NCBI GenBank assembly: GCA_017441825.1
Contig: JAFRVD010000086.1
Coordinates: forward strand, 1 to 64,000
Length of the DNA: 64,000 nucleotides
From: Lachnospiraceae bacterium
GTDB taxonomy: Bacteria; Bacillota; Clostridia; Lachnospirales; Lachnospiraceae
Direction: 5' to 3'
Below the pieces are notes generated by a model. It had not been told where the DNA came from. It ran no database searches and was given only the letters and a program-made list of their open reading frames with translations. Positions 1 through 64,000 of this stretch are shown in pieces. The translations under genes and the position numbers were made by a program. Within the stretch, counting starts at the first letter, position 1. Each line of letters starts with the position of its first letter.

Positions 1-2
1 CC

Positions 3-773
3 AAGGTCATCAACCTCGACAAAGAGTCCGAACCCGATATCTACAACGCCATCAGGCGCGATGCCCTGCTCGAGAACGTTACGGTCGATGCGAACGGCAA
101 GATCGATTTCGCGGACAAGAGCGTCACGGAGAACACCCGTGTGTCTTATCCGATCAACCACATTGAGAAGATCGTCCTGAACGTGAACCCCATCTCCGCG
201 GGCCCGGCAGCTCAGAACGTGATCTTCCTTTCCGCCGATGCTTTCGGCGTCCTGCCTCCTGTTTCCATCCTGACGCCCGAGCAGACGAAGTACTACTTCC
301 TGTCCGGCTTCACGGCAAAGCTTGCAGGCACAGAGCGCGGCATCACCGAGCCCACCCCGACCTTCTCGGCTTGCTTCGGCCAGGCGTTCCTGGAGCTGCA
401 TCCCACGAAGTACGGTGAGGAGCTTGTCAAGAGAATGGAGCAGAGCGGCGCGAAGGCGTACCTCGTGAACACCGGCTGGAACGGAACCGGCAAGCGTATC
501 TCCATCAAGGATACCCGCGGCATCATCGACGCGATCCTGAACGGCGATATCCTGACGGCTCCCACCAAGAAGATCCCGTACTTCAACTTCGAGGTTCCGA
601 CCGAGCTCAACGGCGTTGACTCCGGCATCCTGGATCCGAGAGACACCTATGCTGATCCCGCTGACTGGGAAGCTAAGGCTCAGGATCTTGCAGGCCGTTT
701 CGTGAAGAACTTCGTCAAGTACACCTACAACGAAGCCGGCAAGGCTCTTGTAGAAGCCGGCCCGCAGCTGTAA
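3..773 (+). CDS. pckA: Phosphoenolpyruvate carboxykinase (ATP), C-terminal part
   Basis: The frame is open from the first bases of the window, so the 5' end lies outside. The 256 visible residues are the C-terminal lobe of ATP-type PEP carboxykinase, which interconverts oxaloacetate and PEP with ATP. Recognisable stretches are YPINHIEKI, the [16 protein letters not shown] segment, the [10 protein letters not shown] segment and the [12 protein letters not shown] segment, all family hallmarks. Codon use is biased towards ggc, atc, aag and gct, as expected for a highly expressed cytosolic enzyme. A strong hairpin terminator follows the tandem TAA stop. In anaerobic Clostridia the enzyme often runs in the PEP-carboxylating direction (family knowledge). 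Confidence 0.95.
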
Positions 774-803
774 TAATCCGCCGGCGTCCCCGGCTTTACC
801 CGA

Positions 804-840
804 ACGGGTGCCGTCCTGCGGACGGCACCCGTTCTGTCTA
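804..840 (+). terminator. Rho-independent terminator after pckA
   Basis: A 13-bp perfect inverted repeat (804-816 with 820-832, stem ACGGGTGCCGTCC, loop TGC) is followed by a T-rich stretch. It separates pckA from the histidine operon. Confidence 0.9.
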
Positions 841-889
841 TAGTGACGCCGTCCCGGACAGTGCCAGGTAGGCACCGGCAAATTTGGGG

Positions 890-921
890 TTGACTTTAGC
901 ACAGTAGAGTGATAGTATAAT
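890..921 (+). promoter_or_regulatory. Probable promoter of the histidine operon
   Basis: TTGACT at 890-895 is followed by TATAAT at 916-921 (20-bp spacing), or alternatively by TAGTAT at 913-918 with the ideal 17-bp spacing. It is the only sigma-A-like site between the pckA terminator and hisZ. The leader to the hisZ ATG is only about 55 nt, too short for a T-box, so regulation is not evident here. A small hairpin (GTGCC/GGCAC, 861-875) lies just upstream. Confidence 0.6.
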
Positions 922-980
922 AGAGAAGTAAAGTGTAAGGCCGAGAACTTTGAAAAGGTCCCAAAAGCTGGAGGATATAA

Positions 981-1922
981 ATGACTTTTGATTATTCCAT
1001 CCTGGATGACACAGAGCGGATCACCTTCGCGCTCCGCGAGCTGTACCTGTCGCGCGGGTACAGCCGATATAAAATGAGCAAGTTTGAGGAGTATGATTTG
1101 TACGCGAGGCACAAGGATTTCCTGGTGTCGGATGCGGTCATCACGTTCACGGACACGAACGGGAAGCTCCTCGCACTGAAGCCGGACGTGACGCTGTCCA
1201 TCATCAAGAACAACCAGGACGAGCCGGAAGGCGTCAGGAAGCTCTGCTACAATGAGAACGTGTACCGTGTGTCAAAGGGCACGAATTCGTTCAAGGAGCT
1301 CATGCAGATGGGCCTCGAGTGCATGGGCGCCGTAGACGGCGCGTGCATTTCCGAAGTCCTGCAGCTAGCCGCGGAGACGCTTAAGGTCCTCAGTACGTCC
1401 TTTGTGCTGGAGGTCTCCGACCTCGACATCCTGTCCGCGTTCACGGAAGACCTGACTGAGGACAGCGCGGAGATGAGCGGGATCCTCCGGTGCATCCAGG
1501 AGAAAAACTTCCACGGGCTCACAGAACTCCTCGAAAAGAACGGCACCTCCCGGGAAAAGACGGACGCGCTTATAGCAGTCCTCCGGACCGCCGGCTCTCC
1601 GGAAGAAGTGCTCCCGAAGCTTGAGACCCTGTGCGCCGGCGTCCCCCGGGCAGCGGAGGCCGTCGAACGCCTGGAAGAGGCCTTAGGCGTCTTCTGGGGC
1701 ACGCCGTTCCTTCCCTCGGTGGAGATCGACCTCTCCTCTGCAGCGGATATGAACTACTACAACGGAGTGGTGTTCCGCGGGTACATTGACGGGGTGCCGG
1801 AGAGCGTTCTTTCCGGCGGCCAGTACGACGTGCTGATGCGGAAAATGGGCAGGAAGTCCGGGGCCATCGGCTTCGCGGTCTACCTCGACCTTCTCGAGCG
1901 GATCACGCTCCCCGAAGAATAA
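981..1922 (+). CDS. hisZ: ATP phosphoribosyltransferase regulatory subunit HisZ
   Basis: This 313-residue protein is a class II aminoacyl-tRNA-synthetase paralogue that activates the short form of HisG and carries its histidine feedback site. The catalytic-core folds of HisRS are visible: the LKPDVTLSI motif-2 region near residue 75 and GGQYDVLMRKMG then AIGFAVYLD near the end (motif 3). The tRNA-binding C-terminal domain of true HisRS is absent, which distinguishes it from hisS. GGAGG at 970-974 supports the ATG at 981. hisG follows after 12 bp, matching the obligate HisZ-HisG(short) partnership. Confidence 0.95.
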   Translation: MTFDYSILDDTERITFALRELYLSRGYSRYKMSKFEEYDLYARHKDFLVSDAVITFTDTNGKLLALKPDVTLSIIKNNQDEPEGVRKLCYNENVYRVSKGTNSFKELMQMGLECMGAVDGACISEVLQLAAETLKVLSTSFVLEVSDLDILSAFTEDLTEDSAEMSGILRCIQEKNFHGLTELLEKNGTSREKTDALIAVLRTAGSPEEVLPKLETLCAGVPRAAEAVERLEEALGVFWGTPFLPSVEIDLSSAADMNYYNGVVFRGYIDGVPESVLSGGQYDVLMRKMGRKSGAIGFAVYLDLLERITLPEE

Positions 1923-1934
1923 AGGAGGTGCGTT

Positions 1935-2570
1935 ATGGATAAAATGCTGAATATCGCGCTTCCGAAGGGGAGGCTTGGCGAAAAGGTCTATGCGATGTTT
2001 GCTGAGGCCGGCTTCCCGTGCCCGCAGATCCTTGAAAACAGCCGGAAGCTGATTTTTGAAAACCCGGAGGCCGGTGTCCGGTACTTCTGGGTCAAGCCGT
2101 CCGACGTCGCGATCTACGTCGAGCGCGGCGCCGCCGATGTAGGCGTTGCAGGGAAGGACATCCTGCTTGAGTACCGCCCGGAGGTTTATGAGCTCCTGGA
2201 CATGAAGTGCGGCGCCTGCCGGATGGCGGTCGCGGCGCCCAAGGGCTATCAGGACGACCGTATACGGACGCTCCGGGTCGCCACCAAGTTCACGGAGATC
2301 GCAAAGGATTACTACGCGTCCCTCGGCCGCGATATCGAGCTCATCCACCTGAACGGGTCGATCGAGCTCGCGCCGATCCTCGGCCTGTCAGACGTGATCG
2401 TCGATATCGTCGAGACGGGCACGACACTTAAGGAAAACAATCTGGAGGTGATCAGTACGATCGTCCCCATCACGGCGCGGCTCATCGCGAACCGCGCGTC
2501 CTACAAATTCCGGAAGCGCGAGATCATGAAGCTTCAGGAAGGACTTTCCGCTTTGGTTTCGGCGGAATAA
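1935..2570 (+). CDS. hisG: ATP phosphoribosyltransferase, short form
   Basis: HisG catalyses the first committed step of histidine synthesis, joining ATP and PRPP. The 211-residue length marks the short form, which lacks the C-terminal ACT-like regulatory domain and depends on HisZ. The N-terminal IALPKGRLGEKV, the GAADVGVAGKDIL segment and the PRPP-binding DVIVDIVETGTTLKEN motif are clear. AAAGGAGG sits just before the ATG. Confidence 0.97.
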   Translation: MDKMLNIALPKGRLGEKVYAMFAEAGFPCPQILENSRKLIFENPEAGVRYFWVKPSDVAIYVERGAADVGVAGKDILLEYRPEVYELLDMKCGACRMAVAAPKGYQDDRIRTLRVATKFTEIAKDYYASLGRDIELIHLNGSIELAPILGLSDVIVDIVETGTTLKENNLEVISTIVPITARLIANRASYKFRKREIMKLQEGLSALVSAE

Positions 2571-2585
2571 GGAATAAACCTCCGC

Positions 2586-2640
2586 CCGGTTTGCACTGAG
2601 TGAAAGCTTCCCTGCTGAAACCGGAGCGTGGGAATATAAT
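2586..2640 (+). other. hisG-hisD intercistronic hairpin and A/T-rich spot
   Basis: The 86-bp gap between hisG and hisD holds a 7-bp inverted repeat (CCGGTTT 2586-2592, AAACCGG 2618-2624) followed by TATAAT at 2635-2640. No convincing -35 box is seen, so this is probably an mRNA processing or stability element rather than an internal promoter. Confidence 0.35.
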
Positions 2641-2656
2641 TAACGGAGGAATGACC

Positions 2657-3937
2657 ATGATCAGCCTGATGAAATACGGTGAAGTACCGAACAGTGAGAT
2701 CTTCGCAAGGAAAGAGCCCCTCGTGGACGTGTCCGGGATCGTCGCGGATATTCTCCGTGACGTCCGTGAAAACGGCGACGCCGCCGTGCTTTCGTATACC
2801 GCGAAGTTCGATCACGCGGAGCTTCCCGGTCTTCTGGTCAGCCCGGAAGAATTCGAGGAAGCACTTGCCCTCACGGAACCTGAATTCTTAAGGATCCTTG
2901 AGGAAGCCGCGGAAAACATCCGCTCCTTCCACCGGCATCAGGTCAGGAACAGCTTTGTCGTGAACGACCGGAATGGTATCGTCATGGGGCAGAAGATCAT
3001 CCCGATGGATCGCGTGGGCCTCTACGTGCCCGGCGGCACAGCGTCGTATCCGTCCTCCGTCCTCATGGACTCGATCCCTGCCATCATCGCGGGCGTGCCC
3101 GAGGTCGTGATCGCCACGCCTCCGGGGCCCGACGGGAAGATCGCGCCGGCCATTCTGGCGGCGGCACATACGGCGGGCGTCAAAAAGATCGTGAAATGCG
3201 GCGGCGCGCAGGCCATCGCCGCGCTCGCGTACGGCACGGAGAGCGTCCCGAAGGTCGATAAGATCGTTGGCCCGGGCAACGCCTTTGTCACGGAAGCGAA
3301 GCGGCAGGTGTACGGCCAGGTGGCCATCGATATGATCGCCGGCCCGAGCGAGATACTCATTGTGGCAGACGGGAAGACGAACCCCGTGCACGCCGCGGCG
3401 GATCTCCTTTCGCAGGCGGAGCACGACAAGCTTTCGAGCGCCGTGCTCGTCACGGATTCGATGGACCTGGCGCTTAAGGTCCGGGATGAGCTGGAAAAGC
3501 AGATCCCGACGCTTATCCGTGAGGAGATCGCCCGCGCGTCCATCGACAACAACGGAAAGATCATCGTCGCGGAGGACTTAGGGCTCGCGATCGACATCGC
3601 GAACGAGATCGCGCCGGAGCACCTCGAGCTCCTTGTGGACCAGCCCTTCGACTACCTGGACCGGATCCGCCACGCGGGCTCCGTGTTCCTCGGAAGGAAC
3701 TGCCCGGAAGCCCTGGGCGATTACCTGGCAGGCCCGAACCACACGCTGCCGACCCTCGGCACGGCCCGGTTCTCGAGCCCGCTTTCAGTAGATGAATTTG
3801 TGAAGAAAACGCAGTATACTTACTTTACGAGAGAAGCGCTTCAGACGGTACACGAGGACGTCGCGTACTTTGCCGAAAAGGAAGGCCTGACCGGCCACGC
3901 AAGGAGCGCGCGGATCCGCTTTGAGGAGGACGTATGA
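2657..3937 (+). CDS. hisD: Histidinol dehydrogenase
   Basis: HisD performs the last two steps, oxidising L-histidinol to L-histidine with two NAD+. The 426-residue protein shows the family signature IDMIAGPSEILIVADG followed by AADLLSQAEHD, which carries metal/catalytic residues, and the later IAPEHLELL motif. The frame is open further upstream, but GGAGG at 2645-2649 is correctly spaced (7 nt) for the ATG at 2657. It overlaps hisC by 4 bp (ATGA), indicating translational coupling. Confidence 0.96.
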   Translation: MISLMKYGEVPNSEIFARKEPLVDVSGIVADILRDVRENGDAAVLSYTAKFDHAELPGLLVSPEEFEEALALTEPEFLRILEEAAENIRSFHRHQVRNSFVVNDRNGIVMGQKIIPMDRVGLYVPGGTASYPSSVLMDSIPAIIAGVPEVVIATPPGPDGKIAPAILAAAHTAGVKKIVKCGGAQAIAALAYGTESVPKVDKIVGPGNAFVTEAKRQVYGQVAIDMIAGPSEILIVADGKTNPVHAAADLLSQAEHDKLSSAVLVTDSMDLALKVRDELEKQIPTLIREEIARASIDNNGKIIVAEDLGLAIDIANEIAPEHLELLVDQPFDYLDRIRHAGSVFLGRNCPEALGDYLAGPNHTLPTLGTARFSSPLSVDEFVKKTQYTYFTREALQTVHEDVAYFAEKEGLTGHARSARIRFEEDV

Positions 3938-5001
3938 GCCGTTTTTTCAGTGACAAATACCGGGACCTCACCCCGTATACTCCGGGAGAGCAGCCCAGGG
4001 ACAATCAGTACATCAAGCTGAATACGAACGAGTCCCCGTTCCCGCCTTCTGAAAAAGCGATGACGGCCGCGGAAGCAAAGCTCGGAAAGCTCATGCTGTA
4101 CTCCGACACGCAATGCACGGACCTTGTTGCGGCGCTGTCCGAAACGTACGGCGTCGGGAAGGACCAGGTCATCTGTGTGAACGGCTCGGACGAGATCCTG
4201 AACTTCGCGTTCATGGCGTTCTGCGACAAGGACCACGGGGCGGCGTTTCCGGATATTACCTACGGCTTCTACCCGGTGTTCGCGGCGCTCAACCAGGTGC
4301 CGTACACGGAGATCCCGCTCAGGGACGATCTCACGATCGACGTCGACGACTACATCGGGCTCGGTAAGACCGTCTTCATCGCGAACCCGAACGCGCCTAC
4401 CGGCATCGCGCTTCCGCTTTCGGATATTGAACGGATCCTCAAGGGGAACCCGGACAACGTTGTGGTGGTGGACGAAGCGTATGTGGACTTCGGCGGGGAG
4501 AGCGCCGTCTCGCTCCTTCCGGAATACGAAAACCTCCTCGTGACGATGACGTTTTCCAAATCCCGGTCCCTGGCCGGCGCCCGGCTCGGCTTTGGCTTAG
4601 GGTCGCCGGAGCTCATCCGCGACCTTAACACGATCCGCTTCTCCACGAACCCGTACAACGTGAACTTCATGAGTGAAGCGGCGGGTGTTGGTGCACTCAG
4701 TGACCCGGAGTATATGAAACGTAACTGTGAATATACGAAGGAAGTGCGGGCGTACGTCACGGAGAGGCTTCGTGCCCTCGGCTTCGAGGTTCCGGACTCC
4801 TCCGCAAACTTTGTATTCGCGAAGCATCCGGGGTTAGACGGAGAGCAGTACTATCTGGAGCTTAAGAAGCGCGGGATCCTGATCCGCCACTTCTCAGTTC
4901 CGAGGATCAGGGACTGCAACAGGATCACGATCGGCCTCCGCGAGGACATGGACGCACTCTTGGCGGCCACGGAAGAGATCCTCGCGGAAGCAGGAAAATA
5001 A
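3934..5001 (+). CDS. hisC: Histidinol-phosphate aminotransferase
   Basis: This PLP-dependent fold-type I aminotransferase converts imidazole-acetol phosphate and glutamate to histidinol phosphate. At 355 residues it is full length. It has the NPNAPTG substrate/PLP loop, VVVDEAYVDF with the cofactor-binding Asp and Tyr, and TFSKSRSLAGARLG containing the PLP lysine (Lys209). The start overlaps the hisD stop codon. Confidence 0.95.
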   Translation: MSRFFSDKYRDLTPYTPGEQPRDNQYIKLNTNESPFPPSEKAMTAAEAKLGKLMLYSDTQCTDLVAALSETYGVGKDQVICVNGSDEILNFAFMAFCDKDHGAAFPDITYGFYPVFAALNQVPYTEIPLRDDLTIDVDDYIGLGKTVFIANPNAPTGIALPLSDIERILKGNPDNVVVVDEAYVDFGGESAVSLLPEYENLLVTMTFSKSRSLAGARLGFGLGSPELIRDLNTIRFSTNPYNVNFMSEAAGVGALSDPEYMKRNCEYTKEVRAYVTERLRALGFEVPDSSANFVFAKHPGLDGEQYYLELKKRGILIRHFSVPRIRDCNRITIGLREDMDALLAATEEILAEAGK

Positions 5002-5017
5002 ATAAAGGAGACCAGCT

Positions 5018-5605
5018 ATGAAGACAGTTTCCCTTGAACGTAAGACGAATGAGACCGATATCGAGCTCGCGCTCGACCTTTACGGATCCGGGCAGAGCGA
5101 GATCCGGACCGGAGTCGGGTTTTTGGACCACATGCTGACCCTGTTCGCACGGCACGGCGGGTTTGACCTGACCGTAAGCTGCCGGGGTGACGTGGAGGTG
5201 GACGACCACCACTCGGTAGAGGACATCGGCATCACGCTGGGTCTCGCGTTTGCCGAAGCACTCGGCGAAAAGCGCGGTATCCGCCGCTACGGCAGCACGA
5301 TCCTCCCGATGGACGAGGCGCTTATCCTCACGGCTGCGGATTTCTCAGGAAGAGATTACCTCGGTTTTGACGTCGCGATGCCCGCGGAAAAGGTCGGCAC
5401 GTTCGACACCGAGCTCGTACAGGAATTCTGGCTCGGCTTCGTCCGGAACGCGAAGTGTACGCTCCACATCCGGGAGCTTGCCGGGACAAATACGCACCAC
5501 ATCATCGAGGGGATCTTCAAGTCCGCGGCGCGCACCTTCCGGGACGCTGTTTCGATCGACCCGGATCACGCCGATGACATCCCCTCCACGAAAGGGGTCC
5601 TGTAA
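5018..5605 (+). CDS. hisB: Imidazoleglycerol-phosphate dehydratase
   Basis: A monofunctional HisB of 195 residues that dehydrates imidazole-glycerol phosphate using two Mn ions. The metal-binding motifs FLDHML (near residue 36) and DDHHSVEDIG (near residue 66), and a second set near HHIIEGIFK, are present. No histidinol-phosphatase domain is fused; that activity is supplied by the PHP protein at the end of the operon. The stop codon overlaps the hisH ATG by one base (TAATG). Confidence 0.96.
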   Translation: MKTVSLERKTNETDIELALDLYGSGQSEIRTGVGFLDHMLTLFARHGGFDLTVSCRGDVEVDDHHSVEDIGITLGLAFAEALGEKRGIRRYGSTILPMDEALILTAADFSGRDYLGFDVAMPAEKVGTFDTELVQEFWLGFVRNAKCTLHIRELAGTNTHHIIEGIFKSAARTFRDAVSIDPDHADDIPSTKGVL

Positions 5606-6213
5606 TGATCGCTTTAATAGACTACGGCGTAGGGAACCTCTTTTCTTTGATAAGCTCCTTCGCGGCCATAGGCCAGGAGGTCACGGTCACGGGTGACCCC
5701 GAGGCTGTCCGCCGTGCGGATAAGATCATCCTGCCGGGCGTAGGCGCTTTCCGGGACGCCATAGGGCTCCTCCGGGAGAGCGGCCTGGACCGCGCGGTTA
5801 CGGACGCTGCGAAAGGCGGGACGCCGCTCCTCGGCATCTGCCTCGGCATGCAGCTCCTTTTTGACAAAAGCCTCGAATACGGCGAATACGAAGGCCTTCA
5901 CCTGATCCCGGGCGTAGTCCGCCCCATCCGGGACGTGATCTCTCCGGGCCTCAAGATCCCGCACATCGGCTGGAACCCGCTCATCATGAAGCAGGAGTCC
6001 CCGATATTCAAATATGTGAAGGACGGGGACTGCGTGTACTTTGTACACTCCTATTACGCGGCGGACTGCGGGGAATACGTCACGGCCGCGGCGGAATACG
6101 GGGCGGAGCTTACGGCATCGGTGCAGAAGGAGCTTGTATTCGGCTGCCAGTTCCACCCGGAGAAGAGCGGGGAGATCGGGCTCCGGATGCTCCGGGCCTT
6201 CTGCGAGTTTTAA
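5605..6213 (+). CDS. hisH: Imidazole glycerol phosphate synthase, glutamine amidotransferase subunit
   Basis: HisH hydrolyses glutamine and channels ammonia to HisF. The 202-residue class I amidotransferase has its nucleophile Cys79 in LLGICLGMQLLF and the His184/Glu186 pair in FHPEKSG. An N-terminal VGNLFSL segment matches the family's oxyanion/interface loop. Translation is coupled to hisB by the one-base overlap. Confidence 0.96.
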   Translation: MIALIDYGVGNLFSLISSFAAIGQEVTVTGDPEAVRRADKIILPGVGAFRDAIGLLRESGLDRAVTDAAKGGTPLLGICLGMQLLFDKSLEYGEYEGLHLIPGVVRPIRDVISPGLKIPHIGWNPLIMKQESPIFKYVKDGDCVYFVHSYYAADCGEYVTAAAEYGAELTASVQKELVFGCQFHPEKSGEIGLRMLRAFCEF

Positions 6214-6234
6214 GAATTTTGGAGGAAATACGAT

Positions 6235-6948
6235 ATGCTGATCTTTCCGGCCATCGATCTTTTTAACGGCCAGGCGGTGCGTCTTCTCCGGGGCGACTAC
6301 AAGGCAATGACAGTTTACAGCGAGCACCCTGAGGAGATCGCGCTGGATTTCGTATCGAAGGGCGCTTCTCACATTCATCTGGTGGACCTTGCAGGCGCCA
6401 GGAACGGCAGCACGCCGAGCTTCGAGACGGTTCTCAAGATCAAGGAAGCTTCAGGGGTGTTCTGTGAGATCGGCGGAGGGATCCGTTCGATGGAGGTCGT
6501 GGACCGGTATCTTTCCGCCGGGCTCGACCGGGTGATCCTCGGGACTGCGGCGGTCACTTCCCCGGATTTTCTCCACGAAGCAGTCGCGAAATACGGAGAG
6601 AAGATCGCCGTTGGCGCGGATCTTCGGAACGGCTACGTTGCGGTGAAAGGATGGCGGGAGAACACCGGAATTGACGCCGCCGGATTTTTCAAGTGGCTCT
6701 GCGAAGCGGGCGTTTCCACCGTCATCTGTACGGACATCAGCAAGGACGGCGCGATGCAGGGGACGAACCGGGAGCTCTACCGGGAGCTTTCGGAGAAGTT
6801 TAAGATCAGCATCATGGCGTCGGGCGGTGTCTCTACGATGGAGGACGTCCGCGCGCTGAAAGCACTCGGACTGTACGGCGCCATTATTGGGAAAGCATAT
6901 TACACCGGCGCGATCGACCTCGCGGAAGCAGTTAAGGAGGCGGAATGA
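6235..6948 (+). CDS. hisA: ProFAR isomerase (phosphoribosylformimino-AICAR-phosphate isomerase)
   Basis: HisA is a (beta/alpha)8 barrel performing an Amadori rearrangement of ProFAR to PRFAR. The 237-residue protein begins LIFPAIDLFNGQAVRL, with the catalytic Asp in AIDL, and has the second catalytic Asp in CTDISKDGAMQG. Phosphate-binding glycines appear in EIGGGIRS and IMASGGVST. The start is set by GGAGG 7 nt before the ATG; the end overlaps hisF by 4 bp. Confidence 0.96.
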   Translation: MLIFPAIDLFNGQAVRLLRGDYKAMTVYSEHPEEIALDFVSKGASHIHLVDLAGARNGSTPSFETVLKIKEASGVFCEIGGGIRSMEVVDRYLSAGLDRVILGTAAVTSPDFLHEAVAKYGEKIAVGADLRNGYVAVKGWRENTGIDAAGFFKWLCEAGVSTVICTDISKDGAMQGTNRELYRELSEKFKISIMASGGVSTMEDVRALKALGLYGAIIGKAYYTGAIDLAEAVKEAE

Positions 6949-7709
6949 TCACAAAACGGATCATCCCCTGTCTGGACGTCCGGAACGGGCGTGTGGTCAA
7001 GGGGGTCAATTTTGAAGGGCTCAACGACGTCGCGTCTCCCGTGGAGCTTGCGGCGTATTACAGCGCGAACGGCGCGGACGAGCTTGTTTTTTACGATATT
7101 ACGGCTTCTGCAGAGGGACGGGCACTCTTTACCGATATCCTCACCGAGACCGCGAAAAGGGTGTTTATTCCGCTCACGGTGGGCGGCGGGATCAACGACG
7201 TCAGCGACTTCGACCGGGTCTTAAAGTGCGGCGCGGACAAGGTCAGCGTGAACTCCGGCGCCATCCGGAACCCGAAGCTCATAGGCGAAGCCGCGAAGCG
7301 CTACGGCGACCAGTGCGTGGTCATTTCCGCCGACGTCAAGCGCGTGGACGGTGTGTTCCGCGTGTTTGCGAAGGGCGGCCGGGAGAACACCGGAATGGAA
7401 GGGATCTCCTGGATCAAATACTGTGTGGAAGAAGGCGCCGGCGAGGTGGTCTTAAATTCCATCGACACGGACGGCGTGAAGCAGGGCTTTGACCTTGAGA
7501 TGCTCGAGAAGGTCTGCGAAGTAGTGAACGTCCCGGTGATCGCATCCGGCGGAGCGGGGAAGATCGACGATTTTATTACGCTGTTCAGGACGCTCCCGAA
7601 GGTGGACGCGGGGCTTGCGGCCTCCATCTTCCACTTCGGCGAAGTGAAGATCCCGGACCTGAAGCAGGCCATGAGAGACGCGGGGATCCCCGCGCGGATC
7701 GAACGATAA
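6945..7709 (+). CDS. hisF: Imidazole glycerol phosphate synthase, cyclase subunit
   Basis: HisF uses ammonia from HisH to cleave and cyclise PRFAR to imidazole-glycerol phosphate plus AICAR. The 254-residue barrel starts ITKRIIPCLDVRNGRVVKG, where the LD of CLDV carries the catalytic Asp, and has the second Asp in LNSIDTDGVKQG. Glycine loops PLTVGGGI and VIASGGAG bind the two phosphates of the substrate. Confidence 0.97.
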   Translation: MITKRIIPCLDVRNGRVVKGVNFEGLNDVASPVELAAYYSANGADELVFYDITASAEGRALFTDILTETAKRVFIPLTVGGGINDVSDFDRVLKCGADKVSVNSGAIRNPKLIGEAAKRYGDQCVVISADVKRVDGVFRVFAKGGRENTGMEGISWIKYCVEEGAGEVVLNSIDTDGVKQGFDLEMLEKVCEVVNVPVIASGGAGKIDDFITLFRTLPKVDAGLAASIFHFGEVKIPDLKQAMRDAGIPARIER

Positions 7710-7724
7710 AAAGAGGTAAACAGG

Positions 7725-8375
7725 ATGATCGACATCAGTGAACTGAAATTTGATGAAAAAGGGCTGATCCCGGCAATCGTCCAGGATGCGGACACGAAGC
7801 AGGTGCTGACGCTCGCGTACATGAACGAGGAAAGCCTCCGGATCTCCATGGAGAAGGGACTGACTTGCTTTTACAGCAGGTCCCGGCAGGAGCTCTGGCT
7901 TAAGGGCGAGACCAGCGGAAACTACCAGCACATCGTGTCCATTACGGCGGACTGCGACCGTGACGCTTTAGTCGTCCTCGTGAAGCCGGACGGCCCGGCG
8001 TGCCACCTCGGGACTACGTCCTGCTTCAACGACACGGTCTTTGAGAGCGAGGATCTCCACGAGTTTTCATACGAGCTCCTCATGAAGCTGATCGAAGGCA
8101 GGAAGACCGAGAAGAAGGAAGGGTCCTACACCACCTATCTCTTTGAGAAGGGACTGGACAAGATCCTGAAGAAGGTGGGTGAAGAGTCCACCGAGGTGAT
8201 CATCGCGGCGCATGCCCGTGACAGGAAGGAGACCGTGTATGAGATCGCGGACCTCGCGTACCACGTCATGGTTCTCATGGTGGAATCGGGGATCTCGCTC
8301 CGCGACGTCTATGACGAGCTCGCGTCCCGCCATGTGATCGATCACAAAGTGAAACAGGAGAAAATGACGAAATGA
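7725..8375 (+). CDS. hisIE: Bifunctional phosphoribosyl-AMP cyclohydrolase / phosphoribosyl-ATP pyrophosphatase
   Basis: Fusion of HisI (residues about 1-110) and HisE (about 115-216), catalysing steps 2 and 3 of the pathway. The HisI half has [27 protein letters not shown] and the zinc/Mg-binding [12 protein letters not shown] region with [12 protein letters not shown]. The HisE half has the all-alpha [14 protein letters not shown] helix with the metal-binding Glu residues. The stop overlaps the next start by 4 bp. Confidence 0.96.
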
Positions 8376-9166
8376 CCCTTGCGGACATTCATGTACATAC
8401 CCCGTTCAGCGACGGATACGATACGGCGGAGGACGTGGTGCAGGAAGCCATCCGGCGCGGCATGGACGTGATCGGCTTTTCCGAGCACAGCTATACGGAT
8501 TACGATACCGAATGGTGCATGCCGGAGGCGTGTATTCCGAAATACCGGGAGGAGATTTTAAGGCTCCGGGAAAAGTACCGGGGAAAGATCCGGATCCTCC
8601 ATGGGCTCGAGTTTGACTACTATTCCGAGGAAAAACCGGAGGACTATGATTATACGATCGGCTCGGTCCACTATGTGAAGGCGGGAAACGAATACCTTAC
8701 TGTGGACGGAGGCCGGGAGAAGCAGCAGGACGGTATCCGCAGGTATTTCGGCGGCGATCCCCTCGCCTTTGCCGAAGCGTATTATAAAATTGTGGCGGAC
8801 GTGGTCCGGAAGACGCACTGCGACGTGATCGGGCACTTTGACCTTGTTGTCAAGTTCAACGAAAAGGATCCGTACATCGATACGGAAGACCCGCGTTATA
8901 AGGCCGCCTGGCGGAGCGCACTGGATGCGCTTATCCCTTTGGGAAAGCCGTTTGAGATCAACGTAGGCGCCATCGCGCGGGGCTACACGACGGACCCGTA
9001 CCCGTCAAGGGAGATCCGGGAAGAGATCGCGGCCCGGGGCGGGAAGCTGTTCCTCACAAGCGACTCGCACGTGAAGGAGACGCTCATGTATCGATTCGAC
9101 GAATTCCGAAAGCTGGAAACCGTGGACGTCGGAGACGTGATCCGGGGGTTCAGGGGGAAGGCTTAA
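8372..9166 (+). CDS. hisJ: Histidinol-phosphatase, PHP family
   Basis: This 264-residue PHP-domain metallophosphatase dephosphorylates histidinol phosphate and completes the pathway. The opening [13 protein letters not shown] carries the metal ligands His7 and His9, GFSEHSY a third histidine, IGHFDLV a later metal site, and LTSDSHVKE the C-terminal Asp-x-His. Length and order match B. subtilis-type HisJ. It is the last histidine gene; no clear terminator was seen before the next promoter. Confidence 0.93.
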
Positions 9167-9176
9167 ACGCCGGTAC

Positions 9177-9205
9177 TATACAAAATCTGTCAATTGTGCT
9201 ATAAT
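9177..9205 (+). promoter_or_regulatory. Promoter for the GNAT-like/acpP pair
   Basis: TATACA at 9177-9182 and TATAAT at 9200-9205 are separated by 17 bp. Transcription would start near 9212, inside the longest open frame, which argues against the ATG at 9194 as the start of the next gene. Confidence 0.65.
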
Positions 9206-9274
9206 GTCGTGGATTCGGAGGAGAAAACCCTGAAAACCGCCGTGAAAGTTACGGCAGGAGGGAGAGTCGGAACG

Positions 9275-10393
9275 TTGATAGAGATCAGGGAAGCGTTGAC
9301 GAAAAAGGAACAGAAGCAGTTCCTGGAATTTCCGAACGAGCTGTACAAGGACAATCCGTACTATGTACCGCCGCTCTATTTGGACGAAAAAAAGATTTTC
9401 AGGCCGGATTATGTGTATTACGACACCTGCGAGGCCGTATATTTTAACGCCTACAAGGACGGCGTGATGGCAGGCCGGATCTCCGGTATCCTCCAGACGG
9501 CGTCAAACAAAAAGCACAACGAAAAAAGGATCCGCTTCACGAGGTTCGATGCTATCGATGACCTTGAGGTCAGCAAGGCACTGTTCGACGCCGTGGAGGA
9601 GTGGGGCCGCAAAAAGGGCATGGACACCATCTGCGGACCCTTAGGCTTCTCGGATCTTGAGCGGGAAGGGCTCCTCATTGAGGGCTTTGACCAGCTCGCG
9701 ACCTTTGAAGAGCAGTACAATGCGGACTACTACCAGAAGCACATCGAAGCCCTGGGCTATGAAAAGGAAGTGGACTGGTACGAAAGCCAGATCCGGGTCC
9801 CGAAGGACTATGACGGATACTTCCACAAGATGTCCGAGTACATCATGAAGCGCTACAACCTGCACTGGGGCTCCGCTAAGAACATTAACGAATTCATCGA
9901 CAAGTATCTGGACAAGTTCTTCGACCTTCTGGATGAATCGTACGACCTGCTTTACGGGACCGTACCGTTCACGGACAACATGAAGAAGATGATGCTCAGC
10001 AACTTCCGGATGATCATCAAGCAGAAGTATGTGGACGCGGTCCTCGATGAAAACGAGAACCTGGTTTGCTTAGGCATCTGCTTCCCGGCGCTTTCGGAAG
10101 CCGTGCAGAAGTCCGGCGGACACCTGACCCCGCCGGCGCTCGCAAGACTTCTTAAGGCGATCAACCGCCCGAAGGTACTGGATTTCGGGCTCATCGGCGT
10201 AAAGAAGGAATACTTGAACCGCGGCGTTTCCGCCTGCTTTGCGGCCAGAGTGATCGACGTCATGCGTCTCGATAAGATCGAGCACGCGGAGACGAACCTG
10301 AATCTTGAATACAACGCCGCCATCCGGAACCTCTGGAAGCGGTTTGACGCGAAGGAGCACAAGGTGCGCCGCGCGTATGTAAAAAAACTCTGA
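9275..10393 (+). CDS. GNAT-superfamily-like protein of unknown substrate
   Basis: About 372 residues from a TTG start. I chose TTG 9275 because GGAGGGAG (9257-9264) precedes it, the upstream ATG overlaps the promoter, and homologues typically begin MIEIRE...FPNELYKDNPYYVPPL, exactly as here. GTG 9242 behind another GGAGGAG is an alternative. The protein resembles a widespread family of N-acetyltransferase-fold proteins; a short acyltransferase-like segment around LIGVKKEYLNRGVSACF near the C-terminus fits an acyl-CoA or acyl-ACP pocket. Function is not established. The next gene, 33 bp downstream, encodes an acyl carrier protein, so an acyl-ACP donor is possible (inference). Confidence 0.7.
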   Translation: MIEIREALTKKEQKQFLEFPNELYKDNPYYVPPLYLDEKKIFRPDYVYYDTCEAVYFNAYKDGVMAGRISGILQTASNKKHNEKRIRFTRFDAIDDLEVSKALFDAVEEWGRKKGMDTICGPLGFSDLEREGLLIEGFDQLATFEEQYNADYYQKHIEALGYEKEVDWYESQIRVPKDYDGYFHKMSEYIMKRYNLHWGSAKNINEFIDKYLDKFFDLLDESYDLLYGTVPFTDNMKKMMLSNFRMIIKQKYVDAVLDENENLVCLGICFPALSEAVQKSGGHLTPPALARLLKAINRPKVLDFGLIGVKKEYLNRGVSACFAARVIDVMRLDKIEHAETNLNLEYNAAIRNLWKRFDAKEHKVRRAYVKKL

Positions 10394-10426
10394 AGTCTGA
10401 ATAATGTAAATAAATGGAGGTAAAAC

Positions 10427-10651
10427 ATGCTGGAGAAGTTGGTAAAGGTTTTGGCTGAGCAGCTGATGGTTGATCCGGAAACGATCACCGAAAACACCAG
10501 GATCAAGGAAGACCTGGGTGCGGATTCGCTGGACATCCTTCAGATCGTCATGACTTTTGAAGAAGAATACGGAATCACGATCCCGGACGACGACCTGGCC
10601 GGATTTGAGACCGTAGGCGATATTCTGGCATACTTCGAAAAGAACGAGTAA
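10427..10651 (+). CDS. acpP: Acyl carrier protein
   Basis: A 74-residue ACP with the invariant phosphopantetheine-attachment Ser34 in ADSLDILQIVM, flanked by the acidic helix II typical of ACPs. TGGAGGT lies 7 nt before the ATG. It is not next to any fab gene; it follows the GNAT-like gene and ends at a strong terminator, so this may be a dedicated ACP or simply the housekeeping copy. DSLDI rather than the common DSLDTVE is a mild deviation. Confidence 0.92.
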   Translation: MLEKLVKVLAEQLMVDPETITENTRIKEDLGADSLDILQIVMTFEEEYGITIPDDDLAGFETVGDILAYFEKNE

Positions 10652-10669
10652 GCTGTAACGGACTGGACT

Positions 10670-10702
10670 GGAGCACCCCGGGATTTGGGGTGCTCCTTTC
10701 TC
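10670..10702 (+). terminator. Rho-independent terminator after acpP
   Basis: A 10-bp perfect stem GGAGCACCCC (10670-10679) pairs with GGGGTGCTCC (10687-10696), loop of 7, followed by TTTCTC. Confidence 0.9.
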
Positions 10703-10718
10703 GAATGAAAGGAGTGCT

Positions 10719-11492
10719 ATGGACAGAAGGCTTGGCGCGCAGTTGTACACGGTAAGGAACGAAATGAAGACGCTCGAGGGCTTTCGCGAAGGTATAAAGA
10801 AGCTCGCGGGCTTTGGCTACAAGGTCGTGCAGGTTTCGGGGATCCCTCTGAAGGCCGCAGACATGAAGAAGGTGCTCGATGAGTACGGCATGGAGTGCGC
10901 GTTCACGCACCGGAATTTTGCGGATTTTCAGAAGGATCTTCCGGAGATCATCGACTACAATAAGACGCTCGGCTGCGACTCCGCCTGCATAGGCTCCGCA
11001 CCCAGGGAGTATCTCCTGTCCGACGACGGCGTCTCCCGGTTCATTGAGGAGATGAACCGCATTGCGGACACGCTTTCTGAAAACGGCATGTTCTTCGGCT
11101 ACCACAACCACTGCTTCGAATTCGTGAAGCGGGACGGGAAGACCATCATGGAGCGGCTGCTTTCGGAGTCTGACCCGAAGAAGGTCCAGCTTGTGCTGGA
11201 TACCTTCTGGGTGCAGTGCGGAGGCGTGGACCCCGGCGCGTTCATTCGTTCAGTTAAGGGCCGCGCGGAATTTATTCATTTCAAGGACTACGCGGTCGAC
11301 CCGGAAGACCTCATGACGCGGCGGTTTGCGGAAATCGGGTACGGGAACCTCGACTGGGACGACATCATCGCCGCATGCGAGGAAGCAGGTTCCCGGATCG
11401 CACTTGTGGAGCAGGACGACTGCTACGGCCGTGACCCGTACGAATCGCTTAAGATGAGCTATGAATTCATGAAGACGAAAGGCTTTTGTTAA
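10719..11492 (+). CDS. Sugar phosphate isomerase/epimerase family (xylose-isomerase-like TIM barrel)
   Basis: The 257-residue protein belongs to the AP-endonuclease-2-like TIM-barrel family that includes IolE and many ketose epimerases. Typical signatures are LGAQLYTVRNEM at the N-terminus, GYKVVQVSG, FGYHNHCFEF (a metal-binding His/Glu strand) and LVLDTFWVQCGG with IHFKDY. These place divalent-metal ligands at the barrel mouth. The exact sugar is unknown. AAAGGAG is well placed before the ATG. The following pseudouridine synthase starts 12 bp later, but no pathway link is evident. Confidence 0.85.
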   Translation: MDRRLGAQLYTVRNEMKTLEGFREGIKKLAGFGYKVVQVSGIPLKAADMKKVLDEYGMECAFTHRNFADFQKDLPEIIDYNKTLGCDSACIGSAPREYLLSDDGVSRFIEEMNRIADTLSENGMFFGYHNHCFEFVKRDGKTIMERLLSESDPKKVQLVLDTFWVQCGGVDPGAFIRSVKGRAEFIHFKDYAVDPEDLMTRRFAEIGYGNLDWDDIIAACEEAGSRIALVEQDDCYGRDPYESLKMSYEFMKTKGFC

Positions 11493-11504
11493 GGAACAGG
11501 CAGT

Positions 11505-12173
11505 ATGACGGTACTTCCGGAAATCATTTTTAAGGATAAGGACGTGATCGTGGCCGTCAAGCCGCCCGGCGTGCTTTCCGAGGACCATGCGGGCGGTATG
11601 CCGGGGCTTCTCCGGGAAGCTCTTCACGATCCTTCCGCCGATATCCGCTCCGTCCATCGTCTGGACCGCGTGGTGGGCGGTCTTATGGTGTACGCGCGGA
11701 ACGCGGCTGCGGCATCAGCGCTCATCCGGGACATTTCCGAGCGTAAATTCGACAAGCAGTACCTGGCGGTCACGGAGGGCGTCCCGGCGGAGACTGAAGG
11801 AGAGTTCACTGACCTTCTCTACCACAGCGTCCGGGAGAACAAAACCTACGTAGTGGACCGGAAGCGGAAGGGCGTGCGGGAAGCGCGACTTAAATACCGT
11901 GTGCTTGCGTCTTCCGGAGATCAGGCACTTGTTCAGGTAACGCTTTACACCGGGCGGACGCACCAGATCCGCGTCCAGTTCGCGTCCCGGAAGCTGCCGC
12001 TTCTTGGGGACAGACGGTACGGCGCCGCGGAAGCACCGTGCGAGACTGCGCTCTGGTCGTACTCCCTGGGATTCCGGCATCCCGGTACCGGAGACGCGAT
12101 GTCCTTTACTAAAGCACCGCCTCGTGAGTATCCTTGGTCACTTAATGAATATTCTTCCATTATTCATGAATAA
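11505..12173 (+). CDS. RluA-family pseudouridine synthase
   Basis: This 222-residue protein isomerises uridine to pseudouridine in rRNA or tRNA. The catalytic Asp54 lies in the HRLDRVVGGLMVYAR motif, a common Firmicute variant of the canonical HRLDxxTSG. Other conserved parts are VAVKPPGVLSE near the N-terminus and LYTGRTHQIRVQFAS in the C-terminal half. There is no N-terminal S4 domain. Specificity among RluA, C and D cannot be told from sequence alone. The 3' end overlaps possible ArgR boxes for the next gene. Confidence 0.88.
   Translation: MTVLPEIIFKDKDVIVAVKPPGVLSEDHAGGMPGLLREALHDPSADIRSVHRLDRVVGGLMVYARNAAAASALIRDISERKFDKQYLAVTEGVPAETEGEFTDLLYHSVRENKTYVVDRKRKGVREARLKYRVLASSGDQALVQVTLYTGRTHQIRVQFASRKLPLLGDRRYGAAEAPCETALWSYSLGFRHPGTGDAMSFTKAPPREYPWSLNEYSSIIHE
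12145..12171 (+). promoter_or_regulatory. Possible ARG-box pair upstream of argR
   Basis: ATGAAT (12145-12150) and ATTCAT (12162-12167) form an inverted repeat with an 11-bp A/T-rich centre, and ATTCATGAAT at 12162-12171 is itself a palindrome. ARG boxes in Bacillus and E. coli use TGAAT/ATTCA half sites in A/T-rich DNA. The elements lie 18 bp upstream of the argR -35 box, inside the 3' end of the pseudouridine synthase gene. Confidence 0.45.
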
Positions 12174-12188
12174 AATCACTTTCATCTG

Positions 12189-12217
12189 TTGACAATTGGT
12201 TTTTACGGCTGTATAAT
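12189..12217 (+). promoter_or_regulatory. Consensus sigma-A promoter of argR
   Basis: Perfect TTGACA (12189-12194) and perfect TATAAT (12212-12217) with a 17-bp spacer. This is the best promoter match I noticed in the window. It implies a leader of about 160 nt before the argR GTG. Confidence 0.9.
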
Positions 12218-12314
12218 CAAAAATAACAGAAAACCAAATCTATCCAGCATTGATCGTTCAAAATGTTGCGCATAGCCGGATTTTTACGGATCTGCACCCA
12301 TACATGACACTAGG

Positions 12315-12340
12315 CGGCAGGAATGATTTTCCTGCCGTCT
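12315..12340 (+). promoter_or_regulatory. Hairpin in the argR leader
   Basis: CGGCAGGAA (12315-12323) pairs perfectly with TTCCTGCCG (12329-12337), loop TGATT, followed by TCTTCATT. Being inside the leader, before the ribosome site, it could act as a weak attenuator or a stability element. Confidence 0.45.
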
Positions 12341-12384
12341 TCATTACAGGAGAGTTACAGAAAAACCCAACGGAGGATAATACT

Positions 12385-12861
12385 GTGGCCGGAAAAAAGA
12401 CGAAAGAGGATCTCAATAAGGCGACCCGGAGAGAGGTCATCCTTCAGCTGATCTCAGAAAAGAATATCGCAACCCAGAAAGACCTTGCGGCAGAGCTCCT
12501 GACGGCAGGCTTTGACGTCGCGCAGGCAACGCTTTCGAGAGACATAAGAGAGCTCCATCTTGTGAAGACGGCGCTGCCGGACGGCTCGTACGCGTACCAG
12601 GCGCCCGGGAAGACGGAAAATCAGCAGGCGACCGCGCACTTCTTCCAGCTGTTCCGGAATGCGGTGGTGCACATCGACACCGCACTGAACCAGGTGGTGA
12701 TCCACACATACACGGGTATGGCGCAGGCCATCTGCGCGGCGTTCGACGGCATGAAGTTTGACGGCGTGCTGGGGACGATCGCCGGCGATGACACGATCCT
12801 CGTGATCGCCCGGGATGAAGAGCACGCGCGGGACATCGCAATGAGGCTCCGCGAGGTCTGA
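12385..12861 (+). CDS. argR: Arginine repressor ArgR
   Basis: ArgR controls arginine synthesis and catabolism genes as an arginine-binding hexamer. The 158-residue product has the N-terminal winged helix (RREVILQLISEKNIATQKDL... then QATLSRDIRELHLVK, whose SR is the DNA-contact pair) and the C-terminal oligomerisation/arginine domain ending GTIAGDDTILVIAR, with the GDDT effector motif. The start is GTG at 12385 behind CGGAGGAT; the longer open frame upstream is leader. No arg biosynthesis genes are nearby. Possible ARG boxes upstream suggest autoregulation (inference). Confidence 0.94.
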   Translation: MAGKKTKEDLNKATRREVILQLISEKNIATQKDLAAELLTAGFDVAQATLSRDIRELHLVKTALPDGSYAYQAPGKTENQQATAHFFQLFRNAVVHIDTALNQVVIHTYTGMAQAICAAFDGMKFDGVLGTIAGDDTILVIARDEEHARDIAMRLREV

Positions 12862-12863
12862 CG

Positions 12864-13124
12864 ATGGACGACCCCAGAATGCTCCGGCCGTGCTACCAGT
12901 GCCTGCTTCGCGATATGGACCCGGAAGCCTATAAAAAAGACCTTGCGGTGTACATCGAAAAGATTCCGGAAAGCGCGAAGGCGGGGCCGGACTTGTATGA
13001 AAAACGCTTAAAGACCTGCACGGAGTGCGAGAAGCTCATCTCGGGCACGTGCATGTCCTGCGGCTGTTATGTAGAGCTGAGAGCTGCCGGTAAATACGGG
13101 CGGTGTCCGGAAAAAAGATGGTGA
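12864..13124 (+). CDS. Small Cys-rich protein, DUF6171-like
   Basis: 86 residues with a CYQC pair at the N-terminus, then CTEC...CMSCGCYVELRA and a C-terminal CPEKRW, giving eight cysteines arranged like paired zinc knuckles. I recognise the pattern from a Firmicute family of unknown function (DUF6171; from memory, not searched). It begins two bases after the argR stop, so it is probably co-transcribed with argR. Confidence 0.7.
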   Translation: MDDPRMLRPCYQCLLRDMDPEAYKKDLAVYIEKIPESAKAGPDLYEKRLKTCTECEKLISGTCMSCGCYVELRAAGKYGRCPEKRW

Positions 13125-13173
13125 TTTCATACGCTGTCTGTAACGGACGCCGCTCGTTTGTCGTCTATATAGG

Positions 13174-13199
13174 CAGGACAGGCTGAAAGGCCCGTCCTG
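13174..13199 (+). other. Hairpin between the Cys-rich gene and the serpin gene
   Basis: CAGGAC (13174-13179) and GTCCTG (13194-13199) form a stem whose loop can pair further (GGC/GCC). It is followed by five A residues and the serpin ribosome site, so it does not look like a terminator. It may be a leader structure. Confidence 0.35.
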
Positions 13200-13217
13200 A
13201 AAAAGGAGGAATTCGAT

Positions 13218-14705
13218 ATGCTGAAAAAGATAACGGCACTGCTTTTTGCATCCTTAATGCTTGCATCACTCACAGCCTGCAGCGCGGACCCGAACATGAA
13301 GGTCACCGTCATGACGCCCGGCGCGGAAAATGAGGAGAAACCTTCCGGTGAGGAAGAGCCGCACGGGCTTTTGATCAGCCCGGGACCCGCGCGTGATACG
13401 GAAGACGCGGAAACCGGTGAATCCGAACCCGCGGACGTGCTGCTCGTAAGCGCGCAGTATCCGGAAATGGTGCGGAACGTAAGCAGCGGAGATTATATCA
13501 AGCCCAACGGAACCTTTGATGACGCCGCATATGAAGAGGACAGAGCGGCCTGGAGCGAGTACTGGTCCATGCAGTTTGAGAAAGGGACCGGACTTTCAGA
13601 GAAGCTCGCGGCATTCAATGAAAAGCTCGGCGATTTCCTGGCCGGCGCCGGCACGGAGAACCGGGTGTTCTCCCCGGTCAGCATGTACATGGCACTTGCG
13701 ATCCTCGCGGAGGCTGCGGAGGGGGAGACCCGGGAAGAGATCCTGTCCCTTTTAGGCGCTGAAAATATTGAAGACGCCCGGGATACGGCGTCCCGGCTGT
13801 TCCTTTCGACTTACGTGGACAACGGCGAGTACCTTGCGGACAACGCCGCTTCCCTGTGGCTTAAGCAGGGACTTTCCGTAGATGAAGACGTCCTTCAGAA
13901 GATCGCGGAGAGCTATTTTGCGAGTGTTTACCAGGGAGATCCCGAGGACCCCGCGTACCTGAAGGCGCTTCAGGACTGGCTCAATGAGAAGACCGGCGGA
14001 ATGCTCAAGGATGCCGTAGATAACGTGAATATGGACCCGGAGATGGTGCTGTCCATCGCCACCACGGTGTACTTCCGCGGAAAGTGGCAGTACCCGTTCA
14101 GCGCGGAATACAATGAGACGCTCACATTCCACGGCGCGGCCGGGGACACGGAGGCTGAATTCATGACGAAGGAAACCGACGATCTCTACTGCTTCTACGA
14201 CCACTTCGGCGCCGTCAGGCTTTCGTTCTCCGGCGGGGCCGGCATGTGGCTGATCCTCCCCGATGAAGGCTATACGCCCGAGGAGATCGCGAAGGAAGCG
14301 GACTTCATAAAATGCATCGGCGGAGAGTACGACGAGTCTCATGAAAAATACTGCATCATCAACATGAAGGTCCCGAAGTTCGACGTTTCCTCGGACCTTG
14401 ACATGTGCGACACGCTGAAGGGGCTTGGGATCGAGAAGGCGTTTCTTCGGGACGGTGCGGACTTTACCGGCCTCATCAGGGAAGAGATGCCGGTCTGGCT
14501 TTCCGAGGTGAAGCACGCGGCCCGGTGCACGATCGACGAAGAGGGCTGCACCGCCACGGCCTTTACTCTTGAGATGCTGTGCGGCGCGGCGATGCCCGAC
14601 GGCACGGTAGACTTCACGCTGGACCGCCCGTTCCTGTTCGCCATCACGAACAGCTTCGGCTCTGTTCTCTTCACCGGGATCGTGAACCAGGTGCCGGGGA
14701 AATAA
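13218..14705 (+). CDS. Serpin-family serine protease inhibitor, lipoprotein
   Basis: The 495-residue protein starts with a lipoprotein signal ending LTAC (Cys21), so it should be anchored outside the membrane. An acidic linker of about 110 residues follows, then a complete serpin domain (about 135-495): NRVFSPVSMYMALAIL, TTVYFRGKWQYPF, and the C-terminal FTLDRPFLFAITNSFGSVLFTG. The reactive centre hinge EEGCTATAFTL (from about residue 441) has the P15 Gly and small P12-P10 residues of inhibitory serpins, though P14 is Cys rather than Thr/Ser. Counting from P15 Gly443 places P1-P1' at about Ala457-Ala458, which would suit elastase-like proteases. Bacterial gut serpins inhibiting host elastases are known (e.g. 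Bifidobacterium); the target here is inferred. Confidence 0.92.
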   Translation: MLKKITALLFASLMLASLTACSADPNMKVTVMTPGAENEEKPSGEEEPHGLLISPGPARDTEDAETGESEPADVLLVSAQYPEMVRNVSSGDYIKPNGTFDDAAYEEDRAAWSEYWSMQFEKGTGLSEKLAAFNEKLGDFLAGAGTENRVFSPVSMYMALAILAEAAEGETREEILSLLGAENIEDARDTASRLFLSTYVDNGEYLADNAASLWLKQGLSVDEDVLQKIAESYFASVYQGDPEDPAYLKALQDWLNEKTGGMLKDAVDNVNMDPEMVLSIATTVYFRGKWQYPFSAEYNETLTFHGAAGDTEAEFMTKETDDLYCFYDHFGAVRLSFSGGAGMWLILPDEGYTPEEIAKEADFIKCIGGEYDESHEKYCIINMKVPKFDVSSDLDMCDTLKGLGIEKAFLRDGADFTGLIREEMPVWLSEVKHAARCTIDEEGCTATAFTLEMLCGAAMPDGTVDFTLDRPFLFAITNSFGSVLFTGIVNQVPGK

Positions 14706-14777
14706 CGCACAGCTCCGCCGGAAATGAACGCAAAGTGCAGCCGGAAGGCATGGCACAGAGAAACTGAATCGTTACCC

Positions 14778-14813
14778 GAGGGGGAAGAGGCGCCTGTCTT
14801 TTCCCTCTCTTTT
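14778..14813 (+). terminator. Terminator after the serpin gene
   Basis: An 11-bp stem with two G-U pairs (14778-14788 with 14797-14807) is followed by TCTTTTC. Confidence 0.7.
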
Positions 14814-14840
14814 CACGTCTTCTTTTCACGTCTTCTTTTC
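14809..14840 (+). repeat. 13-bp pyrimidine-rich tandem repeat
   Basis: CTTTTCACGTCTT occurs twice back to back (14809-14821, 14822-14834), then a 6-base partial third copy. It directly follows the serpin terminator and may just extend its U-tract. Confidence 0.7.
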
Positions 14841-14931
14841 CCGATCGTATACTGTTTTTCGTGATTGTTCACGATTCAGCCTTGTTTTTTGTGCGCTTTT
14901 TCGGTATGCTGATATAAGCGGTGGAAAAGGC

Positions 14932-14949
14932 CCGCGGAAGCTTCCGCGG
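14932..14949. promoter_or_regulatory. Perfect 18-bp palindrome before the histidine-phosphatase gene
   Basis: CCGCGGAAGCTTCCGCGG reads identically on both strands. It lies between a weak promoter-like pair (TTGTGC 14889-14894, TATAAG 14913-14918) and the ATG at 14977, where either an operator or a leader hairpin would sit. Confidence 0.5.
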
Positions 14950-14976
14950 AAGGCTGTACAGGAAAGGGTTTACTGA

Positions 14977-15669
14977 ATGAGACTGTTATTTGTAAGACAC
15001 GGAGAACCGAACTACAGAGACGACTGCCTGACGCCCACGGGGCTTAAACAGGCAGAGGCCTGCGCAAAGCGGCTCGAGCACGAGGGGATCACGAAGATCT
15101 ACAGTTCGCCCATGGGGCGGGCGCTGGAGACCGCACGCTTCACTTCAGAGCTTCTCGATCTTCCCATAAAGCAGCTCGACTATATGCATGAGATCAGCTG
15201 GGGCAGCCGTGACGGAAGCCCGCTCCCGATGGACGGACACCCCTGGGCACTTGCTTCACGGCTCATTGAGGAAGGCGACTGGAACTTCAAGGACGACAAC
15301 TGGAGGAACCATCCGTACTTCCGGAACAACCTGGTCATGGACTACCACGACCTTATTGTAGACAGCATCGATGAATTCCTCGAAAAATACGGCTATGAAC
15401 GCTACGGCACGCGGTACTTCTGCCACTTCCTGACGGATGAGACTCCGGTCATCTTCAGCCACGGCGGCTCAAGCGGGTGCGCGATCTCGCACATCATAAA
15501 CCTGCCGTTCCCGTACTTCGCGTCCATCTTCGAATACTGGTTCACTTCCATCATCGTGCTGGAGTTCCCGGACAAGCCGGGCTCTATCGTCTACCCGCGC
15601 GTACGCCTTTTCAACGACTGCGCGCACGCAAACAAAAAAGATACGGATGAGGTGATCTACAAGCTATGA
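14977..15669 (+). CDS. Histidine phosphatase family protein
   Basis: The 230-residue protein opens with LLFVRHGEPNY, the phosphohistidine motif with His8, and has IYSSPMGRALETA and a second catalytic histidine in VIFSHGGSSG. It resembles phosphoglycerate-mutase-like phosphatases with a Lachnospiraceae-type insert (about residues 85-150). The substrate is unknown. It heads a tight plus-strand run and overlaps the aldo/keto reductase by 4 bp. Confidence 0.85.
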   Translation: MRLLFVRHGEPNYRDDCLTPTGLKQAEACAKRLEHEGITKIYSSPMGRALETARFTSELLDLPIKQLDYMHEISWGSRDGSPLPMDGHPWALASRLIEEGDWNFKDDNWRNHPYFRNNLVMDYHDLIVDSIDEFLEKYGYERYGTRYFCHFLTDETPVIFSHGGSSGCAISHIINLPFPYFASIFEYWFTSIIVLEFPDKPGSIVYPRVRLFNDCAHANKKDTDEVIYKL

Positions 15670-16625
15670 CGTACGAAAAAATACCTTACGTAGACAAACC
15701 TGCGTCAAAGCTCGTTTACGGCTGTACCGGCGGGTCGTTTGCCCGCGGCGAGGATTCGGCGGCGCGGCTGGATACGGCGCTTTGCGCGGGAGTGAATTTC
15801 TTTGATACCGCCGCGGTGTACGGGCTGTCCGAGGTGGCGCTCGGCAAATGGATCCGCGAGAAAAACGTGGCAGACAGGATCGTTCTCCTGTCCAAGTGCT
15901 GCCACCCGGCGCCGGACGGGACGCGCCGCGTTTCCGCGGAGGTGATCCGTTCCGATTTCGAACAGTTCCGGGAGCGGTCCGGACTGGATTACTGCGACAT
16001 ATATATCCTGCACCGTGACGACCCGGAAGTCCCCGTCGATGGTATCGTGGAAACATTGAACGCGCTTCATGCGGAGGGCCGGATCGGGGCGTTCGGCGGC
16101 TCGAACTGGACCGTTCCACGGATCGAGGAAGCCAATGAATACGCGGAGAAGCATGGCCTGATCCCCTTTACGGTCTCAAGTCCGAACTACAGCCTCGCTC
16201 ATCAGTTGGAAGACATGTGGGGCGGCATGAGCGAGACCATTACCGGACCGGAGCATAAAATGGACCGGGACTGGTACGTGAAAAACGGAATGCCCGTGAT
16301 CGCACATTCCGCACTCGGCCACGGCCTGTTCTCCGGGAGACTCAGGAGCACGGAGATCGGCCGGGCGGGCGAAGTCCTCGACATGTTCGGCATGAAGGGG
16401 CTCTGCTATCCCGAAAACTTTGAACGCCTCCGCCGCGCGGAGGAGCTTGCGGAAAAGAAGGGCGTCACGGTCGCGGAGCTCGCGCTCGCGTGGGTCTTCC
16501 GGTCGCCGATGAACGTCTTCCCCGTGGTCAGCACCACGAACCCGGAGCGGCTTAAAAAAAACATCGGCGCGATGGAGATCCCGCTTACGGATGAAGAGCG
16601 CGCATGGCTTGACCTCGAAGAATAA
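15666..16625 (+). CDS. Aldo/keto reductase
   Basis: A 319-residue NAD(P)H-dependent oxidoreductase of the AKR fold. The catalytic tetrad is visible: Asp in FFDTAAVYG, the Tyr of VYG, Lys in LLSKCCH and His in YILHRDD. The C-terminal cofactor-binding PVVSTTNPERLKKNI segment is typical. The neighbours (sugar kinase, 6-phosphogluconate dehydrogenase, LarA-like epimerase) suggest a sugar or sugar-acid substrate, but this is inference. Confidence 0.88.
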   Translation: MTYEKIPYVDKPASKLVYGCTGGSFARGEDSAARLDTALCAGVNFFDTAAVYGLSEVALGKWIREKNVADRIVLLSKCCHPAPDGTRRVSAEVIRSDFEQFRERSGLDYCDIYILHRDDPEVPVDGIVETLNALHAEGRIGAFGGSNWTVPRIEEANEYAEKHGLIPFTVSSPNYSLAHQLEDMWGGMSETITGPEHKMDRDWYVKNGMPVIAHSALGHGLFSGRLRSTEIGRAGEVLDMFGMKGLCYPENFERLRRAEELAEKKGVTVAELALAWVFRSPMNVFPVVSTTNPERLKKNIGAMEIPLTDEERAWLDLEE

Positions 16626-16639
16626 AGGAGGAAACTTTA

Positions 16640-17713
16640 ATGAAGCTTCGTGAAACATACAAATACGCAGTGGCGTGTCCCACCAGCATGGGCGTCCGGA
16701 TCACGCCCCCGGACCGGATGGCGGTCCAGAACAGCAACATGTTTTATCTGCAGGCCACCAGCGCGGAGACGAACGTGCTCAATGTGACCTCGTCGCTTGG
16801 GAAAGAGTGCCTGGCGCTCACGAAATTCGTGGAAGGGAGCCCAATCGCGCTGTTTATTCAGGGTGAGCTCAGGAAGCGGAACATCCGCTATGAAGGAAAG
16901 ACGGTCCCGCAGGGCGGGCCCTGGGGCTACCGGCACCAGTTCAACATAGCGGACTCCGGCTTCGGAAACCGCGCGCCGCGCGTCTGGAACGACCGGGCGG
17001 GCGAAGTCGGCCGGACGCTTTCCGCTTCTGACTTCGACCTCGACCGGATCTTTGGCGAAGAAGGCGTGGGCATCCTCCACATCTCCGGCCTGATCGCGGC
17101 CATGAGTGAGGACACCACGCGCTGCTGCGTGGCGCTCGCAAAGAAGGCCCACGAATGCGGCTCGCTGATCTCTTTTGACTTAAACTACCGAGCGACCTTC
17201 TGGAAGGGCCGCGAGGAAGAGCTCAGCGAAGCGTTTTCAGAGATCGCGTCTCTCGCAGACATCTTAGTGGGCAATGAGGAAGACTTCCAGCTCTGCCTCG
17301 GGTTTACGGGCCCGGAGGCGGGCGGCAAGGACCTCGCCGCAAAGATCGAAAGCTTCAAGGGCATGATTTTAAAGGTCCGGGAGAAATACCCGAACGCGCA
17401 GATCTTCGCGACCACGCTCCGCGAAGTGATCTCCGCGAACACCCACCTGTGGGGCTGTATCGGCCTTTCGGGCGACGAGTGGGTCGTGGAGGAGCCGCGT
17501 GAGATCAGCGTGCTCGACCGTATTGGCGGCGGCGACGGCTTCACCGGCGGACTTCTTTACGGCGTCCAGCAGGGCTGGGACTTTGCGGACTGCCTGCATT
17601 TCGGCTGGGCGACCGGCGTACTTGCGGCATCGTCCCTCAATGACTACGCGGAGCCTGCGGACGAAAAGCAGGTCTGGGACATTTACACGGGGAACGCCCG
17701 CGTGCAGCGGTAA
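16640..17713 (+). CDS. PfkB-family carbohydrate kinase (sugar-acid kinase candidate)
   Basis: The 357-residue protein has the PfkB C-terminal signature with the anion hole and catalytic base Asp299 in LDRIGGGDGFTGGLLYG, and a substrate strand ISFDLNYRATFW that resembles 2-keto-3-deoxygluconate kinases. The N-terminal half lacks the usual short GE(x)N motif near the start and is longer than in typical KDG kinases. It sits 14 bp after the reductase and 9 bp before 6-phosphogluconate dehydrogenase, so KDG or gluconate are plausible substrates. Specificity is not determined by what I can see. Confidence 0.82.
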   Translation: MKLRETYKYAVACPTSMGVRITPPDRMAVQNSNMFYLQATSAETNVLNVTSSLGKECLALTKFVEGSPIALFIQGELRKRNIRYEGKTVPQGGPWGYRHQFNIADSGFGNRAPRVWNDRAGEVGRTLSASDFDLDRIFGEEGVGILHISGLIAAMSEDTTRCCVALAKKAHECGSLISFDLNYRATFWKGREEELSEAFSEIASLADILVGNEEDFQLCLGFTGPEAGGKDLAAKIESFKGMILKVREKYPNAQIFATTLREVISANTHLWGCIGLSGDEWVVEEPREISVLDRIGGGDGFTGGLLYGVQQGWDFADCLHFGWATGVLAASSLNDYAEPADEKQVWDIYTGNARVQR

Positions 17714-17722
17714 GGAGCAGAT

Positions 17723-19177
17723 ATGAAGAAAAAAGCGGATATCGGCATTGTCGGACTGGCTGTAATGGGCGAAAACCTTGCGATGAACATGGAGTCCAAG
17801 GGCTTCACTGTAGCAGTCTTTAACTACGAGGTGGACTGGGTCGACCGGTTCACGGAAGGCCGCGGCAAGGGCAAAAATTTCATCGGCTGCCATTCCTACG
17901 AGGAGCTTCTCGAGAATCTCGAGTCCCCGCGGAAGGTCTTTATGATGATCCGCGCAGGCGCCCCGGTGGATTCCGTGATCAGCCAGGTGCTGCCGCTCAT
18001 GGACGACGGCGACATCCTGATCGACGGCGGCAACTCGAACTATGAAGATACGATGCGGCGGACAAAGCTCGTGGAAGAGGCGGGGAAGCTGTACATCGGC
18101 ACCGGGGTATCCGGCGGCGAAGAAGGCGCTTTAAAGGGCCCGAGCCTCATGCCCGGCGGGTCAAAGGCAGCGTGGCCGTACGTCGCGCCCATCTTCCAGA
18201 CCATCGCCGCCCATGTGGAGGACGGCAGTCCCTGCTGCGACTGGGTCGGGGAAAACGGCGCGGGCCACTTTGTCAAGATGGTCCACAACGGCATCGAATA
18301 CGGCGATATGCAGCTGATCTGCGAGGCGTATCAGCTGATGCACGATCTCCTCGGCATGACGAACGAGGAGATGGGGGATGTGTTTGACGAATGGAACAAG
18401 ACGGAGCTCGACTCGTACCTCATTGAGATCACGCGGGATATCCTGCGCTATAAGGACGCCGATGGCACTCCTGTAGTGGACGTGATCCTCGATACGGCGG
18501 GCCAGAAGGGCACCGGCAAGTGGACCGGCATTTCGGCGCTCAACGAAGGCGTGCCGCTTACGCTGATCGGCGAAGCGGTGTTCGCGCGCTGCCTCTCCGC
18601 AATGAAGGAAGAGCGGGTCGCGGCGTCGGCGCTTTACGGACGTGAAAAGCCGGCGTATACGGGCGGCCGCGCGGAGATGGTGGAAGCCATCCGGCAGGCG
18701 CTTTACGCCTCAAAGATCATCTCCTATGCGCAGGGCTACACGCTCATGCGGACCGCGGCAAAGACCTACGGCTGGAATTTAAACTACGGCGGCATCGCGC
18801 TCATGTGGCGCGGCGGCTGCATTATCCGTTCCGTCTTCCTCGGGAAGATCAAGGACGCGTATACGAAGAACCCGGAGCTTTCGAACCTGCTTCTGGATCC
18901 CTATTTTGAAGAGACCATTAAGAAGCTTCTGCCCGCATGGCGGAAGGTTGCGGCGGCAGCGGTGTCGTACGGCATCCCGGCCCCGGCCATGACCGCGGCG
19001 CTGTCCTACTTTGACGGCTACACCACGGACCGCCTTCCTGCAAACCTCCTGCAGGCGCAGCGCGACTACTTCGGCGCACACACCTATGAGCGCGTCGATA
19101 TGCCGCGGGGACAGTTCTTCCACACGAACTGGACGGGACACGGCGGGGACACCGCGTCCTCGAGCTACACCGTATGA
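17723..19177 (+). CDS. gnd: 6-phosphogluconate dehydrogenase, decarboxylating
   Basis: This 484-residue enzyme oxidises 6-phosphogluconate to ribulose 5-phosphate and CO2. It has the N-terminal Rossmann motif GIVGLAVMGENLAMN, the substrate segment GAGHFVKMVHNGIEY with the catalytic Lys and Asn, and the family signature ILDTAGQKGTGKWT at about 255-267. Length is typical of the dimeric long form. It lies inside an operon with a kinase and a LarA-like protein rather than with zwf, pointing to a role in sugar-acid degradation (inference). Confidence 0.96.
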   Translation: MKKKADIGIVGLAVMGENLAMNMESKGFTVAVFNYEVDWVDRFTEGRGKGKNFIGCHSYEELLENLESPRKVFMMIRAGAPVDSVISQVLPLMDDGDILIDGGNSNYEDTMRRTKLVEEAGKLYIGTGVSGGEEGALKGPSLMPGGSKAAWPYVAPIFQTIAAHVEDGSPCCDWVGENGAGHFVKMVHNGIEYGDMQLICEAYQLMHDLLGMTNEEMGDVFDEWNKTELDSYLIEITRDILRYKDADGTPVVDVILDTAGQKGTGKWTGISALNEGVPLTLIGEAVFARCLSAMKEERVAASALYGREKPAYTGGRAEMVEAIRQALYASKIISYAQGYTLMRTAAKTYGWNLNYGGIALMWRGGCIIRSVFLGKIKDAYTKNPELSNLLLDPYFEETIKKLLPAWRKVAAAAVSYGIPAPAMTAALSYFDGYTTDRLPANLLQAQRDYFGAHTYERVDMPRGQFFHTNWTGHGGDTASSSYTV

Positions 19178-19188
19178 CGGAGGGGCAT

Positions 19189-20475
19189 ATGGACCTTTAT
19201 TTATACGGAAAGACAGAAGAAGGACTGACAGAAAGCGAGCTTAGGGAGGGACTGGAGAAGGTCCTTTCTAAAGCGATGGAAAAGCCGCTTCATAAAGTCC
19301 TGATCCTGCCCCCGGATTTTACAAGATATCACTCGAACGCAGGCTTCATCACGAACGTCTGCTGGCATTATCTCAAGGACCGCGGCGTTTCCGTGGATAT
19401 CCTTCCGGCGCTCGGGACGCACGCGCCCGTGTCGGAGGACCAGTGGAAAGCGATGTTCGGCGATATCCCCTATGAAGAGATGCTGGTGCACGACTGGAGG
19501 AACGACGTGATGCGGCTCGGCGAGGTGCCCGGAGCGTACATTTCGGACCTGACGGAGGGCCTCTGGACGGACCCCGTGAGCGTGGAGGTGAACCGGCGGA
19601 TCATGGATCCTTCGTACGACCTCATCATCTCCCCGGGGCAGGTGGTGCCGCACGAAGTGATCGGCATGTCGAACCACGCGAAGAACATCTTCGTGGGCGT
19701 GGGCGGCAGCGATATGATCAACAAATCCCACATGGTGGGCGCGGTGTACGGCATGGAGCGCATGATGGGGCGCGACCATACGCCTGTGCGCGAGATCTTC
19801 GACTACGCGCTGAATACGTTCCTTGCGGACCGGCCCATCCTGTTTATGCTGACGGTGACCACGGCGCCGGGCGGCGTGATCCGGACCCACGGCCTGTTTA
19901 TCGGAGAAGGGCGGGAATGCCTGGAAAAGGCCGTCGCGCTTGCACAGGAAAAGAACATCGACTTTGTGCCGCACGGCATCAGGAAGTGCGTCGTGTATCT
20001 GGACCCTTCCGAGTTCAAGACGACCTGGCTTGGAAACAAAGCGGTGTACCGGACGCGGATGGCTATGGCGACGGGCGGCGAGCTCGTGATCCTGGCGCCG
20101 GGCGTGACGCGCTTCGGGGAGGATGAAACGATCGACGGGCTGATCCGGAAATACGGCTACCGCGGACGTCTCGCGACGCTTGAAGCGTTTAAGAAGCCCG
20201 AGAACGGGGACCTCCGCGAGAACATGGGGGCCGCGGCGCATCTCATACACGGCTCGTCCGACGGACGCTTCACCATCCGCTACTGCGTAAAGAACATCAG
20301 CCGCGAAGAGATCGAAGGCGTGGGCTTTGAGAGCGCGGATTTTGACGAAGCAAAGGAACTGTATCATCTCGAGAGCCTCGTGCCGGGTGTAAACTTAATC
20401 GACGGCGAAGAGATCTATTATATTCCGAACCCCGCGCTGGGGCTCTGGATCAACAGAGAAGCGTTTGAAGGATAA
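19189..20475 (+). CDS. LarA-like (nickel-pincer) racemase/epimerase family protein
   Basis: About 428 residues. ATG 19189 follows GGAGGGG; ATG 19174, overlapping the gnd stop, is an alternative. The LarA/DUF2088 layout is visible: DFTRYHSNAGF (cf. DxTR), ALGTHAPVSEDQW (cf. GTHRPxT, metal/cofactor His), PHEVIGMSNHAKNIFVGVGG with a Lys where lactate racemase binds the nickel-pincer nucleotide, and a C-terminal ligand domain. LarA homologues include racemases of several 2-hydroxy acids and, as described for one member, a gluconate 2-epimerase. Being directly after gnd and a sugar kinase makes an aldonate epimerase attractive (inference). The cofactor genes larB, larC and larE are not in the window. 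Confidence 0.82.
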   Translation: MDLYLYGKTEEGLTESELREGLEKVLSKAMEKPLHKVLILPPDFTRYHSNAGFITNVCWHYLKDRGVSVDILPALGTHAPVSEDQWKAMFGDIPYEEMLVHDWRNDVMRLGEVPGAYISDLTEGLWTDPVSVEVNRRIMDPSYDLIISPGQVVPHEVIGMSNHAKNIFVGVGGSDMINKSHMVGAVYGMERMMGRDHTPVREIFDYALNTFLADRPILFMLTVTTAPGGVIRTHGLFIGEGRECLEKAVALAQEKNIDFVPHGIRKCVVYLDPSEFKTTWLGNKAVYRTRMAMATGGELVILAPGVTRFGEDETIDGLIRKYGYRGRLATLEAFKKPENGDLRENMGAAAHLIHGSSDGRFTIRYCVKNISREEIEGVGFESADFDEAKELYHLESLVPGVNLIDGEEIYYIPNPALGLWINREAFEG

Positions 20476-20487
20476 AGGAGGAAACGG

Positions 20488-21141
20488 ATGTTATTTCAGG
20501 ATCTTGACAGGATCGTTTTTGCAGGTGATTCCGTGACGGATATGGGCAGTGCGCAGCCGGTGGGCGAAGGGCTGTTCGACAATGTGGGACACAGTTACGT
20601 CCGGATCGTGGAGAACATGCTTTCCACGTGGTATCCGGAGATCCGGGTCCGCGTGACGAACTCGGGCATTTCCGGGAACACGAGCAGGGACCTCCTCGCA
20701 CGGTTCGACCGGGACGTGGTCTCGCTTTCGCCGGACTGGGTGTCCATCTGTATTGGCATCAACGACGTCTGGCGCCAGTTCGATTCTCCGGCCATGCCGG
20801 ACCAGGCCGTCCTGCCTGACGAGTACCGGGAAAACCTCACGAAGATGATCGAAGCCGTAAAGGATAAGGTCAAGGGGATCTTCATCCTGTCGCCCTATTA
20901 TATGGAGCCGAACCGCGAAGACAAAATGCGCGCCAGGATGGACGAGTACACGGCTATCTGCAGGGAGCTCGCGGAAAAGTACGAGTGCATTTTTGTCGAT
21001 TTCCAGAAAGCGTACGAGGAATACTGCAAGATCCGCCATTCGTCCTACATCGCGTGGGACAGGATCCATCCGAACCAGGTAGGCGCCACCATCATGGCAC
21101 GGGCGTTCCTGGATGCGTGCGGGTTCGACTACAACCGTTGA
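20488..21141 (+). CDS. SGNH/GDSL-type hydrolase
   Basis: 217 residues with block I VFAGDSVTDMG (nucleophile Ser15), a block II glycine in SGISGNTS, block III in CIGINDVWRQF and the block V Asp/His in WDRIHPNQVG. These are typical of carbohydrate- or xylan-acetyl esterases of this fold. No signal peptide is present, so it should act in the cytoplasm. GGAGG lies 7 nt before the ATG, 12 bp after the LarA-like gene. Confidence 0.88.
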   Translation: MLFQDLDRIVFAGDSVTDMGSAQPVGEGLFDNVGHSYVRIVENMLSTWYPEIRVRVTNSGISGNTSRDLLARFDRDVVSLSPDWVSICIGINDVWRQFDSPAMPDQAVLPDEYRENLTKMIEAVKDKVKGIFILSPYYMEPNREDKMRARMDEYTAICRELAEKYECIFVDFQKAYEEYCKIRHSSYIAWDRIHPNQVGATIMARAFLDACGFDYNR

Positions 21142-21222
21142 AGGAACCGGGGAGGCGCGCCGAAGGGCTTAAGACGCTCCTGCCACGACAAGGACAAAGG
21201 ACCGCTCTACGACCTGCTGAAG

Positions 21223-21984
21223 ATGACTGCAAAGGAGGAAAAGGGCGGCGCCCGGAAAGCCGGGAAGGACATTCTTAAAAAGCTCATAGACGAATCGGTC
21301 TTTAACGACCTTCATTCGGTGAGGGACATCACGAAGCCGAAGTACAGGCACGCACTGTTAATGCTGTACTGGCTCGTGGATTTCCCGTCCTACTTCCTGA
21401 TCCAGAAGTCAGTGAAGAAATACTCCATTATCCACTGTGCGCTCGACGATATGATCCCGTTCCTCGAGATCTTCTCCGTGCCGTACGTGCTGTGGTTCCC
21501 GTTCTATATCGGGACGCTTTTATACACCATGCTGTACGATCCGCCGGCCTTTAAGCGCGGCATGCATTCGTTTATGGTGACCTTTACGATCACGAAGCTG
21601 ATCTTTGCCTTCCTGCCGAACGGGGTCGACCTCCGGCCGGACCCGCTGCCCAGGAAGAACATTTTTATCCGGCTCGTCAAGTTCCTGTACGGGTCGGACA
21701 GGAGCATGAACTGCTGCCCGAGCGAGCACGTGCTCGGATCGGTACTCGCGGTCATGATGGCCTTTGATTCGAAGAAGCTTTCGGATCCGAAGGTCCGCGC
21801 GGGGTACGTGATCATGTGCACGCTCATCTGCCTTTCAACGTTCCACATCAAGCAGCATTCCGTGCTGGACGCGATCGCCTGCGCGCCGCTCGCATTGCTT
21901 GCGTGGTTCCTGTTCTACAGAAAGAAGAAACAGGAAGAAGAGAAGAAGGACCCGGAAACGGAGGAAGAACCATGTCTGAACTGA
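21223..21984 (+). CDS. PAP2/inositolphosphotransferase-like membrane protein
   Basis: 253 residues with about five or six hydrophobic segments. The motif CCPSEHVLGS and, about 50 residues later, STFHIKQHSVLDAI correspond to PAP2 motifs (PSxH and SRxxxxxHxxxD) and resemble the Aur1/Ipt1-like branch. It may hydrolyse or transfer phosphate groups on lipids. The first ATG at 21223 has no clear ribosome site, so the start is uncertain. The C-terminus is a charged KKKQEEEKKD tail, and its end overlaps the next gene by 13 bp. Confidence 0.72.
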   Translation: MTAKEEKGGARKAGKDILKKLIDESVFNDLHSVRDITKPKYRHALLMLYWLVDFPSYFLIQKSVKKYSIIHCALDDMIPFLEIFSVPYVLWFPFYIGTLLYTMLYDPPAFKRGMHSFMVTFTITKLIFAFLPNGVDLRPDPLPRKNIFIRLVKFLYGSDRSMNCCPSEHVLGSVLAVMMAFDSKKLSDPKVRAGYVIMCTLICLSTFHIKQHSVLDAIACAPLALLAWFLFYRKKKQEEEKKDPETEEEPCLN

Positions 21985-23261
21985 CAAAGGAAGTGGCCGA
22001 GAATACGTCGAAGGCCCTCATTGAATTCATCTGGGACAGCCCGACTCCGTACCATGCAGTCTCCAATATGGCGGCGCTCCTTACGGAGCAGGGCTTTACG
22101 GAGCTTTATGAAAACGAGCGCTGGGAGATCAGCCGCGGGCACGGCTACTTTGTGACCCGGAACGGCTCCGCCATCATCAGCTTTTTCGTGCCGGTGTCGC
22201 CCGAGCAGGGCTACCGGATCATCGCGTCGCACAGCGACTCGCCCACGTTTAAGATCAAGGAGGACCCCGAGATCCCGGCGGACGGAAAGTACGTCCAGCT
22301 GAACGTGGAGGCGTACGGCGGCATGATGATGGGGACCTGGTTCGACCGTCCGCTGTCTGTGGCGGGCCGCGTCGCGTATGCGTCGGACGGCCGCGTGTTC
22401 ACGAAAAACGTGGACATCGACAGGGACCTCCTCGTGATCCCGAGCCTTGCGATCCACATGGACCGGAGCGCGAACGACGGACACAAGTACAACGTCCAGA
22501 AGGATCTGCTGCCTCTCTTTGGCGAGATGTCATCGGCGGGGCGGTTCCGGAAGCTTGTTGCGGAGAACGCGGGGATCCCCGCGGACAGCATCCTGTCCTG
22601 GGACCTCATGCTGTACCCGCATTCAGAGGGCTCGATCTTTGGCGCGGACAACGAATTCATCATGTCCCCCAGGCTCGACGACCTTCAGTGCGCATGGACT
22701 TCTCTCCAGGGCTTCCTGAACGGGAAGAAGGAGCAGCACATCTCTGTGCACGCGGTCTTCGACAATGAAGAGGTCGGCTCAGGGACGCGCCAGGGAGCGG
22801 CGTCCACCTTCCTCTATGACGTGCTGACGCGCATGAACCGCGCACTGGGCGGCACGGAGGAGTACTTCCAGATGAACGTCGCGGATTCGTACCTCCTGTC
22901 CGCCGATAACGGCCACGCGGTCCATCCGAACAATCCGGAGAAGGCGGACCCGAAGAACCGGCCGGTCTTAAACGGCGGCCCGGTGCTGAAATTCGCGGGC
23001 AACCAGAAGTACTGCACGGACGCGGTCTCCGCAGCCTTCTTCCGGGACCTCTGCAAGTCCGCCGGGATCCCGGTGCAGACCTACACGAACCGGTCGGATA
23101 TCCCGGGCGGCTCGACGCTCGGGAATATATCGACGTCGCAGGTCTCCGCACGGTCCGCGGACATCGGCCTCGCCCAGCTCGCGATGCACAGCGTATGCGA
23201 AGTGGGCGGCGTCATGGATACCGCGTACATGGTGCGCGCGGCCAAGCTGTTCTACACTTAA
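21972..23261 (+). CDS. M18-family aminopeptidase
   Basis: A 429-residue zinc aminopeptidase (aspartyl-aminopeptidase type). Metal and catalytic residues are recognisable: [12 protein letters not shown] with the first zinc His/Asp, SPRLDDLQC with the bridging Asp, [14 protein letters not shown] with the catalytic Glu pair, and the C-terminal [10 protein letters not shown] His. The frame extends upstream, but ATG 21972 has GGAGGAAG directly before it and begins like the family. It probably recycles peptides in the cytoplasm. Confidence 0.92.
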
Positions 23262-23274
23262 GGAGGACCGGAGT

Positions 23275-25101
23275 ATGATGAAGAAATACGTCCAGAAAAA
23301 CGTTTCGGATATCAATCTGGAGGACTACATCAGTGAATACGAGGGCAAGGATTCCCTGGCAGACGGAATGCTGTTCACAGAGGGTCGGGAACGCGAGTCC
23401 CTGAACGGCCTGTGGCACTACGCGATCGACCAGTACGAGACCTGCATCCGCCAGCACTGGTTCGAGGAGCGCTATGAGAGCGCGGCCGGGATCTCGCTTC
23501 CTGTGGACTTTTCCTTTGACGAATGGCCGTCGATGGAGCTTCCGTGCTCCTGGAACACGCAGGACGAGAAGCTGTTCCTCTATGAGAGCACCATGGTGTT
23601 CACCCGGAAGTTCGGGTTCATCCCGCGCGGGAACGAGCGGGTGTTCTTAAGGGTCGGCGCCGCGAACTATTTGCTCCGTATTTTCCTGAACAGGCAGTAC
23701 GTGGGTATGCACCGCGGCGGGTCGACACCCATGTTCTTTGAGGTGACGGACCTTCTTCAGAAGGAGAACCGGATCATCTTCGCCTGCGACGCCACGCGGC
23801 GCCCCGAGCAGGTCCCAACGGAAAACACCGACTGGTTCAATTACGGCGGCGTGTACCGGGACATCGAACTCTTCCGCGTGCCGCAGCTGTTCATTCAGGA
23901 CTTCAGGACGTACCTCGTGCCGGACGGGAAATTCGACAAAGTGCGCGCGGAGGTGAAGCTTTCGGACGCCGCGGATACCGCGGCGGTGTTTGAGATCCCG
24001 GAGCTCGGGATCCGGACGGAGATCCCTGTAAAGAAGGGCAAGGGTGCGGTTACCGTGAAGTGTGCGCCGGAGCTCTGGAGCCCGGAGAACCCGAAGCTGT
24101 ATGAGGTTTCGCTCAGGCTTTTGGAAGACGGAGCTTCGTGCGGCGGTACGGCGGACTGTGAGGCAGACCGTGTTTCTGACACCGTGGGCTTCCGCGAGAT
24201 CCGGACCGAGGGCCGGGAGATCCTGCTGAACGGAAAGAAGATGTTCCTTCGCGGCGTCAGCTGCCACGAGGACAGTATTGAAAACGGCAAGGCATTGACC
24301 GACGAGGAACACGGGAAGATCATCCGGGACGCGAAGGAGCTTGGCTGCAACTTCATGCGGCTTGCGCATTATCCGCATCACGAGAACATGTCGAAGCTTG
24401 CGGACCGCCTGGGCCTTCTCCTCTGGGAAGAGGTGCCGGTATACTGGGCCATCCGTTTCACGCGGCCTGCGACCTACCGGGACGCGGAGAACCAGCTTCG
24501 GGAGCTTATCAGGAGGGACGCGAACCGGGCGTCCGTGATCATCTGGTCTGTGGGCAATGAGAACGCGGACTCTGATGAAAGGCTCCGCTTCATGTCGCGC
24601 CTTGCGGCAGCGGCAAAGAAGGAAGATCCGACCAGGCTCGTTTCTGCGGCGTGCTTAGTCTCTGTTGCGGAGAACGCGATCCGCGACCGTCTGGCGGAGC
24701 ATTTGGACGTCATCGGTCTAAACGAATACTTTGGCTGGTATTCCCCGGACTTCAGCCTGCTTCCGCAGCTGTTTGAGAACAGCGACCCGGACAAGCCGGT
24801 CGTGATCTCGGAGTTCGGCGGCGACGCGCTCTACGGCTGGCACGGCACGGAGACGGATAAGGGCACGGAGGAGTGCCAGGCGTACATCTACAGGCGTCAG
24901 GTCGCAGAGATCCGTAAGATCCCGTACGTCAAGGGCATGTGCCCGTGGATCCTCTACGACTTCCGGTGCCCGCGGCGGACCAGCGTGATCCAGCAGTATT
25001 ACAACCGGAAGGGGCTCCTGACTCCGGACCGACTGCATAAGAAGATGGCGTGGAGCGTGCTCAGGCGTTTTTACAGTGAAAAGGAAAAAGATGAAAAATA
25101 A
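23275..25101 (+). CDS. Beta-glucuronidase, glycoside hydrolase family 2
   Basis: The 608-residue enzyme has the GH2 order: sugar-binding jelly roll (about 30-195), immunoglobulin-like domain (about 200-295) and TIM barrel (about 300-600). The acid/base is Glu429 in WSVGNEN and the nucleophile Glu513 in VISEFGG. The NRKG motif with Asn577 and Lys579 matches the NxK motif that reads the glucuronate carboxylate, and the NEYFGWY segment matches GUS, so beta-glucuronidase is favoured over beta-galactosidase. The stretch after [11 protein letters not shown] lacks the long active-site loop 1, placing it with the no-loop gut GUS type (inference). No signal peptide: cytoplasmic. Confidence 0.9.
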
Positions 25102-25130
25102 AACCTCAGAAAGAAAGGAAGTAAGAAACC

Positions 25131-25853
25131 ATGAAGAAACTGATCGCATTGATCCTTGCGGCACTGATGATCGTATCGCTGACAGGCTGTATCGAGATCA
25201 CCGTGACCCCCGTACCGGGAAATGAAGAGGCGGAACCCGCGGAAGAACCGGCAGCAGAGGAAGAACCGGCCATCGTGGGCGGCTGGACAAGGGCGGAATC
25301 TCCTGAGATCCCCGACGATCTCCGGGCCCTTTTCGAAGACGCTGCCGAAGAACTTCTCGGCGCGGATTACCTTCCGCTTGCCCTTCTTGAGACGCAGCTC
25401 GTTGCCGGCATGAACTATAAGTTCCTGTGCAGGGAGACGCTTGTCGTCCCGGATGCCATTCCCCAGTACGCGCTCGTAACGGTCTACGTGGATCTTGAAG
25501 GAAACGCGGAGATCACGGAAGTCAGAAATTCCGGGGTGGAAGCACTTGCGGCGCTCCCGGGCGAAGAGATCCTCGACGGCGGCTGGTTTACAGGCGAGAC
25601 CCTGGACCTTACGGATGAAGCAAAGGAAGCATTTGAAAAGGTGACCGAAGAGCTTGTCTCTATTGAAGAAGCGGACTTTGAGCCTGTCCTCCTTCTTGCG
25701 ACGCAGATCGTTGCAGGACGCAACTATGAGCTTCTCGTCTATGAGACGGCATTTGCGGAGAACCCGGACGACTATCTCATCGTCCGCATGTATGAAGATC
25801 TGGACGGCAACGCCGAGGTCACGGGATTCTTTGGTTTCGACCCCGCGGAATAA
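25131..25853 (+). CDS. Lipoprotein with two tandem cystatin-like domains
   Basis: 240 residues beginning with a lipoprotein signal ending LTGC (Cys20) and an acidic E/P/A linker. Two homologous units follow. Each has a Gly-Gly-Trp start (50-52; 150-152), an amphipathic helix, the cystatin motif QxVxG (QLVAGMNY at 89, QIVAGRNY at 192) and a closing strand pair (ALVTVYVDLEGNAEITEV; LIVRMYEDLDGNAEVTGF). The Gly-to-QxVxG distance (39 and 42 residues) is close to that in stefins (42). Cystatins inhibit papain-like cysteine proteases. The PW second hairpin is lacking, as in stefins. It follows the beta-glucuronidase by 29 bp. The cystatin assignment is by motif reading and unproven. Confidence 0.78.
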   Translation: MKKLIALILAALMIVSLTGCIEITVTPVPGNEEAEPAEEPAAEEEPAIVGGWTRAESPEIPDDLRALFEDAAEELLGADYLPLALLETQLVAGMNYKFLCRETLVVPDAIPQYALVTVYVDLEGNAEITEVRNSGVEALAALPGEEILDGGWFTGETLDLTDEAKEAFEKVTEELVSIEEADFEPVLLLATQIVAGRNYELLVYETAFAENPDDYLIVRMYEDLDGNAEVTGFFGFDPAE

Positions 25854-25872
25854 AGCGTTCTGAAAAAACAGG

Positions 25873-25920
25873 AAATGGCATGATCCGAGGGATTGCCCGC
25901 ATGGATCATGCCATTTTTGA
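25873..25920. terminator. Bidirectional terminator between convergent genes
   Basis: A 14-bp perfect stem (25873-25886 with 25903-25916) has T runs on its plus-strand 3' side. It serves the cystatin-like gene and probably the minus-strand VOC gene. Confidence 0.88.
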
Positions 25921-25940
25921 AAGAAAAGTAACGGAAGAGA

Positions 25941-26417
25941 TTACCGGAAGGACTCCAGAAGCTCGATCCGGCACTTCAACTGATCAAAGCAGTCGATGTA
26001 GATGTACTGGCCGGAAGCGTCGCCATATTTCCCGCGCTGTTCGATGGTGCCGCCGAATTCCTTTACAAGGAGCTCTGCGACTTCATCGGCGTTTTCACAG
26101 TTGAAGGCGATATGGTGGATGCCTTCGCCGTACTTTTCCATGGCGTCGCGCCAGACGGACGGCTCTTCGTTGGGCTCGATGAGCTCGAGCTGCACGCCGG
26201 GCACGAGATCCATGAACGCGAGCTTCGCGTTGGCTTTCGGGGCGGGCTTTCCGTAGATCTCCGTGCCGGTCACCTCAAACTGACCTGCGTCGGGCCGGGT
26301 CTCCGGCTCCTCGACATTGAACAGCTTTGCGAATAAAGCCTTTGTGGCTTCGATATCTCTTACAACGAAACCGACCTGCGAAAAGCGGGCGTGGTTCAGG
26401 ATCTCCTTGAATTCCAT
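25941..26417 (-). CDS. VOC-family (glyoxalase/dioxygenase-like) protein
   Basis: 158 residues forming a complete two-module VOC fold: an N-terminal strand VGFVVRDIEATKALFAKLF, then HHIAFNCENADEVAELL and a C-terminal RIELLES whose Glu is a usual metal ligand. Members include glyoxalase I, methylmalonyl-CoA epimerase and ring-cleaving enzymes; the substrate cannot be assigned. GGAGGT precedes the ATG on the minus strand. Confidence 0.8.
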   Translation of the reverse strand: MEFKEILNHARFSQVGFVVRDIEATKALFAKLFNVEEPETRPDAGQFEVTGTEIYGKPAPKANAKLAFMDLVPGVQLELIEPNEEPSVWRDAMEKYGEGIHHIAFNCENADEVAELLVKEFGGTIEQRGKYGDASGQYIYIDCFDQLKCRIELLESFR

Positions 26418-26477
26418 GGCATTACCTCCGGGTTGAAATCATGTGAGCCGCATGACCTGCGGCCCTGTTCTCAATTC

Positions 26478-26507
26478 ATTCTAAAGGGGCGCTCAGGGGG
26501 TTGTCAA
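26478..26507 (-). promoter_or_regulatory. Promoter of the VOC gene with overlapping dyad
   Basis: On the minus strand TTGACA (26507-26502) and TAGAAT (26483-26478) are 18 bp apart. An inverted repeat TTGTC...GACAA (26501-26515) overlaps the -35 box and could be an operator. Confidence 0.65.
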
Positions 26508-26541
26508 TAGGACAATAGTACTCCGGAAAAGGATAAAACGG

Positions 26542-27039
26542 ATGAACAGAAAATTACTTGACAGACTGCATATGGAAATGATCCGGCTGGATCGCGGCGA
26601 CCCGGGACTCGCCCAGCATTTCGCGAAGGTGCACGCGTACGCGGCGCTCATCGGGCGGGAAGAAGGGCTTCCGGAAGATACGCTGTTTACGCTGGAGGCT
26701 GCGGCATATACGCACGATATTGCGATCCCGTACTGCCGGGAGAAGTACGGCAGCGGGGACGGGAAATATCAGGAGCTCGAGGGGCCGGCCATTGCGGAAA
26801 GGCTCCTTACAGAGCTTGGTTTTCCGGAAAAAACGACCGAACGGGTGAAATACCTCATTGCGCACCATCATACGTATACGAACATCGACGGGATGGATTA
26901 TCAGATCCTGGTGGAGGCGGACTTTTTAGTCAATCTGTTTGAGAACGGAGAGTCTTTGGATGCCGTGCGGACTACGCTGGAAAAGATCTTCCGGACGGAG
27001 ACCGGTAAGAAGATCTGCCGGGAGATGTTCGGGGCTTAG
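26542..27039 (+). CDS. HD-domain phosphohydrolase
   Basis: 165 residues with HD-superfamily metal ligands: His in LAQHFAKVHAYA, the HD pair in AAYTHDIAIPYC, His residues in YLIAHHHTYTN and Asp in LVEADFLVNLF. Such single-domain proteins hydrolyse nucleotides or related phosphates. A short motif KYGSGDGKYQELEG sits between the HD pair and the next His. It is divergently placed from the VOC gene. Confidence 0.85.
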   Translation: MNRKLLDRLHMEMIRLDRGDPGLAQHFAKVHAYAALIGREEGLPEDTLFTLEAAAYTHDIAIPYCREKYGSGDGKYQELEGPAIAERLLTELGFPEKTTERVKYLIAHHHTYTNIDGMDYQILVEADFLVNLFENGESLDAVRTTLEKIFRTETGKKICREMFGA

Positions 27040-27135
27040 CGATACGCAGGCCAGGACGGGGATAGCCCGAAGAGCGTAAGGATACAGCGCTGCCCGTGTC
27101 ACGGCGGGCGCTCAGATAGTGATATTGGATGAGAT

Positions 27136-27159
27136 CGCCGGCCCGGATTACGGCCGGCG
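27136..27159 (+). other. G/C-rich hairpin between HD and NUDIX genes
   Basis: CGCCGGCC (27136-27143) and GGCCGGCG (27152-27159) pair perfectly around an 8-nt loop. No U-tract follows, so a terminator is unlikely. The remainder of the 145-bp gap shows nothing else I recognise. Confidence 0.4.
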
Positions 27160-27184
27160 CAGAAATAAAGAAGGAACCGGTATT

Positions 27185-27634
27185 ATGGAACGAAGAGAAC
27201 AGGTGATCCTCACGAATATGTGCATGCTCCGGAAGGGGACGCAGGTGCTGGTCGAGGAAAAGGTAGGACCGTACGCGGGCGGGATCACGTTTCCGGGCGG
27301 ACACGTGGAGGAGCACGAGCCGATCGTCGACTCGGTCATCCGGGAGATGAAGGAGGAGACGGGGCTTACCATAGAAGCCCCGAAACTTTGCGGGATCAAG
27401 GAGTGGATCAACGAGGACGGGTCGCGGTACCTGGTCTTCCTGTTTACGGCGGACCGGTTTTCCGGGGAGCTTATTTCCTCCGAAGAGGGCCGCGTCTTCT
27501 GGATGGAGCAGGACGAGATCCTGAAGTCGAACTGGATCTGGCACATGGACGATCTTCTCAAGGTCATGGCGGACGGGGAGTTCGCAGAGCTTTTCCTGGA
27601 TTCCGCCGATGACTGGAAGCCGGTGCTGAAGTGA
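27185..27634 (+). CDS. NUDIX hydrolase (8-oxo-dGTPase type)
   Basis: A 149-residue protein with a full Nudix box, GGHVEEHEPIVDSVIREMKE then ETGL (GX5EX7REUXEEXGU) at about residues 37-60. It resembles the MutT/YjhB group of nucleotide or coenzyme pyrophosphohydrolases. The frame opens at 27119, but ATG 27185 starts the conserved domain; a weak GAAGGAA precedes it. Confidence 0.85.
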   Translation: MERREQVILTNMCMLRKGTQVLVEEKVGPYAGGITFPGGHVEEHEPIVDSVIREMKEETGLTIEAPKLCGIKEWINEDGSRYLVFLFTADRFSGELISSEEGRVFWMEQDEILKSNWIWHMDDLLKVMADGEFAELFLDSADDWKPVLK

Positions 27635-27748
27635 GGCGAGTAAAGGTGTGGATGCAGGAGCTGAAAAATACCGACAGAGAACCGGCATCATTATGGCGGA
27701 GGACGGATACACTGAAGAAGCAGCAAATACGTTGAGGAAAGGAACAAA

Positions 27749-29284
27749 ATGTCATACTCAGTACAGGTCTATACGAAAGAGGCTTTTCCTGATACTTATC
27801 CGGACGGGCTTGCCAGGAGCGTCCATTTCGCGCTGCTCGGGGAAGACGGCAGCCGGACGGAGCTGAACCGCGGATACGGGATGCTCTTTGCGAGAGGGGA
27901 GATCAGCCCGGAGGGGACCATCGTCCCGAAGGCGCTCCGGGACCCGGAGATTTCGAGACTTCCTGACGGGAGCTTCCTGATCCGGGCAGTAAGGACAGAA
28001 GAGGACGGGACGGAGGAGTCTTGCGGGGCGGCCGGACCGGGTGTGCCGGGCGCGGACCCCGCGCCGGGTGCTGATTCCGGGACTGCAGAAGCACGGCCTG
28101 TTTCACGGAATACCCTGTGCTGGACATCCATAGACCTGATACATTTCACGGAAGTTCATTCTGCCGGCAGAACAGAGGCGGAATACCTGCCTGCTGCTCT
28201 CACTGATGAAGAAGCCGCGCGAATCCTCGCATTCTGGAACGCAGAGCCCGGAAAACCGCTCACGGCGTTTCCGTGGGCTTCAGGCCTTGCGGATCCGGTG
28301 TTCTTCCGTCACGGCGGGAAGTGGTATTTCATCTTCACAAACGACAATGTGAACGACATCGGCATCTACATCCGTGAAGCGGACACGATCCCGGAGCTTC
28401 TGCGGGACGACACTCCCATACACCTGATCCTCGCCCCGAACAAAGAGAAGGGGCTCATCCAGACGTTCTGGGCGCCGGAGATCCATGAGATCGGCGGGGA
28501 GCTCTGGATCCTCTTTGCGGTGAGCGCGGAGGAGTTCGGCCCCTGCTGCCACATGATGAAGCTGAAGCCGGGCGGCCGCCTGACGGGCCCGGATTCTTAC
28601 GAGGAGCCGGTGCCGGTCCGGCGGAGGGACGGGAGCGTTCTCACGGTGCCGGAGTACCGGCTGAGGACCCCCGCGGAACGCATGGAGGACCGCCCGGTAA
28701 CGGCGGAGGACGGGCCCATCGACGACCGTATTGGCATCTCCCTGGACATGACGTACCTGGAAGACGCCGGGAGAGCGTATGTGCTTTGGTCGTACCGGAA
28801 GGGCATCGCCGGGTCCGCGGGGCTTGGCGGGCCGAAGGACAGCGGGTCGATGATCCTGATCGCGGAGATCCGAAAGGAGCAGCCGTGGCAGCTGATTTCA
28901 GATCCGGTGCTCATTTCCCGGCCGCTCTACGGCTACGAAAACGCTCGCGGGACCGTGAATAACGAAGGTCCGTACGTGTATAAACGGGACGGCGTGATCC
29001 ACGTGAACTACAGCGGCGGGGACGCGCGCGGGTACCTGTACGTCGTGAACCTGCTCTCCGCGAAGGCGGGCTCCGACCTGCTCGATCCGGCCTCGTGGAA
29101 GAAAAGGAACACCCCGCTCCTGAACTTCACGACGTATCCGGGGGTATACGGCCCCGGCCACAACTCTTACTTTACGGACGAGGACGGCAGGGACTGGATC
29201 GCGTTCCACGCGGTGGACTCGATGGACGGGAAGAGAGTGTCGGTCGGGATATATGAATATCCAACAAACATGCTGATGAAATGA
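27749..29284 (+). CDS. Glycoside hydrolase family 43 enzyme
   Basis: 511 residues and no signal peptide. Five-bladed propeller signatures of GH43 are visible: KALRDPEISRLPDGSFLIRA near residue 60, FWAPEIHEIGGELWILFAV (catalytic/pKa Glu-Asp region), SLDMTYLED, NEGPYVYKRDGVIHVNYSGG and GPGHNSYFTDEDGRDWIAFHA. GH43 members are arabinofuranosidases, arabinanases or xylosidases. An unusual Gly/Pro/Ala-rich insert of about 25 residues (about 92-117) interrupts the first blade. The last codons merge with a tandem repeat array. AGGAAAGG precedes the ATG. Confidence 0.87.
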   Translation: MSYSVQVYTKEAFPDTYPDGLARSVHFALLGEDGSRTELNRGYGMLFARGEISPEGTIVPKALRDPEISRLPDGSFLIRAVRTEEDGTEESCGAAGPGVPGADPAPGADSGTAEARPVSRNTLCWTSIDLIHFTEVHSAGRTEAEYLPAALTDEEAARILAFWNAEPGKPLTAFPWASGLADPVFFRHGGKWYFIFTNDNVNDIGIYIREADTIPELLRDDTPIHLILAPNKEKGLIQTFWAPEIHEIGGELWILFAVSAEEFGPCCHMMKLKPGGRLTGPDSYEEPVPVRRRDGSVLTVPEYRLRTPAERMEDRPVTAEDGPIDDRIGISLDMTYLEDAGRAYVLWSYRKGIAGSAGLGGPKDSGSMILIAEIRKEQPWQLISDPVLISRPLYGYENARGTVNNEGPYVYKRDGVIHVNYSGGDARGYLYVVNLLSAKAGSDLLDPASWKKRNTPLLNFTTYPGVYGPGHNSYFTDEDGRDWIAFHAVDSMDGKRVSVGIYEYPTNMLMK

Positions 29285-29289
29285 GTTGT

Positions 29290-29790
29290 GTTGGCTTGAA
29301 AGGGCAGGAAATCCTACAAGGAGTGTAAAATAGTCTGCTAAGTGGGGCTTGAAAAGGCAGATAGTCCAACACGAGTGAAGATATAACAAGCTATGTAGGG
29401 TTTGAAAGGGCAGAACGTCCAACTTAGGGAGAACAATAACAAGTTAAGTAGGACTAGAGAGAGTAGAAAGTCCAACAAGAAGAGCATAACTACTGGCCAA
29501 GTTGGGTTTTAGAGAGCAGAACGTCCAACATGAAAAGCAAATCAACAAGCTAAGTTGGGTTTTAGAGAGCAAATAGTCCAACATGGTAGACGAAATAGCC
29601 GGTCATGTTGGGCCAAAACAAGTAAACTGTCCAACATAGAGGGCAACAATAACAAGACATGTTGGGGTAGACCGCTCATACAGCCCAACAAGGAGAGCAA
29701 AATAACAAGCCATGTTGGACCAGAGCAGGCATACAGCCCAACTCAAAAGGCAATAAGACAGGCTATGTTGGAAAACAACAGGAGGAATTC
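29290..29790 (+). repeat. Tandem array of 53-bp dyad repeats between two GH43 genes
   Basis: Unit starts fall at 29290, 29342, 29395, 29448, 29501, 29554, 29607, 29661, 29714 and (partial) 29767: spacing 53 bp except one 52 and one 54. Each unit is a 29-nt segment bounded by GTTGG and CCAAC, then a 24-nt linker of similar A-rich sequence ending near ACAAGCCAT. Units 29501-29714 keep the GTTGG/CCAAC arms exactly; those nearer the upstream gene are more degenerate. The region is A/T-richer than its surroundings and runs into the ribosome site of the second GH43 gene. The linkers are similar to each other, so it is not a CRISPR array. No function is known to me. Confidence 0.93.
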
Positions 29791-31230
29791 ATGAAGAGCT
29801 ATCTTGACAGTATCAAAGAGAACCTGAAGCAGCACGTCAACCCGTACCTCCCGTCCTGGGAGTACGTCCCGGACGGTGAGCCGTACGTATTTGGCGACCG
29901 GGTGTACGTGTACGGTTCACACGACAAATTCAACGGCGACGTCTACTGCATGGGCGATTACGTCTGCTGGTCCGCTCCCGTCGATGACCTCGGCGCATGG
30001 CGGTACGAGGGCGTGATCTACCGGAAGGACCAGGACCCCGTGAACGGCGACCTGCAGGGCAACCTCTACGCGCCGGACGTGGCAGTGGGCCCGGACGGGC
30101 GGTACTACCTCTACTACGTGCTGTCCGACGTGGGCTTCGTCTCCGTTGCGGTCTGCGATACCCCCGCCGGCTCCTATGAATTCTACGGCTACGTCCACTA
30201 TGCGGACGGCGTGAGGCTTGGGGACCGCCCCGGCGATGAGCCCCAGTTCGACCCCGGCGTCCTCCGTGAAGGCGACAGGACCTACCTGTACACAGGCTTC
30301 TGCGGCGCGGGCGACAAGTCCCGCCACGGCGCGATGTGCACCGTGCTCGGCCCGGACATGCTGACTGTCATCGAGGATCCGGTGTTTGTAGCGCCCGGCC
30401 AGGAGTACAGCGCGGGCACCGGCTTTGAAGGCCACGCGTTCTTTGAGGCGCCGTCCATCCGGAAGCGCGACGGCAAGTACTATTTCATCTATTCCTCACA
30501 GCTCTTTCACGAGCTTTGCTACGCCGTGAGCGACGACCCGCGGGAAGGCTTCAAATACGGCGGGTGCATCATCAGCGCAGGCGATCTCGGTATAGATACC
30601 TACAAGCCCGCGGATCAGTGCATGTTCTACACCGCAAACAACCACGGCTCCATGGAATGCATCAACGGTGACTGGTATATCTTCTACCACAGGCACACGA
30701 ACGGCACGAACTACAGCCGCCAGGGGTGCTTTGAGAAGATTTATTTCAACGAAGACGGCAGCATCCCGCAGGTCGAGATCACGTCCTGCAACGGCCTTGA
30801 GCCGCTCCGCGCGGAAGGGTTCTACCCCTCGTACATCGCGTGCCAGCTTTTCACGGACACCTTCGTGACCTACGTCCCCTGGTCCGGCTGGATGGACGAC
30901 CGGTTCCCGAAGGTCACCCAGGAGGGCGGCGATGGAGACGAAAACTACGGCTATATCGCGAACATGCGGCCGGGCGCCGCGGCGGGCTACAAGTACTTCG
31001 ACTTCAAGGGTGTGAAAAAGGTGACCGTCTCCACCAAGGGCTACGCGAAGGGCTTCATCGACGTGAAGCTTTCGTGGAACGGAGAGACCATTGGCTCGAT
31101 CCCAGTAGAATACGCGAACGTCTGGCGGCTTTCATCCGCGGATATTGAGATCCCGGACGGCGTTTCCCCGGTCTACTTCACGTTCCGCGGCTTCGGATAC
31201 CTCCAGTTCGGCGGCTTCGGATTCAACTGA
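29791..31230 (+). CDS. Glycoside hydrolase family 43 enzyme with C-terminal beta-sandwich
   Basis: The 479-residue protein opens KQHVNPYLPSWEYVPDGEP (GH43 catalytic-base region), then NLYAPDVAVGPDGRYYLYY (pKa-modulating Asp) and HAFFEAPSIRKRDGKYYFIYS (general acid Glu). After about residue 335 a CBM6-like jelly roll follows, ending YFTFRGFGYLQFGGFGFN. This layout matches GH43 beta-xylosidases and arabinofuranosidases. No signal peptide, so it acts on imported oligosaccharides. GGAGGAATTC precedes the ATG, directly after the repeat array. Confidence 0.9.
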   Translation: MKSYLDSIKENLKQHVNPYLPSWEYVPDGEPYVFGDRVYVYGSHDKFNGDVYCMGDYVCWSAPVDDLGAWRYEGVIYRKDQDPVNGDLQGNLYAPDVAVGPDGRYYLYYVLSDVGFVSVAVCDTPAGSYEFYGYVHYADGVRLGDRPGDEPQFDPGVLREGDRTYLYTGFCGAGDKSRHGAMCTVLGPDMLTVIEDPVFVAPGQEYSAGTGFEGHAFFEAPSIRKRDGKYYFIYSSQLFHELCYAVSDDPREGFKYGGCIISAGDLGIDTYKPADQCMFYTANNHGSMECINGDWYIFYHRHTNGTNYSRQGCFEKIYFNEDGSIPQVEITSCNGLEPLRAEGFYPSYIACQLFTDTFVTYVPWSGWMDDRFPKVTQEGGDGDENYGYIANMRPGAAAGYKYFDFKGVKKVTVSTKGYAKGFIDVKLSWNGETIGSIPVEYANVWRLSSADIEIPDGVSPVYFTFRGFGYLQFGGFGFN

Positions 31231-31329
31231 AACGCCGTAAGTTTAATCAGATTCAACATAAGGTACTGAAGAGAGGAAAACATATTCAATTAAGGCGCGA
31301 AAGAGGCGTGAACTCTTCTGTGAAAAATA

Positions 31330-31343
31330 TGAAATCGATTTCA
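31330..31343. promoter_or_regulatory. LacI-type operator, copy 1
   Basis: Perfect 14-bp palindrome TGAAATCGATTTCA, with the central CG typical of LacI-family operators, 8 bp upstream of the -35 box. Confidence 0.8.
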
Positions 31344-31351
31344 GAAATCGC

Positions 31352-31380
31352 TTGACAAAACCTCCGGGATGGGTTAGGAT
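31352..31380 (+). promoter_or_regulatory. Promoter of the first sugar transporter operon
   Basis: TTGACA at 31352-31357 and TAGGAT at 31375-31380 with a 17-bp spacer, framed by two identical palindromic operators. The leader to the permease ATG is about 130 nt. Confidence 0.82.
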
Positions 31381-31387
31381 GCTAGTA

Positions 31388-31401
31388 TGAAATCGATTTC
31401 A
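31388..31401. promoter_or_regulatory. LacI-type operator, copy 2
   Basis: Second exact copy of TGAAATCGATTTCA, covering the expected transcription start, 58 bp from the first copy. A repressor here would block initiation. Confidence 0.82.
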
Positions 31402-31518
31402 CGCTGTTTCACGCCAAATCGATCATCATGAAAAGCATACCTGAAATCCATCGGACGGGTCCCCGGCGGGTCCTGAGGCGGAAACAGGTGAGATCGGAAA
31501 ACGAAAAGGGGGAAAGAT

Positions 31519-32475
31519 ATGGCCGGAAAGAAAATCCAAGACGCGGCCGTGGTGAGAGAGAAGAGACGCTTGGGCAAGCGGCTGTTTCAGGGAAGAACGC
31601 TTATCCTGATGTGCCTGCCTGCCATTCTTTTCTTCATTGCTTTCAGCTACATGCCGCTTCCGGGAATCTATGTAGCATTCGTCAAGTACAACTACAGAAA
31701 AGGCATCTTCGGCAGTAAATTCATCGGACTTCAGAACTTTGAGTTCGTCGCTCAGTCAGGACAGCTCTGGAGACTGACAAAGAACACCATCCTGTTCAAC
31801 CTGGTGTTCATCATCCTGGACAACCTGGTAGCGGTCACCACCGCCATCCTTTTAAAGGAGATCCAGTCCAAGGCGTTCCGCAAGGTCTCCCAGACCATGA
31901 TGTTCCTGCCTTACTTTATTTCTCAGGTCCTTGTGGGCGTCCTCGTCTTCAACATCCTGAACTCTGACACCGGCTTCCTGAACTCCGTCATCAAATCGCT
32001 TGGCGGCGAGCCGCTTTCTCTTTACAAGAACGCGGGACCATGGCCGGTCATCATCACGCTCGTCCATCTGTGGCAGAAGACCGGTTATAACTCCGTGGTA
32101 TACTTCGCGGCCATCATGGGCATCGACCAGGAGGTCATCGAAGCGTCTCTCGTGGACGGCGCGAACGGCTGGCAGAAGATCCGCTTCATCGTTCTCCCGT
32201 CTCTGCGCCCGACCATCGTCATCCTGCTCCTGTTCGCGCTTGGCGGCATCGTGAAGGGCGACTTCGGTCTGTTCTGGAACCTGGTCGGCCGCAACCCCGT
32301 CCTGTATGAGCCGGTGGACATCATCGAAATGTTCGTCTACCGTTCGACCATCTCGAACTTCAACTTCTCGACGGCTTCCGCTGTCGGCCTGTACCAGTCC
32401 CTGATCGGATTCATCATGGTGCTGACCGTCAACGGCATCGTGAAGAAGGTCGAGCCGGACTACTCGCTGTTCTAA
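31519..32475 (+). CDS. Sugar ABC transporter permease (LplB type)
   Basis: A 318-residue inner-membrane permease of the CUT1 class with six predicted membrane segments. The EAA loop is recognisable in EASLVDGANGWQKIRFIVLPSLRPTI near residue 215, where the shared ATPase docks. The N-terminus is basic and cytoplasmic (KKIQDAAVVREKRR). It pairs with the next permease and the binding protein. No ATPase gene lies in the window, as usual for lpl/ytc-type systems that borrow an MsmK/MsmX-like ATPase (family knowledge). Confidence 0.93.
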   Translation: MAGKKIQDAAVVREKRRLGKRLFQGRTLILMCLPAILFFIAFSYMPLPGIYVAFVKYNYRKGIFGSKFIGLQNFEFVAQSGQLWRLTKNTILFNLVFIILDNLVAVTTAILLKEIQSKAFRKVSQTMMFLPYFISQVLVGVLVFNILNSDTGFLNSVIKSLGGEPLSLYKNAGPWPVIITLVHLWQKTGYNSVVYFAAIMGIDQEVIEASLVDGANGWQKIRFIVLPSLRPTIVILLLFALGGIVKGDFGLFWNLVGRNPVLYEPVDIIEMFVYRSTISNFNFSTASAVGLYQSLIGFIMVLTVNGIVKKVEPDYSLF

Positions 32476-32494
32476 GGGAAAGGAGGGAATTGAA

Positions 32495-33418
32495 ATGGCT
32501 AAGAAGAATAAAAACGATTCCATGGATTCCGCTCCGAAGGTCAAGCTCGGAACAGCCGATTATATCATCCGGGGCATCGGATACGTTTTCATCAGCATTT
32601 TTGCGATTCTGTGCATTCTGCCTTTCCTGATCATCCTCGCGAGCTCGTTTGAGACCGAGGCGAACATCGTCGCAAAAGGCGTGACCATCTGGCCCAGAGA
32701 GTTTACCACCCGTGCATACGAAATGGTATTCAAGGGCGGCACCATCTGGAAATCCTACGGCCTGACCATCATAATCACGGTCTTAGGTACCGTCATCGGC
32801 CTGTTCATTACGTCGATGATGGGCTACGCCCTGCAGAGAAAGGACTTCGTGCTGAAAAACGTCCTGTCCTTCTTTGTATACTTCACGAGCCTGTTCCAGG
32901 CAGGTCTTGCGCCGTATTACCTCCTGATGACGCAGACCTACCATCTGGACAACTCGTACCTTGCGATCCTGCTGCCGCTCCTTACGTCCAGCTGGGTCAT
33001 CATCCTCATGAAGAACTTCGTGAAATCCATCCCGTATGAGATCACGGAGTCCGGCAAGATCGACGGTGCCGGAGACTTCATGATCTTCCTGAAGCTGATC
33101 CTGCCCATGCTGACGCCGGCGCTCGCTACGGTCGGCCTGTTCCTGGCTCTCGGCTACTGGAACGAATGGTACCAGGATTCTCTGTTCCTGCAGCAGAAGG
33201 AAGTCGTCATGCTGCAGTACAGGCTGTATAAGATCGTAAACGAAGCTTCCTCGCTGAAGGATTCCGTTGCGGGACAGTTCGTCGACTATTCGGACCTTCC
33301 GTCCGAATCCCTGAAGATGGCGACGGCCATGATGACCACCGGCCCCATCATCTTCCTTTATCCCTTCGTACAGCGCTATTTCATCGGCGGTATTACCGTT
33401 GGCGCCGTCAAGGGCTGA
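32495..33418 (+). CDS. Carbohydrate ABC transporter permease (LplC/YtcP type)
   Basis: 307 residues, six membrane segments, with the EAA-loop equivalent ITESGKIDGAGDFMIFLKLILPM near residue 190 and the C-terminal YPFVQRYFIGGITVGAVKG characteristic of this permease class. It starts 19 bp after the first permease behind GGAGGG. It forms the heterodimeric channel with the preceding permease. Confidence 0.94.
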   Translation: MAKKNKNDSMDSAPKVKLGTADYIIRGIGYVFISIFAILCILPFLIILASSFETEANIVAKGVTIWPREFTTRAYEMVFKGGTIWKSYGLTIIITVLGTVIGLFITSMMGYALQRKDFVLKNVLSFFVYFTSLFQAGLAPYYLLMTQTYHLDNSYLAILLPLLTSSWVIILMKNFVKSIPYEITESGKIDGAGDFMIFLKLILPMLTPALATVGLFLALGYWNEWYQDSLFLQQKEVVMLQYRLYKIVNEASSLKDSVAGQFVDYSDLPSESLKMATAMMTTGPIIFLYPFVQRYFIGGITVGAVKG

Positions 33419-33422
33419 TCAA

Positions 33423-33503
33423 GGTTATCACTCTGAATCCCATCGGAGTTTATAACCGGATGATCCCGCAGGGCCGGATGCAAACGGCCCGGCCGGATGA
33501 TCC
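33423..33503 (+). other. Hairpin cluster between permease and binding-protein genes
   Basis: Two stems: GGTTAT...ATAACC (33423-33428 with 33452-33457, extended by ACTC/GAGT) and GGGCCG...CGGCCC (33471-33476 with 33485-33490). The sequence CCGGATGATCC flanks the second stem on both sides. No U-tract follows. Such structures commonly protect the binding-protein mRNA from decay (inference). Confidence 0.55.
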
Positions 33504-33551
33504 GAAATCGGGGAGACCCGATCTCATACTATTATAGAGAGGAGAATTTTT

Positions 33552-35237
33552 ATGGGAAAGAAATTACTGGCACTCCTTCTGGCTGTTGTCATGATCCTGT
33601 CTCTGGCTGCCTGCGGCGGCGCGTCCTCAACGGATGACACCAAGGCTCCGGCAACGGACAAGGCTGAAGAAGCAGAAGAACCGGCAGCTGAAGAAGCAGA
33701 AGATGCAGAAGAAGCTGAAGCTCCGGCAACGGACGGCGATGCATGGGATGCATGGGCTGACATCGACACCTCCGAGCACGTGGTCATCAATTACATGACG
33801 ACCGGGGACGCGCCCACAACGGGCTGCAACGACGAGATGCTTGCAGAGCTCAATAAGATCCTCACCGATAAGGTCAACGCTGAGATCAACATCTACTGGA
33901 TCTCCTGGACCGACTATCTTGCAAACTACAACCTGACGCTTGCCCGTATGGACGGTTCCGTCGACCTCGTCGGTTCCGCTACCGACTGGCTTGATGCATG
34001 GCCGAATGCAAAGAATGGTGCGTTCCTTGAGCTTTCCGAGGAAGATCTTAAGACCTACGCTCCCAAGACCTGGGCTTCTGTTCCTCAGGAGCACTGGGAT
34101 TACTGCAAGTATGACGGCGAGATATACTTTATGCCCGAAGATAACTATGCGCAGTGGACCAACCACGGCTTTGCGTACCGTCTGGACTGGGCCCGTGAAG
34201 CAGGCCTTGCTGACGGCGTGAAGAGCTGGGAAGACCTGACCACCTACTTCAAGTACGTTAAGGAAACCTACGGCGATCAGCTGATCGCGCTGTGGGATAC
34301 CGACGGCGGCGCATATCCGGCAGGCGGCTACATCCAGTCCCATACCGACTGGACCTCCCTCAACGGTATCTGCTCCGGTGCCCTTTGGGGCGCTTATGAC
34401 AGCGACGAGTTCACCGTTAAGTGTGAATATCTGGAAGAAACCGACAACCTGATCGCATACGCGAAGATGATGAAGGAATGGGACGAGATCGGCGTATGGC
34501 CGACCGACGTTCTTTCGAACACCGGCTCGGACAACAGACTGGAGTTCCGTCAGGGCAAGACCGCTGTTGAGCAGCATCATACCCAGACCTGGACCGGCCT
34601 TGTTTCTCCGAAGGCTTCCACCGACAATACGATGTACGTCGACAATCCCGATGCTGAAGTCGGCTTCTTCTACTATGGCATGGAGTCCAAGAACGTGAAG
34701 CGCGACCTCATCACACACGGTGTCTGCGCGATCTCCGCAGCTTCCAAGAATCCTGAGAGAGCTCTCATGGTCTACGATATGCTGAGAAACGACGCTGACT
34801 GCTACGACCTCTTCAACTACGGTATCAAGGGCCGCTCCTATGACGTTGATGAAAACGGCCTGAGATTTACGCCGGACAGCTACAATGCTGATACCGACAG
34901 CATTTCCACCAACTGGTGGTGGGGACGTAACGATGACCTCGAGATCCCGTCCGCTGCCATGAACTGGGATGCCATCAACGCACTGTACGAAGAGTACGAA
35001 GGCTTCGCGAAGCTGTATCCGTGGGAGAACTTCGTTCCGGATATGGATGCGATCCAGTCCTACGTCAACAACTGCCAGGACGTGTACACCAAGTACATGA
35101 AGCTGATCTGCTACGGTCAGTACGATGGCTCTGAAGAAGACATGGTCGCTGAATTCCAGCAGGCTCTTCGCGACGCCGGCGCTGAGAAGGTCACGGAAGC
35201 TCTTCAGGCTCAGTTTGACGCATTCTACGGAAAATAA
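33552..35237 (+). CDS. Extracellular sugar-binding lipoprotein (LplA-like)
   Basis: 561 residues: a lipoprotein signal ending LAAC (Cys21), a long acidic E/A-rich linker (about 25-60) and a family 1 solute-binding fold. It delivers oligosaccharides to the two upstream permeases. Aromatic-rich segments (NNWWW-like TNWWWGRND, YPWENFVPD) fit stacking on sugars. Codons such as gct and gaa are used much more than in the neighbours, the pattern of a very highly expressed gene. AGAGGAG precedes the ATG. Confidence 0.93.
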   Translation: MGKKLLALLLAVVMILSLAACGGASSTDDTKAPATDKAEEAEEPAAEEAEDAEEAEAPATDGDAWDAWADIDTSEHVVINYMTTGDAPTTGCNDEMLAELNKILTDKVNAEINIYWISWTDYLANYNLTLARMDGSVDLVGSATDWLDAWPNAKNGAFLELSEEDLKTYAPKTWASVPQEHWDYCKYDGEIYFMPEDNYAQWTNHGFAYRLDWAREAGLADGVKSWEDLTTYFKYVKETYGDQLIALWDTDGGAYPAGGYIQSHTDWTSLNGICSGALWGAYDSDEFTVKCEYLEETDNLIAYAKMMKEWDEIGVWPTDVLSNTGSDNRLEFRQGKTAVEQHHTQTWTGLVSPKASTDNTMYVDNPDAEVGFFYYGMESKNVKRDLITHGVCAISAASKNPERALMVYDMLRNDADCYDLFNYGIKGRSYDVDENGLRFTPDSYNADTDSISTNWWWGRNDDLEIPSAAMNWDAINALYEEYEGFAKLYPWENFVPDMDAIQSYVNNCQDVYTKYMKLICYGQYDGSEEDMVAEFQQALRDAGAEKVTEALQAQFDAFYGK

Positions 35238-35310
35238 TTCCGGATCCTGATCTCTGAGCGTCCGAGGGACAGATTGGACTTTGAGGACCGGAGGAGACCA
35301 TGAAGAAAGC

Positions 35311-35344
35311 GGGGTGCCGGTACGGACGTACCGGCATCCCTTAT
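35311..35344 (+). terminator. Terminator after the first transporter operon
   Basis: A 14-bp stem with one G-U pair (35311-35324 with 35327-35340) followed by TTAT. It separates the binding-protein gene from the lacI gene. Confidence 0.65.
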
Positions 35345-35395
35345 AAAGAAAACACCGGTCTCCCAGAGGGGACCGAATGACAGGACTATTCCAGC

Positions 35396-36442
35396 ATGAC
35401 GATATATGACATTGCGCGGGAGGCGGGAGTCTCTCCCGCAACAGTTTCCAGGGTACTGACCGGAAACGCCCGGGTAAGTCCGGAAAAAAGAGCGCGGGTG
35501 GAATCGCTTCTTGAGAAGCATAACTTCCAGCCGAACGAGCTCGCGAGAAGCCTTGTGCGCTCCAGAACAAAGAGCATCGGGCTTCTGATCGCCGACGTAC
35601 AGAATGAATACTATTCCTCACTTTTCCGCGCCTGCTCGAGAGCGGCGGAGGAGCGGGGCTATTCCCTTATGGTCGCGAACGGCTTTTCGGAGCTGGACGC
35701 GGAATACCACGCACTGACCCGTTTTGAAGAGCAGCAGATGGACGTGATCGCCGTGATCGGCGGCATGGTCGACAGGATCGAGCCGCCGGAGGGCTTTGTG
35801 GAGCGCCTCGAGCAGCTCAGAAAAAGGATCCCGGTCCTGGTTCTTGGAGAAGTCGAAAACTGCAGCTGCCCTTCCATCCGCTTAAACGACCGGAGCGCCA
35901 TGAAGGATATCATGGACCATCTCGCGAAGATGGGCAACCGGCGCTGCGCGATCATCGGCGGAATGAAGGAAGTGCGTTCAACCCTTGAAAAAAACAGGCA
36001 GTTCAGGGAGCTTTCCTCAGAATACGGTTTTGAACTGCATGAAGAATACATAGGCAACTGGAGCGATTACACGATCGAAGGCGCTTTTCTTGCGGCGGAG
36101 ATCTTCTTTGAAAAGCTGAGGAAGAAAAGTGTCCCGTTCCCGGAAGCCTTCGTAACGATCAATGACCTGACGGCGGCAGGCGTCCTGCATTACTGCCATA
36201 TGCACGGGATCCGCGTGCCGGAGGATATTTCGCTCGTGAGCTTTGACAACACGAGCTTTTCGCGGGTGCTTTCCCCGCCGTTATCCAGTGTGGACTACGG
36301 CTACGACGATTACGGCACGCTGATTGCGGACACGGCCATCCGGCTTGCGGAAAACAAGGAAGTGCCTTTGGTACAGGAGATCGAGACGCGGCTGGTCGTC
36401 CGTATTTCCAGCGGATACCAGCGGAACACGCACGTGGAATGA
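35396..36442 (+). CDS. LacI-family transcriptional regulator
   Basis: The 348-residue regulator starts with the helix-turn-helix TIYDIAREAGVSPATVSRVLTG and a hinge helix (NELARSLVRSRTKSIGLL), then a periplasmic-binding-type effector domain with IADVQNEYYSSLF and VSFDNTSFSRVL. It lies between a transporter operon and a GH31 gene, so it likely responds to a xylose- or arabinose-containing sugar and binds the TGAAATCGATTTCA sites (inference). The ATG has no good ribosome site, so translation may be weak. Confidence 0.92.
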   Translation: MTIYDIAREAGVSPATVSRVLTGNARVSPEKRARVESLLEKHNFQPNELARSLVRSRTKSIGLLIADVQNEYYSSLFRACSRAAEERGYSLMVANGFSELDAEYHALTRFEEQQMDVIAVIGGMVDRIEPPEGFVERLEQLRKRIPVLVLGEVENCSCPSIRLNDRSAMKDIMDHLAKMGNRRCAIIGGMKEVRSTLEKNRQFRELSSEYGFELHEEYIGNWSDYTIEGAFLAAEIFFEKLRKKSVPFPEAFVTINDLTAAGVLHYCHMHGIRVPEDISLVSFDNTSFSRVLSPPLSSVDYGYDDYGTLIADTAIRLAENKEVPLVQEIETRLVVRISSGYQRNTHVE

Positions 36443-36455
36443 TCAGGGGGGACTT

Positions 36456-38426
36456 ATGGAATATGTGACAAGAGACGGCAATGAACTGATCTTCCGGAAC
36501 AACGGGGAGACTATCGTGATCACGCCCTGGGGACGGGACAGCCTCCGGGTGCGCGCGGCGCTCATGGCGGAGATCCGGGACGACCGGTTCGCGCTGTTAC
36601 CCGCGGAGACGGATGATTCGGAGATCGAGATCAATGTCTCTTCGGAGCGCGGGACCGTCCGGAACGGAAAAATCACGGCAGTTGTTGAAACGGACGGCTG
36701 GAAGAAGAACGGCCGTCTGTCCTTTTATGATGAGAAGGGCGGGCTTCTCTTACGGGAGACGGACGGCGGCAATGCGCTGGCGCTGACTCCCAGGGAGTAC
36801 CAGCCCCTGACCGGCGGAGACTTTGCCCTGAACGTCACGTTTGAAGGGCGGGACGGGGAGCGCCTTTACGGTATGGGACAGTACCAGGAGGAGCAGGTGG
36901 ACTGGAAGGGCTGCACGCTCGAGCTCAAGCACCGGAATTCCCAGGCGAGCGTCCCCTTTGTGATCTCAAGCAAAGGCTACGGCTTCCTTTGGCATAACCC
37001 GGCCCTCGGCTACGTTTCCTTCGGCAGGAACCGTACGACCTGGCATGTGGACGCGACCCGGCAGATGGACTACTGGATCACGGCGGGGGACAGGCCGGCG
37101 GACATCAGCCGGAATTACGCGGACGCGACCGGCCACGTGCCGATGATGCCGGAGTACGGCCTGGGCTTCTGGCAGTGCAAGCTCCGCTACTGGAACCAGG
37201 AGCAGTTGCTGGAGGTCGCGCGGGAATATAAGAGACGGGGCCTTCCGATAGACGTCATCGTGATCGATTTCTTCCACTGGCCGCACATGGGCGACTACCG
37301 CTTCGACCCGGAATTCTTCCCGGATCCGGCCGCCATGGTGCGGGAACTTAAGGATATGGGCATCGAGCTCATGGTCAGCGTCTGGCCTCAGGTCGCGCTC
37401 ACCAGTGAAAACTACGAGGAAATGAAGCAGCAGGGACTCCTCATGCGCGCGGATTACGGCGAGCAGGTGGGCATGCGGTTCGTGGAGGACAGCATGTTCT
37501 GGGACGCGACGAACCCCCGCGCCCGCGCATATGTGTGGGATAAGTGCAAAAAGAACTATTACGACTACGGCATCCGCATCTTCTGGCTGGACGAGGCGGA
37601 GCCTGAGCTCGGGACCTACGATTTCCGGCATTACCGCTTCCAGGCGGGGAACGGCCAGCTTGTTGGCAACATCTATCCGCAGATGTACTCCCGCGCGTTC
37701 TATGAAGGCATGAAGGACGCGGGGCAGGAGGATCCGGTCAACCTGGTGCGCTGCGCGTGGGCCGGAAGCCAGCGGTACGGCGCGCTGGTCTGGTCCGGCG
37801 ATATCATGAGCGACTGGACGTACTTCCGGCGCCAGCTGTCCGCAGGGCTCAGCATGGGCGCCGCGGGCATACCGTGGTGGACGACGGACATCGGCGGGTT
37901 CCACGCGGGAGACCCGAAGAAGCCGGAATTCCGGGAGCTTTTAGTGCGCTGGTTCCAGTGGGGCTGCTACTGCCCGGTCATGCGGCTTCACGGCGACCGT
38001 TCGCCTTCCGTACCGGTTTACAGGAAGGACGGAACGCGCGTCTTAAATTCCGGCAGCGAGAACGAGGTCTGGAGCTTCGGCGAGGAAGCCTATCCGATCC
38101 TTGAGAAGTACATAAAACGCAGGGAAGAACTGCGGCCTTATGTGAGGGAGCTCATGCGGGAGGCGCACGAAAACGGCACGCCGCTTCTTCGCGGCATGTA
38201 CTATGAATTCCCTGAGGATCCGGCCTGCGATCTTCTGAAGGACCAGTACATGTTCGGCAGCAGGCTCCTGGTCGCGCCGGTCATGGAGCCGGGCGTGCGG
38301 GAGAGAAGCGTTTACCTTCCGGAAGGTAAGTGGAAGAACGTGGATACCGGCGAAGGGCTTACGGGCGGCTGCCGCGTGACGGTCCCGGCACCGCTTACCT
38401 GCATACCGGTGTTCGAGAAGCTGTAA
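36456..38426 (+). CDS. Glycoside hydrolase family 31, alpha-xylosidase-like
   Basis: 656 residues from ATG 36456 (CAGGGGGG precedes it; the open frame upstream overlaps lacI). The nucleophile Asp379 is in IFWLDEAEPEL and the acid/base Asp449 in VWSGDIMSDW. N-terminal beta-sandwich (about 1-210), (beta/alpha)8 barrel (about 215-560) and C-terminal beta domain are in the usual order. WLDEAEPE rather than the WxDMNE of alpha-glucosidases favours alpha-xylosidase, an activity needed for xyloglucan oligosaccharides. No signal peptide. Confidence 0.88.
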   Translation: MEYVTRDGNELIFRNNGETIVITPWGRDSLRVRAALMAEIRDDRFALLPAETDDSEIEINVSSERGTVRNGKITAVVETDGWKKNGRLSFYDEKGGLLLRETDGGNALALTPREYQPLTGGDFALNVTFEGRDGERLYGMGQYQEEQVDWKGCTLELKHRNSQASVPFVISSKGYGFLWHNPALGYVSFGRNRTTWHVDATRQMDYWITAGDRPADISRNYADATGHVPMMPEYGLGFWQCKLRYWNQEQLLEVAREYKRRGLPIDVIVIDFFHWPHMGDYRFDPEFFPDPAAMVRELKDMGIELMVSVWPQVALTSENYEEMKQQGLLMRADYGEQVGMRFVEDSMFWDATNPRARAYVWDKCKKNYYDYGIRIFWLDEAEPELGTYDFRHYRFQAGNGQLVGNIYPQMYSRAFYEGMKDAGQEDPVNLVRCAWAGSQRYGALVWSGDIMSDWTYFRRQLSAGLSMGAAGIPWWTTDIGGFHAGDPKKPEFRELLVRWFQWGCYCPVMRLHGDRSPSVPVYRKDGTRVLNSGSENEVWSFGEEAYPILEKYIKRREELRPYVRELMREAHENGTPLLRGMYYEFPEDPACDLLKDQYMFGSRLLVAPVMEPGVRERSVYLPEGKWKNVDTGEGLTGGCRVTVPAPLTCIPVFEKL

Positions 38427-38441
38427 CGATCGTAAATACAA

Positions 38442-38486
38442 GACCCATGGAGCGGTTCGGAAAGCCGTCCCATGGGTCCTTTTTTG
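38442..38486 (+). terminator. Terminator after GH31
   Basis: GACCCATGG (38442-38450) pairs with CCATGGGTC (38470-38478), with an inner CGG/CCG extension, followed by CTTTTTTTG. Confidence 0.88.
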
Positions 38487-38763
38487 TTGAAAAATACTGC
38501 ACATGGTAAAAAGATTTACGAAAACAGATTTTTGTGCATTATACACAAAATACTTTACGAAAATTTTGTCAGATATCCGAAAATTGGCAGGTTTAACGAT
38601 TTTCCTTGACAACGTGGGGCTCCCGGTTGTAAAAAAGAACTAACGATGGTAAAACGATTTACCTGCATTTCGAAAACGATTTCAAACGACCTGCATCCGG
38701 TGCTTTTTCGTGATGCCGGGGACAAACGGATTTTGACTCCCGAAAGTTTTATGGAGGTCTCAG
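38487..38763 (+). promoter_or_regulatory. Regulatory region of the second transporter operon
   Basis: This A/T-rich intergenic stretch has no gene. TTGACA at 38606-38611 is followed at 18 bp by TAAAAA (38630-38635), a plausible promoter. LacI-like boxes with a central AACGATTT or AAGATTT core lie at 38506-38519, 38649-38662 (GTAAAACGATTTAC) and 38671-38684 (CGAAAACGATTTCA), with a weaker one at 38591-38604 just before the -35 box. They differ from the perfect sites of the first operon at one or two positions per half. Confidence 0.6.
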
Positions 38764-39678
38764 ATGCTGAAGAACAAAAAGAAGGCAAGGGCATACAAGG
38801 AATTCCTGCTGGTCCTGCCGTTTATTCTGCTGGTCGCCATCTTTTCCTATTATCCGCTGTACGGCTGGATATACGCATTCTTTGATTACAAGCCGCCCAA
38901 GCCGCTTTCACAGTCGGCTTTTGTCGGCTTTAAGTGGTTTACGAACATCGTCAGCAACAAGATCAAGACTCAGGAGATCCTGCGTGTTCTCAAGAACACC
39001 TTCGCGATGAGCGGACTGAGCCTCCTGTTCTCCTGGTTCCCGATGATGTTCGCCGTCTTCCTTAACGAGATCAAGTGCGTCCCGTTCAAGAAATTCGTTC
39101 AGACCGTTACCACGCTCCCGAACTTCATCAGCTGGGTCCTTGTCTACTCCATCGCGTACAGCATCTTCTCGAGCACCGGCGCAGTGAACTCCGTGCTTCA
39201 GAGCATGGGTCTTGCAGATAAGCCCATCATGTTCCTTCAGTCCAGCGAGCACATCTGGTTCAAGATGTGGCTCTGGCTGACCTGGAAGAACGCCGGCTGG
39301 GCAGCCATCATGTACCTGGCGGCCATCTCCGGCATCGATGAACAGCTGACGGAAGCCGCCCGCGTGGACGGCGCTTCCAGATGGCAGGTCATCTGGCACA
39401 TCACGGTGCCCAGCCTCCTGCCCACTTATTTCGTCCTGCTCATGATCAGCCTGGCCAACTTCCTTTCGAACGGCATGGAGCAGTACTACGTGTTCAGCAA
39501 TTCGTTCAACAAGTCCTCCATCGAGGTCCTGGACCTGTACGTCTATAATATGGCGATAGGCGCCGGAGGGTATTCGATCTCCACCGCGGTCAGTATGCTG
39601 AAATCCGTGGTCAGCGTGATCCTCCTGTTTACCACGAATACCATTTCAAAGGCGGTACGCGGAGAAGGCTTCATTTAA
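38764..39678 (+). CDS. Sugar ABC transporter permease (LplB type), second system
   Basis: 304 residues with six membrane segments. The EAA loop is LTEAARVDGASRWQVIWHITVPSLLPTY near residue 200. It starts with a lysine-rich cytoplasmic tail (KNKKKARAYKEF). GGAGG lies 8 nt before the ATG. It forms a second CUT1 channel with the next gene and is only distantly similar to the first system, indicating a different ligand rather than a recent duplication. Confidence 0.93.
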   Translation: MLKNKKKARAYKEFLLVLPFILLVAIFSYYPLYGWIYAFFDYKPPKPLSQSAFVGFKWFTNIVSNKIKTQEILRVLKNTFAMSGLSLLFSWFPMMFAVFLNEIKCVPFKKFVQTVTTLPNFISWVLVYSIAYSIFSSTGAVNSVLQSMGLADKPIMFLQSSEHIWFKMWLWLTWKNAGWAAIMYLAAISGIDEQLTEAARVDGASRWQVIWHITVPSLLPTYFVLLMISLANFLSNGMEQYYVFSNSFNKSSIEVLDLYVYNMAIGAGGYSISTAVSMLKSVVSVILLFTTNTISKAVRGEGFI

Positions 39679-39743
39679 TGTCGGAACAGTTTCCGGTGCT
39701 TTCGGATCCCGGTATCAGCTGCCCTTAAGGAAAGGAACATGCT

Positions 39744-40688
39744 ATGGCTGCAAAAAATAAAACGAAACTGAACAGATCGCAGGGTGTCCATTATAAAATG
39801 GGCATGTCCGAACGCCTGATGATGGTCGTCACATATTTCGTATACATCCTCTTCGCGTTCGTATGCTTCTATCCGTTCTACTACATCCTGATCAACTCGA
39901 TCAGCAATAACGATCTCAGCGCCAGAGGCAAGGTGCTTATCGTACCGCTGGGAGTGCATTTCAAGAACTTTGTCGCCGTGGCAAAGATCCAGGGCCTGTC
40001 CCAGGCATTCCTGGTCTCTGTCGGAAGAACGGTGGTCGGCGCGGGGCTGACCGTTATCACCGCAGGCTTCCTGGGGTTCATGTTCACCCGGGACACCATG
40101 TGGGGCAGAAAGTTCTGGTACAGGTTCGTGGTCGCGACCATGTACTTCAACGCAGGTATCATTCCCTGGTTCCTGACGATGAGCAACCTCGGCCTCAAGA
40201 ACAACTTCTGGGGATACATCTTCCCGCTGGTAGTTCAGCCGTTCAATATTATCCTGTGTAAAACGTTTGTGGAGTCAACGCCAAAGGCGCTGCAGGAGGC
40301 CGCGGAAATTGACGGCGCGGGCACGCTGACCGTCTTCTTCAGGGTCATCCTGCCCATCATCAAGCCGATCCTGGCAACTGTTGCGATCTTTGCCGCAGTC
40401 GGACAGTGGAACGCTTTCCAGGACACACTGTTACTTGTCACGACCCCGAAGCTCTACACGCTCCAGTTCGTGCTGTACCAGTACCTCACCCAGGCGAACT
40501 CGCTGAAGGCCATCATCAACAGTCAGATGTCCACGGAATCTATCGCGGCAAGCTTAGCGCATTCCCAGACACAGACGTCCATCCGTATGACGGTCACCAT
40601 CGTCGTCGTATTCCCGATCATCTGCGTGTACCCGTTCTTCCAGCGGTATTTCACGTCCGGCATCATGATCGGAGCCGTCAAAGGCTGA
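39744..40688 (+). CDS. Carbohydrate ABC transporter permease (LplC/YtcP type), second system
   Basis: 314 residues, six membrane segments, EAA loop LQEAAEIDGAGTLTVFFRVILPI near residue 185 and C-terminal FFQRYFTSGIMIGAVKG. It follows the first permease by 65 bp with AAGGAAAGG before the ATG. Confidence 0.94.
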   Translation: MAAKNKTKLNRSQGVHYKMGMSERLMMVVTYFVYILFAFVCFYPFYYILINSISNNDLSARGKVLIVPLGVHFKNFVAVAKIQGLSQAFLVSVGRTVVGAGLTVITAGFLGFMFTRDTMWGRKFWYRFVVATMYFNAGIIPWFLTMSNLGLKNNFWGYIFPLVVQPFNIILCKTFVESTPKALQEAAEIDGAGTLTVFFRVILPIIKPILATVAIFAAVGQWNAFQDTLLLVTTPKLYTLQFVLYQYLTQANSLKAIINSQMSTESIAASLAHSQTQTSIRMTVTIVVVFPIICVYPFFQRYFTSGIMIGAVKG

Positions 40689-40701
40689 TCACGGTATCTT
40701 G

Positions 40702-40717
40702 CATGGCGCGCGCCATG
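40702..40717. other. Perfect 16-bp palindrome before the second binding-protein gene
   Basis: CATGGCGCGCGCCATG is exactly self-complementary. It lies in the 69-bp gap between permease and binding protein, the same place as the hairpin cluster in the first operon, and has no U-tract. Confidence 0.6.
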
Positions 40718-40757
40718 TAAAATATAAGAACAAAAAATTCTTTCAAGGAGGAGAAAC

Positions 40758-42530
40758 ATGAAGAAACTGTTAAGTCTGATCCTTGCACTCGTCATGGTGG
40801 TTTCTCTGGCTGCATGTACCGTAGCACCCGCTGATGAAGGTACGAAGCCCGCTGAAACGGAAGCTGAAGGCGAGAAGGAAGCAGAACCCGCAGCTGAAGG
40901 CGAAGAAGAGCCCGCAGCTACCGGTGAGCTCATGACCATCGAGATCTACGATGCTGCTGCAAACTTCCACGGCGTACAGTCCGGCTGGTTCGCAAAAGTC
41001 ATCAAGGACCGCTTCAATCTTGAGCTGAACATCATCGCTCCGCAGGTCGCAGGCGACGCGATCTACCAGACCAGGACTGCTGAAGGCGCCCTGGGCGACA
41101 TCGTGATCCTGGACAAGGGCGATTTCCTGGACTGCCTTGAGAACGGCCTGATCAAAGACATCAGCGACAAGCTTCCCGAGTGCGAGAACATCATGAAGTT
41201 CAAGGTCCAGATCGACAACTACAACCAGAACCTCGGCAAGGGCGAAGGCGTCTACTACGGTATCCCCGCACAGATGACCGACACCTCTCCGACAACTCTT
41301 TCCAGTGAGAACGTTTATTCTTCGATCTGGCTCCGCTGGGACCAGTACAAGGCGATCGGCATGCCCGACATCGCAGATCTTGACGGCCTTTTAGATGTCC
41401 TTGCAAAGATCCACGAAGAGTTCCCCACCAACGATGCCGGCGACCCCGCATATCCCTTCACGCTGTGGCCTGACTGGGACGGCGGCGACAACATGATCGG
41501 TATCGCGAACATCGTTCAGCTGACCACCTGGTACGGCGACAAGATCAAGGAATCCGCGATCCTGAAGCCGGACAACACCTTCACAAAGATCTATGACAGA
41601 ACCGCTGGTTACTACAAGATCGCGAAGTTCCTGAACGACGCTTATCAGCGCGGCCTCGTTGATCCGGACTCCGGCACCCAGGACTGGAACACTGTTATGA
41701 ACAAGATCAGTAACGGCCAGGTCAACTTCCTGTGGTACTCCTGGCAGCAGGGCTTCTGGAACAGCATGGACCGTAAGGAGGACGGCACCGCATTCGCAGT
41801 TATTCCTGTAGAAGATATGCTGTACTACGCTGACGCTGACAACTACTACGGCTCCACCAGAGTCTGGGGTATCGGCTCTCAGGTAGAAGGCGAGAAGTAC
41901 GACCGTATCATGGAGTTCCTTGACTGGTACGCTTCTCCGGAAGGACTTTCCTTCGAGCACAACGGCATCGAAGGCTTCACCTATGTAGTCAACGAAGACG
42001 GCACCCGCACCCAGATCAACTCCAACGCCCTTATGGACAACCTTGAGGTTCCGGCTGAATACGGCGGAGGTGGATACAACGACGGCTCCAACCAGATCAA
42101 CCAGTGGCTGTGCGAAGCGATCTGCATGAACCCCGAGACCGGCGAGCCCTACTCCGTAAGCGAGTGGAAGAGCTACAAGGAAGCCAACATGACCGAAATG
42201 AAGCGTGAGTGGCAGGAGAAGTACGGCGCCGAGGATCCGGTAGACTGGATGGAAAAGAACGGCAAGCTTCTTGCTTCCCCGAACGTTCAGGTTCCGCTTG
42301 ACACCTATTCTTCCGAACTGTCTGTCATCCGCAACAACGTCAACACCCAGCTCTGCGACTACAGCTGGAAGCTGATCTTCGCTGCTGACGACGATGCTTT
42401 CGAAGCTCTTTGGGATGAAATGACCGAGATGCTCAACGGCTACGATTACGAGCAGCTGTACGAATTCGACTGCGCGAACTACCAGAAGGAAGTTGACGCG
42501 AAGGAAGCGGCAAAGGCAGCAGCTGAATAA
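40758..42530 (+). CDS. Extracellular sugar-binding lipoprotein, second system
   Basis: 590 residues with a lipoprotein signal ending LAAC (Cys20), an acidic linker and a large solute-binding fold of the LplA type. It feeds the two permeases upstream. Codon use is again that of a highly expressed gene (gct, gaa, cgt). The gene ends with two structured 3' elements: a pseudoknot-shaped pair of inverted repeats and a strong terminator. AAGGAGG lies before the ATG. Confidence 0.93.
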   Translation: MKKLLSLILALVMVVSLAACTVAPADEGTKPAETEAEGEKEAEPAAEGEEEPAATGELMTIEIYDAAANFHGVQSGWFAKVIKDRFNLELNIIAPQVAGDAIYQTRTAEGALGDIVILDKGDFLDCLENGLIKDISDKLPECENIMKFKVQIDNYNQNLGKGEGVYYGIPAQMTDTSPTTLSSENVYSSIWLRWDQYKAIGMPDIADLDGLLDVLAKIHEEFPTNDAGDPAYPFTLWPDWDGGDNMIGIANIVQLTTWYGDKIKESAILKPDNTFTKIYDRTAGYYKIAKFLNDAYQRGLVDPDSGTQDWNTVMNKISNGQVNFLWYSWQQGFWNSMDRKEDGTAFAVIPVEDMLYYADADNYYGSTRVWGIGSQVEGEKYDRIMEFLDWYASPEGLSFEHNGIEGFTYVVNEDGTRTQINSNALMDNLEVPAEYGGGGYNDGSNQINQWLCEAICMNPETGEPYSVSEWKSYKEANMTEMKREWQEKYGAEDPVDWMEKNGKLLASPNVQVPLDTYSSELSVIRNNVNTQLCDYSWKLIFAADDDAFEALWDEMTEMLNGYDYEQLYEFDCANYQKEVDAKEAAKAAAE

Positions 42531-42532
42531 TC

Positions 42533-42575
42533 CATACCAAACTTAAGAACTAAAATATCTGGTATGCTTTAGTTC
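42533..42575 (+). other. Interleaved inverted repeats (pseudoknot-shaped) in the 3' UTR
   Basis: CATACCA (42533-42539) pairs with TGGTATG (42560-42566), and GAACTAAA (42547-42554) pairs with TTTAGTTC (42568-42575). The two perfect stems are interleaved, the geometry of an H-type pseudoknot, or of two mutually exclusive hairpins. Confidence 0.7.
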
Positions 42576-42578
42576 ACG

Positions 42579-42607
42579 GAGCCCGCACTTCGGTGCGGGC
42601 TCTTCTT
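42579..42607 (+). terminator. Rho-independent terminator after the second binding protein
   Basis: GAGCCCGCAC (42579-42588), loop TTCG, GTGCGGGCTC (42593-42602), then TTCTT: a textbook terminator with a stable UUCG-type loop. Confidence 0.95.
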
Positions 42608-42664
42608 AAAAGAATATTCTTAAAGAAATATCACCGACAGCAAAAGACACGACAGGAGGGATCT

Positions 42665-44617
42665 ATGAAGGACTTATCGGCGCTTCTTCCGGATGGAAAC
42701 AGCTTCCATTTCTGGGAAAAGCCTCAGAATTACATAAAGACCATCTATGTAGACCAGAACAGTGAGAGTGATATAGAAGACGGCAGTCCGCTGCATCCCT
42801 ATAAGACCATCAGCCAGGCAGCTGATCTGGCAGTCCCGGGGACGCATGTGGTCATCCGTTCCGGAAATTACCGGGAGACGGTCTCTCCGAAAAGAGGGGG
42901 CCTGAGCCCTGAAGAAATGATCGTGTACGAAGCGGAGAAGGGGAGCGAAGTTGTGATCTCCGCCTCCGAGATCGTCACAGGCTTTCAGAAAAGCACCGGC
43001 TGGCGCATGACGCGGGGCTTTGGCGAGACGCCGGACCTTTCCGGGGTCAAGATCTATGAATACGAGCTGGATCCGGACATGTTCCGCGGCTACAACCCGT
43101 TCAACGCCATCAACCTGCTTCACGACCGGCTGTTTATCGAATACGATAAAACGGATATGACGACTTACCTGAACCGGAGAGGCTGCGTCTTTGTGGACGG
43201 GAAGCCCCTGGAGCAGGTTGCATTATATAACCAGATGTCCGGACAGGACGGCACCTACTGGGTGGAAGCGAACGGCCAGCGGATCCATTTCCGCCTGCCG
43301 GGCGACGCGAACCCGGACGAGCATACGATCGAGATCACGGTCCGTGAGCAGTGCTTCGCGCCGCATACCCCGTTCTTAAGCTACATCAAGGTCAAGGGCA
43401 TCACGATGCGCCACGCGGCCACCGGCGCGCCGGTCCCGCAGCGCGGCTCGATCTCCGCGTACCGCGGCCACCACTGGGTCATAGAAAACTGCACCATCGA
43501 CTGGTCGAACTGTGTGGGCATTGACGTCGGCAACGAATGCTGGCACCACGAGCATGACGAAAACCAGCTGATCGGCTACAGTGTGATCCGCGGCTGCACC
43601 ATCAAGGATTGCGGCGTGTGCGGCATTGCAGGCCTATTTGCCGAAGAGATGCTGATCGAGGACAACCTGATCGAGGGCACCGGCTGGCAGAAGATGGAGC
43701 TTTCCTGGGAAGCGGGCGGCATCAAGCTGCACAACAGTGTGAACGGCCTGACCCGGAGAAACATTTTCCGGAACACGTTCCGCTGCGACCACATCTGGTA
43801 CGACTGCGGCAATGAAAACAACCGCATCACCGGAAACCTCTTCTTAGACGGTATCGAACAGCGCGAGGCGATCTTCATCGAGTGCACACGAGAGGGCGTC
43901 AACCTGATCGACAATAATATTTTCTGGAACATCGAAGGCCGGTTCGATCCTGCCAGGATCCCGGTCGAGCCGGGCTCGAGCGGCTGGTACAAGACCCGCG
44001 AGCACGACGTGGTCAACGGCTACGCAGTCTACGGCGAAGGAACGGACCGCCTGCACGTGACGCACAACCTGATCGCGCACTGCCGGTACGGCGGGTACTA
44101 CGCGAAGCCCGTTGGCTTCCGCGTTTCCAGAATGGACCGCGGCGGCACGTCACGGAAGGCGCTCCTCACGAACAACATCTTCTACGAGTGCGGCGAATCC
44201 GCCATCACCTTCCCGACGGACGACAACAAATCGGACGGCAACCTGTTCCTTGCGATGAGCGGCGGTTACCTCCGCGTCATGTATCCGGAACCGGAAGTCT
44301 GCCTCGACCTTCGTACGTGGCAGGAATTCTACGGCTTCGACCTGAACAGCCAGAACGGCTGGTTCGACCTCGAGCTCGATAAGGACAGCCTGGAGCTCAA
44401 GGTGGTCTCTGAGAAGCGGCCGCCGGCAGGGCTCAGAAGGTCCGCGGAACGCGCGAACTACGTCCACGACCCGAAGGACCTCAGGAAGGTTACGAAAGAC
44501 GGATGCTGCATCTCTGACTTCTTTGAAGAGGAGAAGGCAGCGGAGACCGTCATGCCGGGTCCGTTCAACAAGCTGGAGATCGGCCGGGTCTACAGGATCG
44601 ATCCGAGAAAAAACTGA
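42665..44617 (+). CDS. Right-handed beta-helix glycosidase, GH120-like (beta-xylosidase candidate)
   Basis: 650 residues from ATG 42665 behind CAGGAGGG; the open frame upstream runs through the terminator. The N-terminus (TIYVDQNSES, then HPYKTISQAADLAVPGTHVV) and the following parallel beta-helix repeats (IENCTIDWSN, IEDNLIEGTG, ITGNLFLDG) resemble GH120 beta-xylosidases. Asp380 in HIWYDCGN and Glu406 in AIFIECTREG fall where the nucleophile and acid/base of the characterised GH120 enzyme XylC lie (from memory D382/E405). GH141 or another beta-helix family is the alternative. No signal peptide. Confidence 0.75.
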   Translation: MKDLSALLPDGNSFHFWEKPQNYIKTIYVDQNSESDIEDGSPLHPYKTISQAADLAVPGTHVVIRSGNYRETVSPKRGGLSPEEMIVYEAEKGSEVVISASEIVTGFQKSTGWRMTRGFGETPDLSGVKIYEYELDPDMFRGYNPFNAINLLHDRLFIEYDKTDMTTYLNRRGCVFVDGKPLEQVALYNQMSGQDGTYWVEANGQRIHFRLPGDANPDEHTIEITVREQCFAPHTPFLSYIKVKGITMRHAATGAPVPQRGSISAYRGHHWVIENCTIDWSNCVGIDVGNECWHHEHDENQLIGYSVIRGCTIKDCGVCGIAGLFAEEMLIEDNLIEGTGWQKMELSWEAGGIKLHNSVNGLTRRNIFRNTFRCDHIWYDCGNENNRITGNLFLDGIEQREAIFIECTREGVNLIDNNIFWNIEGRFDPARIPVEPGSSGWYKTREHDVVNGYAVYGEGTDRLHVTHNLIAHCRYGGYYAKPVGFRVSRMDRGGTSRKALLTNNIFYECGESAITFPTDDNKSDGNLFLAMSGGYLRVMYPEPEVCLDLRTWQEFYGFDLNSQNGWFDLELDKDSLELKVVSEKRPPAGLRRSAERANYVHDPKDLRKVTKDGCCISDFFEEEKAAETVMPGPFNKLEIGRVYRIDPRKN

Positions 44618-44659
44618 TCAATTTTAAATAGTGAGACCTGCCTGGAGAACAAAAGGAAT

Positions 44660-44684
44660 GCGGCGCTCCTTTACGGGGCGCCGC
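44660..44684 (-). terminator. Terminator-like hairpin for the GH51 gene
   Basis: A 10-bp stem with one G-U pair (44660-44669 with 44675-44684). On the minus strand it is followed by ATTCCTTTTGTT, so it most likely serves the GH51 gene. The plus-strand side lacks a U-tract. Confidence 0.6.
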
Positions 44685-44717
44685 AGATTCTAAACAAGTT
44701 CTCTGTGATTTGAATTA

Positions 44718-47174
44718 TCATTTCCGAAGCCGGAGCCGGAGCGCGTTCACGGACATGCCGGGCGCCCGGTAGACGAACTCCCGGGAAGCGCCGGAAAGGG
44801 TGAGCGTCTCATCCGAGACGTGCTCCGGATCATCAAGCGTATTCTCCGCAGTGGCTTCTCCAAAGAAGCGGTCCACGGTGTACGCGTCTTCGACGTCCGC
44901 ATCCAGGGAGATCACGACGTCGTCCGGATCCTCGCTGAAGTTCACGATCTTCACGATGACCTCATCGTCTGTTGCGGTGGCAACGCCGGTCATGGACGGG
45001 TAGTTCGGAAGCGTCACGCGGACGAGCTCTTCGTTATCCAGGAAGAAGACCGCTTCTTCCGTGGTGTAGTCGCAGGCGAGGTGATGGAATTCACCGTTCC
45101 GGATCTTTACCGGAACCTCCGCGAGCGTCTTCGGACGGAGGAAGCCCCGCAGTACGGAAGCCTTGCCGTCCCTGATCACAAGGCGGATGGGCTCGAGGTT
45201 AAACAGCCGCCACGGGTCTGTGGGCACCGGCTGCATGCGGTCGTAGAAGGACAGCGGCTTGGGGGCCAGCAGTACGCCGATCCCGGCAGGGGCGTCGTCC
45301 TTTAATATAACGTCCGCTTCAAAGCGGCCCTCCCTGAGGTCGATGTCAGACGGCCCGGACGCAAGTGCCGTGACAAGGTCGAGATCCTTAAAGAACGGCG
45401 GCTCTCCCGCAAATTCTTCGGGATCTGCCCAAAGGACCACACTGTCCGAAAGCGCTGAATATTGTCCGCGCACGGCCTTTTCCGGGTAGGCGTTCAGGTC
45501 GTTTAAGACCGCGTTCCTGAAGACGGTGCCTTCCGCGCCTTCCACAAACGGCAGGCCGTGAAGCTCCCGGTAGATGGTGTTGGTCTGATCCTGAGACTCC
45601 AGCACCCAGCTTCCGCGGTTGTTTCCGAAGACCCGGAACGCATAGTAGGACGGGATGGCGCAGCTCCTGTAATTGTCGTACATGACGAGGTTCGGGAACC
45701 ACGAGTGGTAATGCTCGTGCGAAAGGAGCGGCGCGTAGGAGCAGAGACGGATCTTGTCCTGGTTCCGCTCAAAGCCTGTCATGAACATGGCTTCCGCAAC
45801 GGCGCCGCGAAGCTGGCCTTCATAGGTCTGGTTCACTGAGAATTCGCCCACAAAGACGTCCGGCTTTGACCGGTCGTAGTTATCATATATTCCGACGTTC
45901 TCTGCGTAGAACTCGGGCATGTTGTAGTAGTGGTCGTCAACAATGTCCGGCGTGAGCTCCTCGTCCTTCGTGTTCGCGAGGATCAGGAGGTCCGGATACT
46001 CCCGGGAGATGCGCTCCCGGATGTAGAGATATCTTCGGATGTATTCGGGACCATGGTTTTCATTGCCGATCTCGAGGTACTTCAGCCTGAACGGTTCGGG
46101 ATGGCCCATCTCTGCACGGAGGGCGCCCCATTTAGTCGTTTTGTCGCCCAGCGCGTATTCGATGGCGTTCAGGGTATCCTGCAGGATATCGTCGGTTTCC
46201 TCGTCCGTAAAATAGTACGGATTCCGGCCCTGGCAGGTCATGCCGCAGTTGCAGACGTACATGGGCTCGGCGCCCAGATCTTCGCAGAGCTGCAGGTATT
46301 CGTGGAAGCCGAGGCCGTTCGTGCTGCGGTAGTGCCACAGGAGCCAGAAGCTCGGCCGCTCCCAGACGGGGCCGATGGTCTTTCTGAAGAACATGGCGGT
46401 CTCCATGGTGAAGCCCTCCACAATGCAGCCGCCCGGGAAGCGCATGAAGCCGGGCTTCAAGGCTGCGAGCTTCTCCACGAGGTCCTTCCGGAGTCCGTGT
46501 CCGTTATAGGTGTCCTCCGGCATCAGGGACGTGAAGCCGAAGAGGACGGTGCCGCCTTCCGGCGCCGTGATCACAAAACGGCCGTTGCCGGTGATCCCGT
46601 CTGCAGTGAGCACCGCGTCGTAACGGGTCCATTCGGTCCCGGATATTTCAAGAGAGGCTTCGGAAAAGATCCTTCCGTCCTCCTCTATGCTAAGCTTCAG
46701 AGAAACAGGCGCATCTGCCTTCGCGAAGCACAGGAGCCTGTAGGCTTTTCCGGTCTCCTGAGGAACGCCCGCATAGCCGATATTCCAGAGCTTTCCGCCC
46801 TTTTCGAAGGAAGCGCGAAGCGAGGCTTTCCGGACGCTGTTCAGGGTATCGGTACTTTCAAGGCTGAACGCGCAGCCGTCCGCGTACCACGCGGGCACCG
46901 GCGTCGGGACGATGTGGTTGTCCAGCACCCACTCGTTCATGCCTTCGCCGTTGTTGAATTCATCGACCCAGCCCGTGGGCGAAACGAAGGTTTTCCCGCC
47001 GTCCGAAGTCGTGCAGCCTTCCGGCAGCAGCGAATCTTCAAAGGAACGGTTCCGGAGCATCTCGGGATAGATGCCGCCGTCTCCGGCGTGGTTGATGTCT
47101 TCAAAGAAGATGCCGTAGAGATCCGGCGCGGTGGGAAACCGTCTCCCGGAAGTTTTGATTGAAATAGTACTCAT
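44718..47174 (-). CDS. Alpha-L-arabinofuranosidase, GH51
   Basis: 818 residues from the ATG whose first base is 47174, chosen because ACGGAGGATC precedes it (an in-frame ATG 30 bp upstream has no such site). GH51 signatures: DLYGIFFEDINHAGDGGIYPEMLRNRSFED at the start of the first domain, a CBM4-like insert (about 65-220), acid/base Glu372 in LEIGNENHG and nucleophile Glu444 in VGEFSVN. A C-terminal jelly-roll domain completes the protein. It removes terminal arabinofuranosyl units from imported oligosaccharides. It is divergent from a lacI gene. Confidence 0.92.
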   Translation of the reverse strand: MSTISIKTSGRRFPTAPDLYGIFFEDINHAGDGGIYPEMLRNRSFEDSLLPEGCTTSDGGKTFVSPTGWVDEFNNGEGMNEWVLDNHIVPTPVPAWYADGCAFSLESTDTLNSVRKASLRASFEKGGKLWNIGYAGVPQETGKAYRLLCFAKADAPVSLKLSIEEDGRIFSEASLEISGTEWTRYDAVLTADGITGNGRFVITAPEGGTVLFGFTSLMPEDTYNGHGLRKDLVEKLAALKPGFMRFPGGCIVEGFTMETAMFFRKTIGPVWERPSFWLLWHYRSTNGLGFHEYLQLCEDLGAEPMYVCNCGMTCQGRNPYYFTDEETDDILQDTLNAIEYALGDKTTKWGALRAEMGHPEPFRLKYLEIGNENHGPEYIRRYLYIRERISREYPDLLILANTKDEELTPDIVDDHYYNMPEFYAENVGIYDNYDRSKPDVFVGEFSVNQTYEGQLRGAVAEAMFMTGFERNQDKIRLCSYAPLLSHEHYHSWFPNLVMYDNYRSCAIPSYYAFRVFGNNRGSWVLESQDQTNTIYRELHGLPFVEGAEGTVFRNAVLNDLNAYPEKAVRGQYSALSDSVVLWADPEEFAGEPPFFKDLDLVTALASGPSDIDLREGRFEADVILKDDAPAGIGVLLAPKPLSFYDRMQPVPTDPWRLFNLEPIRLVIRDGKASVLRGFLRPKTLAEVPVKIRNGEFHHLACDYTTEEAVFFLDNEELVRVTLPNYPSMTGVATATDDEVIVKIVNFSEDPDDVVISLDADVEDAYTVDRFFGEATAENTLDDPEHVSDETLTLSGASREFVYRAPGMSVNALRLRLRK

Positions 47175-47207
47175 GAGGATCCTCCGTGGGGTTGTTTTCT
47201 GCACAGA

Positions 47208-47237
47208 ATTATAGCATTTTTACAGTTCCGACTGCAA
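47208..47237 (-). promoter_or_regulatory. Promoter of the GH51 gene
   Basis: On the minus strand TTGCAG (47237-47232) and TATAAT (47213-47208) are 18 bp apart. Confidence 0.7.
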
Positions 47238-47311
47238 CCGGAATCCGCATGGTTTTTTGTAATATAGTATCGTTTTTCAGGGTGGTTCCTGAAATGAAAG
47301 GCTGGTGACAT

Positions 47312-48358
47312 ATGGTCACATTGAAGGATGTTGCCGCGGAATGCGGCGTGTCTCCCACAACTGTATCGAATATCCTGAATGGGAAATCCAAGGCGAGCGA
47401 GGAAACGGTGCGCCGGGTCCTCAGCATGGTTGAAAAGATGGGCTATCAGCCGAACTACATGGCGCAGGGGCTCAGGACACAGCGGACGAGGACAGTCGCG
47501 ATCATTGCCGAGGACATCAACCAGTTTACCACGCCCTTTATCATCGGGGCGGTCATGAACGGGCTGGAGCAGCAGGGGTACCGGACCATTCTGGAGAACC
47601 TCCGGATGTACGAGCGCTGGCGCGACACCTGGTACGACAGCGAGGCTGCGCTCTCCTCCATTCTGGATCCTGCGCTTCAGCAGTGCCGGGCGTACCACGT
47701 GGACGGGATCATTTACATCGCCGGCCATGCCAGAAGGATCCATCTGATCCCGGAGGAGCTGGACATCCCGGTCGTCATGACGTACGCCTACGCTGTGTCA
47801 GACCACATTCCTTCCGTGGTGATAGACGATGAGCAGGGCGCCTACGAGGTCATGAAGTACCTCCTTGAGAAGGGGCACAGGAAGATCGCCATCCTGACCG
47901 GACGGCAGGACAACATCCACACGCAGCTTCGTATGAAAGGCGCGATGCGCGCGATGTATGAGTACGGCTGCATGTTCAACCCGTATCTGACTGCAGAAGG
48001 AAACTGGAACCGCGCGGACGCGCGGAAGGCGCTTGAACGGCTCCGCATTACGGAGCAGGACGTGACGGCGGTGTTCACGCTGAATGATGAAATGGCCTCC
48101 GCAGTCTATGACGTTTACGAGGAGGCGGGCTTTAAGATCGGCGAGGATATTTCCATCGTCGGCTTCGATAACGCTGTGATCGCCCAGTATTTCCGCCCGG
48201 GGCTCACCACAACGGCGCTGCCGCTTACTGAGATTGGGGCGAAGGCCGCGGAGCTCCTTGTGAGCATGCTCGCGAACGAGAACGGGGCGGCGGACAACAA
48301 AACGTATTATTTCCCCTGTACCTTTGTGGAACGCGCGTCCGTGAAGGACATCAGATAA
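47312..48358 (+). CDS. LacI-family transcriptional regulator, second
   Basis: 348 residues with helix-turn-helix VTLKDVAAECGVSPTTVSNILNG and an effector domain (TVAIIAEDINQFTTPFIIG, VIDDEQGAYEVMKYL, IVGFDNAVIAQYF). A segment around YERWRDTWYDSEAALSSILDP lengthens the first lobe. Its divergent orientation to GH51 suggests that it controls that gene. It is not closely similar to the first regulator, so the two probably answer different inducers. Confidence 0.92.
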   Translation: MVTLKDVAAECGVSPTTVSNILNGKSKASEETVRRVLSMVEKMGYQPNYMAQGLRTQRTRTVAIIAEDINQFTTPFIIGAVMNGLEQQGYRTILENLRMYERWRDTWYDSEAALSSILDPALQQCRAYHVDGIIYIAGHARRIHLIPEELDIPVVMTYAYAVSDHIPSVVIDDEQGAYEVMKYLLEKGHRKIAILTGRQDNIHTQLRMKGAMRAMYEYGCMFNPYLTAEGNWNRADARKALERLRITEQDVTAVFTLNDEMASAVYDVYEEAGFKIGEDISIVGFDNAVIAQYFRPGLTTTALPLTEIGAKAAELLVSMLANENGAADNKTYYFPCTFVERASVKDIR

Positions 48359-48380
48359 GGATCATTCATCTCAAACTCAT

Positions 48381-48429
48381 AAAGGACGGTTTTCCGTACA
48401 GAAATGTGTACGGAAAGCCGTCCTTTTTT
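48381..48429 (+). terminator. Strong terminator after the second lacI gene
   Basis: A 20-bp stem with one G-U pair (48381-48400 with 48407-48426), loop GAAATG, then T residues. The A-rich 5' arm would also allow termination from the opposite strand. Confidence 0.93.
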
Positions 48430-48570
48430 GCGCCCCCAATCACAGAACGATGCTGCCCTGCTTCAAAAAAAGTTAATGTTCACACTTTTTTCGCACTTTT
48501 ACCACGTTGTTTTCAAACCGGGAGGGCACAATAAGGCCATCCGCTCGATGCGTGAAAGGAGGGCTCTTTT

Positions 48571-48780
48571 ATGGAGCAGGAAAAACATTACCGGCATGAG
48601 CTGAAATACGCGATCCCCTATGCGGACTATCAGGCCATGCGAAGGCGCCTCGCGAAAGTCATGAAAACGGATCCGCACACGGACGAAAACGGACTTTACC
48701 AGATCCGCAGCATTTATTTTGACAACAGTGACAATAAGGCGCTCCGGGAAAAAGAGGACGGCATCGGGAAGCGGGAAAAC
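48571..48780 (+). pseudogene. Remnant of a VTC-domain (polyphosphate-polymerase-like) gene
   Basis: The first 65-70 residues are a good VTC N-terminus: RHELKYAIPYADYQAM, then YQIRSIYFDNSDNKALREKEDGIGKRE. After this the homology stops abruptly near 48776 and the frame ends at 48813 with unrelated residues. Functional VTC domains are about 220 residues. AAAGGAGGG precedes the ATG, so the start survived. In Clostridia VTC, DUF4956 and CotH genes often form an operon (from memory), and here the VTC start is joined directly to a CotH remnant. Confidence 0.8.
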
Positions 48781-49588
48781 CGTCCGGATGGAGTACGAGA
48801 CGGCTCTGTTTGACACCGATGAGGTCATGGAAGTGGACATCCGGATGGATGAGGATACATGGGAAGCCATGCTTGCGAACGCGATGTCCGAGGAATATTA
48901 CACCTGCGACGTCGTGATCAACGGTGAACGGGTCAACAACGTGGCGATCTGTCCGAAGGGGAACACCAGCCTTTCGGCCATCGCGATGGATACGGGGACG
49001 GACCTCGAAACCTATCTCAACGTGGACAACGTCCTCAAATATATGGCCGTCCATACGTTTTCCGTGAACCAGGACAGCCTGTCCGGCTCCATGGCGCACA
49101 ACTACTACCTGTATGAATATGAAGGACAGCTGGATATCCTCCCGTGGGACTATAACCTTTCTTTAGGCGGCATGTCCATGGGGAGCGGCGGCGATGCCAC
49201 GTCGGTAGTGAACGACCCGATCGACACGCCTTTCTCCGGCACGAAGTTCTTTAACGCGTTTCTTGAGAACGAGGAGTACCTCGCGCGGTACCACACGTAC
49301 CTTCAGGAGCTTGTGGACGAATACATCGACGGCGGGAAGTTTGACGAAATGTATGAGAGGATCCGGGGGCAGATCGATGAACTTGTAGAGGAAGATCCCA
49401 CCGCTTTCTACCCGTATGACGAGTATGAGACGGCAGCGGATTACCTGTACCGGACGGTGAAGCTCCGCGGGGAAAGCATAAAGGGCCAGCTAGCCGGTAC
49501 GATCCCTTCAACGGACGCTGGGCAGCGCCAGGATTCCTCCGCGCTGGTGGACGCGTCTGACATCAACATTTCTGCGATGCACCGGTGA
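48781..49588 (+). pseudogene. Remnant of a CotH-kinase-family gene
   Basis: Continues in another frame (+1 relative to the VTC part). ALFDTDEVMEVDIRMDEDTWEAML and VAICPKGNTSLSAIA are the start of a CotH domain, but near 49000 (AMDTGTD|LETYL) it jumps straight to the C-terminal part (VLKYMAVHTFSVNQDS, HNYYLYEYEGQLDILPWDYNL, VNDPIDTPFSG). The central kinase core of perhaps 150-250 residues is absent, as is an N-terminal signal. ATG 48788 could start a 266-residue product but has no ribosome site. Two internal deletions are the simplest explanation. Confidence 0.8.
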
Positions 49589-49593
49589 ATGAG

Positions 49594-49625
49594 AAAGACC
49601 CGCACGGAAATACGTACGGGTCTTT
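49594..49625. terminator. Bidirectional terminator between the CotH remnant and fucI
   Basis: A 13-bp stem with one mismatch (49594-49606 with 49613-49625), loop GAAATA, with an A run on one side and a T run on the other. Confidence 0.85.
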
Positions 49626-49650
49626 TGATGATTCGGCAGTGCAGTGCCTG

Positions 49651-51444
49651 TTATTTATACAGCGGTCCGTACGCCGCGCACGCGCGGTAGTCCTGGCCTT
49701 CCTTGTCCATGCCGAAGGCGTTCCAGGCGCTCGGCCTGAAGATCTGCTCCTCCGGTACGTTGTGCATGCTGACCGGGATCCGGAGCATCGAACAGAACGT
49801 GATGAGGTCCGCGCCGATGTGCCCGTAGGAGATCGCGCCGTGATTCGCGCCCCAGTTGTTCATGACGTCATAGGCGGACTTGAACGGGCCCGCGCCGGTG
49901 ATTCTGGGAGTGAACCAGGTGCACGGCCAGGTGTAGTCCGTGCGCTTCCAGAGGACGTCCGTGACCTCGTCGGGAAGACGGACAGTCCAGCCCTCCGCGA
50001 TCTGAATGACCGGCCCGAGGCCTTTTACTAAGTTCAGGCGGATCATCGTGACGGGCATTTCCGCTTCCGTCACGAAGCGGGAAGAGTAGCCGCCGCCCCG
50101 GAAGTAGCCGAGGTCCGCGTAGCACCATTCGGTGGCGTCCAGCATCTTTTGCTGATCCTCTTCAGTAACCTTGAACCACTCCTTCATGAGAGGCATGCCG
50201 TTTTCGTCAATCGACTTCCCGCTTGCGTCGAGGCACGTCGCGCCGGAGTTGATGAGGTGGATGAAGCCGTTCGCGTCCTTCGCGTGGCCTGTAAGCTCGT
50301 AACCTGCGGCTTTCCGGACCGCTTCTCCGGACCAGTAGGTACGGACGTCCGAGAACATCTGCGCACGGTTCGTGAGAAGCTTCCCGAACAACATGCCGAG
50401 GCCGTTCAGGACGTCGTTCTCCGTTGCGAGGATGTACGGTTCGCGCGCGCCGTTCCAGTCGAACGTCGTGTTCAGGAGCGCCTCCGCGAAGTCTCCGTTC
50501 GGATAGAAATCGGTCCACTGACGCTGGCCCTGGAACCCCGCGGCGATGGCATTGTGTCCCACCATTTCTTCTTCGCAGCCTGCGGGCAGCTTCGGGTTCC
50601 CGTTCATCAGGTCCTTGATGATGCACATCATTTTGACCACGAATTCCCAGTCCGCGTCCTTCCGTTCGCGGCTCTTCTGAAGCGCCTCCGGATTCTTGTC
50701 AAAGCCTTCTTTACAGTGCTCTTTTGTCCACGCGAGCGCCTTCTGATATTCCTCTTCGTCATAGATGCCTTCGGTCATCCTGCGGATGATCTCCACTTCA
50801 TCCACGGATTCCACGCGCATCCCGAGGTAGCTTTCGATGAAGTCCTGGTCGATGATGGAGCCGCCGATGCCCATCGTCACCGAGCCGATCTGCAGGTACG
50901 ATTTCCCGCGCATTGTCGCGGCGGCCACAGCCGCGCGGCCGAAGCGGAGGAGCTTCTCCTTGACGTCCTCCGGGATCTCCGTGTCATCGGCGCTTGAGAC
51001 TTCATGCCCGTAGATGCCGAATGCGGGCAGACCCTTCTGCGCGTGCGTCGCGAGGACGGACGCAAGGTATACGGCGCCGGGGCGTTCCGTGCCGTTAAAG
51101 CCCCAGACGGCCTTGATGGTCCGGGGGTCCATGTCCATGGTCTCCGACCCGTAGCACCAGCACGGGGTGACGGTCAGCGTGATCTCCACGCCTTCTTTTT
51201 TGAATTTGGCCTCGCAGGCCGCGGCTTCAGCCACGCGTCCTATGGTCGTATCCGCAATGACCACGCGGACCGGTTCGCCGTTCGAATATCTCAGATTATC
51301 CTCAAAAAGCTTCTTCGCGCTTTCGGCCATATTCATGGTCTGCGCCTCCAGCGACCCGCGGACGTTCAAAGCGCCCCGCCGTCCGTCGATGGTCGGCCGG
51401 ATGCCGATCACTGGGTATTCCCCGATGAGTCTTGAAGATGACAT
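49651..51444 (-). CDS. fucI: L-fucose isomerase
   Basis: 597 residues, the normal FucI length (about 590). It interconverts L-fucose and L-fuculose, and also D-arabinose and D-ribulose, with Mn. Metal-binding residues are visible: Glu in [12 protein letters not shown], Asp in [11 protein letters not shown] and His in [26 protein letters not shown] precedes the ATG. No fuculokinase or fuculose-phosphate aldolase is nearby, so the rest of the pathway must be elsewhere. Confidence 0.94.
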
Positions 51445-51477
51445 GGTGTCCTCCTTTATATATTATTGTTACTGTTC

Positions 51478-51506
51478 ATTATAAACAGGATGAGGGGGAA
51501 TTTCAA
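51478..51506 (-). promoter_or_regulatory. Promoter of fucI
   Basis: On the minus strand TTGAAA (51506-51501) and TATAAT (51483-51478) are 17 bp apart. Confidence 0.7.
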
Positions 51507-51538
51507 CCGATAACACCTGTCCCTGCATCAATCCAAGT

Positions 51539-51567
51539 TTGACATTATCCCTCTTCGTTGGTAAAAT
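51539..51567 (+). promoter_or_regulatory. Promoter of the small-protein/MATE genes
   Basis: TTGACA at 51539-51544 and TAAAAT at 51562-51567 with a 17-bp spacer; an overlapping TATAAT (51567-51572) is too far for the same -35 box. Confidence 0.68.
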
Positions 51568-51601
51568 ATAATGTTGTGATAAAACCTTTCAGGAGGGCGG
51601 T

Positions 51602-51868
51602 ATGCTGTTCAGGAAGAAAATGAAGAAATCGGAGGAGCTGGAGCGGGTGCTTTCATCGCTCCGGATGAATCTCGCGAATAATTACAAGGACAACACGCAG
51701 GCGGATTACCGGGAATTCTCGCGGATGCTTTCCGAAATGCTTGCCGCCGGGAAGCTTGATGAGAAGCAGGCGGAGTATTATAAAAAGCTTCAAGAAGAGT
51801 ACGGCAGCCAGCTGAAGGACTACACCCACGCAAAGCAGAAGACGGCGTGGACCAAAGAGGATCTGTAA
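51602..51868 (+). CDS. Small helical protein of unknown function
   Basis: 88 residues, highly charged (Lys/Glu-rich), predicted to be almost all helix with a possible coiled coil (about 8-75). No signal peptide or membrane segment. AGGAGGGCGGT lies directly before the ATG, and the MATE gene follows after 38 bp, so the two may be co-transcribed. I do not recognise a family. Confidence 0.72.
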   Translation: MLFRKKMKKSEELERVLSSLRMNLANNYKDNTQADYREFSRMLSEMLAAGKLDEKQAEYYKKLQEEYGSQLKDYTHAKQKTAWTKEDL

Positions 51869-51906
51869 CGCGTAAACCCCTGAAGAAAAGATAAAGGACC
51901 GTAATT

Positions 51907-53322
51907 ATGGCTGCACTTACCAAAGAACAACGCGACGATTTATTCGCGAACGCCCCGGTACCCAAGGCGCTGGCCACACTGGCCATCCCGACCATCGTCA
52001 GCCAGCTCATCAACCTGATCTACAGCATGGCGGACACGTTCTTCATCGGGCGGACCGGCAACCCCTATATGATCGCGGCCATCTCGCTCAGCTTCACGCT
52101 TTTCATGTTCAATATCCCGATGAGCGGGCTGTTCGGCATCGGCGGCGGGAGCTACATCGCGCGGCTCATCGGCCTCAAACAGTATGAGCGCGTGAAGCAT
52201 TCGAGCGCGTTCTGCTTCTACGGGGCGCTGGCGCTCGTACTCGTGTATTCCACGTCTATCGCAATCTTTATGAAGCCGCTTTTAACGCTCCTCGGCGCGT
52301 CCAAGGACACCATCGGCTTCGCCACGCAGTACGTGTGGGTGGTGGTGGTCATCGGCAACATCCCGACCGTGCTTTCCGCAACCTTGTCGCACCTTCTCCG
52401 GAACGTCGGCTATTCAAAGCAGGCCAGCATGGGCCTTTCGGGCGGCGGTATCCTCAATATTATTCTGGACCCGCTTTTCATGTTTGTGATCCTGCCGGAC
52501 GGCTACCAGGTCATGGGCGCGGCGCTTGCGACCACTCTTTCAAACACAGCGGCGATGATCTATTTCATCATTGTTTTCGAAAAAACCAAGAAGGAGACAG
52601 GGCTCTCCGTGAAGCTTAAGGACGCCAGGATCGACCGCGACGATGCCGCGCAGATCTTCAAGGTCGGGCTGCCTTCGGCGCTCACGACGCTTCTCATGGA
52701 CTTCGCGAACATGTTCCTGAATTCTTCGATGGCCTCTCACGGCGACCTGCAGCTTGCGGCGCTCGGCATCGACTTAAAGATCGAGCGGCTTTCGAACGCG
52801 GTCTGCTTAGGGATCGCACAGGGCATGCTGCCGTTAGTCGCCTTCAACTATTCTACGAAAAACTACGCGCGCATGCGTGAAATTCAGCGGGACGCAAGAA
52901 TTGCGGGTATTGTGGTGGCTCTTGTGAGCATCACTCTGTACCAGCTGCTTGCCGGAACGTTCGTCCACATTTTCATAAGCTCGAAGGGGGACCCCGATGC
53001 AGTCGCGACCACCATTGCCTTCGGCATCCTGTTCCTGCGTATCCGGTGCCTGGCCGCACCGTTTACGATGCTGAACTTTGTGTCTTCGAACGGCTTCCAG
53101 GCGACAGGCGACGGCCGGATGTCCCTGATCCAGGTCTTCTTCCGGCAGGTCGTTCTGTATTTCCCGCTTCTCTACGGCCTGAACGCGCTGTTCGGCCCCG
53201 TGGGCCTGGTCGCGGCGTATCCCGTGGCAGAGGTACTGTCGAGCATCATTTCGACCATCCTTTTAGAGCGCAAGATGAAGCGCGTAAAGCAGGAATTCAT
53301 TGCGGAGGGCGTCAGAGTCTGA
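51907..53322 (+). CDS. MATE-family multidrug exporter
   Basis: 471 residues with about 12 membrane segments in two homologous halves. The start LATLAIPTIVSQLINLIYSMADTFFIG is the MATE family hallmark, and the second half has GLPSALTTLLMDFANMFLN. MATE transporters export drugs or metabolites using Na+ or H+ gradients; the substrate is unknown. It is followed by an ABC exporter gene. Confidence 0.93.
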   Translation: MAALTKEQRDDLFANAPVPKALATLAIPTIVSQLINLIYSMADTFFIGRTGNPYMIAAISLSFTLFMFNIPMSGLFGIGGGSYIARLIGLKQYERVKHSSAFCFYGALALVLVYSTSIAIFMKPLLTLLGASKDTIGFATQYVWVVVVIGNIPTVLSATLSHLLRNVGYSKQASMGLSGGGILNIILDPLFMFVILPDGYQVMGAALATTLSNTAAMIYFIIVFEKTKKETGLSVKLKDARIDRDDAAQIFKVGLPSALTTLLMDFANMFLNSSMASHGDLQLAALGIDLKIERLSNAVCLGIAQGMLPLVAFNYSTKNYARMREIQRDARIAGIVVALVSITLYQLLAGTFVHIFISSKGDPDAVATTIAFGILFLRIRCLAAPFTMLNFVSSNGFQATGDGRMSLIQVFFRQVVLYFPLLYGLNALFGPVGLVAAYPVAEVLSSIISTILLERKMKRVKQEFIAEGVRV

Positions 53323-53415
53323 TGAGCCTCAGGCCCGGGCATTGACCTTCCGCACTTGATAAATCATCAGGACAACATTGTTTGTACACCCAGACAGAAG
53401 AGAGAGACTGACCTT

Positions 53416-55146
53416 ATGAAGCTTTTACTGCGTTTGTCCAAAGAGGCCTCGCGCTACAGAGGCCTGTACGTTGTAGCGATCCTGTCCACCCTGCTGCTTA
53501 CAGGAGTAAACCTTGCGGCGCCCCGCGTGCTTTCACGGCTCACGGGAATCGTCTCGGAGACGATGGATGAATCGTCCCTTAAAATCATCTGGCTGCTTAC
53601 GGCGGCCCTCATCGCCCTGTACCTCTTACGCGTGCTGTTCCGTTTTTTAAGCAACTACATCGCGCACAAGGCGGCGTGGCTACTTGTGGGCGAGGTCAGG
53701 CGGAAGGTCTATGACAAGCTTGAGCGGCTGGACTTAAGCTTTTTCCATGACAAGCAGACCGGCGATCTCATGAGCCGCGTCATCAACGACACGCGCGACT
53801 TTGAGCTCCTCTATGCGCACATGATCCCGGAGATCATCACGAATATCGTCACGTTTACGGGCGTCCTCGTGATCCTGCTCCTCGTGAACTGGAAGCTCGC
53901 GCTCATCACGTGCTTCCCGATCCCTCTGGTGCTCCTGTCCGGCCTGTATTTTTCGAAAAAGGTGCGGCCACTGTTCCGTCTGTCCCGGAAGAAGGAGGGC
54001 GAGCTCAACGGCAAGCTCCAGGACAATCTGTCCGGCATCCACGAGATCCAGTCGTTCGGCCGCGAGGATTACGAGACCGAGCGCTTCAACGTGAAGAATT
54101 TCGAGCAGGTCGGTGCGATGCTGCACGCCTTAAAAGTGAGCGCTGTGTTCCATCCCTCCGTCGAGTTCATGTCGTCCCTCGGCACCGTCTTAGTGGTCTG
54201 CTGCGGCGGCATCATGGCGTACAAGGGCGGGCTTTCCGTGGAGGGCATCGTTTCGTTCGTCCTGTACCTGTCGCTCTTTTACCAGCCTGTTGCCGGCATG
54301 GCGAACCTGCTTGAGAACATGCAGCAGTCGATGGCCGGCGCCGAACGTGTCTTCATGATCTTTGACGCGCCTGCCGGGATCCGTGACAAGGAAGGCGCAA
54401 AGGACATCGGCACCGCGGAAGGCCGGATCGAGTTCGAGCACGTGGACTTCAGTTACGAAGAGAACGAGCCGGTCTTAAAGGATATATCATTTGTTGCGGA
54501 GCCCGGCATGATGGTCGCGTTCGTAGGGCCTACGGGCGTCGGGAAGACCACCATGACGCAGCTCGTGTCAAGATTCTATGAGCCGCAGAGCGGGCGGATC
54601 CTGCTTGACGGGAAGGACATTCAGGACGTCACTGTGGAGAGCCTCCGGAAGAATATATCGCCGGTCCTGCAGGACACGTTCCTTTTTAACGGGACCATTT
54701 CCGAAAACATCGGCTACGCGAAGCCGGACGCGTCCATGGAGGAGATCACGGAGGCCGCGAAGGCGGCGTACATCCATGACGACATCATGGCGATGCCGGA
54801 CGGCTATGACACCGAGGTCGGAGAGCGCGGCGTGCGCCTGTCCGGCGGGCAGAAGCAGAGGATCGCGATCGCACGGGCCATTCTTCGGAAGTCCCCGGTG
54901 ATCATCCTCGATGAAGCGACCGCGTCCGTGGACGTGGAGACGGAGCGGGAGATTCAGAAAGCTATCGGAAGCATCGCCGGGAAGCGGACTATTCTTGCGG
55001 TCGCGCACAGGCTTTCGACCATCCGGAAGGCGGATCTCATCCTTGTGCTGAAGGACGGCAGCATTGCGGAGTCCGGGACACACGAGGAGCTGGTCGCCTT
55101 GGGCGGGATCTACGCCAGGATGAACCGGATCCAGGCGAATGAGTGA
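53416..55146 (+). CDS. ABC exporter, fused membrane and ATPase domains
   Basis: A 576-residue half-transporter. A six-helix membrane domain (about 1-310) is followed by an ATPase with Walker A GPTGVGKTT, Q-loop SPVLQDTFLFNG, signature LSGGQKQRIAIARA, Walker B VIILDEATASVD and the H-loop AVAHRL. It should work as a homodimer to export lipids, drugs or peptides. ATG 53416 fits the usual N-terminus; the frame extends 20 codons upstream. No peptidase domain is present. Confidence 0.92.
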   Translation: MKLLLRLSKEASRYRGLYVVAILSTLLLTGVNLAAPRVLSRLTGIVSETMDESSLKIIWLLTAALIALYLLRVLFRFLSNYIAHKAAWLLVGEVRRKVYDKLERLDLSFFHDKQTGDLMSRVINDTRDFELLYAHMIPEIITNIVTFTGVLVILLLVNWKLALITCFPIPLVLLSGLYFSKKVRPLFRLSRKKEGELNGKLQDNLSGIHEIQSFGREDYETERFNVKNFEQVGAMLHALKVSAVFHPSVEFMSSLGTVLVVCCGGIMAYKGGLSVEGIVSFVLYLSLFYQPVAGMANLLENMQQSMAGAERVFMIFDAPAGIRDKEGAKDIGTAEGRIEFEHVDFSYEENEPVLKDISFVAEPGMMVAFVGPTGVGKTTMTQLVSRFYEPQSGRILLDGKDIQDVTVESLRKNISPVLQDTFLFNGTISENIGYAKPDASMEEITEAAKAAYIHDDIMAMPDGYDTEVGERGVRLSGGQKQRIAIARAILRKSPVIILDEATASVDVETEREIQKAIGSIAGKRTILAVAHRLSTIRKADLILVLKDGSIAESGTHEELVALGGIYARMNRIQANE

Positions 55147-55150
55147 GGCC

Positions 55151-55255
55151 CCTCATCCGGCGCCTCCGGCGCCACCTTCTCCCGGTGGGAGAAGGCTTGT
55201 ATGGTGCAAAGCCTTCCCCTGGACAGGGGAAGGTGCCCCGAAGGGGCGGATGAGG
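55151..55255. mobile_element. 105-bp palindromic MITE/REP-like element
   Basis: The ends CCTCATCCG (55151-55159) and CGGATGAGG (55247-55255) are exact inverted repeats. Inside are further hairpins: GGCGCC-type (55159-55172), CCTTCTCCC/GGGAGAAGG, CCTTCCCCT/AGGGGAAGG and GCCCCGAAGGGGC. The same architecture, with CCTCATCCG ends and nested CCTTC.../...GAAGG arms, is a dispersed non-coding repeat in many gut Clostridia (from memory). There is no coding content. It also closes the exporter transcript. Confidence 0.82.
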
Positions 55256-55272
55256 TTGAAATAAGCCTCATA

Positions 55273-55301
55273 TTGACCCCGGGCGGCATCTATAGTATAA
55301 T
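55273..55301 (+). promoter_or_regulatory. Promoter of pheST
   Basis: TTGACC at 55273-55278 and TATAAT at 55296-55301, 17-bp spacer. The leader of about 75 nt is too short for a T-box. Confidence 0.82.
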
Positions 55302-55381
55302 AATTATTTAGCAATCATCCTGAACACGGGGGCATCTTAAACCCGCGGGAGGATCGAATAAAAGATACAGGAGAAGGTACA

Positions 55382-56398
55382 ATGGCAGCATTAGATGAGA
55401 TCAGGAGCGCGGCGCTGAAACGGATCGCTGAGGCGGGGAAGCTGGACGCGCTGAACGATATCCGCGTGAACGTCCTCGGGAAAAAGGGCGAGCTGACGCA
55501 GCTCATGAAGAACCTGAAGGACATGACCCCGGAGGAGCGGCCGAAGTTCGGGCAGCTCGTGAATTCCGCGCGGGAGGAGATCGAACAGAAGCTCGCTGAG
55601 GCGCGCGATATGATAGCTAAAAGGGAGCGGGAGCTCGCGCTGGCACAGGAAGTCATCGACGTCACCCTGCCTGCGAAAAAGGCCAATATCGGCCATCCTC
55701 ACCCCAATTCGCTGGCGCTTCAGGAAGTGGAGCGCGTGTTCGTAGGCATGGGCTACGAGGTCGTGGAAGGCCCCGAGGTCGAATACGACATGTACAACTT
55801 CGAAAAGCTGAACATTCCTGCCAACCATCCCGCAAAGGATGAGCAGGATACCTTCTACATCAACAAGGACATCCTTCTCAGGACGCAGACCTCCTCCGTG
55901 CAGGCGCGCGTCATGGAAAAGGGAAAGCTCCCTATCCGTATTATCGCCCCCGGCCGCGTGTTCCGTTCCGATGAAGTGGACGCGACCCATTCTCCGTCCT
56001 TCAACCAGATCGAAGGCCTGGTAGTTGACAAGAACATCACGTTCGCGGACCTGAAGGGCACCCTCGCGGAGATCGCGAAGCAGCTGTTCGGTGAGGAGAC
56101 GAAGGTGAAATTCCGTCCCCACCACTTCCCGTTCACGGAGCCGTCCGCAGAAGTGGACGTTTCCTGCTTCAAGTGCGGCGGCAAGGGCTGCCGGTTCTGC
56201 AAGGGCAGCGGCTGGATCGAGATCCTGGGCTGCGGCATGGTGCATCCGCACGTTCTCGAAATGTGCGGCATCGACCCCGAGGAGTACACGGGCTTCGCGT
56301 TCGGCTTAGGCCTCGAGCGCATCTCGCTCCTGAAATACGAGATCGACGACATGCGCCTTCTTTACGAGAATGACATCAGGTTCTTAAAACAGTTCTGA
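55382..56398 (+). CDS. pheS: Phenylalanyl-tRNA synthetase alpha subunit
   Basis: 338 residues. An N-terminal coiled coil (about 1-90) contacts tRNA; the class II catalytic core follows, with LLRTQTSSVQARVME and RVFRSDEVDATH (motif 2), the Cys-rich loop CGGKGCRFCKGSGWIEILGCGMVHP and motif 3 FGLGLERISLLKY. It charges tRNA-Phe as part of an alpha2-beta2 enzyme with pheT. Confidence 0.97.
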   Translation: MAALDEIRSAALKRIAEAGKLDALNDIRVNVLGKKGELTQLMKNLKDMTPEERPKFGQLVNSAREEIEQKLAEARDMIAKRERELALAQEVIDVTLPAKKANIGHPHPNSLALQEVERVFVGMGYEVVEGPEVEYDMYNFEKLNIPANHPAKDEQDTFYINKDILLRTQTSSVQARVMEKGKLPIRIIAPGRVFRSDEVDATHSPSFNQIEGLVVDKNITFADLKGTLAEIAKQLFGEETKVKFRPHHFPFTEPSAEVDVSCFKCGGKGCRFCKGSGWIEILGCGMVHPHVLEMCGIDPEEYTGFAFGLGLERISLLKYEIDDMRLLYENDIRFLKQF

Positions 56399-56409
56399 GG
56401 AGAGTGGGA

Positions 56410-58830
56410 ATGGATACGTCATTAAACTGGTTAAAAGCTTACGTGCCGGGGCTCAATGTTACGGCGCAGGAATATACGGACGCGATGACGCTCACGGGGA
56501 CCAAGGTGGAAGGGTTCCGGGAGCCGGATAAGAATCTTAAGAAGATCGTGGCCGGGAAGATCGTAAAGATCGAACGTCACCCGGACGCCGATAAGCTCGT
56601 GGTATGCCGGGTCGATCTGGGCACGGAGACCGTGCAGATCGTGACCGGCGCGCCGAACGTCGCGGAAGGCCAGGTAGTACCTGTGGTCCTCCCCGGCGGC
56701 AAGGTCGCAGGCGGCCACGACGGCGGCCCGATGCCCGAGGACGGCATCGAGATCCATGCGGGCAAGCTCCGCGGCGTGGATTCTTACGGCATGATGTGCT
56801 CGATCGAAGAGCTCGGCTCTGACCGGAACTACTACCCGGAGGCGCCGGAGAACGGCATCTACATCCTTCCGGCTGATACTGAGCTTGGCTCCGACGTCAT
56901 CGAATACCTCGGCCTTCACGACGTGATCTTCGAGTACGAGATCACCTCGAACCGTGTGGACTGCTACGGCGTCTTAGGCATCGCCCGCGAGGCGGCGGCC
57001 ACGTTCCGCCTGCCGTTCGTGCCGCCCACAGTCCCGGAGACCGGGAACGATGAAAACGTCAATGATTACCTGAAGGTCCGCGTGGAAGACCCGGACCTCT
57101 GCCCGCGGTATACGGCCCGCGTCGTGAAGAATATCAAGATCGCGCCGTCGCCGTGGTGGATGCAGCGGAGGCTTGCTGCGCACGGCATCCGGCCCATCAA
57201 CAACATCGTCGATATCACGAACTACGTGATGGAGGAATACGGCCAGCCGATGCACGCGTTCGACTATGACACGCTGGCAGGACACGAGATCGTGGTGCGC
57301 CGCGCGAAGGACGGAGACGTCTTTCGGACACTGGATGGCCAGGACAGGAACATGGACCACGACGTCCTCATGATCTGCGACGGGGAAAAGGAGATCGGCA
57401 TCGCCGGCATTATGGGCGGCGAAAACACCATGATCACGGACAATGTGAAGACGATGGTGTTCGAGGCGGCCTGCTTTGACGGCACGAACATCCGCCTGTC
57501 CGCGAAGAGGATCGGCATGCGGACGGACGCTTCCGGCAAGTTCGAGAAGGGCCTGGACCCGGAGAGCGCGCTGGACGCGATGGAGCGGGCCTGCGCCCTC
57601 ATTGAAGAGCTGGGCTGCGGCACCGTTGTGGGCGGCATGATCGACATTTACGCGGATAAGAAGCCGCTCAGAAGGATCCACTTCGACCCGGACTATACGA
57701 ACCGGCTGCTGGGCACGGATATCGACCGGGCAACTCAGTTCTCGTATTTCCGCCCGCTCGGCCTGGGCTACGACCCGGTCACGGACGACCTGATCATCCC
57801 GTCGTTCCGGCAGGACCTGATCCGGAAGTGCGACATTGCGGAGGAGGTCGCAAGATTCTACGGCTACGACAAGATCCCTTCAACGCTTCCGTCAGGAGAG
57901 GCTACCACGGGAAGCCTGCCGTTCAATCTCAGGATCGAGCAGATCGCGCAGAGGATCGCGGAATTCTCCGGCTTCTCGGAAGGCAAGTGCTACTCGTTCG
58001 AGAGCCCGAAGGTCTTCGATAAGCTGCTGATCCCCGCGGACGACCCGCTCAGGCAGTGCATCACCATCCTGAACCCCCTGGGCGAGGACTACAGCATCAT
58101 GCGGACGATGTCCCTGAACGGTATGCTGTCCTCCCTGTCCACGAACTATAACAGACGGAACAAGAACGTAAAGCTCTATGAGATCGCGAACGTCTACCTG
58201 CCGAAGGCGCTGCCCCTGACGGAGCTCCCGGACGAGCGGAAGACGTTTACCTTAGGCTTCTACGGGGACGGCGATTTCTTCACGATGAAGGGTGTTATCG
58301 AGGAGTTCCTCGAAGCCTGCGGCATGAACGGGAAGCTTAAGTACGACCCGAAGTCGGGCCGTCCGTACCTCCATCCGGGCCGCCAGGCGGACGTCGTGTA
58401 CGAGGGCGAACTCATCGGATACCTCGGCGAGGTGCACCCGGAAGTGCTGGACCGCTATGACATCGGCGAAAGGGCTTATGTTGCGGTACTGGATCTCCCG
58501 AAGATCGTGGAACGGGTTTCGTTCGCACGGAAGTACGAAGGCATCGCAAAGTATCCGGCAGTCAGCCGCGACCTTGCGATGGTCGTTGAAAAGAGCATCC
58601 TTGTGGGCGACATTGAAGAGGTGATCGAGGCGAAGGCCGGCGACATCCTGGAATCGCTTGCGGTATTCGACGTCTACGAGGGCGGCCAGATCATGATGGG
58701 CTACAAGTCCGTTGCGTTCAACCTGGTGTTCAGAGCAAAAGATCATACGCTTCAGGAGGAGGAGATCACCCGCGCGATGGACAGTGTCCTTTCAGGACTG
58801 AAGGACATGGGCATTGAACTTCGGAGGTAA
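56410..58830 (+). CDS. pheT: Phenylalanyl-tRNA synthetase beta subunit
   Basis: 806 residues from ATG 56410; a GTG six bases earlier is in frame but overlaps the ribosome site. Domains in order: EMAP-type tRNA-binding (about 40-150, KIVKIERHPDADKLVVCRVDLG), B3/B4 editing (about 210-390), B5, a catalytic-like core and a C-terminal anticodon-binding FDX-ACB domain ending ITRAMDSVLSGLKDMGIELRR. It begins 11 bp after pheS. Confidence 0.97.
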   Translation: MDTSLNWLKAYVPGLNVTAQEYTDAMTLTGTKVEGFREPDKNLKKIVAGKIVKIERHPDADKLVVCRVDLGTETVQIVTGAPNVAEGQVVPVVLPGGKVAGGHDGGPMPEDGIEIHAGKLRGVDSYGMMCSIEELGSDRNYYPEAPENGIYILPADTELGSDVIEYLGLHDVIFEYEITSNRVDCYGVLGIAREAAATFRLPFVPPTVPETGNDENVNDYLKVRVEDPDLCPRYTARVVKNIKIAPSPWWMQRRLAAHGIRPINNIVDITNYVMEEYGQPMHAFDYDTLAGHEIVVRRAKDGDVFRTLDGQDRNMDHDVLMICDGEKEIGIAGIMGGENTMITDNVKTMVFEAACFDGTNIRLSAKRIGMRTDASGKFEKGLDPESALDAMERACALIEELGCGTVVGGMIDIYADKKPLRRIHFDPDYTNRLLGTDIDRATQFSYFRPLGLGYDPVTDDLIIPSFRQDLIRKCDIAEEVARFYGYDKIPSTLPSGEATTGSLPFNLRIEQIAQRIAEFSGFSEGKCYSFESPKVFDKLLIPADDPLRQCITILNPLGEDYSIMRTMSLNGMLSSLSTNYNRRNKNVKLYEIANVYLPKALPLTELPDERKTFTLGFYGDGDFFTMKGVIEEFLEACGMNGKLKYDPKSGRPYLHPGRQADVVYEGELIGYLGEVHPEVLDRYDIGERAYVAVLDLPKIVERVSFARKYEGIAKYPAVSRDLAMVVEKSILVGDIEEVIEAKAGDILESLAVFDVYEGGQIMMGYKSVAFNLVFRAKDHTLQEEEITRAMDSVLSGLKDMGIELRR

Positions 58831-58832
58831 TT

Positions 58833-59342
58833 ATGAACGACGAGATCTACGCTGAATGGTATGTAAACAGGAAGAATCCCGGGTGGTACATCCCGGCGCT
58901 TCTCGGAATGGGCGTCCTGGTGCTCATCGGCTTCTATCTCATGATGACGCAGCCCACCTGGGGCTTTATCCCCTTCCTTGTAGTGATCCTCGGGATCATG
59001 TACGGGCGGCGGTTCCTGCACGTGGACTACGAATACATCTTCGTGTCGAACGAGCTCCGGATCGACAAGGTCTACAGCCAGGCCATAAGGAAGAAGGGCA
59101 TAACGATCCAGATGACGGACGTGGAGGTCGTGGAGAAGACGAACGCCGAGCGCAACAAGTCGCTCCTCCAGGACAAGAACGCGGTCTCTGAGGATTTCTC
59201 TTCGCTGCAGAAGGACGCGGAGACCTACACGATGCTGTACACCCAGAAGGGCAAGCGGCACGTGATGGTTTTCGAGCCGGATGAGAAAATTCTGAAGGCC
59301 ATGTGGCGGTGCTCGCCCAGTAAGGTGAGAATACCGAGATAA
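58833..59342 (+). CDS. Membrane-anchored protein of unknown function (DUF6106-like)
   Basis: 169 residues: two adjacent hydrophobic helices (about 20-58, IPALLGMGVLVLIGFYLMM and FIPFLVVILGIMY), then a soluble C-terminal half (VDYEYIFVSNELRIDKVYSQ) with the look of a bacterial PH-like beta domain. I recall similar proteins in Lachnospiraceae as DUF6106, but this is not searched. It starts two bases after the pheT stop and ends at a strong terminator, so it is part of the pheST transcript. Confidence 0.7.
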   Translation: MNDEIYAEWYVNRKNPGWYIPALLGMGVLVLIGFYLMMTQPTWGFIPFLVVILGIMYGRRFLHVDYEYIFVSNELRIDKVYSQAIRKKGITIQMTDVEVVEKTNAERNKSLLQDKNAVSEDFSSLQKDAETYTMLYTQKGKRHVMVFEPDEKILKAMWRCSPSKVRIPR

Positions 59343-59344
59343 TA

Positions 59345-59394
59345 AAGACAGAAAAGGGGAGCTGGCCGGCAGGTCCGCTCCCCTTTTCTGTCTT
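59345..59394. terminator. Strong terminator after the pheST operon
   Basis: An 18-bp perfect stem (59345-59362 with 59377-59394), with T runs inside the 3' arm and after it. Confidence 0.93.
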
Positions 59395-59479
59395 CTAACA
59401 ATCTACCTATTTTTTACGTTTTGAATTTGTGCAGAATATACAAAATCGCATTTTTCGGAAAAGAAGATTTGGTTATTTC

Positions 59480-59508
59480 TTCACAATAAGGAAAATATGT
59501 GCTATAAT
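59480..59508 (+). promoter_or_regulatory. Promoter of glgCD
   Basis: TTCACA at 59480-59485 and TATAAT at 59503-59508, 17-bp spacer. The A/T-rich region before it (59395-59480) shows no gene. Confidence 0.78.
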
Positions 59509-59587
59509 AGCTCAGCCGGATTATATGAACTATTTACTTGGACCTTCCGGTGCGGGATTCTTTACATCATGAAAGGAAGTTACGGTG

Positions 59588-60865
59588 ATGAAAAAAAAGG
59601 AGATGATCGCAATGCTTCTTGCCGGCGGACAGGGAAGCCGGCTGGGGGTGCTGACAGCGAAGATGGCGAAGCCCGCCGTCTCATTCGGCGGCAAATACCG
59701 TATTATCGACTTTCCGCTCAGCAACTGCATCAACTCAGGCGTTGACACTGTCGGCGTAATGACGCAGTACCAGCCCCTCAGACTGAATTCCCATATCGGC
59801 ATCGGCATTGCGTGGGATCTGGACCGTACGGTCGGAGGAGTAACCATTCTTTCTCCGTATGAGCGGTCTGAAAACAGCGAGTGGTACACAGGAACCGCTA
59901 ACGCGATCTTTCAGAACATAGACTACATCGACAGCTTTGATCCCACATACGTGCTCATATTAGGCGGGGATCACATCTACAAGATGGATTACGAGCTGAT
60001 GCTCAACTATCACAAGGCCAGGAAGGCGGACGTCACCATGGCTGCCATGCCGGTCCCCATTGAGGAGGCCAGCCGTTTCGGCGTGCTTGTGACGGATCCG
60101 GATACCGGGAGGATCGTGGACTTTGAAGAGAAGCCGGCGCATCCCAGAAGCAACCTGGCGTCCATGGGCATCTACATCTTCACGTGGAGCGTGCTGCGCG
60201 ACGCACTTGTGAAAAACAAGGACGTCCCGTCCCTGGACTTCGGCAAGCACGTCATTCCGTACTGCCACGCGAAGGGCAATCCGGTCTATTGTTATGAGTA
60301 CAACAGCTATTGGAAGGACGTAGGAACGCTGTACTCATACTGGGAAGCGAACATGGAGCTGATTGATCTCGTGCCCGTGTTCAACCTGTATGAGGAGTAC
60401 TGGCGGATCTACACGAACAGCATCACGAACGCGCCCACGTACATAGACGGCGGCGCGGACATTACAAGAAGCATCGTCAGCGAAGGCTGCGAGATCTACG
60501 GACAGGTCAGTAACTCCGTGCTGGGCACGAACGTCACGATCGGCCCGGGCGCCGTGGTGAGGGATTCCATCATCATGGCGGATACGGTCATCGGAGAGAA
60601 CAGCCGGGTCGAAAAGGCAATCATCGCTGAAAACTGCGTGATCGGAAAGAACTGCGTACTGGGCGAGGGCGAGTACCGGGAGAGCACGTACAACCCGAAG
60701 GTGTACGCGGCGGACCTTGTCACCGTGGGCGAACGCAGTGTTATTCCGGACGGCGTATCCATCGGCAAGAACACAGCCATCCTCGGAGAGACAGTACCGG
60801 AGGATTACCCGCACGGACGTCTGGAGTCCGGCGATGCGATCGTAAAGGCAGGTGACGTGGAATGA
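59588..60865 (+). CDS. glgC: Glucose-1-phosphate adenylyltransferase, catalytic subunit
   Basis: 425 residues. It makes ADP-glucose for glycogen synthesis. Visible are the nucleotide loop [43 protein letters not shown] and the glucose-phosphate site FEEKP, then a C-terminal left-handed beta-helix with hexapeptide repeats (about 300-420). ATG 59588 is preferred; a GTG three bases earlier is possible. It overlaps glgD by 4 bp. Confidence 0.95.
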
Positions 60866-61983
60866 AGGCGATCGGTATCATTTTAGCCGGCGGCAACAAC
60901 AGGCGCATGCAGGCACTTACGGCCAAGAGGGCCATCGCTGCCATGCCCATGGCGGGACAGACCAGGGCCGTGGACTTCGCACTGACCAACATGGCGAATT
61001 CCCACGTCCAGAAGGTGGCAGTGCTCACACAGTACAATACCAAATCACTCAATGAACACCTGAATTCCTCCAAATGGTGGGATTTCGGAAGAAAACAGGG
61101 CGGGCTGTTCGTATATTCGCCCACACTGACCCAGGAGAACCTGAACTGGTACCGCGGCACCATCGACTCCATCTATCAGAATATTCATTTCCTGAAGGAG
61201 AGCCATGAGCCTTATGTGATCGTGGCGTCGGGCGACGGTATCTACAAGCTTGATTATTCACAGGTTCTGGACTATCATATCGCGAAACGCGCGGATATCA
61301 CCGTGGTCACGACCAAGTGCCAGGAGTGGGAGGATGTGAACCGCTTCGGCCAGGTCATTACGGACAAGGACGGCAGGATCACGGATTTCGAAGAAAAGCC
61401 AATGGTCATGGAGACCTCAGAGGTGAACTGCGGCATCTATGTGGTGCGGAGACGCCTTCTGATCGAGCTTCTTGAGACCTGCATACAGGAGGACCGCTAC
61501 GACTTCGTACGGGACATCCTTGTGCGTTACCGCAACCTGAAGCGTATTTACGCGTATCATCTGGACAGCTACTGGAGCAACATTGCGACGGTACAGTCCT
61601 ATTTCCGGACAAATATGGATTTCCTGGATGCCGGTATCCGCCACGCCTTCTTCAAGGAGGAGGGAGCGGTGCTGACAAAGGCGAACGACTTCCCGCCCGC
61701 AAAGTATAACCCCGGCTGCTGCGTACGCCACAGTATTGTGGCCAGCGGCACCATCATCAACGGTACGGTGGAAGACTCCGTGATTTTCAAAAGCTCCTTC
61801 ATTGGGTCAAACTGCAGGATCAAGAATTCTATCATCCTGAATGACGTATATATCGGTGATAATACTGTGATCGAGAACTGTATCGTGGAAAGCCATAATA
61901 CGATCTATGCGAACAGTACTTACATTGGTGACCCCAATAACGTCCGCGTTGTTGTGGAACATAATGACCGCTATATCATGTAA
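60862..61983 (+). CDS. glgD: Glucose-1-phosphate adenylyltransferase regulatory-type subunit GlgD
   Basis: A 373-residue GlgC paralogue. The nucleotide loop is altered ([12 protein letters not shown] instead of GGQGSRL), as in GlgD proteins that modulate GlgC in Firmicutes. [12 protein letters not shown] and FEEKP are kept. Translational coupling with glgC through ATGA favours equal amounts and a hetero-oligomer. The C-terminal part is a shorter beta-helix. Confidence 0.94.
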
Positions 61984-62015
61984 ATAATCGGCGGTGGCAG
62001 GTAAAGGAGAAACAC

Positions 62016-62303
62016 ATGAATATCACAGATGTCAGAGTGCGGAAGGTTGACAAGGAAGGCAAGATGCGTGCGGTAGTTTCCGTGACCATCGACGATGAGT
62101 TTGTTGTCCACGACATCAAGGTCATCGAAGGCGAGAACGGGCTGTTTATCGCGATGCCTTCCCGGAGAAGTGCCGATGGCCAGTACAGGGACATTGCGCA
62201 TCCCATCAATTCCGCGACACGTGCCTCCATGCAGGAGCTGATCCTGGAGCGCTATGAACGCGCGGCAGAGGAGGATACCCTGGAGAGTGATGAGAACTAT
62301 TGA
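62016..62303 (+). CDS. spoVG: Septation regulator SpoVG
   Basis: 95 residues with the conserved start [11 protein letters not shown], the central [22 protein letters not shown] and DIAHPIN motif of the nucleic-acid-binding SpoVG family. In Firmicutes it affects sporulation, cell division and RNA-level control. AAAGGAG lies before the ATG, 32 bp after glgD, and a terminator follows. Confidence 0.96.
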
Positions 62304-62366
62304 CAGGGGAGTATTACATCATGGACGTGACAGAAGGACATCATGACGGGACACAATCAGATCACA

Positions 62367-62399
62367 GGGAAAGGGTTCGGGCCCTTTCCCTTTTCTTTT
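62367..62399 (+). terminator. Terminator after spoVG
   Basis: GGGAAAGGG (62367-62375), loop TTCGGG, CCCTTTCCC (62382-62390), then TTTTCTTTT. Confidence 0.93.
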
Positions 62400-62443
62400 G
62401 AAAAACTCATTTGTGAGCCCTGGCCGCGAGGCTGAAAAACCGT

Positions 62444-62472
62444 TTCCTTTTTATACCCAAGTGTGATATACT
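62444..62472 (+). promoter_or_regulatory. Weak promoter before the deacetylase gene
   Basis: TATACT at 62467-62472 is a good -10 box; the -35 region at 62444-62449 (TTCCTT) is poor. Confidence 0.4.
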
Positions 62473-62514
62473 TTAAATCTATAGAAAAATACCTTCACGC
62501 GGAGGCGGAAATAA

Positions 62515-64000
62515 ATGGCGAAATATGAAAACCTGAACAGAAGAAATACCGGAAGCCGGAGGAACAGGCGGAGGAGAAGGCCGAGTACCCTCATGGTGAT
62601 CCTGTGCGCGCTTATTGTCGGACTCCTGATTGCCGGCGTCCTGATCTATATTTTTGTGATAAAGCCGGAAAAGACGCCCTCCAAGGTGCCGGAAGTGAGC
62701 ACCACGGAAGAGCCGGGGGAGACGGAGATCGAAGGGGACAATACCCCGGACGAATCCGCGGACCCGGAGGAGGAAGTCCCGGGAAGCTACTCGGGGACGT
62801 CCCAGGAGGCTTACGAGGAAGCACAGCTGATGGCCGCCATGTATGACTACAACGGGGCCGTTGAGTTCATCAAGAGCGCCGTCCCGGGCTACGCCGGGGA
62901 TGCGCAGATCCTGAAGTTTATCACGGAGTGCGAGACGAAGGCCGGGGAGCTTGTGAAGTGGCCGGACAACACGCAGATCACGCACATTTTCTTCCACACG
63001 CTGATTCTGGACAACAAGGTCGCCTTCAGCTCGGCAAATAAGGTCGAATACAACCAGGTCATGACCACCCTCAGCGAGTTCAAGGAGATCATGCAGGAGA
63101 TGTACGACCGCGGCTATGTGCTCGTGAGGCTTTCGGACATCGCGTCCATCGACCCCGGGACCGGGCAGATGACGTACAACCCAATCTACCTGCCGGAAGG
63201 CAAGACGCCTTTCGTCCTCTCTGAAGACGACGTCTGCTATTACGAATACATGAATGAGACCGGCGGCTACGCGAACCGCCTGGTCGTTACTCCCGAAGGC
63301 CGGATCATGAATGAGGTCGACCAGCCGGACGGCTCGGTCGTGACCGGTGCCTTCGATGTCCTCCCGATCCTCGACGACTTCATCCTGGAGCACCCGGATT
63401 TCTCCTACCACGGAGCGAAGGGCATCATCGCCCTGACCGGCTACAACGGGATCCTCGGCTACAGGACCTCCTACATCGCCTACGGCTCGGACGAGATCCT
63501 GCAGCAGCACTACCAGGAGCTGTTCTGCGCGGGCGGCTATGACGAAGCGCACGCATATGAGCTTGCCAGAGGCCCGAAGGTCCATCTCTACGACGTACCG
63601 GATATTGAGGAGCAGCGCGCGAAGGCGAAGGAAGTCGCGGACGCCATCCTCGCGGACGGCTGGGATTTCGCAAGCCATACCTGGGGCCATATGCCGATGG
63701 ACCAGGTGCTGGACCAGATGACCGGCACCGTCGGAAGTGAACGTTTCTTCCGCGACACCGTCTGGTTCGACGTGGAAGTGCAGCCCCTCATCGGCCATAC
63801 GAACATCCTGATCTACCCGAAAGGCGCGGATATCCACACCTGGCGGAACTATACGGATGAGAACCAGGCCTATGTGTTCCTGAAGTCCATGGGCTTCGAT
63901 TATTACTGTAACGTCGACTCCGCCAAGGTCTGGGTGCAGATGGACAAGACCGCCGGCGGTTCCGGATATCTCCGGACGGGCAGAAGAAATCTGGACGGCA
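62515..64000 (+). CDS. Polysaccharide deacetylase family protein, membrane-anchored, 3' end missing
   Basis: Translated directly from the sequence: ATG 62515 follows GGAGGCGG and the frame stays open to the window end (495 residues visible). An Arg-rich cytoplasmic start (RRNTGSRRNRRRRRP) precedes one membrane helix (about 28-50), then an acidic Pro/Glu linker (about 55-95). The extracellular part begins ITHIFFHTLILD and contains FASHTWGHM, the His-x3-His metal motif of the NodB fold, with a large insert between the first strand and this motif. Such enzymes remove acetyl groups from peptidoglycan or other polysaccharides at the surface. The usual TFDDG motif is not obvious; the equivalent may be VLSEDDVCYYEY (inference). 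Confidence 0.82.
   Translation, partial: MAKYENLNRRNTGSRRNRRRRRPSTLMVILCALIVGLLIAGVLIYIFVIKPEKTPSKVPEVSTTEEPGETEIEGDNTPDESADPEEEVPGSYSGTSQEAYEEAQLMAAMYDYNGAVEFIKSAVPGYAGDAQILKFITECETKAGELVKWPDNTQITHIFFHTLILDNKVAFSSANKVEYNQVMTTLSEFKEIMQEMYDRGYVLVRLSDIASIDPGTGQMTYNPIYLPEGKTPFVLSEDDVCYYEYMNETGGYANRLVVTPEGRIMNEVDQPDGSVVTGAFDVLPILDDFILEHPDFSYHGAKGIIALTGYNGILGYRTSYIAYGSDEILQQHYQELFCAGGYDEAHAYELARGPKVHLYDVPDIEEQRAKAKEVADAILADGWDFASHTWGHMPMDQVLDQMTGTVGSERFFRDTVWFDVEVQPLIGHTNILIYPKGADIHTWRNYTDENQAYVFLKSMGFDYYCNVDSAKVWVQMDKTAGGSGYLRTGRRNLDG

Follow-up and report, generated by a model that had tools for sequence, protein, structure and literature searches.

An inverted-repeat array between two GH43 genes of a Lachnospiraceae bacterium, probably a solo copy of a nuclease-associated, helically phased array

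Arrays of palindromic repeats that lie next to the gene of a DNA-cutting or nuclease-type enzyme are known from REP/RAYT and from TIGR-Tas, which are among the closest described counterparts of the element considered here. For the REP and BIME sequences with their RAYT (TnpA-REP) enzymes, PMC2817692 describes palindromic intergenic units of alternating orientation and regular spacing; arrays adjoin the gene of the DNA-cutting enzyme, additional copies occur in trans, and every enzyme has a repeat of its own. For TIGR-Tas, PMC12045711 describes palindromic units in tandem next to a gene of nuclease type, the sequence of the unit varying from locus to locus.

The window, which is the whole stretch of DNA that was analysed, comprises 64,000 nucleotides of a Lachnospiraceae genome (GCA_017441825.1, contig JAFRVD010000086.1) and contains a tandem array of inverted-repeat units, or dyads. 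Judged by its architecture, period and sequence, this array is of the same kind as arrays that accompany a family of predicted nucleases in related bacteria. It is probably an orphan (trans) copy of such a phased array, whose sites would be bound as double-stranded DNA, that was copied away from its gene.

The array between the two GH43 genes

An earlier note, made from the sequence of the window, had described a 53-bp tandem array between two GH43 genes. The array is real, as seen from its positions (Table 1) and from a lag-53 self-identity of 0.598 over 29255-29785, against a maximum of 0.372 among 1000 shuffles at lags 30-129. Scanned in 42 chunks of 1.5 kb, the window holds this one array only, at 29260-29772. 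Whilst the period of 53 proposed in the note stands, the GTTGG...CCAAC segment that was taken for the unit is replaced by a CCAAC-24-GTTGG dyad. This dyad is regarded as the natural unit because the array both starts and ends with a complete one and because the same dyad recurs in other genomes; the half unit that the note saw at the 3' end of the upstream GH43 gene is in fact the whole first dyad. The window dyads have the form YCCAAC...GTTGGR, with some arms altered, and measure 36 bp (one 37) including one flanking base on each side. B-DNA makes one turn in about 10.5 bp, and the window array combines inverted arms with a period that is close to whole helical turns, the two features of a phased dyad array. 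Two short tandem repeats elsewhere in the window, at 14797-14840 (13 bp x 3.5) and 33666-33720 (9 bp x 6.4), are unrelated to it.

Table 1. Features of the array region in window coordinates. Left arms are CCAAC and right arms GTTGG except where remarked; the strand given for the array is the purine-rich strand, which is also the gene sense.
Feature	Positions	Strand	Left arm at	Right arm at	Remarks
Upstream GH43 gene	27749..29284	+			PF04616, 1.9e-26; neighbour, outside the proposed system
Whole array	29260..29772	+			ten dyads separated by nine spacers; period 53, with one step of 52 and one of 54
Dyad 1	29260..29295	+	29261	29290	overlaps last codons and stop codon (29282-29284) of upstream GH43 gene
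Dyad 2	29312..29347	+	29313	29342	arms CCTAC / GTGGG
Dyad 3	29365..29400	+	29366	29395	right arm GTAGG
Dyad 4	29418..29453	+	29419	29448	right arm GTAGG
Dyad 5	29471..29506	+	29472	29501	
Dyad 6	29524..29559	+	29525	29554	
Dyad 7	29577..29612	+	29578	29607	
Dyad 8	29630..29666	+	29631	29661	37 bp
Dyad 9	29684..29719	+	29685	29714	
Dyad 10	29737..29772	+	29738	29767	last; complete dyad at array end
AGGAGG of second GH43 gene	29780..29785	+			just beyond the array; last dyad ends 7 bases earlier
Downstream GH43 gene	29791..31230	+			PF04616, 4.7e-21; neighbour, outside the proposed system

The array could be the result of a neutral tandem duplication, in other words a functionless local expansion that arose by chance. 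Such an origin would suit the three altered right arms, of which both GTAGG pair incompletely with a neighbouring CCAAC, as well as linkers that are 67% conserved and a sister GH43 pair that has no array. It is nevertheless quite unlikely, since over the ten units the arms are kept at 96% column identity against 67% for all other columns (Mann-Whitney p 1.3e-5), and since arrays of the same build recur at other loci, in other genomes and at nuclease genes. That the array is the neutral remnant of one that formerly had a function, on the other hand, is part of the best reading.

The sister pair belongs to RUG14875, where syntenic GH43 genes are separated by 49 bp from stop to start and lack the array, compared with a gap of 506 bp in the window, and the locus is read as an empty site; the GH43 protein is 94% identical over residues 1-325, up to the contig end. 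As the array is absent from this pair and its relatives adjoin unrelated genes (25 array contexts), a link to GH43 was set aside, and an element specific to GH43 genes is not what the array represents. Binding by LacI proteins, which had also been considered, loses its reason, since it is a nuclease gene that the array's relatives accompany. That gene lies near two of 80 GH43 loci (L095 and L097), all of them sampled for GH43 in the first place. Near GH43 homologues there is also a 61-bp tandem array, probably one array present in two records (L120 5299-5744 and L129 6458-6906), which is without clear inverted arms and precedes a frame that by eye resembles a LacI-type regulator.

Related arrays and the genes beside them

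The earlier note had allowed for the outcome that no similar arrays would exist elsewhere; a search for recurrence found a second one in the same genome and more in genomes of the genus and family. The second array (contig C82, found by DNA search) has six units of 53 bp, some with CCTAC/GTAGG arms, and is flanked by a permease-like and a PASTA-type gene (named by eye). A model of the 16 units of this genome from the window and C82 (R1) matched three of 15 genus genomes at E 0.1, own genome counted. Its matches in the genomes G001 and G009 are arrays with a period of 74-75 and the arms CCGACC/GGTCGG and TCCACCC/GGGAGGA, which keep the dyad length of the window and a similar purine-rich loop despite their other arms. 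The kinship in sequence extends to an array beside a nuclease gene, as R1 reaches the G009 array upstream of that gene with an E of 1.9e-4. Beyond the genus the R1 matches are single sites, and those that were read (e.g. at L048) looked coding; they were rejected.

A second model (R2) was made from 53 of the 54 dyads listed by regular expressions, one being omitted as its flank lay beyond the contig end. R2 matched five of the 15 genus genomes at E 0.1 and six of 397 family genomes at E 0.01, own genome counted, with matches on nine array-bearing contigs of G001 and, in G289, to three evident 53-bp arrays whose arms are CCGACT. No array was found in G191, a further R2 match, and the matches in G292, G302 and G188 were rejected as arrays since they look like single terminator-type hairpins. 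Long-loop hairpins of the terminator type from other genomes score on R2 as well (L224 2472-2590, L225 2400-2450 and L226 2310-2360), and the arrays might have begun from such hairpins. Matches to a CCAAC-arm pattern in 10 of 61 genomes were discarded, being mostly single sites, some of them self-complementary, with spacing that is not array-like. Several of the G001 arrays have beside them a second repeated hairpin-rich element (GAGGAGGCGCTAA...GCGCC; L035 297-400, L045 1795-1900 and L019 297-420), and the flanks of those arrays match one another. In G289 a 45-bp tandem repeat of the ATGTCATTC / TTTCTGTCGTTGG type abuts a 53/54-bp array within the same intergenic stretch (L221 2600-3530).

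At four loci (L095, L222, L168 and L227) related genes start 44-61 bp downstream of the array. The proteins of this family are about 275 amino acids long; the first four reached no Pfam or NCBIfam cut-off, and 30 members gave no NCBIfam match and weak single Pfam matches only. The alignment of these 30 members contains 18 invariant columns, including R-S-K-x-E, D-F and E-H-x-G, which we take to be the pattern of PD-(D/E)XK nucleases. All 30 match the C-terminal end of the PADLOC profile PDC-S68 (best 2.5e-32) and 19 match HEAT_CxxC_PDDEXK. With an E...D-F...E-x-[KH] motif and this domain similarity, both expected of the PD-(D/E)XK superfamily, the partner family is a PD-(D/E)XK-like predicted nuclease. 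A search of solved structures with the family gave nothing convincing. For the middle region, hints of a DNA-binding fold are limited to single weak Pfam matches, to the lambda integrase arm-binding domain (0.061) and MBD (0.084), in one member each and among 22 such weak families over the 30 members. The family occurs in 125 of 397 Lachnospiraceae genomes (E 1e-10), often in several copies, in 10 of 15 genus genomes (1e-5) and in 23 of 291 class-sample genomes, of which seven are of the own family. In a set of viral contigs 34 pattern matches yielded no confirmed relative. Phage and plasmid records hardly contain the family, the matches being three phage records (one covering 90% at 32.5%) and two partial plasmid matches.

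Arrays of this build adjoin most of the examined genes of the nuclease-like family, in Lachnospiraceae as well as in other clostridia. Flanks of up to 1.5 kb were scanned by self-similarity. A first pass (threshold 0.58, N left in) gave an upstream array at 75 of 117 loci and an array on either side at 81 of 117; its period-40 rows came from stretches of N, and N was barred from matching afterwards. In the second pass (threshold 0.6), 129 loci scored 100 bits or more, and 105 of those had a flank of 600 bp or longer on each side; among these 105 nuclease genes an array was found upstream in 66, downstream in 19, on either side in 73 and on neither in 32. At the same threshold, which was also that of the scan of the 42 window chunks, four of 482 control chunks of 1.5 kb contained an array, two of the four being the same array in two records. 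The controls were GH43 loci without the nuclease from genomes other than those of the nuclease loci, mostly clostridia and some Bacillota, and a fair chance expectation for two flanks of up to 1.5 kb is about 2%. Some of the arrays counted may not be built of dyads, because the scan detects any tandem repeat with a period of 36-159, and inverted arms with at least three occurrences were found at 59 loci. At L097 (6400-6840) the scan gave no array upstream of the nuclease, which is 59% identical to the L095 nuclease; TTCGCC / GGCGAA-like words in this stretch resemble, by eye, the CTTCGCC arms of L095.

Several genomes hold arrays both at the nuclease gene and elsewhere, with common arms. These are CCGACC in G001 (the nuclease-side array on C355 and other arrays), CCACCC in G009 (C137 at the nuclease, C68 and C100) and CCGACT in G289 (C19 at the nuclease, C9 and C13). 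The common arm of G001 is not an effect of the search, because R1, by which those arrays were first reached, was trained on CCAAC and CCTAC arms. In G009, C68 and the C137 locus have 483 bp in common at 82%; the shared stretch comprises the array with about 120 bp before it and 98 bp after it and excludes the gene. G009 also has CCGAC-armed arrays, and no second nuclease was found in its assembly. Copies in trans are not general, as the arms of C60, a contig of the window's own genome (G000), were matched at C60 only, and those of L095 form an array only at the L095 nuclease, besides which G000 and G009 contain three isolated single matches.

The window array is termed an orphan copy and not a complete system because the 64-kb window holds no nuclease gene. 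The only nuclease found in its own genome (on C60) adjoins GCCATAATT-armed repeats of another period, and no examined nuclease flank holds two CCAAC dyads, so the window array is paired with the nuclease by kinship only. As the assembly is 81.6% complete, the cognate gene may be missing from it rather than lost.

Helical period and the nature of the sites

Repeat length in these arrays tracks multiples of the DNA helical pitch. The strongest array at each of 90 loci has a period that falls into clusters at 42, 51-54, 61-64, 73-75, 83-86, 94 and 103-107, with a few arrays off this comb (36, 37, 48, 70 and 71). When the nucleases were collapsed at 60% identity, the circular concentration of the 75 remaining arrays, which are not fully independent because related nucleases tend to share a period, peaked at 10.35-10.45 bp with an R of 0.745. 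None of 5000 null sets, in which periods were jittered by up to 8 bp, reached this value (maximum 0.467). A rotational constraint on the duplex is the direct reading, and this family-wide comb of about 10.4 bp strengthens the earlier note's suggestion of many binding sites aligned along one side of the DNA.

Such a comb has no reason in single-stranded RNA, and this counts against the view that the array encodes an RNA, in which a transcript of purine-rich sense would form hairpins or small RNAs that guide, protect or attenuate, in the manner of TIGR-Tas or leader elements. In favour of this view, gene sense coincides with the purine-rich strand both in the window and in the first four cis cases. 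The RNA of the array is also predicted to be more stably folded than shuffled sequence on the + strand (z -4.41), although the - strand shows the same tendency (z -3.23). At unforced columns of the genus dyads, G.T pairs outnumber A.C pairs by 29 to 13 over three column pairs and by 39 to 15 with a fourth, a lean that favours RNA; among 30 dyads of G001, co-variation is seen at one column pair that was not forced (Fisher p 0.014, the copies not being independent). This lean stands as contrary evidence; many of the genus dyads are copies of each other. Other pair counts on the genus dyads, which also look RNA-like, were set aside as biased, because the regular expressions that picked the dyads forced complementary central columns, and the tests on 16 units and on 77 arrays are unsupportive.

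In the latter test (77 arrays, 477 dyads, nuclease sense strand), 1472 of 2853 position pairs beside the arm seeds are Watson-Crick, 271 are G.T and 261 are A.C. RNA hairpins are thus unsupported across the family, because pairing in a sense-strand RNA should favour G.T and here G.T is no commoner than A.C. Symmetry that runs past the arm seeds without a G.T excess is as expected for duplex sites. Arm co-variation, a check proposed in the earlier note, showed no excess over shuffles in the 16 units of the own genome, and Rfam returned only a chance-level match below the gathering score for 28900-30100. Differences between units amount to drift and not to distinct spacers, and the units of G289 are nearly identical. 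The RNA hairpin or mRNA element that the note had proposed is thus without family-wide support, and an array-encoded RNA is considered rather unlikely.

Sites on duplex DNA may instead serve some other host protein, such as a regulator or nucleoid protein, with the nuclease being merely a gene that this protein often controls or that travels with the sites. Phased dyads suit any cooperative dimeric binder, the arrays are in the position of an operator (a median of 54.5 nt to the matched part of the gene at 82 loci with an upstream array), and co-variation between the arms and the conserved middle region of the protein gave a partial r of 0.064 (p 0.16). It is improbable, however, that the binder is a host protein of this sort. 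The arms differ between nuclease loci, which makes one shared host regulator unlikely, and they differ between C60 and the CCAAC arrays within the own genome.

The proposed system and its known counterparts

The preferred reading remains that of an orphan copy of a nuclease-associated array. In this proposal the protein, possibly as a dimer, would bind double-stranded DNA at the inverted arms, with one complex after another lying on the same face of the helix. Beside its gene, the array may serve to load the nuclease, to hold it or to switch it off, and also as its operator, whilst copies elsewhere, which would arise by a process starting from the gene-side array, could be decoys or the solo remnants that a copying event left behind. 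The CCAAC array of the window would then have diverged in its linkers between the two GH43 genes, and the assembly holds no nuclease gene that matches it. It is an evenly balanced question whether this extends to a widespread clostridial system, in which a small nuclease and its own helically phased inverted sites, specific to the lineage, seed further chromosomal arrays, the window array being a solo descendant. Such a system could be a nuclease-driven selfish repeat, by analogy with REP/RAYT but with another enzyme, or it could be an immunity device that is held in check by binding its own array.

What gives the proposal its wider relevance is a family that is present in 125 of the 397 sampled genomes, is unnamed in Pfam and NCBIfam and lies mostly beside arrays that follow the helix. 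Should the protein recognise its own array, the family would offer many natural protein-site pairs of differing specificity, and bacterial genomes would have a further route by which to gain intergenic repeats. The proposal, if true, would also explain repeats that are easily mistaken for gene-specific RNA elements, as with the window array. No paper on such a nuclease-array pair was found in the open-licence PMC literature, and the proposed nuclease-and-binding-array system would be undescribed within that literature; a description in other journals is possible.

Integron attC sites have the cores GTTRRRY and RYYYAAC, which GTTGGGT and GTCCAAC happen to fit. Unlike attC sites, the relatives of the window array have arms that are CCGACC, CCACCC or unrelated, and no cassettes lie between the units; integron attC, CRISPR and iterons were all considered and set aside. 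The PADLOC proteins PDC-S68 and HEAT_CxxC_PDDEXK, which are candidate defence proteins, share a related C-terminal nuclease domain with the partner family, but the PDC-S68 profiles have about 1200 residues and only the last 115 or so positions match.

The likeness to TIGR-Tas (PMC12045711) lies in tandem palindromic arrays beside a nuclease-type gene and in units that are specific to the locus. In contrast to TIGR-Tas, which has a Nop domain with RuvC or HNH and variable spacers, the units here are without distinct spacers, and no Pfam match to Nop, RuvC or HNH was found in 30 members of the partner family, which sets it apart from TIGR-Tas. With REP/RAYT, as described in PMC2817692, the arrays share regularly spaced palindromes that occur beside a gene of DNA-cutting type and also in trans, with a repeat specific to the locus, the nuclease here being a predicted one. 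Dispersal ranges from two arrays in the own genome and nine in G001 to the C60 and L095 arms, which stay at their nuclease. Unlike REP/RAYT, the partner has a PD-(D/E)XK-like motif and no Pfam family in place of a tyrosine HUH transposase, and the arrays lie mostly upstream (66 vs 19 of 105) where a RAYT gene is framed by two inverted units. A further difference from REP/RAYT is that the period of the arrays described here is quantised by the helical pitch of DNA.
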